Below are positions 1-41,286 of a stretch of DNA of 41,286 nt, one piece after another. This DNA is from Nitrospirota bacterium (GTDB lineage Bacteria; Nitrospirota; Thermodesulfovibrionia; Thermodesulfovibrionales; SM23-35). The stretch lies in NCBI GenBank assembly GCA_040754395.1, contig JBFMCL010000024.1, positions 1-41,286 on the forward strand, in the 5' to 3' direction. Made by a program: the position numbers and the translations under genes. Position 1 is the stretch's first letter; each line of letters opens with the position of its first letter. A model generated the notes under the pieces. It worked only from the letters and a program-made list of their open reading frames with translations, did no database searches and was not told the DNA's origin.

Positions 1-81
1 CTCTTTGTACCACTCTTTTGAATACTCTCTACTTGTTCCATCGATGACACTCCTTTCGTCTAACCCAATTTGGAGTGTCAC
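1..81 (-). CDS. Possible 5' end of a mobile-element ORF, cut by window edge
   Basis: An open frame on the minus strand can start at a GTG (79-81) and stays open to the window edge, giving 27 residues that include SVIDGTSREYSKEW. I do not recognise the family. It begins about 45 bases beyond the point where the neighbouring helicase fragment loses homology, so it may belong to the DNA inserted there, for example a transposase start. There is no convincing ribosome-binding site and the frame is very short, so this is a weak call. Adjacent sequence to the left of the window would settle it. Confidence 0.22.
   Translation of the reverse strand, partial: MTLQIGLDERSVIDGTSREYSKEWYKE
45..80. repeat. 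9-bp inverted repeat at the helicase break
   Basis: TGACACTCC at 45-53 is matched perfectly by GGAGTGTCA at 72-80, with an 18-base loop. It lies about 45 bases from the point where the SNF2 helicase frame stops making sense (near 126). That position would suit an insertion-sequence end or a hairpin at the start of an inserted gene. No T tract follows on either strand, so it is not an obvious terminator. Confidence 0.4.
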
Positions 82-90
82 CCTATTTCC

Positions 91-483
91 CTAATTCCTT
101 GGTATCATAAACTGGTCGTTAGGACAAGCAATGAGAATTCCTTTACCTGGTGAATTAAGAAAATTGATAACAGGTTTAAATTGGTAAGGGTAAAAATCTG
201 TATTTGTAGTCTCCATGCTATAAATCAAATTAGCAAGTCGACCACTGAGACGAATATAGGTAAGATTTTGTCTAAGGTCTGCTGCTCGGCCAAACTTGCC
301 AGCAGCTAATAGTTTTAGAGGATCTGTAATTTTATCTGCAATTTCGAATTGATTTTCAGGTACGAAATGTGTTTCGTCGGGGAAAACTACTTCCCAGACT
401 AAGCGGCCAGCTCGCTCTCGGTGTTTTCCAGTTAAAACGCCGATACGCCCAGGATCAGCAATAAGTCTGACTCTTGTTCCCAC
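91..483 (-). pseudogene. Truncated SNF2-family helicase N-terminus (DrmD/RapA-like)
   Basis: The first ~119 residues look like the start of long SNF2-type helicases found in defence islands (DrmD of DISARM and relatives). There is a small barrel-like start (GTRVRLIADPGRIGVLTG, then VVFPDETHFVPENQFE), the stretch DPLKLLAAGKFGRAADLR, and YSMETTNTDFYPYQFKPV leading into GILIA. In intact members GILIA runs directly into the Walker A region (DEVGLGKT). Here it is replaced by eleven unrelated residues and a stop, with the break near 126. No ATPase motif remains, so the product cannot be a helicase. The start is a GTG at 483 with no clear ribosome-binding site. The family match is from memory of conserved wording; the SNF2 class is fairly secure, the DrmD assignment less so. 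Confidence 0.72.
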
Positions 484-506
484 TTCTAACTTACATATCC
501 CTATTT

Positions 507-641
507 TTATAATTTTTTATTAACTTTATACTTGTTAGCATTCTTATGAAGATAATTTATGTGATATGCATATTTGTGCCAATAATTATTAATAATTTCA
601 AGCAAGTCGAGGCGTTCACTTGCGGTTGTCCCCTCATCCAT
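507..641 (-). CDS. Small ORF, 44 aa, upstream of the helicase remnant
   Basis: ATG at 641 opens a 44-residue frame containing SERLDLLEIINNYWHKYAYH and a basic, Lys/Asn-rich tail. AGGAAGGAG lies upstream, though about 12 bases from the ATG. The stop is 23 bases before the GTG of the helicase remnant, so the two could once have been cotranscribed. The middle of the frame is similar at DNA and protein level to the end of the 147-residue frame at 1448-1891 (RLDLLEII versus HCPLLQII), which argues that both derive from one coding family. I do not recognise that family. It may be the tail of a larger, now broken, gene. Confidence 0.35.
   Translation of the reverse strand: MDEGTTASERLDLLEIINNYWHKYAYHINYLHKNANKYKVNKKL
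569..629. repeat. Diverged 61-bp repeat, copy A
   Basis: An ungapped alignment with 1438-1498 gives about 43 identical bases of 61. Shared blocks include CATATTTGT, TTAATAATTT and CTTGC. Both copies read through as related peptides on the minus strand, so this is probably an old duplication of coding sequence rather than a structural repeat. Confidence 0.55.
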
Positions 642-693
642 ACCAAAGGGCTTCTCCTTCCTTTATCAGCAATACAATGGACAACAATTCCTT

Positions 694-724
694 AAAAAAG
701 CCCCTCGAATTCACAAGGGGCTTT
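694..724 (-). terminator. Rho-independent terminator of the HU gene
   Basis: On the minus strand the stem AAAGCCCCT / AGGGGCTTT (arms 716-724 and 697-705, 10-base loop) runs straight into a T tract (694-699 complement). It lies 23 bases past the HU stop codon. This is a textbook intrinsic terminator, and the HU gene is evidently a single-gene transcript. Confidence 0.93.
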
Positions 725-746
725 CTGGTCAATATCTTCATTGCCC

Positions 747-1019
747 TTACTTCACTGCATCCTTGAACGCCTTGCCAGCAGAGAACTTCGGCAGTTTTCG
801 TGCCGCAATCTTCATTGTTGCGCCAGTCCGCGGGTTCCTTCCGGTCCTTGCTTTTCTCTTGGCAAGCGAGAAGGTGCCAAACCCCACGAGAGAGACTTTT
901 TCTCCCTTCTTGACCGCTTTGAAAATTGCCGTGAGCGCTCCCTCAAGCGCCTTTGCCGCACATGCCTTTGTACACCCTGATGCCGCTGCCATTTTCGCAA
1001 TCAGATCCGCTTTTGTCAT
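747..1019 (-). CDS. hup: HU/IHF family DNA-binding protein
   Basis: A 90-residue histone-like protein that binds and bends DNA as a dimer in the nucleoid. Family marks are the N-terminal helical dimer part (MTKADLIAKMA), the conserved VSLVGFGTFSLAKRKAR turn into the beta arm, the arm itself with GRNPRTGATMKI, and the C-terminal KFSAGKAFKDAVK. Length and order match HU exactly. A GGGGGG ribosome-binding stretch precedes the ATG. The N-terminal half is unusually rich in Ala and Cys (GCTKACAAKALEGAL). The gene has its own consensus promoter (1068-1096) and terminator (694-724), so it is monocistronic. It is a normal core gene sitting between two pieces of decayed DNA. HU versus an IHF subunit cannot be decided from sequence alone; HU is likelier. 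Confidence 0.95.
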   Translation of the reverse strand: MTKADLIAKMAAASGCTKACAAKALEGALTAIFKAVKKGEKVSLVGFGTFSLAKRKARTGRNPRTGATMKIAARKLPKFSAGKAFKDAVK

Positions 1020-1067
1020 TTCACTGCCCCCCTCTTGAAGATATGTTGGTAGATACGCATTGAAACG

Positions 1068-1096
1068 ATTGTATGAAAAGAAAGGATGTCTGTCAA
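1068..1096 (-). promoter_or_regulatory. Sigma-70 promoter for hup
   Basis: On the minus strand TTGACA (1091-1096), a 17-base spacer and TACAAT (1068-1073) form a near-consensus promoter. The predicted start is near 1061, leaving a leader of about 40 bases before the HU start codon. Confidence 0.85.
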
Positions 1097-1437
1097 GGGA
1101 TGCGGAAGAGGATGCTGTTCCTCTCAGGGGGAGGGCGGTAATTATTGGGAAGGTGGAGCTTCAGGGGAGTATGGAATTACGCTCCTATTTCTTCTTTCCT
1201 TGCGGGTAAGCTTTTGGGGTCAGCCCTTGAATCGTGATGAATATGCATTGTGTTGGAGCCCACTCTCAATTTCTGTTTGCACCCAACAAAGCTAACACGA
1301 CTTGATAACCGTTTCTTTCTGTGGTTCTATCCCCCGTTCCTTGGAAAGGAGATACTAGGGTCAGGTCTTGTTTCTTGATTAACATGGCCAATATCTTCTC
1401 AAAACGTTTTCTATCATCTAAATTTTGCTCCGACATA
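1097..1437. other. Intergenic debris with two GGGTCAG...CTTG motifs
   Basis: No convincing gene lies here. The motif GGGTCAG followed by CTTG three bases or so later occurs twice on the plus strand (1217-1228 and 1358-1370), about 141 bases apart, with partly matching flanks (a further TGAT and AA-ATG). GGGTCAGGTCTTG resembles sequence I recall at the edges of REP-associated Y1-transposase (RAYT) elements; that is memory and unverified. A 56-residue minus-strand frame (1266-1436, beginning MSEQNLDDRKRF) is open but has no recognisable family or ribosome-binding site. Confidence 0.4.
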
Positions 1438-1498
1438 CATATTTGTACTAGTAATGTTTAATAATTTGAAGTAAAGGACAATGTTCCCTTGCAGGTGT
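1438..1498. repeat. Diverged 61-bp repeat, copy B
   Basis: Partner of 569-629 (about 70 percent identity, ungapped, same orientation). It covers the last 17 codons of the 147-residue minus-strand frame and its 3' flank. In this copy a stop codon interrupts the peptide that continues in copy A. Confidence 0.55.
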
Positions 1499-1891
1499 TA
1501 GAAATAGCTTGAAACGGAAAGCTTTATCCTCTCTTGCTGTATAAGTTTCTTCATTCTGGTATCTTATTTCGACTTCATGGGCCTCTTGATATTTTTCACG
1601 TATTTGTTGTATTTCTAATGCATGTGTTCTTATATATTTGGAGGTGGTCGGGGAATTTTGTAGAATCTGTTTAGAATTCGTTCGGCAGCAAATGCCACCA
1701 GAGCCTTTACAGACCACCCCGATGATTTTCATTCCCTCCCTTACCCGAAAGGGGGCGTTTCGAGTAAATTTGCCCACCTGAAAAGCCCGAAAACCATCGA
1801 TTTTGTTTGCTTTATTGACATTTGCAGGGTAGAATTTTGCCCAAAAGGAATGCCAAAGGAGTAAAAATATTAGCACCATCTCACATGGCAA
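1448..1891 (-). CDS. Hypothetical ORF, 147 aa, probably decayed
   Basis: This frame is open for 147 residues but I recognise no family. The first part is hydrophobic (MVLIFLLLWHSFW) without a normal signal-peptide layout. The middle has a Cys-rich patch (VVCKGSGGICCRTN). The last third is charged and probably helical (EIQQIREKYQEAHEVEIRYQ). The C-terminal peptide matches the small ORF at 507-641, which suggests that only the last part was once coding. No ribosome-binding site is seen. The frame lies between tRNA-Val and the HU gene in low-GC sequence, where integrated elements commonly decay. Treat it as a remnant unless homologues turn up. Confidence 0.25.
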   Translation of the reverse strand: MPCEMVLIFLLLWHSFWAKFYPANVNKANKIDGFRAFQVGKFTRNAPFRVREGMKIIGVVCKGSGGICCRTNSKQILQNSPTTSKYIRTHALEIQQIREKYQEAHEVEIRYQNEETYTAREDKAFRFKLFLTPAREHCPLLQIIKHY

Positions 1892-2000
1892 AAGCGGTAG
1901 GTATTCTGGATAACACGCTTAACGAAAAAACGATTAGCACAAAAATAGCACAATTTGTGAGCTGAGTTGAATAAGAGATCGAGGCAAGTTATTGATTTAA

Positions 2001-2075
2001 TGGTAGGCGCGAAGGGGATTGAACCCTTGGCCTCTTCCGCGTCAAGGAAGCGCTCTCCCACTGAGCTACGCGCCT
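2001..2075 (-). tRNA. tRNA-Val (anticodon GAC)
   Basis: The minus strand folds into a complete cloverleaf. The acceptor AGGCGCG pairs with CGCGCCT, followed by A and an encoded CCA. The D stem is GCTC/GAGC, the anticodon stem CTTCC/GGAAG carries the loop TTGACGC, the variable loop is five bases, and the T stem AAGGG/CCCTT carries TTCAATC. Anticodon GAC reads Val codon GUC. Length is 75 bases with CCA. Decayed accessory-looking DNA begins directly after its 3' end, as happens beside tRNA attachment sites. Confidence 0.96.
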
Positions 2076-2087
2076 ATAGAAAAAACT

Positions 2088-2117
2088 ATTTAACCTGAAT
2101 CCGGTAAATCTTGTCAA
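2088..2117 (-). promoter_or_regulatory. Promoter for tRNA-Val
   Basis: On the minus strand TTGACA (2112-2117), an 18-base spacer and TTAAAT (2088-2093) precede the mature tRNA 5' end by about 12 bases. The -35 box lies inside the second arm of the hairpin at 2108-2129. Confidence 0.55.
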
Positions 2118-2129
2118 GGCTGACAAGAT
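2108..2129 (-). terminator. Hairpin after ndk, shared with the tRNA promoter
   Basis: ATCTTGTCA (2121-2129 read on the minus strand) pairs perfectly with TGACAAGAT (2108-2116), with a four-base loop. It begins five bases after the ndk stop codon. Only three T residues follow, so it would be a weak terminator; it may instead protect the mdh-ndk mRNA 3' end. The same bases supply the -35 box of the tRNA-Val promoter. Confidence 0.5.
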
Positions 2130-2133
2130 GCAA

Positions 2134-2547
2134 TCAGTGAATCTCGAGGGCTGAAAAGAAATACGGTATTTCGTAAGCAGCCGATTCCTTCGAGTCCGAT
2201 CCGTGGACGATATTATGTTCAATGTCTGACGCAAAGTCAGCCCTGATCGTGCCGGGAGCGGCGTCCTTCGGGTTTGTCGCGCCCATGATCTCCCTGACCT
2301 TTGCAATTGCCTGCTCTCCTTCAACGACCATCAGCACGACAGGCCCTTCGGACATGAACGCGGTCAGGCTCCCGTAAAAAGGCCTGTCCTTGTGCACGAT
2401 ATAAAACCCTTTTGCCTCGTCTTCGGACATGCGGATCATCTTGATCGCCGCTATTCTGAGGCCGGCCTGCTCAAACCTCCTGATTACTTCACCGATGACG
2501 TTCTGTTTTACCCCGTCAGGCTTGACTATTGATAATGTTCTTTCCAT
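2134..2547 (-). CDS. ndk: Nucleoside diphosphate kinase
   Basis: Transfers the gamma phosphate of ATP to nucleoside diphosphates through a phosphohistidine, balancing NTP and dNTP pools in the cytoplasm. The 137-residue protein starts [13 protein letters not shown] and carries the active-site motif NIVHGSDS with the catalytic His at about residue 115, plus the [13 protein letters not shown] nucleotide-binding segment. The frame is open 18 codons further upstream, but the ATG at 2547 has GGAGGG just before it, matches the family start, and leaves an 11-base gap from the mdh stop. It is the second gene of an mdh-ndk unit. Length and motifs are normal. Confidence 0.96.
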
Positions 2548-2558
2548 GTTCCCTCCGT

Positions 2559-3485
2559 CTATATCGACAGCTTTTTTATCAGGGTTGCGACCGATGCGCA
2601 TGATTTCCTGAACTGCGCCTTTTCCTCTTTCGAGAGTTTCACCTCGACAACTTTTTCCGCCCCGTCTTTTCCGAGGATGACCGGCACCCCCATGTACAAA
2701 TCCTTTACCCCGTATTCCCCGTTCAAATAGGCGGCACAGGGGAGAACCCTTTTTTCATCCAGCAGGATGGCCTTGATCATCTGAAAGGTTGATGCCGCAG
2801 GGGCATAATAGGCGCTGCCTGATTTCAGGTATGCGACTATTTCCGCACCACCGTTCCGTGTCCTTTCTATCAGTGCCTGGATCTTTTTCCGGGGCAGCAG
2901 CTCAGTCAGCGGAAGTCCTTTCACTGTCGTGAACCTCGGCAACGGGACCATATCGTCCCCGTGGCCGCCGAGCACAAGCGCCTCGACGTCTTCGGGAGAA
3001 ACCTTCAGTTCCCAGGAAAGAAACGCTGAAAGCCTTGCGGCGTCAAGAATGCCGCCCATGCCCAACACGCGCCTGCAGGAGAATTCAGTGGTTTTCCACG
3101 CGAGCTGTGCCATGACATCCATGGGGTTTGTGACTATAAGGAGGATGCTGTTCGGTGACAGAGGCGCCACTTCGCTGCAGACCCCCCTTACGATGTTGGC
3201 GTTTGCATGGAGAAGGTCATTCCGGGACATGCCGGGTTTTCTTGCAAGCCCTGCGGTAATAACGATGAGGTCTGAACCTGCGGTATCGGCATAACTGTTC
3301 GTCCCCAGTATCGCGGATGAGGAATTCCAGAGAGGACAGGCCTCTGCCATATCAAGCGCCTTCCCCTGAGGCATGCCCTCCACGATATCAAACAGGACTA
3401 CGTCAGCCAGCCCGGACTGCACGATAAGCTGTGCGGTTGTCGCGCCGACGTTTCCGGCTCCTATGACCGAGATCTTCTTTTTCAT
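2559..3485 (-). CDS. mdh: Malate dehydrogenase (LDH-like type)
   Basis: NAD-dependent interconversion of malate and oxaloacetate in the TCA cycle. The 308-residue protein has the Rossmann motif GAGNVG (9-14), the Asp at about 34 that prefers NAD, the substrate-loop arginines in [12 protein letters not shown] (82 and 88), NPMDVM (120-125), an Arg near 151 and the catalytic His in GGHGDDM (about 175). The Arg at the substrate-selecting loop position indicates malate rather than lactate. This is the short LDH-like class used by many anaerobes. Its promoter lies so close to the ATG that only about five leader bases are expected, and no ribosome-binding site is visible. It heads an mdh-ndk transcript and lies near two other TCA genes. 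Confidence 0.95.
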
Positions 3486-3496
3486 TGAGAACTAAA

Positions 3497-3526
3497 ATTA
3501 TAAAGGATAGGATGGGATAATGGCAA
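3497..3526 (-). promoter_or_regulatory. Promoter for mdh-ndk, almost leaderless
   Basis: On the minus strand TTGCCA (3521-3526), an 18-base spacer and a perfect TATAAT (3497-3502) stand only 11 bases from the mdh ATG. With a normal start point about seven bases past the -10 box, the mRNA would carry roughly five leader bases and no Shine-Dalgarno sequence. Confidence 0.7.
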
Positions 3527-3551
3527 GGAACATCATGCAAAATGCAGGGGA

Positions 3552-4856
3552 CTAATCTTCGACAGGGTTTTCGGAGAGCTTCTCGAGCTTTACTTTTGCG
3601 ATCCTCCTGCCGACCATTTCCACGATTCTCAGCTTCATGTTGTCCGCAATGATCTCGTCGCCCGGTTCGGGTATGCGCTGAAGAAAGGTGACAATAAACC
3701 CGCCAAGCGTTTCGTATTCGGGCGACTCAGGTATCTCGATCCGGCAATCTTCCTGGAGGTCCCTGATGCTGATCGAGGCATCTATGATCATTGTGCCGTC
3801 ACCAATATGAATGACAGGACTCTCCACATCAAATTCATCCCTTATCTCGCCGATAATCTCCTCAATCAGGTCTTCCAGCGTCACCAGGCCCGAAACCGCT
3901 CCGTACTCGTCTATGACGATGGCCATATGGACACGTTTCCTCTGCATTTCTTTCAGTAAGGAACTGATTTTCAGTGTTTCCGGAGCAAACAAGGGCGGTT
4001 TGACAATCCTCCTGACGATTACGTTCTCCGACATCAGAAGGGTGTTGAAAAAATCCTTTGCATGGAGGATTCCCCTGATATCATTGATATCTTTTCCGAT
4101 TACCGGATACCGGGAAAATTTTTCCTCGAAAATGATATGCTTCACCTCATCAATCGGCATGTTGATGCCGATCGTGACCATTTGGGGGGATGGCACCATA
4201 ACCTCTTTCACGAAGATGTCAGTGAAGGCGAACACACTGTGGATCAGTTCTTTCTCCGCTGCCTCGAAAATGCCCTTTTCTTTCCCTTCCTCTATCAGCA
4301 TCTTGATTTCTTCTTCCGATATGTATCCTCTTTCACGGAATGCCTTTTTCCCGAAGGGTTTCAGCAGGATATTCGTGCTTGCGGTCAGGATTGTGACGAA
4401 TACGCTTGCAAGTTTCGAGAATTTTTCTATTTTCGGCGCAAGAAAAAGGCCCACTGCCTCGGGATGGGAAAGGGCTATCGATTTCGGGATCAGCTCACCC
4501 AGCACCACGGAAAAATAGGTGATAATGATTGCGACAATCGCGATGGACACAGCGTCGCTGGAGGCGGCGATGATAGAGACCGGTACCGTTTCGAGAAACG
4601 GCTTGAGGAACCGGATAGCCACTGCACCGCTGATCGCGGAAGCAAGCGCCACTGCCATGGTGACCCCGATCTGGATTGTGGCGAGGAATTTTTCAGGGTT
4701 CTCCCTCAGCCTGCCAAGAGATTCGGCATTCTTCCTGCCTTCGTCGATCATCTGTTTTATGCGCGTTTTCCTGAGGGTGACGACGGCGATTTCGGCGGCG
4801 GCAAAAAAACCGTTCAGGCAGATGAAAATGAGTATGATAACGATATCAGACCACAT
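3552..4856 (-). CDS. CNNM/CorC family membrane protein (HlyC/CorC)
   Basis: A 434-residue inner-membrane protein of the CNNM/CorC family, linked to Mg2+ (or Co2+) export and once annotated as hemolysin. Domains in order: a DUF21 transmembrane region (about 1-190) with an N-terminal helix (IVIILIFICLNGFFAAAEIAV) and further hydrophobic spans; a CBS pair (about 200-335) with VKEVMVPSPQMV and HMAIVIDEYGAVSGLVTLED; and a C-terminal CorC_HlyC transporter-associated domain (about 345-425) with YETLGGFIVTFLQRIPEPGD. Length is usual. The CBS pair would sense ATP-Mg in relatives. The leader contains a strong hairpin (4872-4903) ending 15 bases from the ATG. The gene follows isocitrate dehydrogenase on the same strand after 129 bases. 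Confidence 0.92.
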   Translation of the reverse strand: MWSDIVIILIFICLNGFFAAAEIAVVTLRKTRIKQMIDEGRKNAESLGRLRENPEKFLATIQIGVTMAVALASAISGAVAIRFLKPFLETVPVSIIAASSDAVSIAIVAIIITYFSVVLGELIPKSIALSHPEAVGLFLAPKIEKFSKLASVFVTILTASTNILLKPFGKKAFRERGYISEEEIKMLIEEGKEKGIFEAAEKELIHSVFAFTDIFVKEVMVPSPQMVTIGINMPIDEVKHIIFEEKFSRYPVIGKDINDIRGILHAKDFFNTLLMSENVIVRRIVKPPLFAPETLKISSLLKEMQRKRVHMAIVIDEYGAVSGLVTLEDLIEEIIGEIRDEFDVESPVIHIGDGTMIIDASISIRDLQEDCRIEIPESPEYETLGGFIVTFLQRIPEPGDEIIADNMKLRIVEMVGRRIAKVKLEKLSENPVED

Positions 4857-4871
4857 GGATCGTTACGGGCA

Positions 4872-4903
4872 AAGGGTCTGCAGAGCTGTCTGCGCCGACC
4901 CTT
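4872..4903 (-). promoter_or_regulatory. Strong hairpin in the leader of the CorC-family gene
   Basis: On the minus strand AAGGGTC (4897-4903) pairs with GACCCTT (4872-4878), and inside it GCAGA pairs with TCTGC around a four-base loop, with a small internal loop. There is no T tract, so it is not a terminator for the upstream icd gene. It sits 15 bases from the start codon and could affect translation or mRNA stability. Confidence 0.45.
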
Positions 4904-4985
4904 AGTCTGCTGTGAGGGAAAATGTCCTTGTCCGCAGTTTTATTGGGAGGTTCTTTTTTTTGTGAGTCACTTTCCATTATGCAGA

Positions 4986-6062
4986 TTACTTTAGTCTCTC
5001 GATTATGGCGTCTGCCATGCCTGATGTTGTTGCGGCAGTCGGGTCATCGGGAGCAGGCTTCAGGTCATATGTCACATGCCTTCCTTCTGCCACGACAGAG
5101 GCTACGGCTGATTCGAGTCTGCCGGCTGCGTCGAGTTCTCCGAGATGTCTGAGCATCATGACACCTGAGAGTATCATAGCAAGGGGATTGACTTTATTCA
5201 ACCCTTTGTACTTCGGCGCGCTGCCGTGTACCGGTTCAAATACCGCATATTCTCCGCCGAGGTTCGCACCCGGGGCAACGCCAAGTCCGCCGATCAGGCC
5301 GGCTGCAAGGTCGGATACCACATCTCCGTAAAGGTTTGGCAGCACGATGACATCATACAGTTCGGGTTTCTGGACGAGCTGCATGCACATGTTATCAACG
5401 ATCCTGTCTTCGAACTCGATATCGGGATACTGCGCAGCCACGGCCCTTGAGGTTTCGAGAAAGAGGCCGTCGGAATATTTCATGATATTCGCTTTATGTA
5501 CCGAAGTAACCTTTCTCCTTTTATTCTTGCGGGCATACTCAAACGCGAACCTTACGATCCTTTCCGTCCCGAATACGGATATCGGTTTTATGCTGATGCC
5601 CGAGTCGTGCCTGATCTGCTTTCCGGTCAGTTCATGAATCAGGCCGATTACCTTTCTTGCATCCTCCGAGTCTTTTTCAAATTCTATTCCTGCATAAAGG
5701 TCTTCGGTATTTTCCCTGACGATAACGAGATCGACAGCATCAAAACGAGTCCTGACACCCTTGAATGTCCTCGAAGGCCTGAGGCAGCAGTAGAGGTCGA
5801 GCACCTGCCTGAGCGTCACATTCACGCTCCGGAAGCCTGTTCCCACCGGCGTGGTGATGGGCCCTTTAATGGCGACCCTGTTTTTCTTGATGGAATCAAG
5901 CACTCTCTGGGGCAGAGGGGTTCCCTCCTGTTCGAACACATCAAGCCCCGCTTCCTGGATATCCCATGTGATGGGAACCCCGGTCGCTTCGATTACGCGC
6001 CGCGTTGCCTCTGAGATTTCGGGTCCTGTTCCGTCTCCGGGGATGAGGGTAATGGTATACAT
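4986..6062 (-). CDS. icd: Isocitrate dehydrogenase, NAD type
   Basis: A 358-residue member of the isocitrate/isopropylmalate dehydrogenase family: oxidative decarboxylation of isocitrate to 2-oxoglutarate. It begins [13 protein letters not shown] and has the isocitrate-type substrate motif [10 protein letters not shown] (Ser79, Asn81, Arg85), [13 protein letters not shown], and the metal-binding [18 protein letters not shown]. The S-N-R pattern separates it from isopropylmalate dehydrogenases. The short length is typical of NAD-type archaeal and anaerobe enzymes. Its ATG shares one base with the TGA of the synthase gene upstream, so the two are translationally coupled. The partner enzyme makes citrate (or homocitrate); with isocitrate specificity here, citrate is likelier. 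Homoisocitrate as substrate is the main alternative. Confidence 0.88.
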
Positions 6063-7303
6063 CAGATGTCCACCTTGAGGATCTTCTTCACCGTCTCAGG
6101 ATACGTCGCGATCAGCTTCAGCTCATCGTCGGTGAGCGGCTTCTGCGTGTGAAGATTTGAATACTGCACAAGCTCGAGCACCTTTCTTGCCTCATTGTCG
6201 TCATGGAAGTGAATCCCGAGCTTGTCATAGACATGCCTGAACCCTTTGATGCCTCCATACTCCCCGGTTGTTATGATCCTTCCGGTTTCTGCAAGCTCAG
6301 GTTCGCCCCTGCCTACATCCTCCGGGTCATAGAGTTCATAATTGCGCCTGTCTTTCAGCGCGCCATCCGCATGTATCCCTGATTCATGGGCGAATGCGTT
6401 TGCGCCTATCCCCGGCTGGTTGATCGGTATCGGAATATTGAATGCATAGGAGGCATATTTGCCGATCTTCCACGCCATCTTGAGGTCAATATGCTTGTCC
6501 AGAGGCAGCTTGTCTTTCAGTCCCTGGGAGAATTTCAGCGCGAGTATTGTCGAAACAAGGTCGCAATTGCCGCAGCGCTCCCCGAACCCGTTGACGGTGG
6601 TATTGATATAAGTATCGACACCTGCTTCAATCGCCCCCTGTGCTCCGGCAACAGAAACCGCCTCTGCCATGCCAAGGTCATTGTGGCAGTGCATCTCGAG
6701 GGGAAACTTCGTTGCAAGCGCCAGCGCCTTTGCCCTTTCATAAATGGTGATCGGGTCGTCCGTCCCCAGTGTATCGCAGTATCTGAAACGGTCTGCCCCG
6801 GCCTCTTTTCCCGCGAGGATGAACTCGATCAGCCTCTCCAGCTCTGTTCTTGATGCATCCTCCGCATTAATCCCGACGGTTTCGGCGCCGAGTTCCCTTG
6901 CTGTCTTGACCGCCTCAACAAGAGACTGCGTGATGTCCCTGAACGTCTTTTTTCCCTGGAATTTGCCTGATATCATGATCTCTGACGTAGATACGGAAAT
7001 ATTGATATGCTTGAGATCAGGACAGTTTTTGAAGCTCAGCCTTACATCCTCGGGGATCGCCCTGCACCAGCCCTCGAGGTGTATCCTTTTGATGGCCCCG
7101 AGTTTTACCAGCTCGAGGTTTGCATTGATGTAGTTGATTTCGTGCTTGAGCGTGGGAAAGCCGATCTCGCTCTGGAATAAGCCCATCTCATCGAGATAGA
7201 TATTCAGCATCGTCTTTGCGAGTTTCGGGAGGAGAATCCGGGATGTCTGGACACCGTCCCTGTTTGTTACGTCGATCAGATATACTGTACCTTTCATCTG
7301 CAT
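6062..7303 (-). CDS. Probable Re-citrate synthase (homocitrate synthase family)
   Basis: A 413-residue DRE-TIM-barrel acyltransferase that condenses acetyl-CoA with a 2-oxoacid. Visible marks are [10 protein letters not shown] (catalytic Arg15, Asp16, Gln19), SEIGFP, the metal-binding HCHND (His205, His207), [13 protein letters not shown], and the HESGIHADG segment in the C-terminal part. The TNRDGVQ start, rather than the TLRDGEQ usual in homocitrate or isopropylmalate synthases, resembles the Re-citrate synthases described in Clostridium and Desulfovibrio. The gene overlaps the icd start, and mdh lies nearby, so citrate formation from oxaloacetate fits best. There is no lysine or leucine gene around it. 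The enzyme family is certain; the substrate is inferred. The ATG at 7303 has only a modest AGAG upstream. Confidence 0.85.
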
Positions 7304-7411
7304 GTATCTCTTTCATTAATTAAATTTCCCCTGGAGGTATTCTTCAGGGATATGGATTTGACCGGAAAATGCTTGTTAGGGCATATAGTGTCTCAACCTT
7401 ATATCCTAATA

Positions 7412-7440
7412 TTAATAGCATAAATTGATTAATATTACAA
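7412..7440 (-). promoter_or_regulatory. Possible promoter for the synthase-icd transcript
   Basis: Within the AT-rich divergent region (7304-7533) the minus strand has TTGTAA (7435-7440), a 17-base spacer and TATTAA (7412-7417). It would give a leader of about 100 bases. A plus-strand promoter for fabG must also lie here: TAAAAT at 7505-7510 is a fair -10 box without a good -35. A small perfect hairpin AGAGC-ACC-GCTCT sits at 7488-7500. Confidence 0.4.
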
Positions 7441-7533
7441 TAACTTCCCTGCTCAGATGCACTGCCGGATCAAATAAAGACTGGAAAAGAGCACCGCTCT
7501 CTGTTAAAATTAAAGCCAGTTTTTTTAAAGAAA

Positions 7534-8274
7534 ATGGAATTTAAGGGACAGACAGCATTAGTTACCGGCGGAACGCGCGGCATCGGCAAGGCGATTGCAG
7601 AGCAGCTTGCACGAAAGGGCGTCAATGTCATAGTCGCCGGAAGAACCCTCGCTGCGGCAGACGAGGTTGCAGAATCGTTGGCGGCACTGGGCGTTCAGGC
7701 TGCGGGAAAAAGACTCGATGTGTCAGATGCGGCAGAGGTCGAAAAGGTCTTTGAGGAGATCCGGTCAGAGTTCAGGAGGATAGATATCCTGGTGAACAAC
7801 GCCGGGATTACCAGGGACGGACTCCTGATGAGAATGAAGGAGGATGCATGGGATGCCGTCCTCGGGATCAATCTGAAGGGAGTTTTTCTCTGCTCACGGG
7901 AAGCGATAAAGGATATGGCGAAGCAGCGCTACGGCCGGATTATCAATATCACCTCGGTGGCTGCCTTCATGGGAAACCCCGGACAGGCAAATTACAGTGC
8001 TTCAAAGGCAGGAATAGTCGGGTTCACAAAAACAGTAGCGAAAGAGTATGCGGGCAGGGGCGTTACCGTAAATGCTGTTGCCCCGGGTTTCATAGAGACG
8101 GCAATGACGGATGTTCTGCCAGATAATATCAAAGAGGAGATGAAAAAACTCATACCGCTGGCCCGGTTCGGTTCAGTGGAAGACGTGGCGAATGCTGCTG
8201 TCTTTCTTGCATCGCCTGAATCCGGGTATATCACCGGCCAGGTGATACATGTGAATGGCGGCATGTATATGTAA
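7534..8274 (+). CDS. fabG: 3-oxoacyl-[ACP] reductase
   Basis: Reduces 3-oxoacyl-ACP to 3-hydroxyacyl-ACP with NADPH in type II fatty-acid synthesis. The 246-residue short-chain dehydrogenase has TGGTRGIG (11-18), the Arg in AGRT that favours NADPH, NNAG (88-91) and the catalytic Ser141-Tyr154-Lys158 set, ending with the family's ITGQVIHVNGGMYM. It is the first gene of fabG-acpP-fabF-rnc; fabH and fabD are not upstream, where a divergent AT-rich promoter region lies instead. The ribosome-binding site is weak (AAAGAAA). Length and motifs are normal. Confidence 0.96.
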   Translation: MEFKGQTALVTGGTRGIGKAIAEQLARKGVNVIVAGRTLAAADEVAESLAALGVQAAGKRLDVSDAAEVEKVFEEIRSEFRRIDILVNNAGITRDGLLMRMKEDAWDAVLGINLKGVFLCSREAIKDMAKQRYGRIINITSVAAFMGNPGQANYSASKAGIVGFTKTVAKEYAGRGVTVNAVAPGFIETAMTDVLPDNIKEEMKKLIPLARFGSVEDVANAAVFLASPESGYITGQVIHVNGGMYM

Positions 8275-8341
8275 TGCGTGAAGACACGGAAACAGCAGAT
8301 CCAGTAAAAAATCATTGAAGAGTGCATATGGAGGTGTATGA

Positions 8342-8575
8342 ATGTTCGAAGAAAAAGTAAAGGAAATCATTGCAAAGCAACTCGGGGTGAATGCGGCGGA
8401 GGTTGTCCCTGAAGCGTCATTTGTCGAAGACCTCGGTGCGGATTCACTTGATACGGTTGAGCTCGTCATGGCATTTGAAGAGGCCTTTGGCATTGAGATA
8501 CCTGATGAGGATGCAGAGAAGATCTCCAAGGTGAAAGATGCCATCGAATACATCAATACAAAAAAATCAGCGTAA
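8342..8575 (+). CDS. acpP: Acyl carrier protein
   Basis: A 77-residue acidic carrier protein that holds growing acyl chains on 4'-phosphopantetheine. The attachment motif [19 protein letters not shown] places the modified Ser at residue 35, and the helix [11 protein letters not shown] follows as usual. GGAGG lies seven bases before the ATG. It sits between fabG and fabF, 66 bases after the former and 17 before the latter, in the standard order. Confidence 0.97.
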
Positions 8576-8592
8576 GTCCCTCGAGTTTTTTC

Positions 8593-9837
8593 ATGAATAA
8601 GAAGAGAGTTGTTATTACCGGGGTGGGTATGATTACCCCCCTTGGTATAGGCGTTGAAGAGAGCTGGAAGGGTCTTGTCGACGGCAATCCCGGCATCCGG
8701 AGGATTACCCAGTTTGATGCCTCGGCATTCCCGACCCAGATTGCAGGTGAGGTGCAGAACTTCAACCCTGAGGATTACATCGAACTGAAAGAAATCAAAA
8801 AGATGGACCGGTTTATCCATTTTGCGCTTGCCGCTGCGGAGATGGCGGTCAAAGATGCCGGGTTCAGTGTCACCGGGCAGAACGCTGACAGGGTTGGCGT
8901 AATTGTCGGGTCCGGCATCGGCGGACTGCATGCGATCGAACATTACCATTCGGTTCTGCTGGAGAAAGGGCCAAGAAAGATTACGCCTTTCTTTATCCCG
9001 ATGCTGGTGGTCAATCTTGCAGCAGGCCAGATATCGATCAGATTCGGGGCAAAAGGCCCGAACTCGGCTGTTGCGACCGCATGTGCTACCGGGAGTCATG
9101 CAATCGGCGATGCATTCAAGATTATCCAGAGGGGAGACGCGGATGCAGTGATCGCAGGGGGAACAGAGGCGGTGATAACGCCTCTCGGCATCGGCGGATT
9201 CAACGCAATGAAGGCATTGTCCACGAGAAATGATGCGCCTGAAAAGGCGAGCAGACCATTTGACATCGCAAGAGACGGATTTGTGATGGGGGAGGGGGCA
9301 GGCATTGTCATCCTTGAGAGTTTTGAAAATGCCATGGACCGTGGAGCAAAAATATATGCGGAAATTGTGGGATACGGAATGACTGCCGATGCTTATCATA
9401 TCACTGCGCCTGCCCCGGGCGGCGAGGGTGCGGCGCGGTGCATGGCGATGGCATTGAATGATGGAGGGGTCAGCGCCTCCGAAGTAGGGTATATCAATGC
9501 ACACGGGACGTCTACGAAATTCGGTGATGAACTTGAAACAAGCGCGATAAAGACCGTTTTCGGCGACTATGCTTACAAACTGACGGTCAGCTCGACAAAG
9601 TCGATGATAGGCCATCTTCTGGGGGCTGCCGGTGGAGTCGAGGGGGTTATCTCCATATTGGCAGTGCATCATGACATTGTGCCGCCGACAATAAATCTCG
9701 ACAATCCCGACCCGGAATGCGACCTTGATTATGTGCCGCATGAGGCGAGAAGGATGACTGTCGATTATGCCCTGACGAATTCGTTCGGATTCGGCGGGAC
9801 GAATGCTTGTCTGCTGTTTAAGAAGTTTGCAGAGTAA
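8593..9837 (+). CDS. fabF: 3-oxoacyl-[ACP] synthase II
   Basis: Elongating condensing enzyme of fatty-acid synthesis, adding two carbons from malonyl-ACP. The 414-residue protein has the Cys-His-His triad: Cys in [15 protein letters not shown] (about 163), His in [14 protein letters not shown] and His in [12 protein letters not shown]. It begins [14 protein letters not shown] and ends [16 protein letters not shown], as the family does. It follows acpP after 17 bases with a poor ribosome-binding site, so it is probably translated from the same message. rnc follows after 11 bases. Confidence 0.97.
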
Positions 9838-9848
9838 CTCTTCTTTCC

Positions 9849-10544
9849 ATGCGTGAACACGATCTCACAGAACTGGAAGAAAGTCTCGGCTATTCATTCA
9901 AAAACAAGGATATCCTGGCGGAAGCCCTTACTCACCGGTCTTACTGCCACGAGCACCCCGACAGGACAGAATGCTACAATGAGCGACTTGAATTCCTCGG
10001 GGATTCGGTGCTCGGGCTGTCGATCGTTGAAGCGCTTTTCCTGTATGACAGCAAACTGACAGAATCCACAATGGCAAAGACCAAATCCTATCTCGTAAAG
10101 GAGGCGGTTCTCTCTGAAATCGCAGGCTCGATTTCCCTCGGCAGGTATCTCAGGCTTGGCAAGGGTGAAGAATCCACAGGGGGCAGAAAAAAAAGGTCTC
10201 TTCTTGCGGATGCCCTGGAAGCGGTGTTTGGCGCGGTGTATATTGACGGGGGATATGACAGGGCCAGAAAGCTGATCCAGCGGCTGTTCAGGGAGAAAAT
10301 CGTTGCGATCATGAATTCCGGAGAATTCCAGGACTTTAAAACAACTCTCCAGGAAAAGACCCAGCTTTTTTACGGTATGGTCCCTGAATATGTCATGATA
10401 AAGGAAGAGGGAGAGGAACATAAGAAGGTATTTACCGTGGAAGTGCTTGTGATGGGCGAAAAACTCGGCACGGGTGTCGGAAAAAACAAAAAGGAGGCGG
10501 AAACGCTGGCTGCCCGGGAAGCACTCAAAAAACTCCCGCAGTAA
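9849..10544 (+). CDS. rnc: Ribonuclease III
   Basis: Double-strand-specific endoribonuclease for rRNA precursor and mRNA processing. The 231-residue protein has the nuclease signature NERLEFLGDSVLGL (metal-binding Glu/Asp at about 45-52), the second acidic motif LLADALEAVFGAVYIDGGY, and a C-terminal double-stranded-RNA-binding domain (about 155-228) ending GVGKNKKEAETLAAREALKKL. It is the last gene of the fab cluster, a position found in many bacteria. The stop is followed by about 150 bases without a gene before the copper region. Confidence 0.96.
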   Translation: MREHDLTELEESLGYSFKNKDILAEALTHRSYCHEHPDRTECYNERLEFLGDSVLGLSIVEALFLYDSKLTESTMAKTKSYLVKEAVLSEIAGSISLGRYLRLGKGEESTGGRKKRSLLADALEAVFGAVYIDGGYDRARKLIQRLFREKIVAIMNSGEFQDFKTTLQEKTQLFYGMVPEYVMIKEEGEEHKKVFTVEVLVMGEKLGTGVGKNKKEAETLAAREALKKLPQ

Positions 10545-10700
10545 AATTCAGGTGTATTTGACTGAAGTGCGCATTTCTGATAGTCTTTTCTCAATAGAAG
10601 GCTGACGTATTCACCACACTCATAAAACGTCCGGGGATATCCCATGTGCGTTGGCTCCCGGGATTTTGCAAGACCATTAAATTGTCAGGAGGTGATCAGC

Positions 10701-10856
10701 GTGGCAAAAGATCCGGTATGCAACATGCAGGTGGATGAGAAGAAGGCAGCCGCAACAAGCGTGTATAAAGGCGCCACATACCATTTCTGCGCAAAGATCT
10801 GCAAGGAAAAATTCGACAAGGACCCTGAGAAGTATATGACAAAAGAACAGAAATAA
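10701..10856 (+). CDS. Small YHS-domain protein
   Basis: A 51-residue cytoplasmic protein consisting of a single YHS domain: KDPVCNMQVDEKKAAAT, YKGATYHFCAKICKEKF, then a charged tail. The Cys-x-Met and C-x3-C pattern binds soft metals; in copper systems YHS domains are thought to carry Cu(I). The frame is open further upstream, but the GTG at 10701 has an ideal AGGAGGTGATC just before it and matches the start of similar proteins. It is very like the first YHS domain of the Cu-ATPase at 18833. It is followed 12 bases later by a secreted Met-rich protein, so the pair is one unit. A weak candidate promoter (TTGACT at 10558, TAGTCT at 10581) lies upstream. Confidence 0.85.
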   Translation: MAKDPVCNMQVDEKKAAATSVYKGATYHFCAKICKEKFDKDPEKYMTKEQK

Positions 10857-10868
10857 CCGGGAGGAGAG

Positions 10869-11351
10869 ATGAAAAGACTGCTATTGATGTTTGTATTGTT
10901 GGCGTTGTGGACAACGGCCTTTGCACAGACAGGAACCCATGGCGGGATGCAGGGGCATGAGATGATGCCTGAAAAAGGAAAGCAGATGCCCGTGATGCAC
11001 TGTCCCGGGATGCAGCAGATGTCCGGCGGTATGATGCGCGAAGGAAAGCAGATGCCTGCGATGCAGATGTGTCCCATGATGGGATCTGGCATCATGCAGG
11101 ACATGATGACAATGATGATGGATATGATGGACATGCAGGAAAAGATGCTTAAGGGAGTAAAGGCTGCCGACAAGAAAAAAATGATGACGGATATCGCCGG
11201 GATGAAGAAAAAACTCCAGGAAATGATCGAGACGTGCAAGTGTCAAATGCACAAAATGATGCAGCATCACATGACGGAACCCCCCGCACAAGCCGGAGGG
11301 ACGGAAGCAGATAAACCTGCTCCTCCTGCAACTGAACCGCACAAGCATTAG
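10869..11351 (+). CDS. Secreted Met/His-rich protein, probable periplasmic copper binder
   Basis: A 160-residue exported protein. It has a clear Sec signal (KRLLLMFVLLALWTTAFAQ). The mature part holds many Met, His and Gln residues in MM, MxM and HxM spacing (for example MQQMSGGMMREGKQMPAMQM, and MMTMMMDMMDMQEKM), then a basic helix with two Cys (ETCKCQMHKMMQHHM) and a Pro/Ala/His-rich tail. Such Met motifs bind Cu(I) in periplasmic copper-tolerance proteins. I do not recognise a named family. GGGAGG precedes the ATG. It is cotranscribed with the YHS gene and followed by a strong stem-loop. A second Met-rich secreted protein is encoded at 18200. Copper binding is inferred from composition and neighbours. 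Confidence 0.8.
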   Translation: MKRLLLMFVLLALWTTAFAQTGTHGGMQGHEMMPEKGKQMPVMHCPGMQQMSGGMMREGKQMPAMQMCPMMGSGIMQDMMTMMMDMMDMQEKMLKGVKAADKKKMMTDIAGMKKKLQEMIETCKCQMHKMMQHHMTEPPAQAGGTEADKPAPPATEPHKH

Positions 11352-11386
11352 GGGACGCGCGCAGTCCTTATCACGATGCTTTGCTC

Positions 11387-11418
11387 AATGGCCTCAACAG
11401 GAATTCTGTGAGGCCATT
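11387..11418 (+). repeat. Strong stem-loop after the first Met-rich gene
   Basis: AATGGCCTCA (11387-11396) pairs perfectly with TGAGGCCATT (11409-11418), with CAG/CTG continuing the stem inside and a GAATT loop. It starts 36 bases after the stop codon. There is no T tract, so it is more likely an mRNA-stabilising or processing structure than a simple terminator. Confidence 0.6.
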
Positions 11419-11472
11419 GCCTGCTCCGCCAGGCAGACACAGGTTACATTGCGGATGGGAGATCAAAAGAAT

Positions 11473-11862
11473 ATGGATGCGCATGTGCGATCAAAACTTA
11501 TTCTTGTGCCCGTCAAGATCATTGCGCTTCTTATTGCCTTAATGATACTGGTAAGGCTCGGGTATGTCTTTTATGATTTTCTTCTGAATCCCTTTCACGA
11601 GCCTGCGACGCTTAGTGAAGAATCGGTCAAGCATGTTATGACGGCGCTTATACTTCTCGAGCTTTTTGCGCTGACGCTCCGGTTTCTTGTGCAGGATCTC
11701 ATAGACCCTATTCTCATTCTCATCACCGTTTTGACAGCCCTTGGAAGGGACTTGATTGTGCTGAATTTCAAAGAGACTCATTATCTCAGTCTCCTTGCAT
11801 TGGGATTCATATTCGCAGTTACGATTGCAGGGATTTATTTTTTGAGGAAAAATCCCGGATAA
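11473..11862 (+). CDS. PsiE-family inner-membrane protein
   Basis: A small membrane protein of the phosphate-starvation-inducible E (PsiE) family; function in the family is unknown. Four hydrophobic spans are visible (ILVPVKIIALLIALMILVRL, ALILLELFALTLRFL, PILILITVLTALGRDLIVL, YLSLLALGFIFAVTIAGIYF), which with the Glu/Arg in ELFALTLRF and GRDLIVL fit PsiE. The frame is open from 11449, but the ATG at 11473 is better placed behind GGGAG, giving 129 residues. It sits between a copper-type gene and a sensor kinase, in the same direction, so it may respond to envelope stress. Confidence 0.75.
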   Translation: MDAHVRSKLILVPVKIIALLIALMILVRLGYVFYDFLLNPFHEPATLSEESVKHVMTALILLELFALTLRFLVQDLIDPILILITVLTALGRDLIVLNFKETHYLSLLALGFIFAVTIAGIYFLRKNPG

Positions 11863-11967
11863 CCTACGGGAACCCGGACGGGTATACCATTGCATCAGAA
11901 AAGAGTTTCTTCCCCCTGCATAACGATACTGCAGTATCACTTATCCTGTATGAAGAGAAGGCATATC

Positions 11968-13047
11968 ATGGAAATGAGAAACAGTAAAATAAAAGCGGTC
12001 ATAGTGGTATTCCTGGTTATTGTCAACAGTTCCCTTCATTATTTTACAGAGATGACGCGTATCTACTATCACATTTTTTTCCGGGAACTCTATTTTCTTC
12101 CGCTGATTCTTGCAGGATTCTGGTTTGGTCTGCAGGGAGGAATAGTTGCCGCTCTCGGTATCAGTGTGCTCTATGTGCCCTTCGTTGTTCTCCATTGGCA
12201 GGGGTTTTCTCCGGGAGATTTCGACAGAGTGCTGGAAATCCTGCTGTTTGGCGTTGTTGCATCAGGCCTCGGCTTCCTGTCCGACAGGAGAAAATCGGAA
12301 GAGAAGGCAAAAGTGGAGGCAGAGCGCTATGCGCGGGAACAGGCTGAAAGCGCAAACCGTCTGAAGTCGGATTTTTTGTCAATCATGTCTCATGAACTCA
12401 AGACACCCCTGATCAGTATCATTGGCTACAATGACCTTCTGCTTGACGGCGTTGCCGGAGACATGACAGAGGATCAGAAAGCTTCGCTGAAAAAAATAGA
12501 CAAGCATGCAAAAAAGCTGCTGGAACTTATCGAAACAATGCTTGTTCTCACCGGAATCGAAGCCCAGGCTCCGGAGAAAAGAGAGATTGCTGTCTCTGTG
12601 CTGCTTGACGAATTCCGGGCCGAGAACAGGAGTCTGTTCGAGAATTCCAGGCTCGAATTTTTCTGGAACATTCCATTGGGACTCCCCTCCATTCACACGG
12701 ATTCCACAAAACTCAAGATAATCCTGAAAAACCTTCTCACGAATGCAGTGAAGTTTACTGAACAGGGCAATGTTACGGTTGACGTGTGCACAGAGAGAGG
12801 TGGGGTCAGTTTTAGCGTGACCGATACAGGCATCGGGATTCCCCGGGATGCGCTGACGATTATTTTTGAACCGTTTCGTCAGGTGGAAAGCCCGCTTACC
12901 CGTCAGCATGGAGGGGTCGGGCTGGGGCTATATATTGCGAGGCGGATTCTTGACCTGATTGGCGGGACGATACACGTGCAGAGTGAAGTCGGCAAAGGTT
13001 CACGTTTCAGCATCTGGATTCCGTCCGGCTTTGACGGAAGACACTGA
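11968..13047 (+). CDS. Orphan membrane sensor histidine kinase
   Basis: A 359-residue kinase. The N-terminal part has about four membrane spans with little periplasmic sequence (AVIVVFLVIVNSSLHYF; the long stretch LYFLPLILAGFWFGLQGGIV and on; VLEILLFGVVASGLGFL), then a coiled linker. HisKA follows with the phospho-acceptor in SIMSHELKTPL (His about 142), then HATPase_c with LKNLLTNAVKFT (N box), DTGIGI (G1), FEPFRQ (F box) and GGVGLGLYIARRI (G2). The frame opens at 11890, but the ATG at 11968 has AGAGAAGG six bases upstream. No response regulator gene is near, so the partner must be elsewhere. The signal is unknown; copper or membrane state is suggested only by the neighbours. Confidence 0.88.
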   Translation: MEMRNSKIKAVIVVFLVIVNSSLHYFTEMTRIYYHIFFRELYFLPLILAGFWFGLQGGIVAALGISVLYVPFVVLHWQGFSPGDFDRVLEILLFGVVASGLGFLSDRRKSEEKAKVEAERYAREQAESANRLKSDFLSIMSHELKTPLISIIGYNDLLLDGVAGDMTEDQKASLKKIDKHAKKLLELIETMLVLTGIEAQAPEKREIAVSVLLDEFRAENRSLFENSRLEFFWNIPLGLPSIHTDSTKLKIILKNLLTNAVKFTEQGNVTVDVCTERGGVSFSVTDTGIGIPRDALTIIFEPFRQVESPLTRQHGGVGLGLYIARRILDLIGGTIHVQSEVGKGSRFSIWIPSGFDGRH

Positions 13048-13102
13048 CAGGATGCTTCTGACCCGGAAAATGAGTATTTCACATCCCCGAAAAGACGAGA
13101 AA

Positions 13103-13180
13103 ATGGATGCCAGTATGCATGCAGATATGTTCACTGACGGCTTTGCGTATATGGCAAGAGGAATGTTGCCGGGGCAATAA
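13103..13180 (+). CDS. Possible 25-aa leader peptide before the DUF1566 gene
   Basis: ATG at 13103 opens a 25-codon frame (MDASMHADMFTDGFAYMARG, then five more residues) whose TAA overlaps the ATG of the next gene as TAATG. Five Met in 25 residues echoes the Met-rich proteins nearby. The overlap would allow translational coupling, which would explain the poor ribosome-binding site of the following gene. The ribosome-binding site of the peptide itself is also poor, so this is a weak call. Confidence 0.25.
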   Translation: MDASMHADMFTDGFAYMARGMLPGQ

Positions 13181-14232
13181 TGAAGGGCTGCCTTTGGACC
13201 GGCCAGATCACATGTCATGATACTGAGGGAAGAGAAGTGCCCTGCAGCGACAGCGGCCAGGATGCAGAGTTCAGGACAGGCATCCCATGGCCTGAGCCGA
13301 GATTTAAAAAGGAGGGAGATACGGTTCTGGATTGTCTCACAGGGCTTGTGTGGACAAAAAATGCGAATATTGCGGAATATCCTCTGATGTGGCAGGAAGC
13401 CCTTGATTACATCGCTGATAAGAACCATGAAAAATTGTTCGGTTACAGTGACTGGAGGCTTCCGAACCGACGGGAACTCAGAAGCCTGATAAGCTTCCAG
13501 ACAATAAAGCCTGCGCTTCCCGAGAATCATCCTTTTATAAATGTATTCCCCGGCTGGTACTGGACATCCACCACTTCAGCAGTGAATACTGCGTATGCCT
13601 GGTATGTGCATATGGAAGGTGCCAGGATGTTCTATGGAGGAAAGAAACAGAACTATATCGTCTGGCCTGTGAGGGGCGAAGGGTACGGGATACTGCCAGC
13701 AACAGGACAGTCCGGATGCTTTGATGCGGAAGGACGGGTTATGCCCTGTAACGGAACAGGTCAGGACGGAGAATTCAGGCATGGCCAACCATTGCCTGAA
13801 AAACGTTTTGCAGTTTATGGGGAAGCGGTGATTGATAACCTGACAGGACTCTGCTGGGTAAAAAAAACATCCCTTGCGGGCAGGCCGGTGACGTGGAAAG
13901 ACGCGGTCGAGGCTGTCGGTTCACTCAATCAGAAGGCCGGGACGACAAAACCGTGGAGGTTGCCGAATATCAATGAACTTGAATCCCTCGTGGATGCACG
14001 GACGCACAGCCCTGCACTTCCCGAAGGCCATCCCTTTGAAGATGTTCAGGAAGGGTACTGGTCCTCAACCACGAGCATGTTCGGGCCGGACTGGGCCTGG
14101 GTATTGTATATGGCGAAAGGAGCTGTGGGAGTCGGGCAGAAGCCGGGTGCACACTTCCATGTATGGGCAGTAAGCGACTCCGTTACTACTGATGCTTTCC
14201 TGAGAACATATACCTTCCGGGTAATGCGCTGA
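13180..14232 (+). CDS. DUF1566 protein with two tandem domains
   Basis: A 350-residue protein of two similar halves, each with the DUF1566 (Lcl C-terminal) pattern. The half-starts align: GREVPCSDSGQDAEFRTG and GRVMPCNGTGQDGEFRHG, then LTGLVWTKNAN / LTGLCWVKKTS, WRLPNRRELRSL / WRLPNINELESL, and YWTSTTS / YWSSTTS. These domains have a C-type-lectin-like look and usually occur in surface or exported proteins of unknown role. Here no signal peptide is visible at the ATG used. Upstream of it in frame a stop lies at 13135, so the gene could only be slightly longer. The ribosome-binding site is poor and coupling to a short peptide is possible. It shares direction with the copper genes; its role there is unknown. 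Confidence 0.82.
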   Translation: MKGCLWTGQITCHDTEGREVPCSDSGQDAEFRTGIPWPEPRFKKEGDTVLDCLTGLVWTKNANIAEYPLMWQEALDYIADKNHEKLFGYSDWRLPNRRELRSLISFQTIKPALPENHPFINVFPGWYWTSTTSAVNTAYAWYVHMEGARMFYGGKKQNYIVWPVRGEGYGILPATGQSGCFDAEGRVMPCNGTGQDGEFRHGQPLPEKRFAVYGEAVIDNLTGLCWVKKTSLAGRPVTWKDAVEAVGSLNQKAGTTKPWRLPNINELESLVDARTHSPALPEGHPFEDVQEGYWSSTTSMFGPDWAWVLYMAKGAVGVGQKPGAHFHVWAVSDSVTTDAFLRTYTFRVMR

Positions 14233-14260
14233 TTGCATAAAATGGGTAATTCCGTAGAAT
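14233..14260 (+). promoter_or_regulatory. Possible promoter for the multicopper oxidase fusion
   Basis: TTGCAT (14233-14238), a 16-base spacer and TAGAAT (14255-14260) lie just after the DUF1566 stop codon. The predicted start near 14267 leaves a short leader that contains AAGGAG. Confidence 0.45.
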
Positions 14261-14280
14261 ATTAGGATAAGGAGTCTGGA

Positions 14281-16686
14281 ATGCAGACCGGCAAGGTTGA
14301 CAAAATGCAATCGCAAAAAAGCATTATCATCATCGCGGCCATAGTGCTCGCTTTCTTTTTTGCCGCTGTGCAGGCGTATGCAGCGACCGTTGAATACGAT
14401 CTCATCATAGACGAACAGGAGCTTAATTTTACCGGAAAGCCTGTGCGGGCAATGACCATAAACGGGGGCATTCCCGGACCCGTCCTCCGCTTCAGGGAAG
14501 GCGATGTTGCCCGCATCAGCGTCCGTAACAGGATGAAGGTGGAAACCTCCATTCACTGGCATGGCCTGCTTGTCCCGAATGATATGGACGGGGTTCCCTA
14601 TGTTACCTTTCCGCCTATCGCTCCGGGTACCGTGTTTATCTATGAGTTCCCGCTTCGCCAGAACGGCACGTACTGGTACCACTCCCATACCAGCCTGCAG
14701 GAACAGAGCGGCATTTACGGTGGCATCGTGATCGAACCGCATCATGATGGCATAAAGTCCGACCGGGACTATGTTGTTCTGCTCTCTGACTGGACTGATG
14801 AGTACCCGCATGAAGTACTCCGGACACTCAAGCGCGGGAGTGAATGGTATGCGGTCCGGAAGAACAGCGGACAGAGTATCCTCGGCGCGGCATATCTCGG
14901 GATGCTCGGCGACTATCTCTCGCGCGAGCTCCAGCGCATGCCGGCAATGGATATTTCCGATGTCGCGTATGACCTTTTTCTGGCCAATGGCAGACCTGCG
15001 GTGTCATTGCCGGCAGAGCCGGGTGAAATTGTGCGGGTGCGCATTATCGACGGCTCTTCAACAACCTATTTCCATCTCGAGTTCTCGGGCGGACCCATGA
15101 CCGTCGTCAGCGCAGACGGCCAGGATGTCGAGCCGTTCCGGGAACAGCGTTTTCTCATCGGTGTTGCGGAAACCTACGACGTGATTGTCCGCGTGCCGGG
15201 CTCAGGCTCCTACGAATTGCGGGCAACCGCCCATGACGGGTCTGGTCATGCCTCGGTATGGATCGGTTCCGGCACCCGGTTTCCAGCTCCGGCTGTGCCA
15301 AGACCGAATCTCTATCATGCCATGGGAGGGCTCAGCCTGAAACAGCTTTTCTCGCTGACACCTGCTGGCGTAATGGGAATGTCTGACCGCGATGTTGAAA
15401 ACGGCGTTTTTGACCGTCCCGGTATGATGGGAATGGGTTCGATGGAAACTGGCCACATGCATGGTGCCCGTAACGACACGCATATGCCCGGCATGAGCGG
15501 GGCCAGTTCGCATCATCTGCCGGATGCAGCCGGTCCGGTACACAACACCGGTGCCACGATGCATCATGACGGACACGAAATGGGGCAGATGGAACATGCG
15601 GATGCCGGAACGACCGGAACAACGCATATCGGGGAGTCCGGCAGACGTCGCATCCTGTATCGGCTTCTTTCCGGAGATGCCGCTTCTTGGGGGGATCTTG
15701 CCCATGACGGGATGGACTCAGGCCGTCCCTGGCCTCCGTATGAAAAACTGCGCGCCACAAGGAACACCGCTTTTTCCGGGGAAAAACCTGTACGGGAGTG
15801 GCGCCTTACCCTCGATGGCGACATGGAGAGATATGTCTGGTTTCTCAACAACAGGCCGCTTGCTGAAAGCGATTCGATACTGATTCATCAGGGCGAGGTC
15901 GTGCGGTTCATCATGATCAACCGCACGATGATGCACCACCCCATGCACCTGCACGGCCACTTCTTCCGTGTGCTCAACGGGCAGGGGGACTATTCCCCGC
16001 TGAAGCATACTGTCGATGTTGCGCCCATGTCTACCACAGTCATTGAATTTGATGCAGAAGAGCCAGGCGACTGGTTCTTTCATTGCCACCTTCTCTACCA
16101 CATGAAGAGCGGCATGGCCCGTGTCCTGCATTACGATGGTTTTGCCATGAATCCGGATCTCGCTGCAGTCAGGCCAGTGCTCTATAAGGATGCCTGGTAT
16201 ATATGGGGAGAGGCTTACCTGCTCAGCAACATGACCGAAGGGATTCTTGTGCTTTCAAACACCAGAAACATCCTGTCGGCAGAATGGGAGGCGGGATGGC
16301 AGACAGTCGAGGACACCGTGTGGGAAGGTATTGTCACATGGGACCGTTATCTCAACCGCTTTCTCAAGGTCTTTGCCGGCGCTGACCTTGAAGGCGTCGG
16401 TGACGTACTTGAAGATGTGCGCGCAGTCTTCGGGATTCGCTATCTCCTGCCGCTCAACATCGAATCGCGTCTGTGGGTGGATTCAGACAGCGGTGCGCGC
16501 ATTGCGCTCGAAAAACATCTTGAACTCACACCTCGCCTCATGCTTTTTGGCGAAGCCGAATACGACACCCGCGACTTCTGGGAAGGAAAGGCAGGCCTGT
16601 CATATAGCGTGAACAAGAAGATATCCCTTCTCCTTCAATGGCACTCTGATTACCGGCTGGGCGGAGGCATCAGTATCAGCTTCTGA
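14281..16686 (+). CDS. Multicopper oxidase fused to a CopB-like outer-membrane barrel
   Basis: An 801-residue export protein that probably oxidises Cu(I). A Sec-type signal (about 12-35, IIIIAAIVLAFFFAAVQAYAA) replaces the Tat signal usual in CopA oxidases. Cupredoxin domains follow, with copper ligands HWHG (92-95), HSH (134-136), HPMHLHGH (553-560) and HCHLLYHMKSGM (601-612). A Met/His-rich insert (about 365-440, with GMMGMGSMETGHMHG) resembles the Cu-loading insert of CopA. After about residue 636 the oxidase ends and a CopB-like segment follows: alternating strands with RAVFGIRYLLPLNIESRLWV, LELTPRLMLFGEAEYDT, and a final ISISF whose terminal Phe is an outer-membrane insertion mark. That part is about 165 residues, shorter than full CopB. 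AAGGAG lies six bases before the ATG. The oxidase is certain; the barrel is a strong reading by eye. Confidence 0.88.
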   Translation: MQTGKVDKMQSQKSIIIIAAIVLAFFFAAVQAYAATVEYDLIIDEQELNFTGKPVRAMTINGGIPGPVLRFREGDVARISVRNRMKVETSIHWHGLLVPNDMDGVPYVTFPPIAPGTVFIYEFPLRQNGTYWYHSHTSLQEQSGIYGGIVIEPHHDGIKSDRDYVVLLSDWTDEYPHEVLRTLKRGSEWYAVRKNSGQSILGAAYLGMLGDYLSRELQRMPAMDISDVAYDLFLANGRPAVSLPAEPGEIVRVRIIDGSSTTYFHLEFSGGPMTVVSADGQDVEPFREQRFLIGVAETYDVIVRVPGSGSYELRATAHDGSGHASVWIGSGTRFPAPAVPRPNLYHAMGGLSLKQLFSLTPAGVMGMSDRDVENGVFDRPGMMGMGSMETGHMHGARNDTHMPGMSGASSHHLPDAAGPVHNTGATMHHDGHEMGQMEHADAGTTGTTHIGESGRRRILYRLLSGDAASWGDLAHDGMDSGRPWPPYEKLRATRNTAFSGEKPVREWRLTLDGDMERYVWFLNNRPLAESDSILIHQGEVVRFIMINRTMMHHPMHLHGHFFRVLNGQGDYSPLKHTVDVAPMSTTVIEFDAEEPGDWFFHCHLLYHMKSGMARVLHYDGFAMNPDLAAVRPVLYKDAWYIWGEAYLLSNMTEGILVLSNTRNILSAEWEAGWQTVEDTVWEGIVTWDRYLNRFLKVFAGADLEGVGDVLEDVRAVFGIRYLLPLNIESRLWVDSDSGARIALEKHLELTPRLMLFGEAEYDTRDFWEGKAGLSYSVNKKISLLLQWHSDYRLGGGISISF

Positions 16687-16797
16687 TAACTCCCCGGGAG
16701 CAAAGCCCTCGGCCCGATGGACGCGCTGCTGCAATACCTCTTTGCGCATGCCCTGCTTGTCTGCAGTCATCGAAACATCTTCCCTACGCAAGTAGGA

Positions 16798-16826
16798 TTG
16801 ACAAATCAGGGCAATAAAATCAAAAT
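16798..16826 (+). promoter_or_regulatory. Possible promoter for the PilZ gene
   Basis: TTGACA (16798-16803), a 17-base spacer and CAAAAT (16821-16826) lie in the 247-base gap after the oxidase. A very AT-rich tract follows (16817-16861), in which TGAGAAT-T-ATAATTA loosely resembles a Fur half-site pair; that resemblance is too weak to call. Confidence 0.35.
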
Positions 16827-16933
16827 TAAATTAATGAGAATTATAATTATTATTTATTAAAACATCCATATGAGCACATGCAGATATCAGATGCGGAAGT
16901 CAAAATCATTTCATAGCGCATAAGGAAAGTGTT

Positions 16934-17641
16934 ATGGAAAAAAGGCGTTTCAAGAGATTTTCCGTGGCTTCCATGGAGATCCATGGAAGAATCCTTTTTT
17001 CCACTGATATCAATGTGCTCAATATCAGTGTGGGTGGCCTTGCCTTCAGCACCGATAAATATCTCACCATGGGAGGGATTTATGTGCTGAAACTGGAAAG
17101 CAAAGGCAGTTCACTGTTTTTGCAGGGAACCATTGTATGGTCAAAACAGCATGAAAGCGTCCATGGTGATACTGGTACTGTTCCAGTCAACAGTTTTGGG
17201 ATGAAGTTCTTGCATGCTTCAGATACCCAGCGAAAGGATATCGAGAAATTCATCAGAGATCATTTCGTGGAATATCAGAGAATTAATGATGTCCCCAAAT
17301 ATGTCAGCGGTATCAGAATTCATGTCAGATGCCGTATCAATAACCCGGAAAAGGCCGTCATTAATTGCTCTGAGGGGTACAAAGTGAAGAAGATCAGCCA
17401 GAGCGGCATGCTTATAGAAAGTGCCAACCTGCTGAAGACCGAAGAGAGAGTCCCCATGCAGATGACACTTGCCGAACGCAAACATATCACGTTTTGGGGA
17501 AGGATTGTCACGTGCCAGGCAAGACGGATGAAAGAACAGCTGCTTTATGATATCGGAATAGAATTCGTCGAGATGACAGAAAGAGACAGCGTCATGCTCG
17601 GGGATTTTATTCATTCTCTCGAGACCCAAAAAGCTTCCTAG
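16934..17641 (+). CDS. PilZ-domain protein (tandem, cyclic-di-GMP type)
   Basis: A 235-residue cytoplasmic protein. The first half has the c-di-GMP signature: RRFKR at the start (RxxxR, residues 3-7) and NISVGGL, a (D/N)xSxxG form, about 25 residues later, with GTIVWSK and GMKFLHAS completing the PilZ barrel. The second half repeats the pattern in degenerate form (HVRCRI, then KKISQSGMLIES, GRIVTC, DIGIEFVEM), so it reads as two PilZ barrels in tandem. Only the first keeps the full binding residues. AAGGAAAG precedes the ATG. It lies alone between two copper transcription units; a link to copper is not evident. Confidence 0.85.
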   Translation: MEKRRFKRFSVASMEIHGRILFSTDINVLNISVGGLAFSTDKYLTMGGIYVLKLESKGSSLFLQGTIVWSKQHESVHGDTGTVPVNSFGMKFLHASDTQRKDIEKFIRDHFVEYQRINDVPKYVSGIRIHVRCRINNPEKAVINCSEGYKVKKISQSGMLIESANLLKTEERVPMQMTLAERKHITFWGRIVTCQARRMKEQLLYDIGIEFVEMTERDSVMLGDFIHSLETQKAS

Positions 17642-18199
17642 AATATTGTTTATTTACGCCTGCGATCCATTTTTGCCATTCTGTTTCGTCAGTACGGCAT
17701 GCTCCATGCCGCTGCGAATAAACGACTGAGCATGAGCGATAATGCTCTGTCCTCAGGATAATCAGAAAAATTTATGAATAATAAGGGTTAAATTTATTGC
17801 TTTTTCAAAACCCCCGCCGTTTCTTCAGGGGTATATTCCCATGCGTTGTCACAATGTCGTTTTTCGTGACTTCCGAGCATTTGATTGTCCCTGCAAAAGA
17901 GAGTAAACTGATATTGAGGGAAGGAGGTGAAGGGGTAGCATTGGGCAGTGTTCTGTCCGTTGCACTGAACCATCATCCTGTCATCGTATGCGACGAAGTC
18001 CTGAAATAGTGTCTCATCATGAAATCGCACGTTTTGTTATGCACAGAAAGCCGGAGTTCTTTCAATGAGTATATGAGTAGTTGGCATGTCAGCCTGAAGC
18101 ACAGGGATGACGAATGATAAAAGTCAGCGGGCAGGAAACGGACAACAGGGAGGAGCATGTATCATCCAAAAACAATCGGGAGGAGCACGGAGGCAAGAA
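17642..18199. other. 558-base gap before the second copper unit
   Basis: No convincing gene is present. A hairpin GAGCAT / ATGCTC (17728-17747) follows the PilZ gene but has no T tract. ACCCCC and GGGGTAT (about 17811-17834) face each other over 14 bases, which loosely recalls CsoR-type GC-rich operators but has the wrong spacing. GGGAGGAGCA occurs twice just before the Met-rich gene (around 18149 and 18179). The promoter of the copper ATPase unit should lie here, but I cannot place it. Confidence 0.4.
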
Positions 18200-18604
18200 A
18201 TGAAAAAAGTGCTGGTTATTTGTATTCTCGTTCTGGCGGTAAGCGCAGGGTACAGTTTTGCCCAGATGGGCGAAGGCATGATGGGCGGCAAGATGGGTGA
18301 GGCAGGACAAGGGCATATGATGACCCAAAAGGGCATGATGGAACATGGCCGGATGATGGGCGGGATGATGGACATGACACATCAGATGTCCGGAATGATG
18401 GGCCAGATGTCCGGGATGATGAAGGATATGCCCGCGGACAGGATGAAAGAGATGTCGGGAATGATGTCGGACATGTCCAAACAGATGATGGATATGTCAA
18501 AAATGATGGGGAAGGGCAAAATCTCGGAGAAGGATATGAAAAAAATGCAGGATAGCATGATGAAACTGCAGAAAAAAATGTCGGGGATGGGAATGAAGAA
18601 ATAA
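18200..18604 (+). CDS. Second secreted Met-rich protein
   Basis: A 134-residue exported protein that starts with a Sec signal (MKKVLVICILVLAVSAGYSFAQ). The mature part is nearly one third Met, in repeats such as MSGMMGQMSGMMKDM and MSGMMSDMSKQMMDMSKMM, mixed with Lys, Gly and Asp, and ends in a basic helix with MKKMQDSMMKLQKKMSG. There is no Cys and little His, unlike the protein at 10869. The frame is open further upstream, but the ATG at 18200 follows GGAGG and begins a normal signal peptide. It lies 228 bases before the Cu-ATPase in the same direction, with a strong stem-loop between. Periplasmic Cu(I) buffering is inferred from Met content and position; no named family is recognised. Confidence 0.8.
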   Translation: MKKVLVICILVLAVSAGYSFAQMGEGMMGGKMGEAGQGHMMTQKGMMEHGRMMGGMMDMTHQMSGMMGQMSGMMKDMPADRMKEMSGMMSDMSKQMMDMSKMMGKGKISEKDMKKMQDSMMKLQKKMSGMGMKK

Positions 18605-18637
18605 TGCATTCCGGATGCGCAGGGTAAACGCACAGAA

Positions 18638-18668
18638 GGGGAGTCTTCATGTCCGGTGAGGACTCCCC
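18638..18668 (+). repeat. Strong stem-loop between Met-rich gene and Cu-ATPase
   Basis: GGGGAGTC (18638-18645) pairs perfectly with GACTCCCC (18661-18668) across a 15-base loop. It begins 34 bases after the Met-rich stop and has no T tract. The layout copies that after the first Met-rich gene (stem-loop at 11387), which hints at a shared way to raise the level of the Met-rich product over downstream genes. Confidence 0.55.
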
Positions 18669-18832
18669 CGCGTCTGAACGGGAGATGATCAGACAAAAGG
18701 CATCTTTACTGCGCTGGCAACAAGGTTTTTTGCAATACTTGCCGGCCTTCCTGAAATGCAGGAGGACTAAGGAGAAGAATGAAATCGTGAACATGCCGGA
18801 AGGTTTTCTGTATAAGGGTGGGGGAGGAGAAC

Positions 18833-21130
18833 ATGAAAGTTACTGATCCAGTCTGCAAAATGACCATAGAAGATAAAGACGCTGCCGGGACATCCTCATA
18901 TAAAGGCAAGACTTACTATTTCTGCGCAGAACAGTGCAGGGATGATTTCGAGAAAGCCCCGGAGGCCTATCTTGGGGAAGCGGCTATTCCGAAGGGCGAA
19001 GAAACGGGTTCCGTGTCCGCAAAGAGTGCCGCAGGGATGGCAAAAGACCCAATTTGCGGGATGGTTATTCCCAAAGAGCGTTCGATCAAGAGAGTGGTCG
19101 GAGAGAGAGAATACTATTTTTGCAGTGAAACCTGTGTGAAGACATTCGAGGCCCCTGAAGCAGAGTTGAAAGATATGAAAAGGAGGGTGACCATCGCCCT
19201 CACCGGCGTGCTCGCCCTGGCTGTCTTCAGAGCGGCCATATTTCTCGGCCTTGCGGCAGGAGCGACAGTCCTTACTTGGGTTCCTTTTTCGTTTCTTCCG
19301 TGGTTTACCGCGGGTGTATGGCTCTTCATCATCACCACTCCGATAATGATTTTCGGAGGAAAAGGATTTTTCATCGGGGCGTATCAGGCCCTTAAGCAGC
19401 GTATGGCCAATATGGACCTCCTCATCGCGCTCGGCACATCAACTGCCTATCTTTACAGTGCATTTGTGGTGTTCTTTCCCGGGGTCCTCCCTGTGCAGGA
19501 AAAGAATGTCTATTTTGACGTTTCGGCAATTATCATTGCGTTTGTCCTCTTCGGAAAATATATGGAGGAGATTATCAAGAAAAGGAGCTCAGCTGCCATA
19601 CGAAAGCTGCTCGATCTCAGGCCACAGACCGCACGGGTAATAAGAGACGGCGCCGAGGCCGAGATACCTGCTGATATGGTTTTGATAGATGAGATAGTGG
19701 TTGTCAGGCCCGGAGAAAAAATACCTATGGACGGCATTGTGACAGACGGGCATTCGTCTGTTGATGAGAAGATGATCACGGGAGAAAGCGTCCCCGTCGA
19801 GAAACAGGCGGGGGATGAAGTAATAGGCGGAACCATGAACAAGGTCGGGTCCTTCAAGCTCAGGGCAACAAGAGTTGGTGCCGATACGACGCTGAATCAG
19901 ATAATAAAGATGGTGGAGGAGGCACAGGCATCGACCGCGAATATTCAAAGGCTTGCGGACAAGGTGGCGTCCTATTTTGTCCCTGCGGTGGTCAGTGCCG
20001 CATTTCTGTCGGCTGCCGGATGGGTATTATTCGGCAATTATACCTCGGCGCTTCTTTCATTTGTTGCTGTGCTTATTATCGCCTGTCCGTGCGCACTTGG
20101 CATCGCAACCCCTGCCGCCCTAATGGTCGGCGTGGGAAAGGGCGCTGAACTGGGCATCCTGATACGGGGAGGGGAATATCTTGAAAGGGCCGAGAAACTG
20201 AATACAGTCGTTTTTGATAAAACGGGTACGCTTACCAAAGGGGAACCGGAGGTTACGGAGATAGTATCTTTTGACGGAAAACCTGAAGATGTCATTCTCT
20301 CCGCATCCATAGCAGAGAAAGATTCGGAGCATCCGCTTGCAGAAGCCATAATGAAAAGGGCCGGCATGATGAATCTCGCCGTACCCGATGCCGAAACCTT
20401 CGAAGCAATACCCGGTCATGGCGTTAAGGTTACGCATAATGGCAGAGATATCCTGATAGGGAACAGAAGGCTGATGAAAGATATCGGAATTCCTGTGGAG
20501 GATAAAGAGGCTGCGATTTCGCGTCTTGAGGAAAAAGGCAATACGGTTATTATTGTAGCTGAGGACAGGAAACTGAAAGGACTTGTGGCCGTGGCTGACA
20601 CACTGAAGGAACACGCCGGCATTGTGGTGAAAGAGCTCCGGTCTGAAGGGATTCAGGTGATCATGCTGACAGGTGATAATGAACGGACAGCAAAGGCTGT
20701 CGGTGGAAAGGTCGGCATAGAAAGGATCATTGCAAATGTGCTTCCTGGTGACAAGGCGAAAGTCATTAAGGAGCTTCAGTCAGAAGGGAAGGTGGTTGCA
20801 ATGGTCGGTGACGGTATCAATGACTCGCCTGCACTGGCCCAGTCGGACATAGGCATAGCCATTGGGAGCGGGTCGGATGTCGCGAAAGAGACGGGAGGAA
20901 TCATACTCGTGAAGGATGAACTGACAGACGTGATTAAGAGCATCAGGCTTTCAAGGGCGACAATGCGGACGATCAAGCAGAACCTCTTCTGGGCATTTTT
21001 CTACAACACCGCCGCGATACCAATTGCGGCATTTGGCCTTCTGAATCCTATTATCGCGGCGGCGGCGATGTCGATAAGTTCCCTGTCCGTGGTAACCAAC
21101 TCGGCGTTGCTGAAAAGGGTGAAGATATAA
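18833..21130 (+). CDS. copA: Cu+-exporting P1B-type ATPase with two N-terminal YHS domains
   Basis: Pumps Cu(I) out of the cytoplasm using ATP. Start chosen at the ATG at 18833, behind GGGGGAGGAG, rather than the GTG five codons earlier; 765 residues. Domains in order: YHS 1 (about 3-48; [14 protein letters not shown]), YHS 2 (about 70-108; [14 protein letters not shown]), then eight membrane spans with the actuator TGESVPVEK, the transport motif CPC (418-420), the phosphorylation site [11 protein letters not shown] (Asp462), SEHPLAEAI, and [16 protein letters not shown]. Later spans carry [11 protein letters not shown] and [12 protein letters not shown], the pattern of Cu+ (P1B-1) pumps. There is no HMA (GMxCxxC) domain; two YHS domains take its place. 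A DUF302 gene follows after 18 bases. Confidence 0.94.
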
Positions 21131-21148
21131 GAAAGGAGGCATAATGCC

Positions 21149-21535
21149 ATGGCGTATTATTTCAGCAAGATTCTGCAAGGTTCCTTTGATGAGGCAGTCG
21201 CAAGGGTTACGGAAGAGCTGAAAAAGGAGGGGTTCGGAATCCTCACCGATATCGATGTGCAGGCAACCCTGAAAAAGAAGATGAATGCGGATTTCAGAAA
21301 ATACAGAATCCTGGGGGCATGCAACCCTCCATTTGCCTATCAGGCGCTGCTGGCAGAGGACAAGATCGGTACAATGCTGCCGTGCAATGTGATTGTGCAG
21401 GAGATTGCCGAACGACAGGTTGAAGTCGCAGCCATTGACCCGGTGGCCTCGATGATGGCGATTGAGAATCAGAAGCTCGGTGACATCGCCCTGCAGGTCC
21501 AGGCAAAATTGCGGAAGGTAGTCGAGAGTTTATAG
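21149..21535 (+). CDS. DUF302 family protein
   Basis: A 128-residue cytoplasmic protein of the DUF302 family: YYFSKILQGSFDEAVARVTE, then GFGILTDIDVQATLKKK, YRILGACNPPFAYQALLAE and the CNVIVQE strand, all in the expected order. The family's function is unknown, but members often sit beside copper or other heavy-metal genes. GGAGG lies upstream, and the gene starts 18 bases after the Cu-ATPase, so they share a transcript. Two Cys, in GACNPP and LPCNV, are conserved in my recollection of the family. Its stop is only eight bases from the convergent nrdR stop, with no terminator between. Confidence 0.88.
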   Translation: MAYYFSKILQGSFDEAVARVTEELKKEGFGILTDIDVQATLKKKMNADFRKYRILGACNPPFAYQALLAEDKIGTMLPCNVIVQEIAERQVEVAAIDPVASMMAIENQKLGDIALQVQAKLRKVVESL

Positions 21536-21543
21536 CCGGGGGA

Positions 21544-21999
21544 TTATGTGTGGTCGAAGAGGTTTTTCACTTCGTTCATCAGTTCATTGATATCCTTGAA
21601 CTGCCGGTAGACAGAGGCGAACCTCACGTAAGCGACCTTATCAAGCTCTTTCAATGAAGACATCACTTCTTCCCCGACCCAGGTGCTCTGGATCTCCTTG
21701 ACTCCAAGGCCGATAAGCTTTTTTTCGATGGTATCCGTGATGCCTTCAAGCGTTTCCATGCCGATCGGCCTTTTTTCACACGCTTTTTTCAGTCCGGCCA
21801 GAATCTTTGATCTCTCGAACGGTTCCCTTCTGCCGTCCTTTTTTACCACCATGGGGACTATGTCTTCCACGCGCTCATAGGAGGTAAAACGTTTTGCGCA
21901 TTTCAGACATTCCCGCCTCCGGCGAATGGCATTGCCTTCCCTGCTGGTGCGGGAATCAATGACTTTGTCTTCAAGGTTGCTGCAGAACGGACACTTCAT
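21544..21999 (-). CDS. nrdR: Transcriptional repressor NrdR
   Basis: Represses ribonucleotide reductase genes when dATP/ATP is high. The 151-residue protein has an N-terminal zinc ribbon (Cys3, Cys6, Cys31, Cys34: CPFC and CLKC) with RRRREC between, and an ATP-cone domain from about residue 48 (VVKKDGRREPFERSKILAGL). Length and order are standard. It is the last gene of a minus-strand cluster (holB-ricT-metG-rpiB-glyA-nrdR), 114 bases after glyA. NrdR beside glyA is seen in several bacterial groups. No NrdR box is obvious nearby, and its targets are not in this window. Confidence 0.96.
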   Translation of the reverse strand: MKCPFCSNLEDKVIDSRTSREGNAIRRRRECLKCAKRFTSYERVEDIVPMVVKKDGRREPFERSKILAGLKKACEKRPIGMETLEGITDTIEKKLIGLGVKEIQSTWVGEEVMSSLKELDKVAYVRFASVYRQFKDINELMNEVKNLFDHT

Positions 22000-22113
22000 G
22001 TGTAGTTCCCTGACTGCATGAACATATTTCCCCTTTTTTCCGCGTTCCGGAGAAAGCTGAAATGCTTCCCTGTGCGAAAGTAGCTCAGAGGAGACTGTTA
22101 CGTGAAGAAGGAT

Positions 22114-23352
22114 CTAATAAATGGGAAACCTTTCACAGAGCGAATCAACTCTTTTTGCGAGTTCGTGTATTGCCTGCGCGTCTTTGTTGCGTGAAATTAC
22201 AGAAGCGATTATATCGGCGATTTCGACCATCTCGGTTTCTCCCATCCTCCTTGTGGTAACGCAGGGTGTCCCAAGCCGTATCCCGCTGGTGACGGTCGCA
22301 GACCTCTCATCATATGGTATGACATTCTTGTTGACGGTGATTCTTGCATTCCCGAGCGCTTCTTCCGCTTCTTTTCCGGTGATACCTCTGTTTGTCATAT
22401 CAATGAGCATCAGATGGTTATCCGTGCCTCCGGAAATGACCCTGAAGCCTCTGCTGATCATTTCCTCAGCAAGTTTTTTCGCATTTTTCACGACCTTTGC
22501 CTGATATTCCCTGAATGTCTCACTGAGGGCCTCTTTCAGAGCGACCGCCTTAGCTGCAATAACATGCACCAGAGGTCCGCCCTGTATCCCGGGAAATATC
22601 ATCTTGTCGATCGCCTTTGCATACTCTGCCCTGCACATGATCATCCCGCCCCTTGGCCCCCTGAGGGTCTTGTGCGTGGTCGTAGTGACAAAATCGGCGT
22701 ACGGAACCGGAGAAGGGTGCAGGCCTGCGGCAATGATCCCGGCGATATGGGCAATATCAGCCATGAGGTACGCGCCGCACTCTTTTGCAATTTCAGCGCA
22801 TGTCTTGAAATCAATGATCCTCGAGTAGGCGCTTGCTCCGACGAGTAGCATCCTTGGCTTATTTTCAAGGGCGAGCCGCCTGACCTCGTCATAATCAATA
22901 TATCCGGAGTCCCTGTTTACCCCATATGCGATGGTATTGTAAAGAACCCCTGAAAAATTCACGGATGCGCCGTGTGAGAGGTGCCCTCCATGGCTCAGAC
23001 TCATGCTGAGTATGGGGTCTCCGGGCTTCAGCACCGCAAAAAAAACTGCCATATTTGCCTGGGAACCGGAGTGGGGCTGTACATTCACATGTTCAGCACC
23101 GAAGAGTTCCTTTGCCCTCTGCACGGCAAGCGTTTCCACGATGTCGGCATATTCACAGCCTCCGTAATATCTTCTGCCGGGATATCCTTCTGCATATTTG
23201 TTGGTGAAAACAGAGCCCTGAACCTCAAGTACGGCAGGACTCGCATAGTTTTCCGATGCGATCAGGACAATATTGTTTCGTTCCCGGTCGATTTCCTTCT
23301 GCAGCGCGTCGTATATTTCCGGATCAGTCGTTTTAAGGTTTTCCAGCCTCAT
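22114..23352 (-). CDS. glyA: Serine hydroxymethyltransferase
   Basis: PLP enzyme that converts serine and tetrahydrofolate to glycine and 5,10-methylene-THF. The 412-residue protein has the PLP-lysine motif [14 protein letters not shown] (Lys228), the folate-fold segments [12 protein letters not shown] and [15 protein letters not shown], and [12 protein letters not shown]. Normal length. Its ATG lies inside the last codons of rpiB (20-base overlap), so translation is coupled. It stands in the metG-rpiB-glyA-nrdR stretch; glycine made here would also serve the glycyl-tRNA synthetase whose alpha subunit is encoded at 35873. Confidence 0.97.
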
Positions 23353-23800
23353 GGTTTTTTAACCGTTCCTCTATGTGAGATATTTTATCAAGCCTTCTGC
23401 AGTGCCTGTCCCCTTCAAAAGGGGTGTTGACCCAGGTAGTGACAATTTCTTTGGCAAGGTCCTTTCCGACCACCCTTCCTCCCAGAACGAGGATATTGGC
23501 GTCATTGTGGAGCCTGCTCATTTTAGCGGTGAAAAGTTCATTGCACAGGGAAGCCCTGATGCCGGGAAACTTGTTCGCTACGATTGACATTCCTATGCCG
23601 GTGCCGCAGATCAGGATTCCCCGCTGTATTCTGCCGGAGGAGACTGCTTCGGAGACTTTCTCGCCAAAATCAGGATAATCTACCGACTCAGGGGTGTCTG
23701 TTCCGAAATCAGTGCATTCAATATTGAGGCCGGACAAAAGAGCTATCAATTCTTTTTTGAGTTCGATTCCAGCATGATCACAGCCGATTGCGATTGTCAT
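23333..23800 (-). CDS. rpiB: Ribose-5-phosphate isomerase B
   Basis: Interconverts ribose-5-phosphate and ribulose-5-phosphate in the pentose phosphate pathway. The 155-residue protein has the RpiB/LacAB fold marks: [10 protein letters not shown] (Asp8, His9), [16 protein letters not shown] with the catalytic Cys65, and [15 protein letters not shown] (His about 99). Length is normal. It overlaps glyA by 20 bases and follows metG after 84 bases. The rpiB-glyA pair is common in many phyla. Confidence 0.95.
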
Positions 23801-23884
23801 TTCGGTATTTACTTAATAGGGTTCATTAATATTATCCGAGAGATTGTGGCGAAGTCAAGAAGCGTCTCGTTCTGTCCTGAATAC

Positions 23885-25471
23885 TTATCTGTCTTTTTTC
23901 TGGATCCTTGGAAACAGGGCAGGCCCTTTATTGACAAGGGTTCCCGGTGTGAGTCTGCCCCATTCCCGTTCTGCATGGAGCAGGGTCCCTGCCAGTTCGT
24001 CCTTGATATTCAGCTGTTTCCATATCCTGTCTGCAGTGGACGGCATGAAGGGGGAGAGAAATATCGCAATGATCCTTAGTGTCTCGGCAAGTGCATAAAG
24101 CACTCCTGAAAGTTTCATCTCCCTGCCTTCCTTCCACAGGATCCACGGAGCTTCATCCTCGATCAGTTTATTCGCCTCATTGACCGTGAGCCAGATCCGG
24201 TCCAGGGCATGGCCAAACGAGAGTTTTTCTATTGAACGGTCGAATTCTGCATAGATATTTTCTGCAAGGTTCTTGAGCTGGATCTCCCTGGAAAAATCGG
24301 TTTCGCTATCAGAGGTATACGGGGGAGGGAAGGGAATCTTTCCTTCACAATACTTCTCGATCATGGTCAGTGTTCTGCTCAGGAGATTTCCGAGATCGTT
24401 GGCGAGTTCAGTATTGAATCTGTTGATTAATGCCTGATCGGAAAAATCTCCGTCCAGCCCGAACGGGACTTCCCGGAAAAGAAAATACCTGAAAGGATCC
24501 GCTCCGTATTCATCGACCACCTTGCCCGGATCAACGACGTTTCGGAATGACTTGGACATCTTTTTCCCTTCGACTGTCCACCATCCGTGGGCGAAGATAT
24601 TTCTGGGGAGAGGCATTTCAAGCGCCATCAGCATTGCAGACCAGTAGATCGCATGAGTCGTCAGAATGTCTTTCCCGATAAGATGGTGGTCCGGCGGCCA
24701 CCAGTAATCCGGCGGAAGTTTCCTCTCCTGAAGGGATTTCGGGGCAAGGTACTGGGTTGCCGAATAATAGTTCAGAAGCGCATCGAACCAGACATAGGTG
24801 ACAAAACCGTTGTCGAAAGGCAGTGGTATCCCCCAGGAAAGCCTGTGCCTTGGCCTTGAGATGCAGAGGTCTCCGAGCACGTTGTTCTTCAGGAAGCCGA
24901 GCACCTCGTTTTTTCTTGTCTCAGGAGAGATAAATGACGGGTTCTCCTCAATATATCTGATGAGTTTCTCCTGATACTTTGACATCAGGAAGAAAAAATT
25001 TTCTTCCGAGATCTGGTCCACATGTCTTTTGCAGTCAGGACATTTGCCTTCGATAACCTCTTTTTCGGTCCAGAACCGCTCATCAGGCACGCAGTACCAT
25101 CCGGAATAGAGTCTTTTTTCTATTTCTCCTTTTTCGTACAGCTTTCCCAGTATTGACTGCACTGTGCTGATATGTTCAGGATCTGTTGTGCGGATGAATG
25201 CATCGTTGCTGATATCGAGTTTTTGCCAGAGCCTGCGGTAATTTGCAACCATGGCGTCCGCATGTTCTTTTGGTTTCAGTGCCTTTTCCTGTGCAGCCTT
25301 CTCCACTTTCTGGCCATGCTCGTCTGTTCCCGTGAGGAAAAACACATCTTTTCCCTTCAGTCTGTTGTACCTTGCGAGAATATCTGCAGCAATGGTCGTG
25401 TATGCGTGTCCGATATGGGGAACGTCGTTCACATAATAGATAGGTGTCGTGACATAGAACAGGCGGTTCAC
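23885..25471 (-). CDS. metG: Methionyl-tRNA synthetase
   Basis: Charges tRNA-Met and initiator tRNA. The 528-residue class I enzyme has HIGH (19-22), KMSKS (304-308), and a zinc-knuckle region with Cys127, Cys144 and Cys147 (WYCVPDERFW, CPDCKR), so a single-knuckle form. The C-terminal anticodon-binding helices are present, but the extra C-terminal tRNA-binding (EMAP-like) domain of long forms is absent. The start is a GTG that directly abuts the TAA of ricT, with no spare bases, so translation is coupled. Central member of the holB cluster. Confidence 0.97.
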   Translation of the reverse strand: MNRLFYVTTPIYYVNDVPHIGHAYTTIAADILARYNRLKGKDVFFLTGTDEHGQKVEKAAQEKALKPKEHADAMVANYRRLWQKLDISNDAFIRTTDPEHISTVQSILGKLYEKGEIEKRLYSGWYCVPDERFWTEKEVIEGKCPDCKRHVDQISEENFFFLMSKYQEKLIRYIEENPSFISPETRKNEVLGFLKNNVLGDLCISRPRHRLSWGIPLPFDNGFVTYVWFDALLNYYSATQYLAPKSLQERKLPPDYWWPPDHHLIGKDILTTHAIYWSAMLMALEMPLPRNIFAHGWWTVEGKKMSKSFRNVVDPGKVVDEYGADPFRYFLFREVPFGLDGDFSDQALINRFNTELANDLGNLLSRTLTMIEKYCEGKIPFPPPYTSDSETDFSREIQLKNLAENIYAEFDRSIEKLSFGHALDRIWLTVNEANKLIEDEAPWILWKEGREMKLSGVLYALAETLRIIAIFLSPFMPSTADRIWKQLNIKDELAGTLLHAEREWGRLTPGTLVNKGPALFPRIQKKDR

Positions 25472-26362
25472 TTACTGCGGGTCCTTTTTCTGTTGCGCTT
25501 TTTTCCTGCGTTTTTTCATATACCAGCGCCTGCTTTTTTCCTTTTTCCGTGATTTCGGGGTTTGCTGCCCCTCCCGGGAGGCACCGCTGCGGGCGGTTAC
25601 CGGTTGCGCAGCAGGTTCAGGTGTTTCTGCGGGAGCCTCGCTTGAGGCAACAACGAATTCGCCCGTTTCTTCTTCAGTCACTGCAAGGGTCTCCTCGCCC
25701 GGCAGGGCAGTGTCTTCCGCAAATGCTTCAGAATACTCAAATCCCAAACAACACATGAGTCTTCCGCACGCCCCGGACAGCTTGCCTGTATTCAGTACGA
25801 GTTCCTGTTTTTTTGCCATCTTGATCGAAATGGGTTCAAATGAAGTGAGGAACCGGGTGCAGCAGAGCTCTCTTCCGCAGATGCCGATGTTCCCGATTAT
25901 CCTTGCCCCATCCCTTACCCCAATCTGTCTCATCTCAATCCTGGTCTTGAATTTTGACGCAAGGTCCTTTACGAGCTCCCTGAAGTCGATCCTTTTTTCT
26001 GCAGTGAAATAGAAAATGATGCGCCTCTTGTCAAGGGTTGCCTCTGTGCAGATGAGTTTCATGGGGAGGCCGCGCGCCATAATCCGTTCGATGCAGTTTT
26101 CCCTTGCTTCATTTTCGAGTTTCCTGTTTTCCTCCTTCTGGAGGAAATCCTCTTCCGTTGCCTTGCGGATAATGATTTTCAGTTTTTTCTCGGGGTCTTC
26201 TGCGGGATGGCGTTCTGTCACGACCCTGCCTATGTTTATGCCGAGTTCAGATTCCACGACCACGTAATCTCCCTTGGTCACCTCAATCCCGTCGACTGCG
26301 AATTCGTAGATCTTTCCACAGGGTTTAAAGCGCACTCCTACCGCATCAGGCATTGATATCAT
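25472..26362 (-). CDS. ricT: RicT/PSP1-family protein (YaaT)
   Basis: A 296-residue member of the PSP1 family. In Bacillus the homologue RicT (YaaT) forms an iron-sulfur complex with RicA and RicF that adjusts RNA processing and phosphorelay; elsewhere the role is open. The conserved core is clear: VGVRFKPCGKIYEF, GDYVVVESELG, KTRIEMRQIGVRDGARIIGN, and the Cys-rich GICGRELCC and GACGRLMCCLGFEY that carry the cluster-binding cysteines. The last 75 residues are a low-complexity acidic, then strongly basic, tail (KKEKSRRWYMKKRRKKAQQK), longer than usual and possibly RNA-binding. It overlaps the end of holB by 17 bases and touches metG, an order conserved in many bacteria. Start could be the second ATG at 26353. 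Confidence 0.92.
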   Translation of the reverse strand: MISMPDAVGVRFKPCGKIYEFAVDGIEVTKGDYVVVESELGINIGRVVTERHPAEDPEKKLKIIIRKATEEDFLQKEENRKLENEARENCIERIMARGLPMKLICTEATLDKRRIIFYFTAEKRIDFRELVKDLASKFKTRIEMRQIGVRDGARIIGNIGICGRELCCTRFLTSFEPISIKMAKKQELVLNTGKLSGACGRLMCCLGFEYSEAFAEDTALPGEETLAVTEEETGEFVVASSEAPAETPEPAAQPVTARSGASREGQQTPKSRKKEKSRRWYMKKRRKKAQQKKDPQ

Positions 26363-27395
26363 CCATTGTTGTCCTCAGCAGGGCACCTGAATAGTTCCAT
26401 GTGAGGGATTTGTTCAGATTAAAGAATAAATACCCTTTCAAGACATGAAGCCTTTGGTAACTTTCTATTATAACCTTTATATCGAGAGAACTGCTTAACT
26501 TATGCAAATATTCCCTTAGGTCGATATTGATAAGCGCGGAATCACGTCCCATTTTTGCAAATACCATGTCCCGGAGGAAGATGAACAGCATCTCAAACCA
26601 CCGTTCCATTTCCTCACGGGATGCCCAGCCGTCTTTTTCCGTATGGAGCATGTCCCTGAAGAGTTGCAGGAACCAATCCCTTTCTTCAAGGATATCGCCC
26701 GAAATCACTCTGCCCGGTCTTCCCATTGAGAGACGCATCAGCAGAGCCAGGCGTTCGCCGTCAGGAGCTGGCTGTGTGCGGGGAGATTTCCTGCCTTTCT
26801 GCCCGGGGGATTTCCGGCTGTCTGCTGCCTGCTGACTGAAAGCCCTTTCTATTACGTGGCCGCAGTCTTCATGTGAAAGCGGGGAGAAATTGATCCGTGA
26901 ACACCGGGATCTGATAGTGTCCGGCAGGCTGTCGGGGTTTGAGGTGACGAGAATTATCAGGCTGTCGTCGGGAGGTTCCTCGAGCGTTTTCAGAAAGGCA
27001 TTTGCCGCAAACTGGTTCATGGCATCTGCATCATCAACAATGACAACCTTATATCTTCCTTCAAGCGCTTTCAGAGAAAGCCTGTCATCAACAGCCCGGA
27101 TTTCCTCAATCCTTATCCTGCCACCTTCCGGGGCGATAAAAAGGAAGTCGGGATGTGTGCCTGAATCGATTTTTCTGCATGAGGAACAGACGTCGCACGA
27201 ATCAGATTCCAAGGTTGCTGTTCCCTGTCCGGGGGTGAGGCAGTTCAATGCCTTTGCAAGACTGACGGCTGTCAGTTTCTTCCCGATGCCGGATTCACCC
27301 GCAAAGAGATAGGAAGAGGGGAGCCTGCCTCTCCCGATGGTCTTACGAAGGATCTGGACAGCCCTGTCTTGCCCTATAATGTCGTGCAATGCCAT
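26346..27395 (-). CDS. holB: DNA polymerase III subunit delta'
   Basis: Clamp-loader subunit that helps open and load the sliding clamp. The 349-residue AAA+ protein begins IIGQDRAVQILRKTIGRGRLP and has a P-loop AGESGIGKKLTAVS (about 32-44), a zinc module with four Cys (one in ALNCL, three in CDVCSSC), VVIVDDADAMN (Walker B), FLKTLEEPP and RSRCSRINFSPL (the SRC motif of clamp-loader ATPases). The C-terminal part is weakly conserved, as usual. A consensus promoter lies 75 bases upstream, so this is the first gene of holB-ricT-metG-rpiB-glyA-nrdR. Delta' versus a general gamma/tau-like subunit is settled by length and gene order. Confidence 0.92.
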   Translation of the reverse strand: MALHDIIGQDRAVQILRKTIGRGRLPSSYLFAGESGIGKKLTAVSLAKALNCLTPGQGTATLESDSCDVCSSCRKIDSGTHPDFLFIAPEGGRIRIEEIRAVDDRLSLKALEGRYKVVIVDDADAMNQFAANAFLKTLEEPPDDSLIILVTSNPDSLPDTIRSRCSRINFSPLSHEDCGHVIERAFSQQAADSRKSPGQKGRKSPRTQPAPDGERLALLMRLSMGRPGRVISGDILEERDWFLQLFRDMLHTEKDGWASREEMERWFEMLFIFLRDMVFAKMGRDSALINIDLREYLHKLSSSLDIKVIIESYQRLHVLKGYLFFNLNKSLTWNYSGALLRTTMDDINA

Positions 27396-27469
27396 AACGT
27401 TTAAGAAATCTATAATTCCCAGCTGTCTTTGCAGCGGGAGAGAACATCCAGTGAGAGAATATTTTTGAA

Positions 27470-27499
27470 ATTATACCCTTGCAGAAAAGATATTGACAA
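27470..27499 (-). promoter_or_regulatory. Promoter of the holB-nrdR cluster
   Basis: On the minus strand TTGTCA (27494-27499), an 18-base spacer and a perfect TATAAT (27470-27475) lie in the 142-base gap between the OmpA-like lipoprotein gene and holB. The expected leader is about 68 bases. Confidence 0.75.
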
Positions 27500-27537
27500 G
27501 GGCAGGAAACTGCGGGGGTATCGTTGGGTTAATTAAA

Positions 27538-28692
27538 CTATCGGAGCATTGTTTCAGCACTGACTCCTTCATCGAGGATGATGATCTCGACACGGCGGTT
27601 CTGCTGTCTGCCTGCTTCCGTCTCATTACCTGCTACAGGGAATTGTATCCCATAGCCCTTTGCAGTGATTCTTTCCGCGGCAATGCCCTTTTCTGTTAAT
27701 GCATTTCTCACTGCATTTGCCCTCATCTGGGAAAGCTCAAGGTTGAATGCTTCACTGCCTGCGCTGTCGGTGAACCCTTCGACAAGGACATTGCGTTTCG
27801 GATTTTTCTTCAGAAATTCTGCAAGGGTATCAATCGTCCGCATCGCACCTGACATTAACTCCGCTTTTTTTGTTTCAAAGAGGATATACCCAAGGGTCAG
27901 CACTACCCCCCTGTCTTCCTGTCTGGCTTTCAGTGCCACAAGTTCATTTTCCAGTTGTTTGGGGGCATCTCCGGCTTTTTCCGCTTTTGCGCGCGCTATT
28001 TCTGCCTCAAGCCTTTTGGCTTCAGCTGCTTTTTTTGTCATCTCAAGTTCCCGCGCCTTTGCATCAGCCTCCTTTTTTGCATGATCCGCTTCCCGCGCCT
28101 TTATACGGGCCTCTTCTCTCGCCCGTTCCAGTTCAGCGGCTTTTGCTTCGGCTTCCTGTCTCGCTTTTTCCGCCTGGATCGCCAGGAACTCGGCCTCTTC
28201 CTTTGCACGCTGAATCTCACGCAGTTTTGCTTCAGCCTCCTGTTTCAGACGGTCAGCTTCCTGTGCTTGTGCCACGGTGATATCCGCTGACGTTCTGCTT
28301 TCAAACAAACGGGCTTCACGCTCAATATTTTCTTTCTGTATGATCAGCTCTTCCTCAGCTTTTTGCGCGATCTTTTGTTCCGCTTCTGCAACCGCTATCC
28401 AGGATCTTCTCTCCGCAATGTAGGCAAGATGTTCGATCTCGTCAGAGTCTTTGGCCTGTTCGGCTTTTTTCAGTGCCTGGGAAGCTTCATGCATGGACAC
28501 GGGAGCGATTTTCGCTATCTCCGGATTTGCCCGGGCCTGTTCATATGCGGAGCGTGCACGTGCAAGGGCTGCGTTTTTTTCAGGAGCTGATGCGCAGCCG
28601 GTGAGCAGGAACGCTGAGATGATAAGTATTACTCCAAACACCAATAACAGACTGGTATTCGCTGCACGGGACGGGTTAACAATGTTGTTCAT
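27538..28692 (-). CDS. OmpA-family outer-membrane lipoprotein with long coiled coil
   Basis: A 384-residue lipoprotein that should tie the outer membrane to peptidoglycan. It has a signal with a lipobox (AFLLTGC, Cys33), a DUF4398-like helical stretch (about 38-95; ARARSAYEQARANPEIAKIA), a long Ala/Glu/Lys-rich coiled coil (about 95-245, heptad-like EAEAKAAELERAREEA), and a C-terminal OmpA peptidoglycan-binding domain (about 255-378) with ILFETKKAELMSGA, VEGFTDSAGSEAFN, LSQMRANAVRNAL and GRQQNRRVEIII. The Asp and Arg that hold diaminopimelate are present. GGGAGAAAAAC precedes the ATG. It starts 38 bases after tmk and is likely cotranscribed. The same architecture is widespread in Gram-negative bacteria; the exact role is unknown. 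Confidence 0.9.
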   Translation of the reverse strand: MNNIVNPSRAANTSLLLVFGVILIISAFLLTGCASAPEKNAALARARSAYEQARANPEIAKIAPVSMHEASQALKKAEQAKDSDEIEHLAYIAERRSWIAVAEAEQKIAQKAEEELIIQKENIEREARLFESRTSADITVAQAQEADRLKQEAEAKLREIQRAKEEAEFLAIQAEKARQEAEAKAAELERAREEARIKAREADHAKKEADAKARELEMTKKAAEAKRLEAEIARAKAEKAGDAPKQLENELVALKARQEDRGVVLTLGYILFETKKAELMSGAMRTIDTLAEFLKKNPKRNVLVEGFTDSAGSEAFNLELSQMRANAVRNALTEKGIAAERITAKGYGIQFPVAGNETEAGRQQNRRVEIIILDEGVSAETMLR

Positions 28693-28730
28693 AGTTTTTC
28701 TCCCTGGGTAGCTTTTTCATCAGAAATTCA

Positions 28731-29354
28731 TCAGTAGCCTGTATGGTCTGAGACTATCCTGACTATTCTGCCATGTAGTTCACCTATGCTTCCGGTGGCG
28801 TCGATAATTTTAATCCTTCCGGGTTCTTCTGCGGCGAGACGGCGATATCCGGCTCTCACCTTTTCATGAAACGCTGCGTCCTCCAGCTCAAACCTGTCTG
28901 CCTTGTTGATGTCCCTGTTCCTCATCAATCCTGTTTCCACATCGATGTCAAGGAGAAGGGTGATGCCGGGTCTCATTCTCCCTGTAGCGATGCAGTCAAT
29001 TGCATCGAGAAGCTGCAAATCAATGCCCCTTCCATACCCCTGATACGCAATTGTGGAGTCTGTGAACCTGTCACTTATGACCAGGGCACCTCTGTTGAGT
29101 GCAGGGTTGATGATTTCTCCGATATGCTGTGAGCGCGAAGCATTGTAGAGGAGAAGCTCCGTAACCGGCAGCATTTCTTTGTGTTCGACGGAAAGAAGGA
29201 GTTTCCTTATCCCGAGCCCGATTCCGGTACCACCGGGCTCTGCGGTCAGGACGACATCCAACCCTCTCCCCCTGAAATATTCGTAAAGGAGTTTCGCCTG
29301 GGTCGACTTGCCTGTCCCCTCTATCCCTTCGAATGTTATGAAAGCGCCCTTCAT
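28731..29354 (-). CDS. tmk: Thymidylate kinase
   Basis: Phosphorylates dTMP to dTDP for DNA synthesis. The 207-residue protein has the P-loop FEGIEGTGKSTQAK (about 8-21), the DR motif VISDRFTDSTIAYQGYGRG, and a LID segment near 140-150 (MRNRDINKADRFE). Length and motifs are typical. It lies between the MetE-like gene (18 bases) and the OmpA-like lipoprotein gene (38 bases). tmk next to holB is a frequent arrangement; here the lipoprotein gene has come between them. Confidence 0.96.
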   Translation of the reverse strand: MKGAFITFEGIEGTGKSTQAKLLYEYFRGRGLDVVLTAEPGGTGIGLGIRKLLLSVEHKEMLPVTELLLYNASRSQHIGEIINPALNRGALVISDRFTDSTIAYQGYGRGIDLQLLDAIDCIATGRMRPGITLLLDIDVETGLMRNRDINKADRFELEDAAFHEKVRAGYRRLAAEEPGRIKIIDATGSIGELHGRIVRIVSDHTGY

Positions 29355-29372
29355 ATGGGATGTCCTTCAATC

Positions 29373-30386
29373 TTACCTGCGTGTCTGAAGCAGAGCTTCC
29401 TTCAGTTCGACCAGTATCCTGAACACCTTTTCCGCTTCTTCCGTACTCCTTGATCCTGTGCCGCATGAAGGAGTCAGCAGTATCTGAGATCGCAGGAGGT
29501 CGGCCGGGATTGAGCGGGACAATGTTTCAATTCCCTGATCGAAGCGTTCCTTTATCGTTCCGGTGTCTTCGACCCGTATCAGTTCAGTTGTCGGAACAAT
29601 GCCCCATGCAAGGTATCCCCCGCGTTTCAGAAACCCGGTGAATTCCGAGGGGAAGAGCGAGATCGTTTCGAGGTAGTCATATGCGTCGAAACTGATAATG
29701 TGTGCACCGCTGCCAATTACCAGGGGCCAGTCGGCCTTGCTGCAGCAGTGAATGCCGGAAATGGCGCCGGATTCCATGACCGTATCTGCTGTCTCCTTCA
29801 AAAGCCTCAATGCCTCGTCAGCGGCTACCCCGAGATACCCGGAACTGCCGAGCGCGGAAAGTATGGGCTCATCTATGAATATGATTACCTGATCGGCATG
29901 TGACTGCAATGCTTTTACCTGCCACCTTATCTTTGCCTTGAGCACCATCAGGGCGATTTCCCGGAGTTCTTCATCAAAATACAGGAGTTTTCCGCCGGAG
30001 TCTTTGATTCCAAGGGTAAAGGTGAGAGGTCCTGTAACATGTCCCTTAAGGAACGCAAAACGGCTGCCCTGAACAGACCTGATGAATGCGTGAAAACCCT
30101 GTGCATATGCATCAGACACAGGGAGCAGGAGGTCGTCAGTATAGGTATCATAAAATTTTGTCAGCTCATCACCGTCTTTCTCTATCCAGGCTGTTTCCCG
30201 TTTTTCGTCGATCCTGAGGCATGGCATGCCTTCTGAATACTGGGGTATCATCAGTTCACGGAATGACAGGCATGGGAACTGGGGCCAGAACGGAATATCG
30301 AATGTTTCAAGGATGAGCCTGCAGGCCTTTTCAGTGTCTGTATGAGGCAGACTGCCGATGCCTGTTGTGGTAAACGGAGCAAACAT
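29373..30386 (-). CDS. Core MetE-like (cobalamin-independent methionine synthase C-terminal) protein
   Basis: A 337-residue TIM-barrel protein related to the C-terminal half of MetE and to uroporphyrinogen decarboxylase-type methyltransferases. It begins with GIGSLPHTD, contains GHVTGPLTFTLG, FIDEPILSALG, the zinc-type pair GIHCCSKADW (His213, Cys215) and a late Cys in LTPSCGTGSRS (Cys308). Those fit the zinc site that binds homocysteine in MetE; the Glu ligand expected between them may be replaced by Asp. The N-terminal folate half is absent. Such short core forms in anaerobes are reported to take methyl from corrinoid proteins rather than folate. The frame is open to a TTG at 30422, but that start lies inside a likely promoter; the ATG at 30386 fits the family start. 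First gene before tmk. Confidence 0.82.
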   Translation of the reverse strand: MFAPFTTTGIGSLPHTDTEKACRLILETFDIPFWPQFPCLSFRELMIPQYSEGMPCLRIDEKRETAWIEKDGDELTKFYDTYTDDLLLPVSDAYAQGFHAFIRSVQGSRFAFLKGHVTGPLTFTLGIKDSGGKLLYFDEELREIALMVLKAKIRWQVKALQSHADQVIIFIDEPILSALGSSGYLGVAADEALRLLKETADTVMESGAISGIHCCSKADWPLVIGSGAHIISFDAYDYLETISLFPSEFTGFLKRGGYLAWGIVPTTELIRVEDTGTIKERFDQGIETLSRSIPADLLRSQILLTPSCGTGSRSTEEAEKVFRILVELKEALLQTRR

Positions 30387-30391
30387 GCTAC

Positions 30392-30422
30392 ATGATACTC
30401 CATCCACAAGTTCCCAAGTCAA
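30392..30422 (-). promoter_or_regulatory. Possible promoter of metE-like-tmk-lipoprotein genes
   Basis: On the minus strand TTGACT (30417-30422), a 19-base spacer and TATCAT (30392-30397) end five bases before the ATG at 30386. A normal start point would fall at or inside the start codon, giving a leaderless mRNA. The spacer is longer than ideal, so this is tentative. Confidence 0.35.
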
Positions 30423-30487
30423 TAGGAAATGACATCAGCAGAAAAGAAAACCACGCAAAATGGCCGGGATTTTTTTGTGAGTATTGC

Positions 30488-30523
30488 GGCTAATACCCGC
30501 TGCAGATGCAAGGGGTATTAGCC
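30488..30523. repeat. 11-bp perfect inverted repeat
   Basis: GGCTAATACCC (30488-30498) is matched perfectly by GGGTATTAGCC (30513-30523) around a 14-base loop. No T tract follows on either strand. It lies past the 3' end of the small ribosomal protein gene and before the metE-like promoter. It may end the former transcript in a factor-dependent way, or be a REP-type element; a second imperfect hairpin follows at 30539. Confidence 0.7.
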
Positions 30524-30538
30524 TCGAAGGGATATCTG

Positions 30539-30572
30539 CCCTGCGGATATGCGAGGCATCCGCATAGCAGGG
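30539..30572. repeat. Second hairpin beside the 11-bp inverted repeat
   Basis: CCCTGC (30539-30544) pairs with GCAGGG (30567-30572), and inside it GCGGAT pairs with ATCCGC across a bulge. It ends three bases from the stop codon of the 32-residue gene. Together with 30488-30523 it makes a pair of stem-loops about 85 bases long overall. Confidence 0.55.
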
Positions 30573-30575
30573 TGA

Positions 30576-30674
30576 TTATTTGCTCTTTCTTCTCTGGAAC
30601 TTTGTCTTTTTCCTGAGTTTTTTGTGTTTGTGTTTGCTCATTTTTTTCTTACGCCATTTTTTTACGTTGCCCAC
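30576..30674 (-). CDS. Small basic ribosomal protein, AURKAIP1/COX24 domain (bS22-like)
   Basis: A 32-residue, extremely basic protein: GTG start, then GNVKKWRKKKMSKHKHKK followed by LRKKTKFQRRKSK. About two thirds of its residues are Lys, Arg or His. It matches the AURKAIP1/COX24-domain proteins of many bacteria (MSKxKHxKLxRKT-QRRK pattern), whose mycobacterial member is a small-subunit ribosomal protein near 16S rRNA (bS22). AGGAGG stands seven bases before the GTG, and the reading frame is exactly closed by TAA. It lies 63 bases after the stop of the giant activase gene on the same strand. A length cut-off hides genes this small in routine annotation. The family call rests on recall of the sequence pattern and is fairly strong. 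Confidence 0.88.
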   Translation of the reverse strand: MGNVKKWRKKKMSKHKHKKLRKKTKFQRRKSK

Positions 30675-30737
30675 ACATGTACCTCCTCGTCTCTAATATG
30701 AAAGAATTCAGTAATCAGTAGGCAGCACAAATGCGAT

Positions 30738-33700
30738 TCAGTGCTTTCTGTTTACTGTAATCTGTTTGCTGAACTCTTTTGCCTGATCCAGGAACGCCTC
30801 AAGCTGTATCTCTGTCGCGGGCGACTCCGTCCCGTCATACGGGATACTTATGCAGGGAATGCCGTAATCCCTGCCCACTCCTCTCAAGAGGGCGGTTACT
30901 ATTGTGCCGGGCATGCAGCCGAACGGCATGGCATTAATAATACCCGATGCCCCTTTTTCTATCAGGTCAATGCTTTTCCCGATGCTCAGGATAGTTTCAC
31001 CCTCAAAGGAGCTGTGGAGATATGGAGAAGCCTTATCGATAATCTCCCTTGTCTCGGGCTCCTTCAGCGTTTGCAGGAAACCATGAAAATATTTTGCAAA
31101 CCTGTGTTCTATCCTTTTCTGGAAGAATCTCTTCAGGAAAAAACTAATAATAGCAGACTTCTCCTTTTTTAACAATGCCTTCTTCAGGCCCACAAGATTG
31201 ACATAATAAATCCATTCTTCTACCGGTGCGAGCCAGACCTCTCCGCCGAGCGCTTCGACTTTTTTCACAAGGTCTTCATTCGAAAACCTGTGGGAACGGA
31301 CGAATATCTCGCCGATGATGCCGATTAGGGGCTTTCTCTCCCTGTATCTCGGAAGGTTCTCAAAGTCACGCCTTATTTCCCTGAGCGTCTCTTCAAGGGA
31401 CCCGTTATTGTCAGATTTCAACAGCTGGTACACTTTTCTGAAATAGCGTTCGTATAATGCATCCGCAGCGCCCTGCTCTTGTTCGTATGGTCTTGTTTCG
31501 TGGAGGCATTTCTGTAGCAGTTCGAAGGAGATAATGCCTTTCCATGCGTGCATGGTGAAGTCTTTTCCGACAATTCCAAGGTCTTTGTAGAAGGTGGTAT
31601 CCTGATTCGGGGAGAATATCGGTACATCAGGATATCCCAGACTGTCGAGAACGAACCTGTGGAAGACATTATATTGACCGAATCTGCAGGGACCGGTGCC
31701 TGACGGCATGAAGAAAGCGCTTTTCCCCGGGATGAAATCCGCTGCCATAGCTTTTTTCAACATGTCACCCGTGGTAACAGTGCAGGGATAGCATTCCTTG
31801 CCGGAAACGTATTTCCTTCCTATATCTGTGGTTGTTTTGTCAGATTCGGGAAGGATCTCGGCATCCACCCCGCAACGCTGAAAGGCTGCTGCAAGGGCAA
31901 ATGCATGGTCTGACATCCGCGGGATGAAGATCGTACGTTCCGCGTGATTTGTAACGGGCACAGAAGCGGGGGGAACTGTACACGGATCAGGTGCAAACGC
32001 CTGCTCGCTCCCCTGTTTCCCGTATTCGGCACGCTGGTTTTCCACGCTGTCCATGAACGCTTCGCACCTTGTTATCGCTCCCGCATCGGCACTGTGTTCA
32101 TCTATCTCGATATGGAGAAAAGGCTTTTTCCCCATTTCCTTCTTGAAGAATTTCAATATGAAAGAATCGGGCCCGCACAGAAAATTGCCAATGTAGATGG
32201 CATACAGATTGGCATGTTCGCGGACATATCTTGCGGCCTTCAGGATACGCTGTCCCGACCGCCAGTACATATTCGGCCATTCGCGCTCTATTGCATAATT
32301 CTCGATCGGGAGAAAATCATAGGGAATGGAGAGGATATCGAGATCGGCAAGTTTTTTGGGTATTTCAAGGTTAACCCCGCTGTCAAGGGAATTGTATGCC
32401 CTGCCGATGATTACAATGGTGCTGTCTTTGACTTCTGACAGTATTTCGGCTCCCTTTGTCTTTATGGCATTATTGAATTCGTCCTGTGCAGGGTAGGCGC
32501 TTTCGATTGCCTTTGAGATACGGGATTTTTTTATTCCGAAACTTTTCAAGGCAGCGGCAAGCTGATCAATAAGGAATTTTCTGCCGCGTCTCATATTTAT
32601 TACCGGTTTGAGCAGCCTGATTCCCTGGAATGCGACTTCTGAGATATAGGGAATCGTTTGTGTGTAGGGGCATGCAAGACCTCTCTCCATCCTGTCTTCA
32701 GGCGTGTTGAGATTCACAAAGCTCGGCAGGAATATAGCATCAACGTTTTTGTCCAGCAGATGCTGGATATGTCCATGTGCAACCTTCACAGGGAAGCAGG
32801 CTTCGGAAAGCACCCGCTCAAGGCCAAGATTGACAATCTGTCTGTTTGTTTTTGGGGATACTTCCACACAGAAACCCAGTTCCCAAAGAAGCGTCGTCCA
32901 GAAGGGAAGATAATCGTGAAGGTAAAAAATATAAGGAATGCCGATTACCGGTTTGCGCGATTGAGCGGACGGCTCTGATCCATTGCCCTTTCCCGGATGC
33001 TCTTTGCCGGAGGAGGAATGTTCTTCCGGACTAAGGCTGCCGTCTGCTGCTTTTCTTTCGAGATGTTCTTTCCATAGCATCTCTTCCCTGAAAAGGAAGA
33101 GGTCCGGCTTTCCTGACGGTTTTTTCTTCCTCACATCGTATTTTTCACATCGTCCGCCGTAAAAGAGGAAACCGCCTTCCCCGGCAATCTTAACCCTGTT
33201 GATCTCACAGACATTCGGACAGCCTTTGCATTCAAATGAGGATATCTCGTACGGGCGTTTCGATAGTTCGAATCCCTTGAATGTTGTAGCGGACGCACAC
33301 TGGTGTGTGTCCTGCCCGTTGCCCGATGATTCCCGGATTCCCATGTGTCTTTTCGCTATCAACGCCATGCCGATCGCTCCGGTGACGTCATGGTGGGGAG
33401 GGACAGTTATTTTTTTGTCAAGATATTTTTCGAATGCAGCAACAACGGATTTGTTGAAGGCAACCCCGCCCTGAAAAAATATATTGCTGCCGATATGCTT
33501 TCCGGCAACAACCCGGTTGATATAGTTCTGTACAATCGAATATGCAAGACCTGCAAGAAGGTCATTCCTGTCGGCTCCTTTCTGCAGATTTGCCATCAGG
33601 GAATTTTCCATGAATACCGTGCACCTTTCACCCAGCCTGCAGGGATGCTTCGCAGAGAGCGCAGACTCCTCAAATTCGCCTTTGACCGAGATGTTAAGCT

Positions 33701-35075
33701 TCTCGGCCTGTTCCTCAAGAAAAGATCCTGTTCCGGCTGCACAGGCCTTGTTCATTTCAAAGTCAATGATTACCCCGTTTTTCAGGGATATGAACTTTGA
33801 GTCCTGTCCCCCGATTTCGAATATGGTATCAACTTCCCTGTCGATAAAGGCTGCTGCGGTGGCCTGGGCAGTGATCTCGTTTTTGACAATGTCTGCCCCC
33901 ACATAATCGGCGATCATATATCTGCCGGACCCGGTTGTTCCGACGCCCATAATCTCAACACGTTCCCCCACCTCTTCCTCTATCTCTGAAAGGCCCTGCA
34001 TGACGGCTTCTATGGGCCGTCCTGATGTCATGAGATACCGCTTTGCAAGGAGTCTTCCTTCTTCATCAATGACCGCAAGATTTGTGCTTATGGACCCTAT
34101 ATCTATACCGAGATAGGCCCTGGTCCGTTCGGAATTGAGGGGATCTGTTTCATGGATCCGGCCAACCGACATTTCCCGGCTGGCTGATGATGCATTATTG
34201 CCGAGCGGCGGATACCCCTCATTAAGAGGCCGGTACGATTTCAGGAATTCCTCTATTCGTGAAATGTCAAAATGCTGCTGAGTTTTTTCCTGAATATTTT
34301 TTAATGCGGCGCCGATTGCGCCCATTAAGGCATGATCTTCCGGAACAAGAAGTTCATGAAGTCCGAGTATTTCTCTGAATGCACGCACCATTCCCTTATT
34401 TGCCGCCACTCCTCCCTGGAATGATACAGGAGGAACCAGGAGCCTTCCTCTTGAAATGGAACCCTTGAAGTTTCTCGCAACAGCAAAACAAAGTCCTGCC
34501 ACGATATCTTCAACAGGAGTTGCGATCTGCTGGAGGTGAATCATGTCGGATTTCGCAAACACACTGCATCTCCCTGCTATCCTGGGAGGTTTTTTCGACA
34601 TGAGCGCAAGGTCGCTGAATTCTTCAATAGTAAGCTTCAACCGTTCTGCCTGCTGGTCAAGAAAGGAACCGGTTCCTGCAGCGCATACGGAATTCATGGA
34701 AAAGTCTTTTATCGAGCGCGTATCTTCGTCAAGGAGAATAAGCTTTGAATCTTCCCCACCCATTTCTATGATCGTCTTTATGTGCGGGAAAAGAACATGG
34801 GTCGAATATGCCTGGGCGACAATCTCATTCACCGGTTCTATGCCAAGAATGGACGCGACCAGTCTTCCGGCCGAACCGGTGACGGACAGAGAGCGGGTAT
34901 TCGAGTCATGAAGATGAAATATTTCTGACTCTGCAACTTCTCTCAGGAGTTTGAGGGCAATGGCAATGGGATGCCCTTTATGTCTTTGGTAGCGGCTGTA
35001 AAGCTTGCTGCTTGCATCATCCAGAACAACAAGCTTTACACTGACCGAACCTGCATCCAGACCGATAAAGATCAT
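30738..35075 (-). CDS. 2-hydroxyacyl-CoA dehydratase activase fusion (BcrAD/HgdC + DUF2229 + HgdB-like)
   Basis: A 1445-residue cytoplasmic protein. Two ASKHA-type activase domains stand in tandem: about 1-262 (IGLDAGSVSVKL, GGEDSK, NSVCAAGTGSFLDQQ with Cys131, AGRCSVFAKSD) and 320-580 (LGIDIGSISTNL, GGQDSK, NKACAAGTGSFLEEQ with Cys445, GERCTVFMENS). In HgdC these Cys hold one [4Fe-4S] between two subunits and fire an ATP-driven electron into the dehydratase. A Cys cluster follows (616, 619, 623, 643), then a DUF2229 region from about 690 (VIGIPYIFYLHDYLPFWTTL) and a second HgdB-like region with ECYPCTVTTGDM and PSGTGPCRFGQY. Such giant fusions are widespread in anaerobes with no known substrate. 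No separate dehydratase gene is nearby. The promoter is an extended -10 at 35096. Confidence 0.9.
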   Translation of the reverse strand: MIFIGLDAGSVSVKLVVLDDASSKLYSRYQRHKGHPIAIALKLLREVAESEIFHLHDSNTRSLSVTGSAGRLVASILGIEPVNEIVAQAYSTHVLFPHIKTIIEMGGEDSKLILLDEDTRSIKDFSMNSVCAAGTGSFLDQQAERLKLTIEEFSDLALMSKKPPRIAGRCSVFAKSDMIHLQQIATPVEDIVAGLCFAVARNFKGSISRGRLLVPPVSFQGGVAANKGMVRAFREILGLHELLVPEDHALMGAIGAALKNIQEKTQQHFDISRIEEFLKSYRPLNEGYPPLGNNASSASREMSVGRIHETDPLNSERTRAYLGIDIGSISTNLAVIDEEGRLLAKRYLMTSGRPIEAVMQGLSEIEEEVGERVEIMGVGTTGSGRYMIADYVGADIVKNEITAQATAAAFIDREVDTIFEIGGQDSKFISLKNGVIIDFEMNKACAAGTGSFLEEQAEKLNISVKGEFEESALSAKHPCRLGERCTVFMENSLMANLQKGADRNDLLAGLAYSIVQNYINRVVAGKHIGSNIFFQGGVAFNKSVVAAFEKYLDKKITVPPHHDVTGAIGMALIAKRHMGIRESSGNGQDTHQCASATTFKGFELSKRPYEISSFECKGCPNVCEINRVKIAGEGGFLFYGGRCEKYDVRKKKPSGKPDLFLFREEMLWKEHLERKAADGSLSPEEHSSSGKEHPGKGNGSEPSAQSRKPVIGIPYIFYLHDYLPFWTTLLWELGFCVEVSPKTNRQIVNLGLERVLSEACFPVKVAHGHIQHLLDKNVDAIFLPSFVNLNTPEDRMERGLACPYTQTIPYISEVAFQGIRLLKPVINMRRGRKFLIDQLAAALKSFGIKKSRISKAIESAYPAQDEFNNAIKTKGAEILSEVKDSTIVIIGRAYNSLDSGVNLEIPKKLADLDILSIPYDFLPIENYAIEREWPNMYWRSGQRILKAARYVREHANLYAIYIGNFLCGPDSFILKFFKKEMGKKPFLHIEIDEHSADAGAITRCEAFMDSVENQRAEYGKQGSEQAFAPDPCTVPPASVPVTNHAERTIFIPRMSDHAFALAAAFQRCGVDAEILPESDKTTTDIGRKYVSGKECYPCTVTTGDMLKKAMAADFIPGKSAFFMPSGTGPCRFGQYNVFHRFVLDSLGYPDVPIFSPNQDTTFYKDLGIVGKDFTMHAWKGIISFELLQKCLHETRPYEQEQGAADALYERYFRKVYQLLKSDNNGSLEETLREIRRDFENLPRYRERKPLIGIIGEIFVRSHRFSNEDLVKKVEALGGEVWLAPVEEWIYYVNLVGLKKALLKKEKSAIISFFLKRFFQKRIEHRFAKYFHGFLQTLKEPETREIIDKASPYLHSSFEGETILSIGKSIDLIEKGASGIINAMPFGCMPGTIVTALLRGVGRDYGIPCISIPYDGTESPATEIQLEAFLDQAKEFSKQITVNRKH

Positions 35076-35095
35076 TGCTGTTCCGATTTTTTAGC

Positions 35096-35104
35096 ATTAT
35101 ACCA
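35096..35104 (-). promoter_or_regulatory. Extended -10 promoter of the activase fusion
   Basis: On the minus strand TGG-TATAAT (35096-35104) gives an extended -10 element. The best -35 at 17 bases, TTCATG, is poor, which is normal for extended -10 promoters. The expected leader is about 14 bases before the ATG at 35075. Confidence 0.55.
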
Positions 35105-35142
35105 TATACCCGGCATCTCATGAACCGGAAAGGACTTCAGCA

Positions 35143-35718
35143 TCAGTAGATCCACGGGCAGATACGTGAAGGAACTTTTTCCCTGTAACGCCTGTAGCTT
35201 TCACCGAACCGGACCGAGAGTTCTCTCTCCTCGAGGGGAATGATGAAGGTAACCACTATGAAGAGATCCAGAAGAGTCAGAATGCCGACAGCAATCACGC
35301 CGGTCATGAGGAAAACACCCGAGAATATCAGGGTATGTGCTGAGTAAGTCGGGTGCCTTACACGCGAGAAGGGGCCTCTGGTCACAAGGTTTTCTCTGAT
35401 CCTGTGCGAGATTTCCGGGACGCCGATAATGCCCCACAGTCCGAGAAGCTTTGCCGTCCATATGTGCAGAAGGGAGCCTGAAGCGAGGAAGAATATGCCG
35501 AGGATCTTCAGTGACACAGGCAACTCTGCATTTGTCTGAATCAGAAATTCTCTGTTCATATAAATGAGATACGCAACGGGTACCCAAGTGAAGAGAGGCA
35601 TCATGTAGGTGAAAAACCCGATTCTTCTGAAAAAGCCCGGAAAAAAATGCACGGGGATCCAGAAAAGCGGAATGACAGGCCAGAACATAATCGTCATAAT
35701 GGCGATGAGATCATTCAT
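35143..35718 (-). CDS. Isoprenylcysteine carboxyl methyltransferase (ICMT) family membrane protein
   Basis: A 192-residue integral membrane protein with about five spans (IMTIMFWPVIPLFWIPVHFF, FFTYMMPLFTWVPVAYLIYM, SLKILGIFFLASGSLLHIW, two more near the C-terminus). The C-terminal ICMT/PEMT signature is clear: LVTRGPFSRVRHPTYSAHTL for SAM binding, then PLEERELSVRFGESYRRYRE. Bacterial members methylate small molecules or lipids; the substrate is unknown. The frame is open to 36012, inside glyQ, but the ATG at 35718 begins the first membrane helix and has AGAGG upstream. It lies between glyQ (154 bases) and the activase fusion, all on the minus strand. In most genomes glyS would stand here. Confidence 0.8.
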   Translation of the reverse strand: MNDLIAIMTIMFWPVIPLFWIPVHFFPGFFRRIGFFTYMMPLFTWVPVAYLIYMNREFLIQTNAELPVSLKILGIFFLASGSLLHIWTAKLLGLWGIIGVPEISHRIRENLVTRGPFSRVRHPTYSAHTLIFSGVFLMTGVIAVGILTLLDLFIVVTFIIPLEERELSVRFGESYRRYREKVPSRICPWIY

Positions 35719-35872
35719 CGGGTTATCCTCTCCTGTGACAGGCGTATAAAATACAGGATACCATAATGATTCAAACAGGCGATATTTCCGGTATGCCATG
35801 TTCTGCAAGTAAAGAAAAAACACCGATATCCCGGCAGCAAAAGGTATTTCTGCCGGACAGCGTTGCGGAAAA

Positions 35873-36748
35873 CTAAGAGGCGCCTGAAAGGAGCGGGTAC
35901 CCCATCTCTTCACGCTGATTGAAGTACGCCCTTGCACACAGCCGGGCAAGATTCCTGACACGTGCAATATAGCCCGTTCTCTCGGTGACAGATATTGCTC
36001 CTCGTGCATCAAGCAGGTTGAAAGTATGCGAGCATTTCAGGCAAAACTCATACGACGGAAGTACCAGTCCGGCTTCATTCAGCCGGATGGATTCCTTCTC
36101 AAAAGATTCAAACTGTCTCATCAGAAGTTCGGTGTCTGCATAATCAAAATTGAACTTGGAGAATTCCACTTCTCCGGTATGGTGTATTTCACCGTATTTT
36201 ATGCCTTTGCACCACTCGAGACTGTAAACGTTATCCACTTCCTGCAGATACATGGCGATTCTTTCAAGACCGTAGGTGAGTTCAAGGGATACCGGTTTCA
36301 GGTCTATGCCTCCGACCTGCTGGAAATAGGTGAACTGGGTAATTTCCATGCCGTCAAGCCAGACTTCCCAGCCAAGTCCCCAGGCCCCGAGTGTCGGTGA
36401 TTCCCAGTCATCCTCGACAAACCTGATATCGTGTTTGAGAGGATCAATGCCAAGGTAGGAGATGCTTTCAAGATAGACCTCCTGGCTGTCAGGCGGGGAT
36501 GGCTTCAGGATGACCTGATACTGATAATAATGCTGGAGCCTGTTCGGATTTTCTCCGTATCTGCCGTCTGTCGGCCTTCTTGAGGGCTCAACATATGCCA
36601 CTTTCCATGGTTCCGGTCCAAGAACCCTGAAAAAAGTGGCGGGATGGAATGTCCCTGCGCCTACCTCAATATCATATGGCTGCAACAGAATGCAGCCCTT
36701 CTCGGACCAGAACTGATGGAGCTGCAAAATAAGATCCTGAAAATACAT
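35873..36748 (-). CDS. glyQ: Glycyl-tRNA synthetase alpha subunit
   Basis: Catalytic subunit of the bacterial alpha2-beta2 class II glycyl-tRNA synthetase. The 291-residue protein starts [19 protein letters not shown] and has [39 protein letters not shown] (motif 2 region) and [11 protein letters not shown] (motif 3), all family standard. The ATG at 36748 stands four bases after GGAGG; the open frame nine codons upstream is ignored. A consensus promoter lies at 36771-36800. The beta subunit gene glyS, usually directly downstream, is absent here and must be elsewhere. I looked for a T-box leader and saw none: the leader is only about 16 bases. Confidence 0.96.
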
Positions 36749-36770
36749 AGCACCTCCGGTAAAGTAAAAA

Positions 36771-36800
36771 ATCATAAAAGAAGAAGTTGCAGTTTGTCAA
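36771..36800 (-). promoter_or_regulatory. Sigma-70 promoter for glyQ
   Basis: On the minus strand TTGACA (36795-36800), an 18-base spacer and TATGAT (36771-36776) form a good promoter. The start would be near 36764, leaving about 16 leader bases that include GGAGG. A 12-bp inverted repeat (36776-36833) has one arm inside the spacer. Confidence 0.8.
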
Positions 36801-36833
36801 TCAGCCACCATGCAGCGGGGGACTTCTTCTTTT
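36776..36833. repeat. 12-bp perfect inverted repeat around the glyQ -35 box
   Basis: AAAAGAAGAAGT (36776-36787) and ACTTCTTCTTTT (36822-36833) are perfect complements 34 bases apart. One arm fills the spacer of the glyQ promoter, the other lies upstream of its -35 box. The placement suits an operator pair for a regulator, but a chance purine/pyrimidine run is possible. Confidence 0.5.
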
Positions 36834-36930
36834 CAGAAAACCATCAGCCCGGGATTGTCACATTGGGCAGGATGAGAAGAAAGTATATCGATATGCTGCT
36901 TTTCTGAAGCGATGAAAGGCGCATCTTTTG

Positions 36931-36939
36931 TGGTATAAT
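36931..36939 (+). promoter_or_regulatory. Extended -10 promoter of vorB, leaderless
   Basis: TGG-TATAAT (36931-36939) is a perfect extended -10 element; no good -35 is seen at the usual distance. Only nine bases separate it from the ATG at 36949, so transcription should start within about three bases of, or at, the start codon. Confidence 0.7.
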
Positions 36940-36948
36940 TTTCAGCAA

Positions 36949-38046
36949 ATGCACAGGAAAATTCTCATGAGGGGCAATGAAGCGATCGCAGAGGCTGCAA
37001 TCCGGGCTGGATGCCGCTTTTATGCAGGCTACCCGATAACTCCGCAGAACGAAATCCCGGAATATATGTCCCGCAGAATGCCTGAAATCGGCGGTGTGTT
37101 CATACAGGCCGAAAGTGAGGTGGCTGCGATTAATATGGTATACGGGGCTTCTGCTGCGGGTGCGAGAGCCATGACCTCATCGAGCAGCCCCGGCATAAGT
37201 CTTATGCAGGAGGCGATCTCATTTCTGGCGGGTGCGGAACTGCCGGCGGTTATCGTGAATATGCAGAGGGGAGGGCCCGGTCTCGGGAATATTTCCGGCA
37301 GCCAGTCAGACTATTTCCAGTCGGTGAAGGGAGGCGGGCACGGTGATTACCGGATGATCGTGTATGCACCAAACAGCCTTCAGGAACTTTGGGACCTTAC
37401 CATGCTTGCGTTTGATAAGGCCGATGAATACAGAACTCCGGCAATGATTCTCGGAGACGGCATTATCGGCCAGATGATGGAACCATTCCATCAGCATCCG
37501 CATGTGCCGCCTGATCTTCCTGCAAAGAACTGGATTCTCGACGGGTGCAGGAACAGGCAGCCAAGGGTGATAAAAACCCTGTATATGGGAGACGGAGAAC
37601 TGGAAATGAGGAACACCATTCTCCAGAGGAAATACAAGCTGATGAAAAGCAAAGAGGTCAGATGTGAAAGCTATTATGCCGATGACGCGGAATTCGTGAT
37701 TGTTGCGTTCGGAATAGTTGCGCGGATTGCCCTTGCTGCGGTTAAGAGACTCAGGAGGGAGGGGGTCAAAGCGGGTCTTTTCAGACCGATTACGCTTTTC
37801 CCGTTTCCTGAAGAGGAGCTGTTTTTTCTTTCCGGAGAAAAGAGGCGTTTCATCACGATAGAAATGAACACCGGGCAGATGGTGGAGGATGTCAGGCTTG
37901 CAGTAAACGGAAGGTCAGAGGTAGAATTTTATGGCAGGGCAGGTGGCGCCCTTATAACACCTGAAGAGGTCGAGCAGATGGTAAGCATGGTAATAAGCCG
38001 GAGCCGGTATCGTGTTAATGAAGAATTCAACCACAGGGATGTTTAA
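36949..38046 (+). CDS. vorB: 2-oxoacid:ferredoxin oxidoreductase, alpha-type subunit VorB (orphan)
   Basis: Subunit of the ferredoxin-linked enzymes that oxidise (or form) 2-oxoacids such as 2-oxoisovalerate or 2-oxoglutarate. The 365-residue protein matches VorB/KorA in order: LMRGNEAIAEAAIRAGCRFY, GYPITPQNEIPEYMS, the TSSSSPGISLMQEAISF segment, NMQRGGPGLGNISGSQSD, GGHGDYRMIVYAPNS, and a late domain with LFRPITLFPFPEEEL. It lacks the thiamine-binding site, which sits on the beta subunit; the genes for beta, gamma and ferredoxin-like subunits are all missing next to it, where they normally follow. The ATG at 36949 fits the family start and is preceded by a promoter nine bases away; ATG 36967, behind AGGAAA, is the alternative. 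Confidence 0.9.
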   Translation: MHRKILMRGNEAIAEAAIRAGCRFYAGYPITPQNEIPEYMSRRMPEIGGVFIQAESEVAAINMVYGASAAGARAMTSSSSPGISLMQEAISFLAGAELPAVIVNMQRGGPGLGNISGSQSDYFQSVKGGGHGDYRMIVYAPNSLQELWDLTMLAFDKADEYRTPAMILGDGIIGQMMEPFHQHPHVPPDLPAKNWILDGCRNRQPRVIKTLYMGDGELEMRNTILQRKYKLMKSKEVRCESYYADDAEFVIVAFGIVARIALAAVKRLRREGVKAGLFRPITLFPFPEEELFFLSGEKRRFITIEMNTGQMVEDVRLAVNGRSEVEFYGRAGGALITPEEVEQMVSMVISRSRYRVNEEFNHRDV

Positions 38047-38067
38047 GGTGAGTATCTTCTGTCAATA

Positions 38068-38096
38068 TTGAAAAAAAGTTTTCTGTCTTTTTTCAA
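38068..38096 (+). terminator. AT-rich hairpin after vorB
   Basis: TTGAAAAAAAG (38068-38078) faces CTTTTTTCAA (38087-38096) across an eight-base loop, 21 bases after the vorB stop and just before the str promoter. The stem is nearly all A-T pairs, so it is a weak terminator at best. Confidence 0.4.
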
Positions 38097-38107
38097 CAGC
38101 AGATACC

Positions 38108-38136
38108 TTGACAAAAAGATTTTTCTCTGGTAATAT
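38108..38136 (+). promoter_or_regulatory. Strong promoter of the str operon
   Basis: TTGACA (38108-38113), a 17-base spacer ending in TGG (extended -10) and TAATAT (38131-38136) make a near-ideal sigma-70 promoter. The start near 38143 leaves about 48 leader bases before rpsL. Confidence 0.88.
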
Positions 38137-38190
38137 TTCCACTTGCTGTGTAATCCAGCTTTCATAATTAAATAATTGTTTGGAGGTAAA

Positions 38191-38562
38191 GTGCCTACTA
38201 TAGCACAACTGGTAAAAAACGGGCGTGAGAAGGTCAGGATCAAGACCAAAAGTCCGGCGCTGAGATCGTGTCCCCAGAAGAGAGGTGTCTGTGTCAGGGT
38301 GTATACCACAACACCGAAAAAGCCCAATTCCGCCTTAAGGAAGGTTGCAAGGGTCAGACTGATGAATGCTATGGAGGTTACCGCATACATTCCCGGAGTA
38401 GGTCATAATCTCCAGGAACATTCCATTGTGATGATAAGAGGTGGCAGAGTAAAGGATCTTCCCGGTGTACGGTATCACATCATCAGAGGAACTCTGGATT
38501 CCATGGGAGTTGCCGACAGGAGGCGGGGGAGATCAAAATACGGGGCAAAAAAGCCTAAATAA
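38191..38562 (+). CDS. rpsL: Ribosomal protein uS12
   Basis: Small-subunit protein at the decoding site. The 123-residue protein starts at a GTG ([14 protein letters not shown]) behind GGAGGTAAA; an ATG five codons earlier lies upstream of that site and is unlikely. [18 protein letters not shown] and [20 protein letters not shown] are conserved, with Lys43 and Lys88, the classic streptomycin positions, both unchanged. First gene of the str operon rpsL-rpsG-fusA-tuf. Confidence 0.98.
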
Positions 38563-38575
38563 GAGAGAGTAATAC

Positions 38576-39046
38576 ATGCCAAGAAGAAGAGTTGCAGAAA
38601 AAAGAGATATTTTGCCTGATCCGAAATTCAACAGTAAAATCGTCAGCAAATTCATTAATGCCCTGATGGAGAGCGGAAAGAAATCCACTGCAGAGCAGAT
38701 CTGCTATCGCGCGTTCGATATCCTGAAGCAGAAGACAGGCAACGATCCCCTTAAAGTATTCAAGACGGCTCTCGAAAATGCGAAACCTGTTCTGGAAGTC
38801 AAGCCGAGGAGAGTCGGCGGAGCAACATATCAGGTGCCTGTCGAGATCAGGCCTCACAGGCGTACGGCCCTTGCATTCAGGTGGATTATCAATTATTCAA
38901 GGGCAAGAAATGAAAAGACCATGCGGGAAAGGCTTGCAGGAGAGTTGCTGGATGCGTTTAACAATACGGGGTCTACGATCAAGAAAAAAGAAGATACCCA
39001 CAAAATGGCAGATGCCAATAAGGCTTTTGCACATTATAGATGGTAG
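38576..39046 (+). CDS. rpsG: Ribosomal protein uS7
   Basis: Primary 16S rRNA-binding protein that starts assembly of the 30S head. The 156-residue protein has [20 protein letters not shown], the central [40 protein letters not shown] and the C-terminal [21 protein letters not shown]. Normal length. It starts 13 bases after rpsL with a GAGAG ribosome-binding stretch. Confidence 0.98.
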
Positions 39047-39067
39047 GAAGAATAGAGGAGAAAGGTT

Positions 39068-41146
39068 TTGTCAAGGTTTCAATTACAAAAGACGCGCAAT
39101 ATCGGCATTATGGCACATATCGATGCAGGGAAGACTACGACGACAGAACGTGTTCTCTACTATACAGGTGTAACCTATAAGATAGGAGAAGTCCATGACG
39201 GCACCGCTGTGATGGACTGGATGGTTCAGGAGCAGGAAAGAGGAATTACCATTACCTCTGCCGCTACCACATGCTACTGGAAGGATTGCAGAATCAATAT
39301 TATAGATACACCCGGCCATGTTGATTTTACGATCGAGGTAGAAAGATCATTGCGGGTACTTGACGGTGCTGTTGCCGTATTCGATTCTGTTGCCGGCGTG
39401 GAACCACAATCAGAGACGGTCTGGCGGCAGGCGAATAAATATGGAGTTCCCCGCATCGCGTTTATGAATAAAATGGATAGGGTAGGTGCTGATTTCTTTA
39501 TGAGTGTAAACAGCATGATTGAGCGTCTTGATGCAAATCCGGTTCCTGTCCAGATGCCTATTGGGGCCGAAGATACCTTCAGGGGCCTGGTCGATCTTGT
39601 CAGAATGAGGGCAATATACTATGACGATGAAACGCTTGGGGCAAACTATACAGAGGGTGACATCCCCGAAGAACTGCTCCCGAGTGCGCTCGAGCACAGA
39701 GAGAAGATGCTGGAGGCCCTGGCTGATGTAGATGACACTCTTATGGAGAAGTATCTTGGAAAAGAAGACATAAAGGATGATGAGATAACGGCTGTGTTAA
39801 GAAAAGGGACATTGGATCTGAAACTGACTCCTGTCCTCTGCGGTTCTGCATTCCGGAACAAGGGAGTGCAGCTGCTGCTCGACGGGATTATTGACTACCT
39901 GCCGTCCCCGACAGATATCCCGCCTGTTGTCGGGAAGATTCCCAGGAGCGATTCTGTCATTGTCAGGCATGCAGATGACAGTGAACCCTTCTCTGCCATT
40001 GCCTTCAAGGTCATGACTGACCCGTTTGTCGGGCAACTGACCTTTATCAGAGTCTATTCAGGCATGTTAAGCGCAGGTTCATACATATATAATTCGACGA
40101 AAGACAACAAGGAAAGAGTCGGCAGGATTCTGAAAATGCATGCAAACAAGCGTGAGGAAGTGAAGGAAGTGTCTGCCGGAGATATCGCTGCAGTAGTAGG
40201 ACTGAAAAACACGCTTACCGGCGATACGCTCTGTGACGAAAAGAATCCTATTATTCTTGAGTCAATGGAGTTCCCTGAGCCGGTTATGTCGGTCGCGATT
40301 GAGCCGAAGACAAAAGCCGACCAGGAAAAGCTTTCACAGTCGCTGGCGAAGCTTGCCCAGGAAGACCCCTCATTCCGGGTCTCGTTCAATGAAGAGACGG
40401 GCCAGACCATCATATCCGGCATGGGAGAACTTCACCTCGAGATTATTGTTGACAGGCTTCTCAGGGAGTTCAAGGTCAGCGCAAATGTGGGAAAACCCCA
40501 GGTGGCATACAAGGAGACCATCAGGGGAGCGGCAAAGGCAGAGGGCAGATTTGTCAGGCAGTCGGGCGGACGCGGACAATTCGGTCATGTCTATATAGAG
40601 ATAGAGCCACAGGAAGCTGGCAAGGGATTTGAATTTGAAAACAAAATCGTTGGCGGTGCAATTCCCCGTGAATATGTCCCTGCTGTGGAAAAGGGGCTCA
40701 AAGAAGCAGCTGACAGGGGAATTCTCGCGGGCTATCCTGTTGTTGATATTAAGGCCATACTTTATGACGGTTCATATCACGAGGTTGACTCCTCGGAAAT
40801 GGCATTCAAGATTGCAGGGTCAATGGCTTTTAAAGATGCTGCAAAAAATGCCAGGCCGGTTCTTCTGGAACCCATTATGAGCATTGAGATTGTCACACCT
40901 GAAGAATACATGGGTGATGTGATCGGGGATCTTACCGCCCGTCGCGGCAGGATCCAGAATATTGAGAGAAGAGGGAATGTCCAGGTTATTAAAGGACTGT
41001 CCCCTTTGGCAGAAATGTTTGGCTATGCGACCGATCTGCGGTCGAAATCACAGGGAAGGGCTACGTATACAATGCAGTTTTCACATTATGATGAGGTTCC
41101 CAAGGGAGTCTCTGAGGGAATCATAGCAGTGGTGAGGGGCGAATAA
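39068..41146 (+). CDS. fusA: Elongation factor G
   Basis: GTPase that drives translocation on the ribosome. The 692-residue protein has [19 protein letters not shown] (P-loop), [11 protein letters not shown] (switch I), DTPGHVDF (switch II), NKMDRVGAD, and the later domains with [14 protein letters not shown], the [15 protein letters not shown] segment of domain IV and [17 protein letters not shown] of domain V. The start is a TTG seven bases after AGGAG; it directly precedes [16 protein letters not shown], and no ATG lies near. Third gene of the str operon. A single full-length copy with the canonical motifs. Confidence 0.98.
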
Positions 41147-41170
41147 TGCCTTTGAAGAGGAGGAGGAAAA

Positions 41171-41286
41171 ATGGCAAAGGCTAAGTTTGAGAGGGTAAAG
41201 CCTCATGCGAACATAGGGACGATAGGGCACGTAGACCACGGGAAGACGACATTGACATCGGCGATCACGAAGGTACTGGCGATGAA
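41171..41286 (+). CDS. tuf: Elongation factor Tu, 5' part (cut by window end)
   Basis: The first 38 codons of EF-Tu, which delivers aminoacyl-tRNA to the ribosome. [20 protein letters not shown] runs into the P-loop [21 protein letters not shown] run lies just upstream of the ATG, 24 bases after fusA. The gene continues past the window. Codon choice here (repeated ATA, GGG, ACG) differs from the fusA gene before it. Confidence 0.97.

Follow-up and report, generated by a model that had tools for sequence, protein, structure and literature searches.

In most bacteria, the copper-resistance oxidase and the outer-membrane pore are separate proteins. The pore PcoB is a 12-stranded barrel resembling OmpLA, with both termini on the periplasmic side (PMC9210255), and the separate protein has a long, disordered, Met/His-rich N-terminus with a stabilising effect on PcoA and perhaps a docking role (PMC12509749). 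The direction in which PcoB works is debated, with uptake proposed in one study (PMC9210255) and efflux, with the disordered N-terminus docking PcoA, in another (PMC12509749). Joined forms have also been mentioned: a fused PcoA-PcoB was noted in five Legionella species, in one sentence of the accessible text of Hernandez-Montes et al. 2012 (PMC3548706), and the available part of a 2024 study gives the Bizionia argentinensis multicopper oxidase G2EDV6 a PcoB-like C-terminus (PMC11213822). In the openly licensed literature, we found no paper treating the fusion as a class. A sequence-only reading of the locus described here had contrasted its single chain with the separate CopA and CopB genes of known operons; the fusion proved real, whereas the implied novelty is reduced, since PMC3548706 and PMC11213822, as far as their accessible portions go, precede it. 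The fusion itself is therefore not new, but its breadth, its single branch and its switch of export route appear to be undescribed.

The gene lies in a window of 41,286 nucleotides, the whole stretch of Nitrospirota DNA that was analysed, and occupies positions 14281-16686 of the plus strand as a single uninterrupted frame of 801 codons, with a putative ribosome-binding site, AAGGAG, at 14269-14274 (+) backing the ATG at 14281. Oxidase and PcoB-type barrel share this one reading frame. The N-terminal part is a three-domain multicopper oxidase, all on the plus strand, composed of a Cu-oxidase_3 domain (residues 45-154, positions 14413-14742; PF07732, E 1.7e-39) with HWH and HSH copper motifs, a Cu-oxidase domain (residues 163-318, 14767-15234; PF00394, E 1.5e-18) and a Cu-oxidase_2 domain (residues 509-616, 15805-16128; PF07731, E 1.3e-32) with HPMHLHGH and HCHLLYHMKSGM motifs. 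The ligands of the T1, T2 and T3 copper sites form a complete set (H92, H94, H134, H136, H553, H556, H558, H601, C602, H603, H607 and M612), and the same 12 were invariant in an alignment of 43 fused proteins, in agreement with the four copper motifs read from the letters alone. The best NCBIfam model was TIGR01480 copper_res_A, far ahead of the other models at 424.1 bits and below its curated cut-off of 478.95. A Met/His-rich loop had likewise been recognised earlier; it lies between domains 2 and 3 (residues 384-469, 15430-15687, +), is predicted to be disordered (pLDDT <50), and residues 378-470 hold 10 Met and 11 His.

The chain starts with a putative Sec-type signal peptide (residues 1-34, 14281-14382, +), with a hydrophobic helix at residues 9-27 and a cut, placed by eye, likely after AYA. 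No twin-arginine motif could be read in this signal, so that the Tat export usual in the CopA/PcoA (TIGR01480) family is not indicated for the window protein. The signal is Sec-like, in line with the earlier reading, and a Tat motif was present in 0/39 fused proteins, compared with 19/24 separate oxidases, or 20/24 with PRRRFLQ of L028 included. The association between Tat motif and fusion state had p 8e-13 in a Fisher test, which is not proof because the fused rows form one branch, and the pattern thus represents one evolutionary association rather than many. Three separate CopA-type oxidases (L025, L026 and L027) also have no RR pair, so that Sec-type export is, judged by signal motifs, not peculiar to the fusion. 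In two genomes of this set (G119 and G273) a separate CopB adjoins the oxidase, which suggests that Sec export may have preceded fusion. These three oxidases are possible intermediates before fusion.

Prediction of the whole chain by AlphaFold2 with 42 relatives (mean pLDDT 83.4, pTM 0.82) placed a 12-stranded barrel at the C-terminus, with low confidence confined to one long segment, the Met/His-rich loop at 384-469, and to the short segments 1-7 and 27-31. Between oxidase and barrel, a short tether with one predicted helix at 625-634 (residues 619-639, 16135-16197, +) stands where PcoB has its long disordered N-terminus. The predicted CopB/PcoB-like barrel follows (residues 640-801, 16198-16683, +), with strands at 640-648, 651-659, 663-672, 680-690, 695-706, 709-723, 727-734, 739-748, 753-762, 766-776, 781-788 and 792-800. 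The last of these overlaps GGGISISF, an end resembling a beta-signal (residues 794-801, 16660-16683, +), in which G794 and G796 were invariant and F801 was conserved at ≥90% in the alignment of fused proteins. The earlier estimate of about 165 barrel-like residues ending in Phe was thus close, the strands covering 640-800 and being followed by F801. Predicted by itself, the barrel reached a pLDDT of 94.1. Its fold is that of PcoB 7PGE, which ranked first against the PDB both in Foldseek (E 1.3e-6) and in VIA-align (Z 17.0, rmsd 3.2, 162 residues aligned), where it was followed by the porins VhGalP, KdgM and NanC (Z 14.5-14.9) and by OmpLA (Z 13.7); the general 12-strand fold is common to porins such as KdgM and NanC (Z 13-15). 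A fold search with the full chain was dominated by laccases and was uninformative on the barrel, and the sole match of the C-terminus in an hmmsearch of PDB sequences was a designed 12-strand barrel (E 0.013).

Kinship to CopB was visible at the level of profiles. Residues 636-801 matched no named family in Pfam or NCBIfam, and the direct PF05275 match anticipated in the earlier reading failed to appear for the window C-terminus at E 1; a TamB match of these residues (E 0.27) was dismissed as chance. Because phmmer with the single C-terminal sequence did not recover the Halomonas CopB, profiles were needed. A CopB profile that combined 30 CopBs of the window's phylum with a Halomonas one matched the profile of fused C-termini at 94.8% probability with 11 fused sequences, and in hhalign at 96.7% (P 4.4e-10) with 56, above the level of other barrels. 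As controls, the reversed CopB profile reached 1.2% and 30 column-shuffled profiles at most 1.5%, while among unrelated E. coli barrels PldA scored 9.2% and Tsx, OmpT and OmpW <1%. Twelve single CopBs matched the fused profile at 89-96%, 50/56 fused C-termini scored above all 1,120 shuffles with a CopB HMM, and the fused relative in the genome of L096 exceeded the PF05275 cut-off itself (28.8 vs 27 bits). The disordered Met/His-rich region that precedes the barrel in CopB/PcoB was not found in the window protein, where the linker at 619-639 is partly helical and the Met/His-rich segment sits within the oxidase. We conclude from these profiles and the predicted fold that the fused C-terminus is a divergent CopB/PcoB barrel.

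Full-length fusions 61-67% identical to the window protein occur in other genomes, and full-length relatives are present elsewhere in the Nitrospirota, where the earlier reading had suggested looking. Fusions spanned at least 10 phyla, including Thermodesulfobacteriota, Nitrospirota, Acidobacteriota, Verrucomicrobiota, Planctomycetota, Bacteroidota, Myxococcota, Bdellovibrionota, Chlamydiota and Pseudomonadota (many of them metagenome bins), and full-length relatives were carried on plasmids of Hymenobacter, Spirosoma, Pontibacter, Flavobacterium, Bernardetia and the fusobacterium Ilyobacter. The viral contigs searched contained no fused relative. In a quick tree of 68 oxidase domains, whose separate oxidases were almost all from Nitrospirota, the 46 fused ones formed one side of a fully supported branch, apart from the separate CopAs, and fusions from Flavobacteriaceae and gammaproteobacteria other than the published Legionella and Bizionia proteins also sat on the fused branch. 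This grouping would fit a single origin of the fusion followed by wide transfer. In the tree, the window oxidase sits beside copies of Thermodesulfobacteriota, Myxococcota and Acidobacteriota and not beside that of its own family (G138/L005), a placement suggestive of horizontal transfer. A match was present in only 1/9 other genomes of that family. A tblastn match in Halomonas HAL1 spanning copA and copB was retained as a lead only, not as a fusion, since copA and copB lie in one and the same frame in that strain.

Genomes with the fusion mostly have no separate CopB. None was detected in the window's genome; PF05275 occurred in 42/296 genomes of the phylum, none of which carries a fused gene, and a clear separate CopB was seen in only 2/37 further fused genomes. 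On this pattern of gene content, the fusion seems usually to take over from the separate CopB. The fused oxidase-barrels L120 and L121 (genomes G302 and G313) occur together with a clear separate CopB.

The surroundings of the gene in the window fit copper handling. Downstream, a Cu-type P-type ATPase with two N-terminal YHS domains is encoded at 18818-21130 (+; PF00122, PF00702, PF04945), in which Pfam detected no heavy-metal-associated (HMA) domain. Two small secreted-looking Met-rich proteins with no Pfam family flank the oxidase, one downstream (18200-18604, +; 28% Met) and one upstream (10869-11351, +; 21% Met), and their composition makes periplasmic copper binding a possible role for both. 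A histidine kinase gene also lies upstream. Directly 5' of the oxidase is a protein with two Lcl_C (PF07603) domains and no evident copper link (13180-14232), and just 3' of it a protein with two PilZ stretches (16934-17641), the start of which contains a terminator-like hairpin (16968-16989). A scan of the neighbours of fused genes in other genomes showed varied partners, none of them constant.

Taken together, sequence and model confirm one chain joining a copper oxidase to a predicted small outer-membrane barrel, a fusion that is real and widespread. Sequence and predicted structure lend good support to an oxidase anchored at the outer membrane through a BAM-type barrel, and the PcoB-like barrel and Sec-like signal agree with the tethering proposed in the sequence-only reading. 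We consider it rather probable that the protein is a covalent CopA-CopB (PcoA-PcoB) copper-tolerance unit, exported by Sec, tethered by BAM and oxidising Cu(I) beside its own channel. Sec would carry the unfolded chain across the inner membrane, BAM would insert the C-terminal 12-stranded barrel, and the oxidase would fold and acquire copper in the periplasm after export. Because PcoB has its two termini in the periplasm, a linker of about 20 residues (619-639) would be expected to suspend the fused oxidase below the outer membrane, at its inner face. There, the Met/His-rich loop would collect Cu(I), the oxidase would convert Cu(I) with O2 to Cu(II), and the adjoining barrel would serve as a copper channel for Cu(II). 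We infer Cu(I) oxidation, channel function, transport direction, location and folding order by analogy with the PcoA/PcoB literature. The N-terminal region of PcoB is gone and an oxidase stands in its place, as would be expected if docking had become covalent. Transport may differ from that of PcoB, because the fused barrel is shorter and is not preceded by a Met/His-rich N-terminus. A broader proposal, that the fusions are a class that arose once and was widely transferred, always exported by Sec, metallated in the periplasm and passing Cu(II) from oxidase to own channel, so that oxidation and export would reside in one polypeptide, is tentative, and we would lean slightly against it in this full form.

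Other readings of the gene and its product were weighed against this one. Separate copA-copB genes are frequent in the same phylum, from which a sequencing or assembly error could have merged two genes; however, dozens of independent genomes show the same join, with similar C-terminal lengths and on one tree branch, and these independent copies rule out an assembly error, the probability of which we put close to nil. The frameshift that would split the frame into two genes was thus not borne out. A multicopper oxidase could also have independently acquired a C-terminal porin unrelated to CopB, as the missing PF05275 match of the window copy and the nearly equal fold fit of the porins KdgM and NanC might suggest. 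The fused profiles nevertheless match CopB far better than unrelated E. coli barrels, and one fused relative passes the CopB cut-off, which makes an unrelated porin very improbable.

The function of the barrel leaves more room for alternatives. It could be a mere anchor or insertion device that holds the oxidase at the outer membrane and conducts no copper, given its size of about 160 residues, its short loops, the missing PcoB-type metal-gathering N-terminal region and a sequence far more variable than that of the oxidase (two invariant columns across 45 rows, partly owing to a gappy alignment). The nearest relative in fold and homology is, however, the copper channel PcoB rather than a generic anchor, and separate CopB is usually missing from fused genomes, the barrel apparently being its replacement, so that we regard a pure anchor as unlikely. 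The metal could also be another one, for example Fe(II) or Mn(II), in a porin-oxidase whose task would be metal oxidation or extracellular electron transfer instead of copper defence. Environmental MAGs contributed several of the relatives, from lineages with a known anaerobic metabolism. For iron oxidisers, moreover, PcoAB has been put forward as a combined porin and oxidase (PMC5566968). Against this stand copper_res_A as the best family, the Met/His-rich loop, and the copper ATPase and Met-rich proteins close by, and we judge another metal to be quite improbable.

The covalent copper-tolerance unit that we favour touches two unsettled matters, the cooperation of PcoA with PcoB and the direction, import or export, in which PcoB moves copper. 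A natural one-chain form would set the PcoA:PcoB stoichiometry at 1:1 and place the oxidase at the periplasmic face of the barrel, and the loss of the N-terminal docking region fits the docking idea. With the fusion, structure and transport could also be studied on one protein, and the change from Tat to Sec would make it a clean case of an oxidase necessarily metallated after export.

Compared with separate PcoA/CopA and PcoB/CopB, as in E. coli pco or Caulobacter pcoAB, both parts of the fusion are homologous and even the order, oxidase then barrel, is shared. The separate proteins are two chains whose oxidase is usually exported by Tat, whereas the window fusion is one chain of Sec type, and it has no counterpart of PcoB's long disordered Met/His-rich N-terminus. 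The Legionella fusion (PMC3548706), as far as the accessible text describes it, likewise combines oxidase and PcoB barrel in a single protein, but that portion of the account gives no anatomy, signal or phylogeny for the fusion. G2EDV6 is also similar, with a signal peptide (1-19), three Cu-oxidase domains and then a porin-like C-terminus (611-809) resembling PcoB; unlike the window protein, it is a Bacteroidota copy, and the available part of the source terms it a periplasmic oxidase and does not discuss a tethered unit (PMC11213822). By analogy only, the fused cytochrome-porin Cyc2 places a redox domain and an outer-membrane barrel in one chain (PMC9040806), with heme in Cyc2 where the fusion has a copper oxidase.
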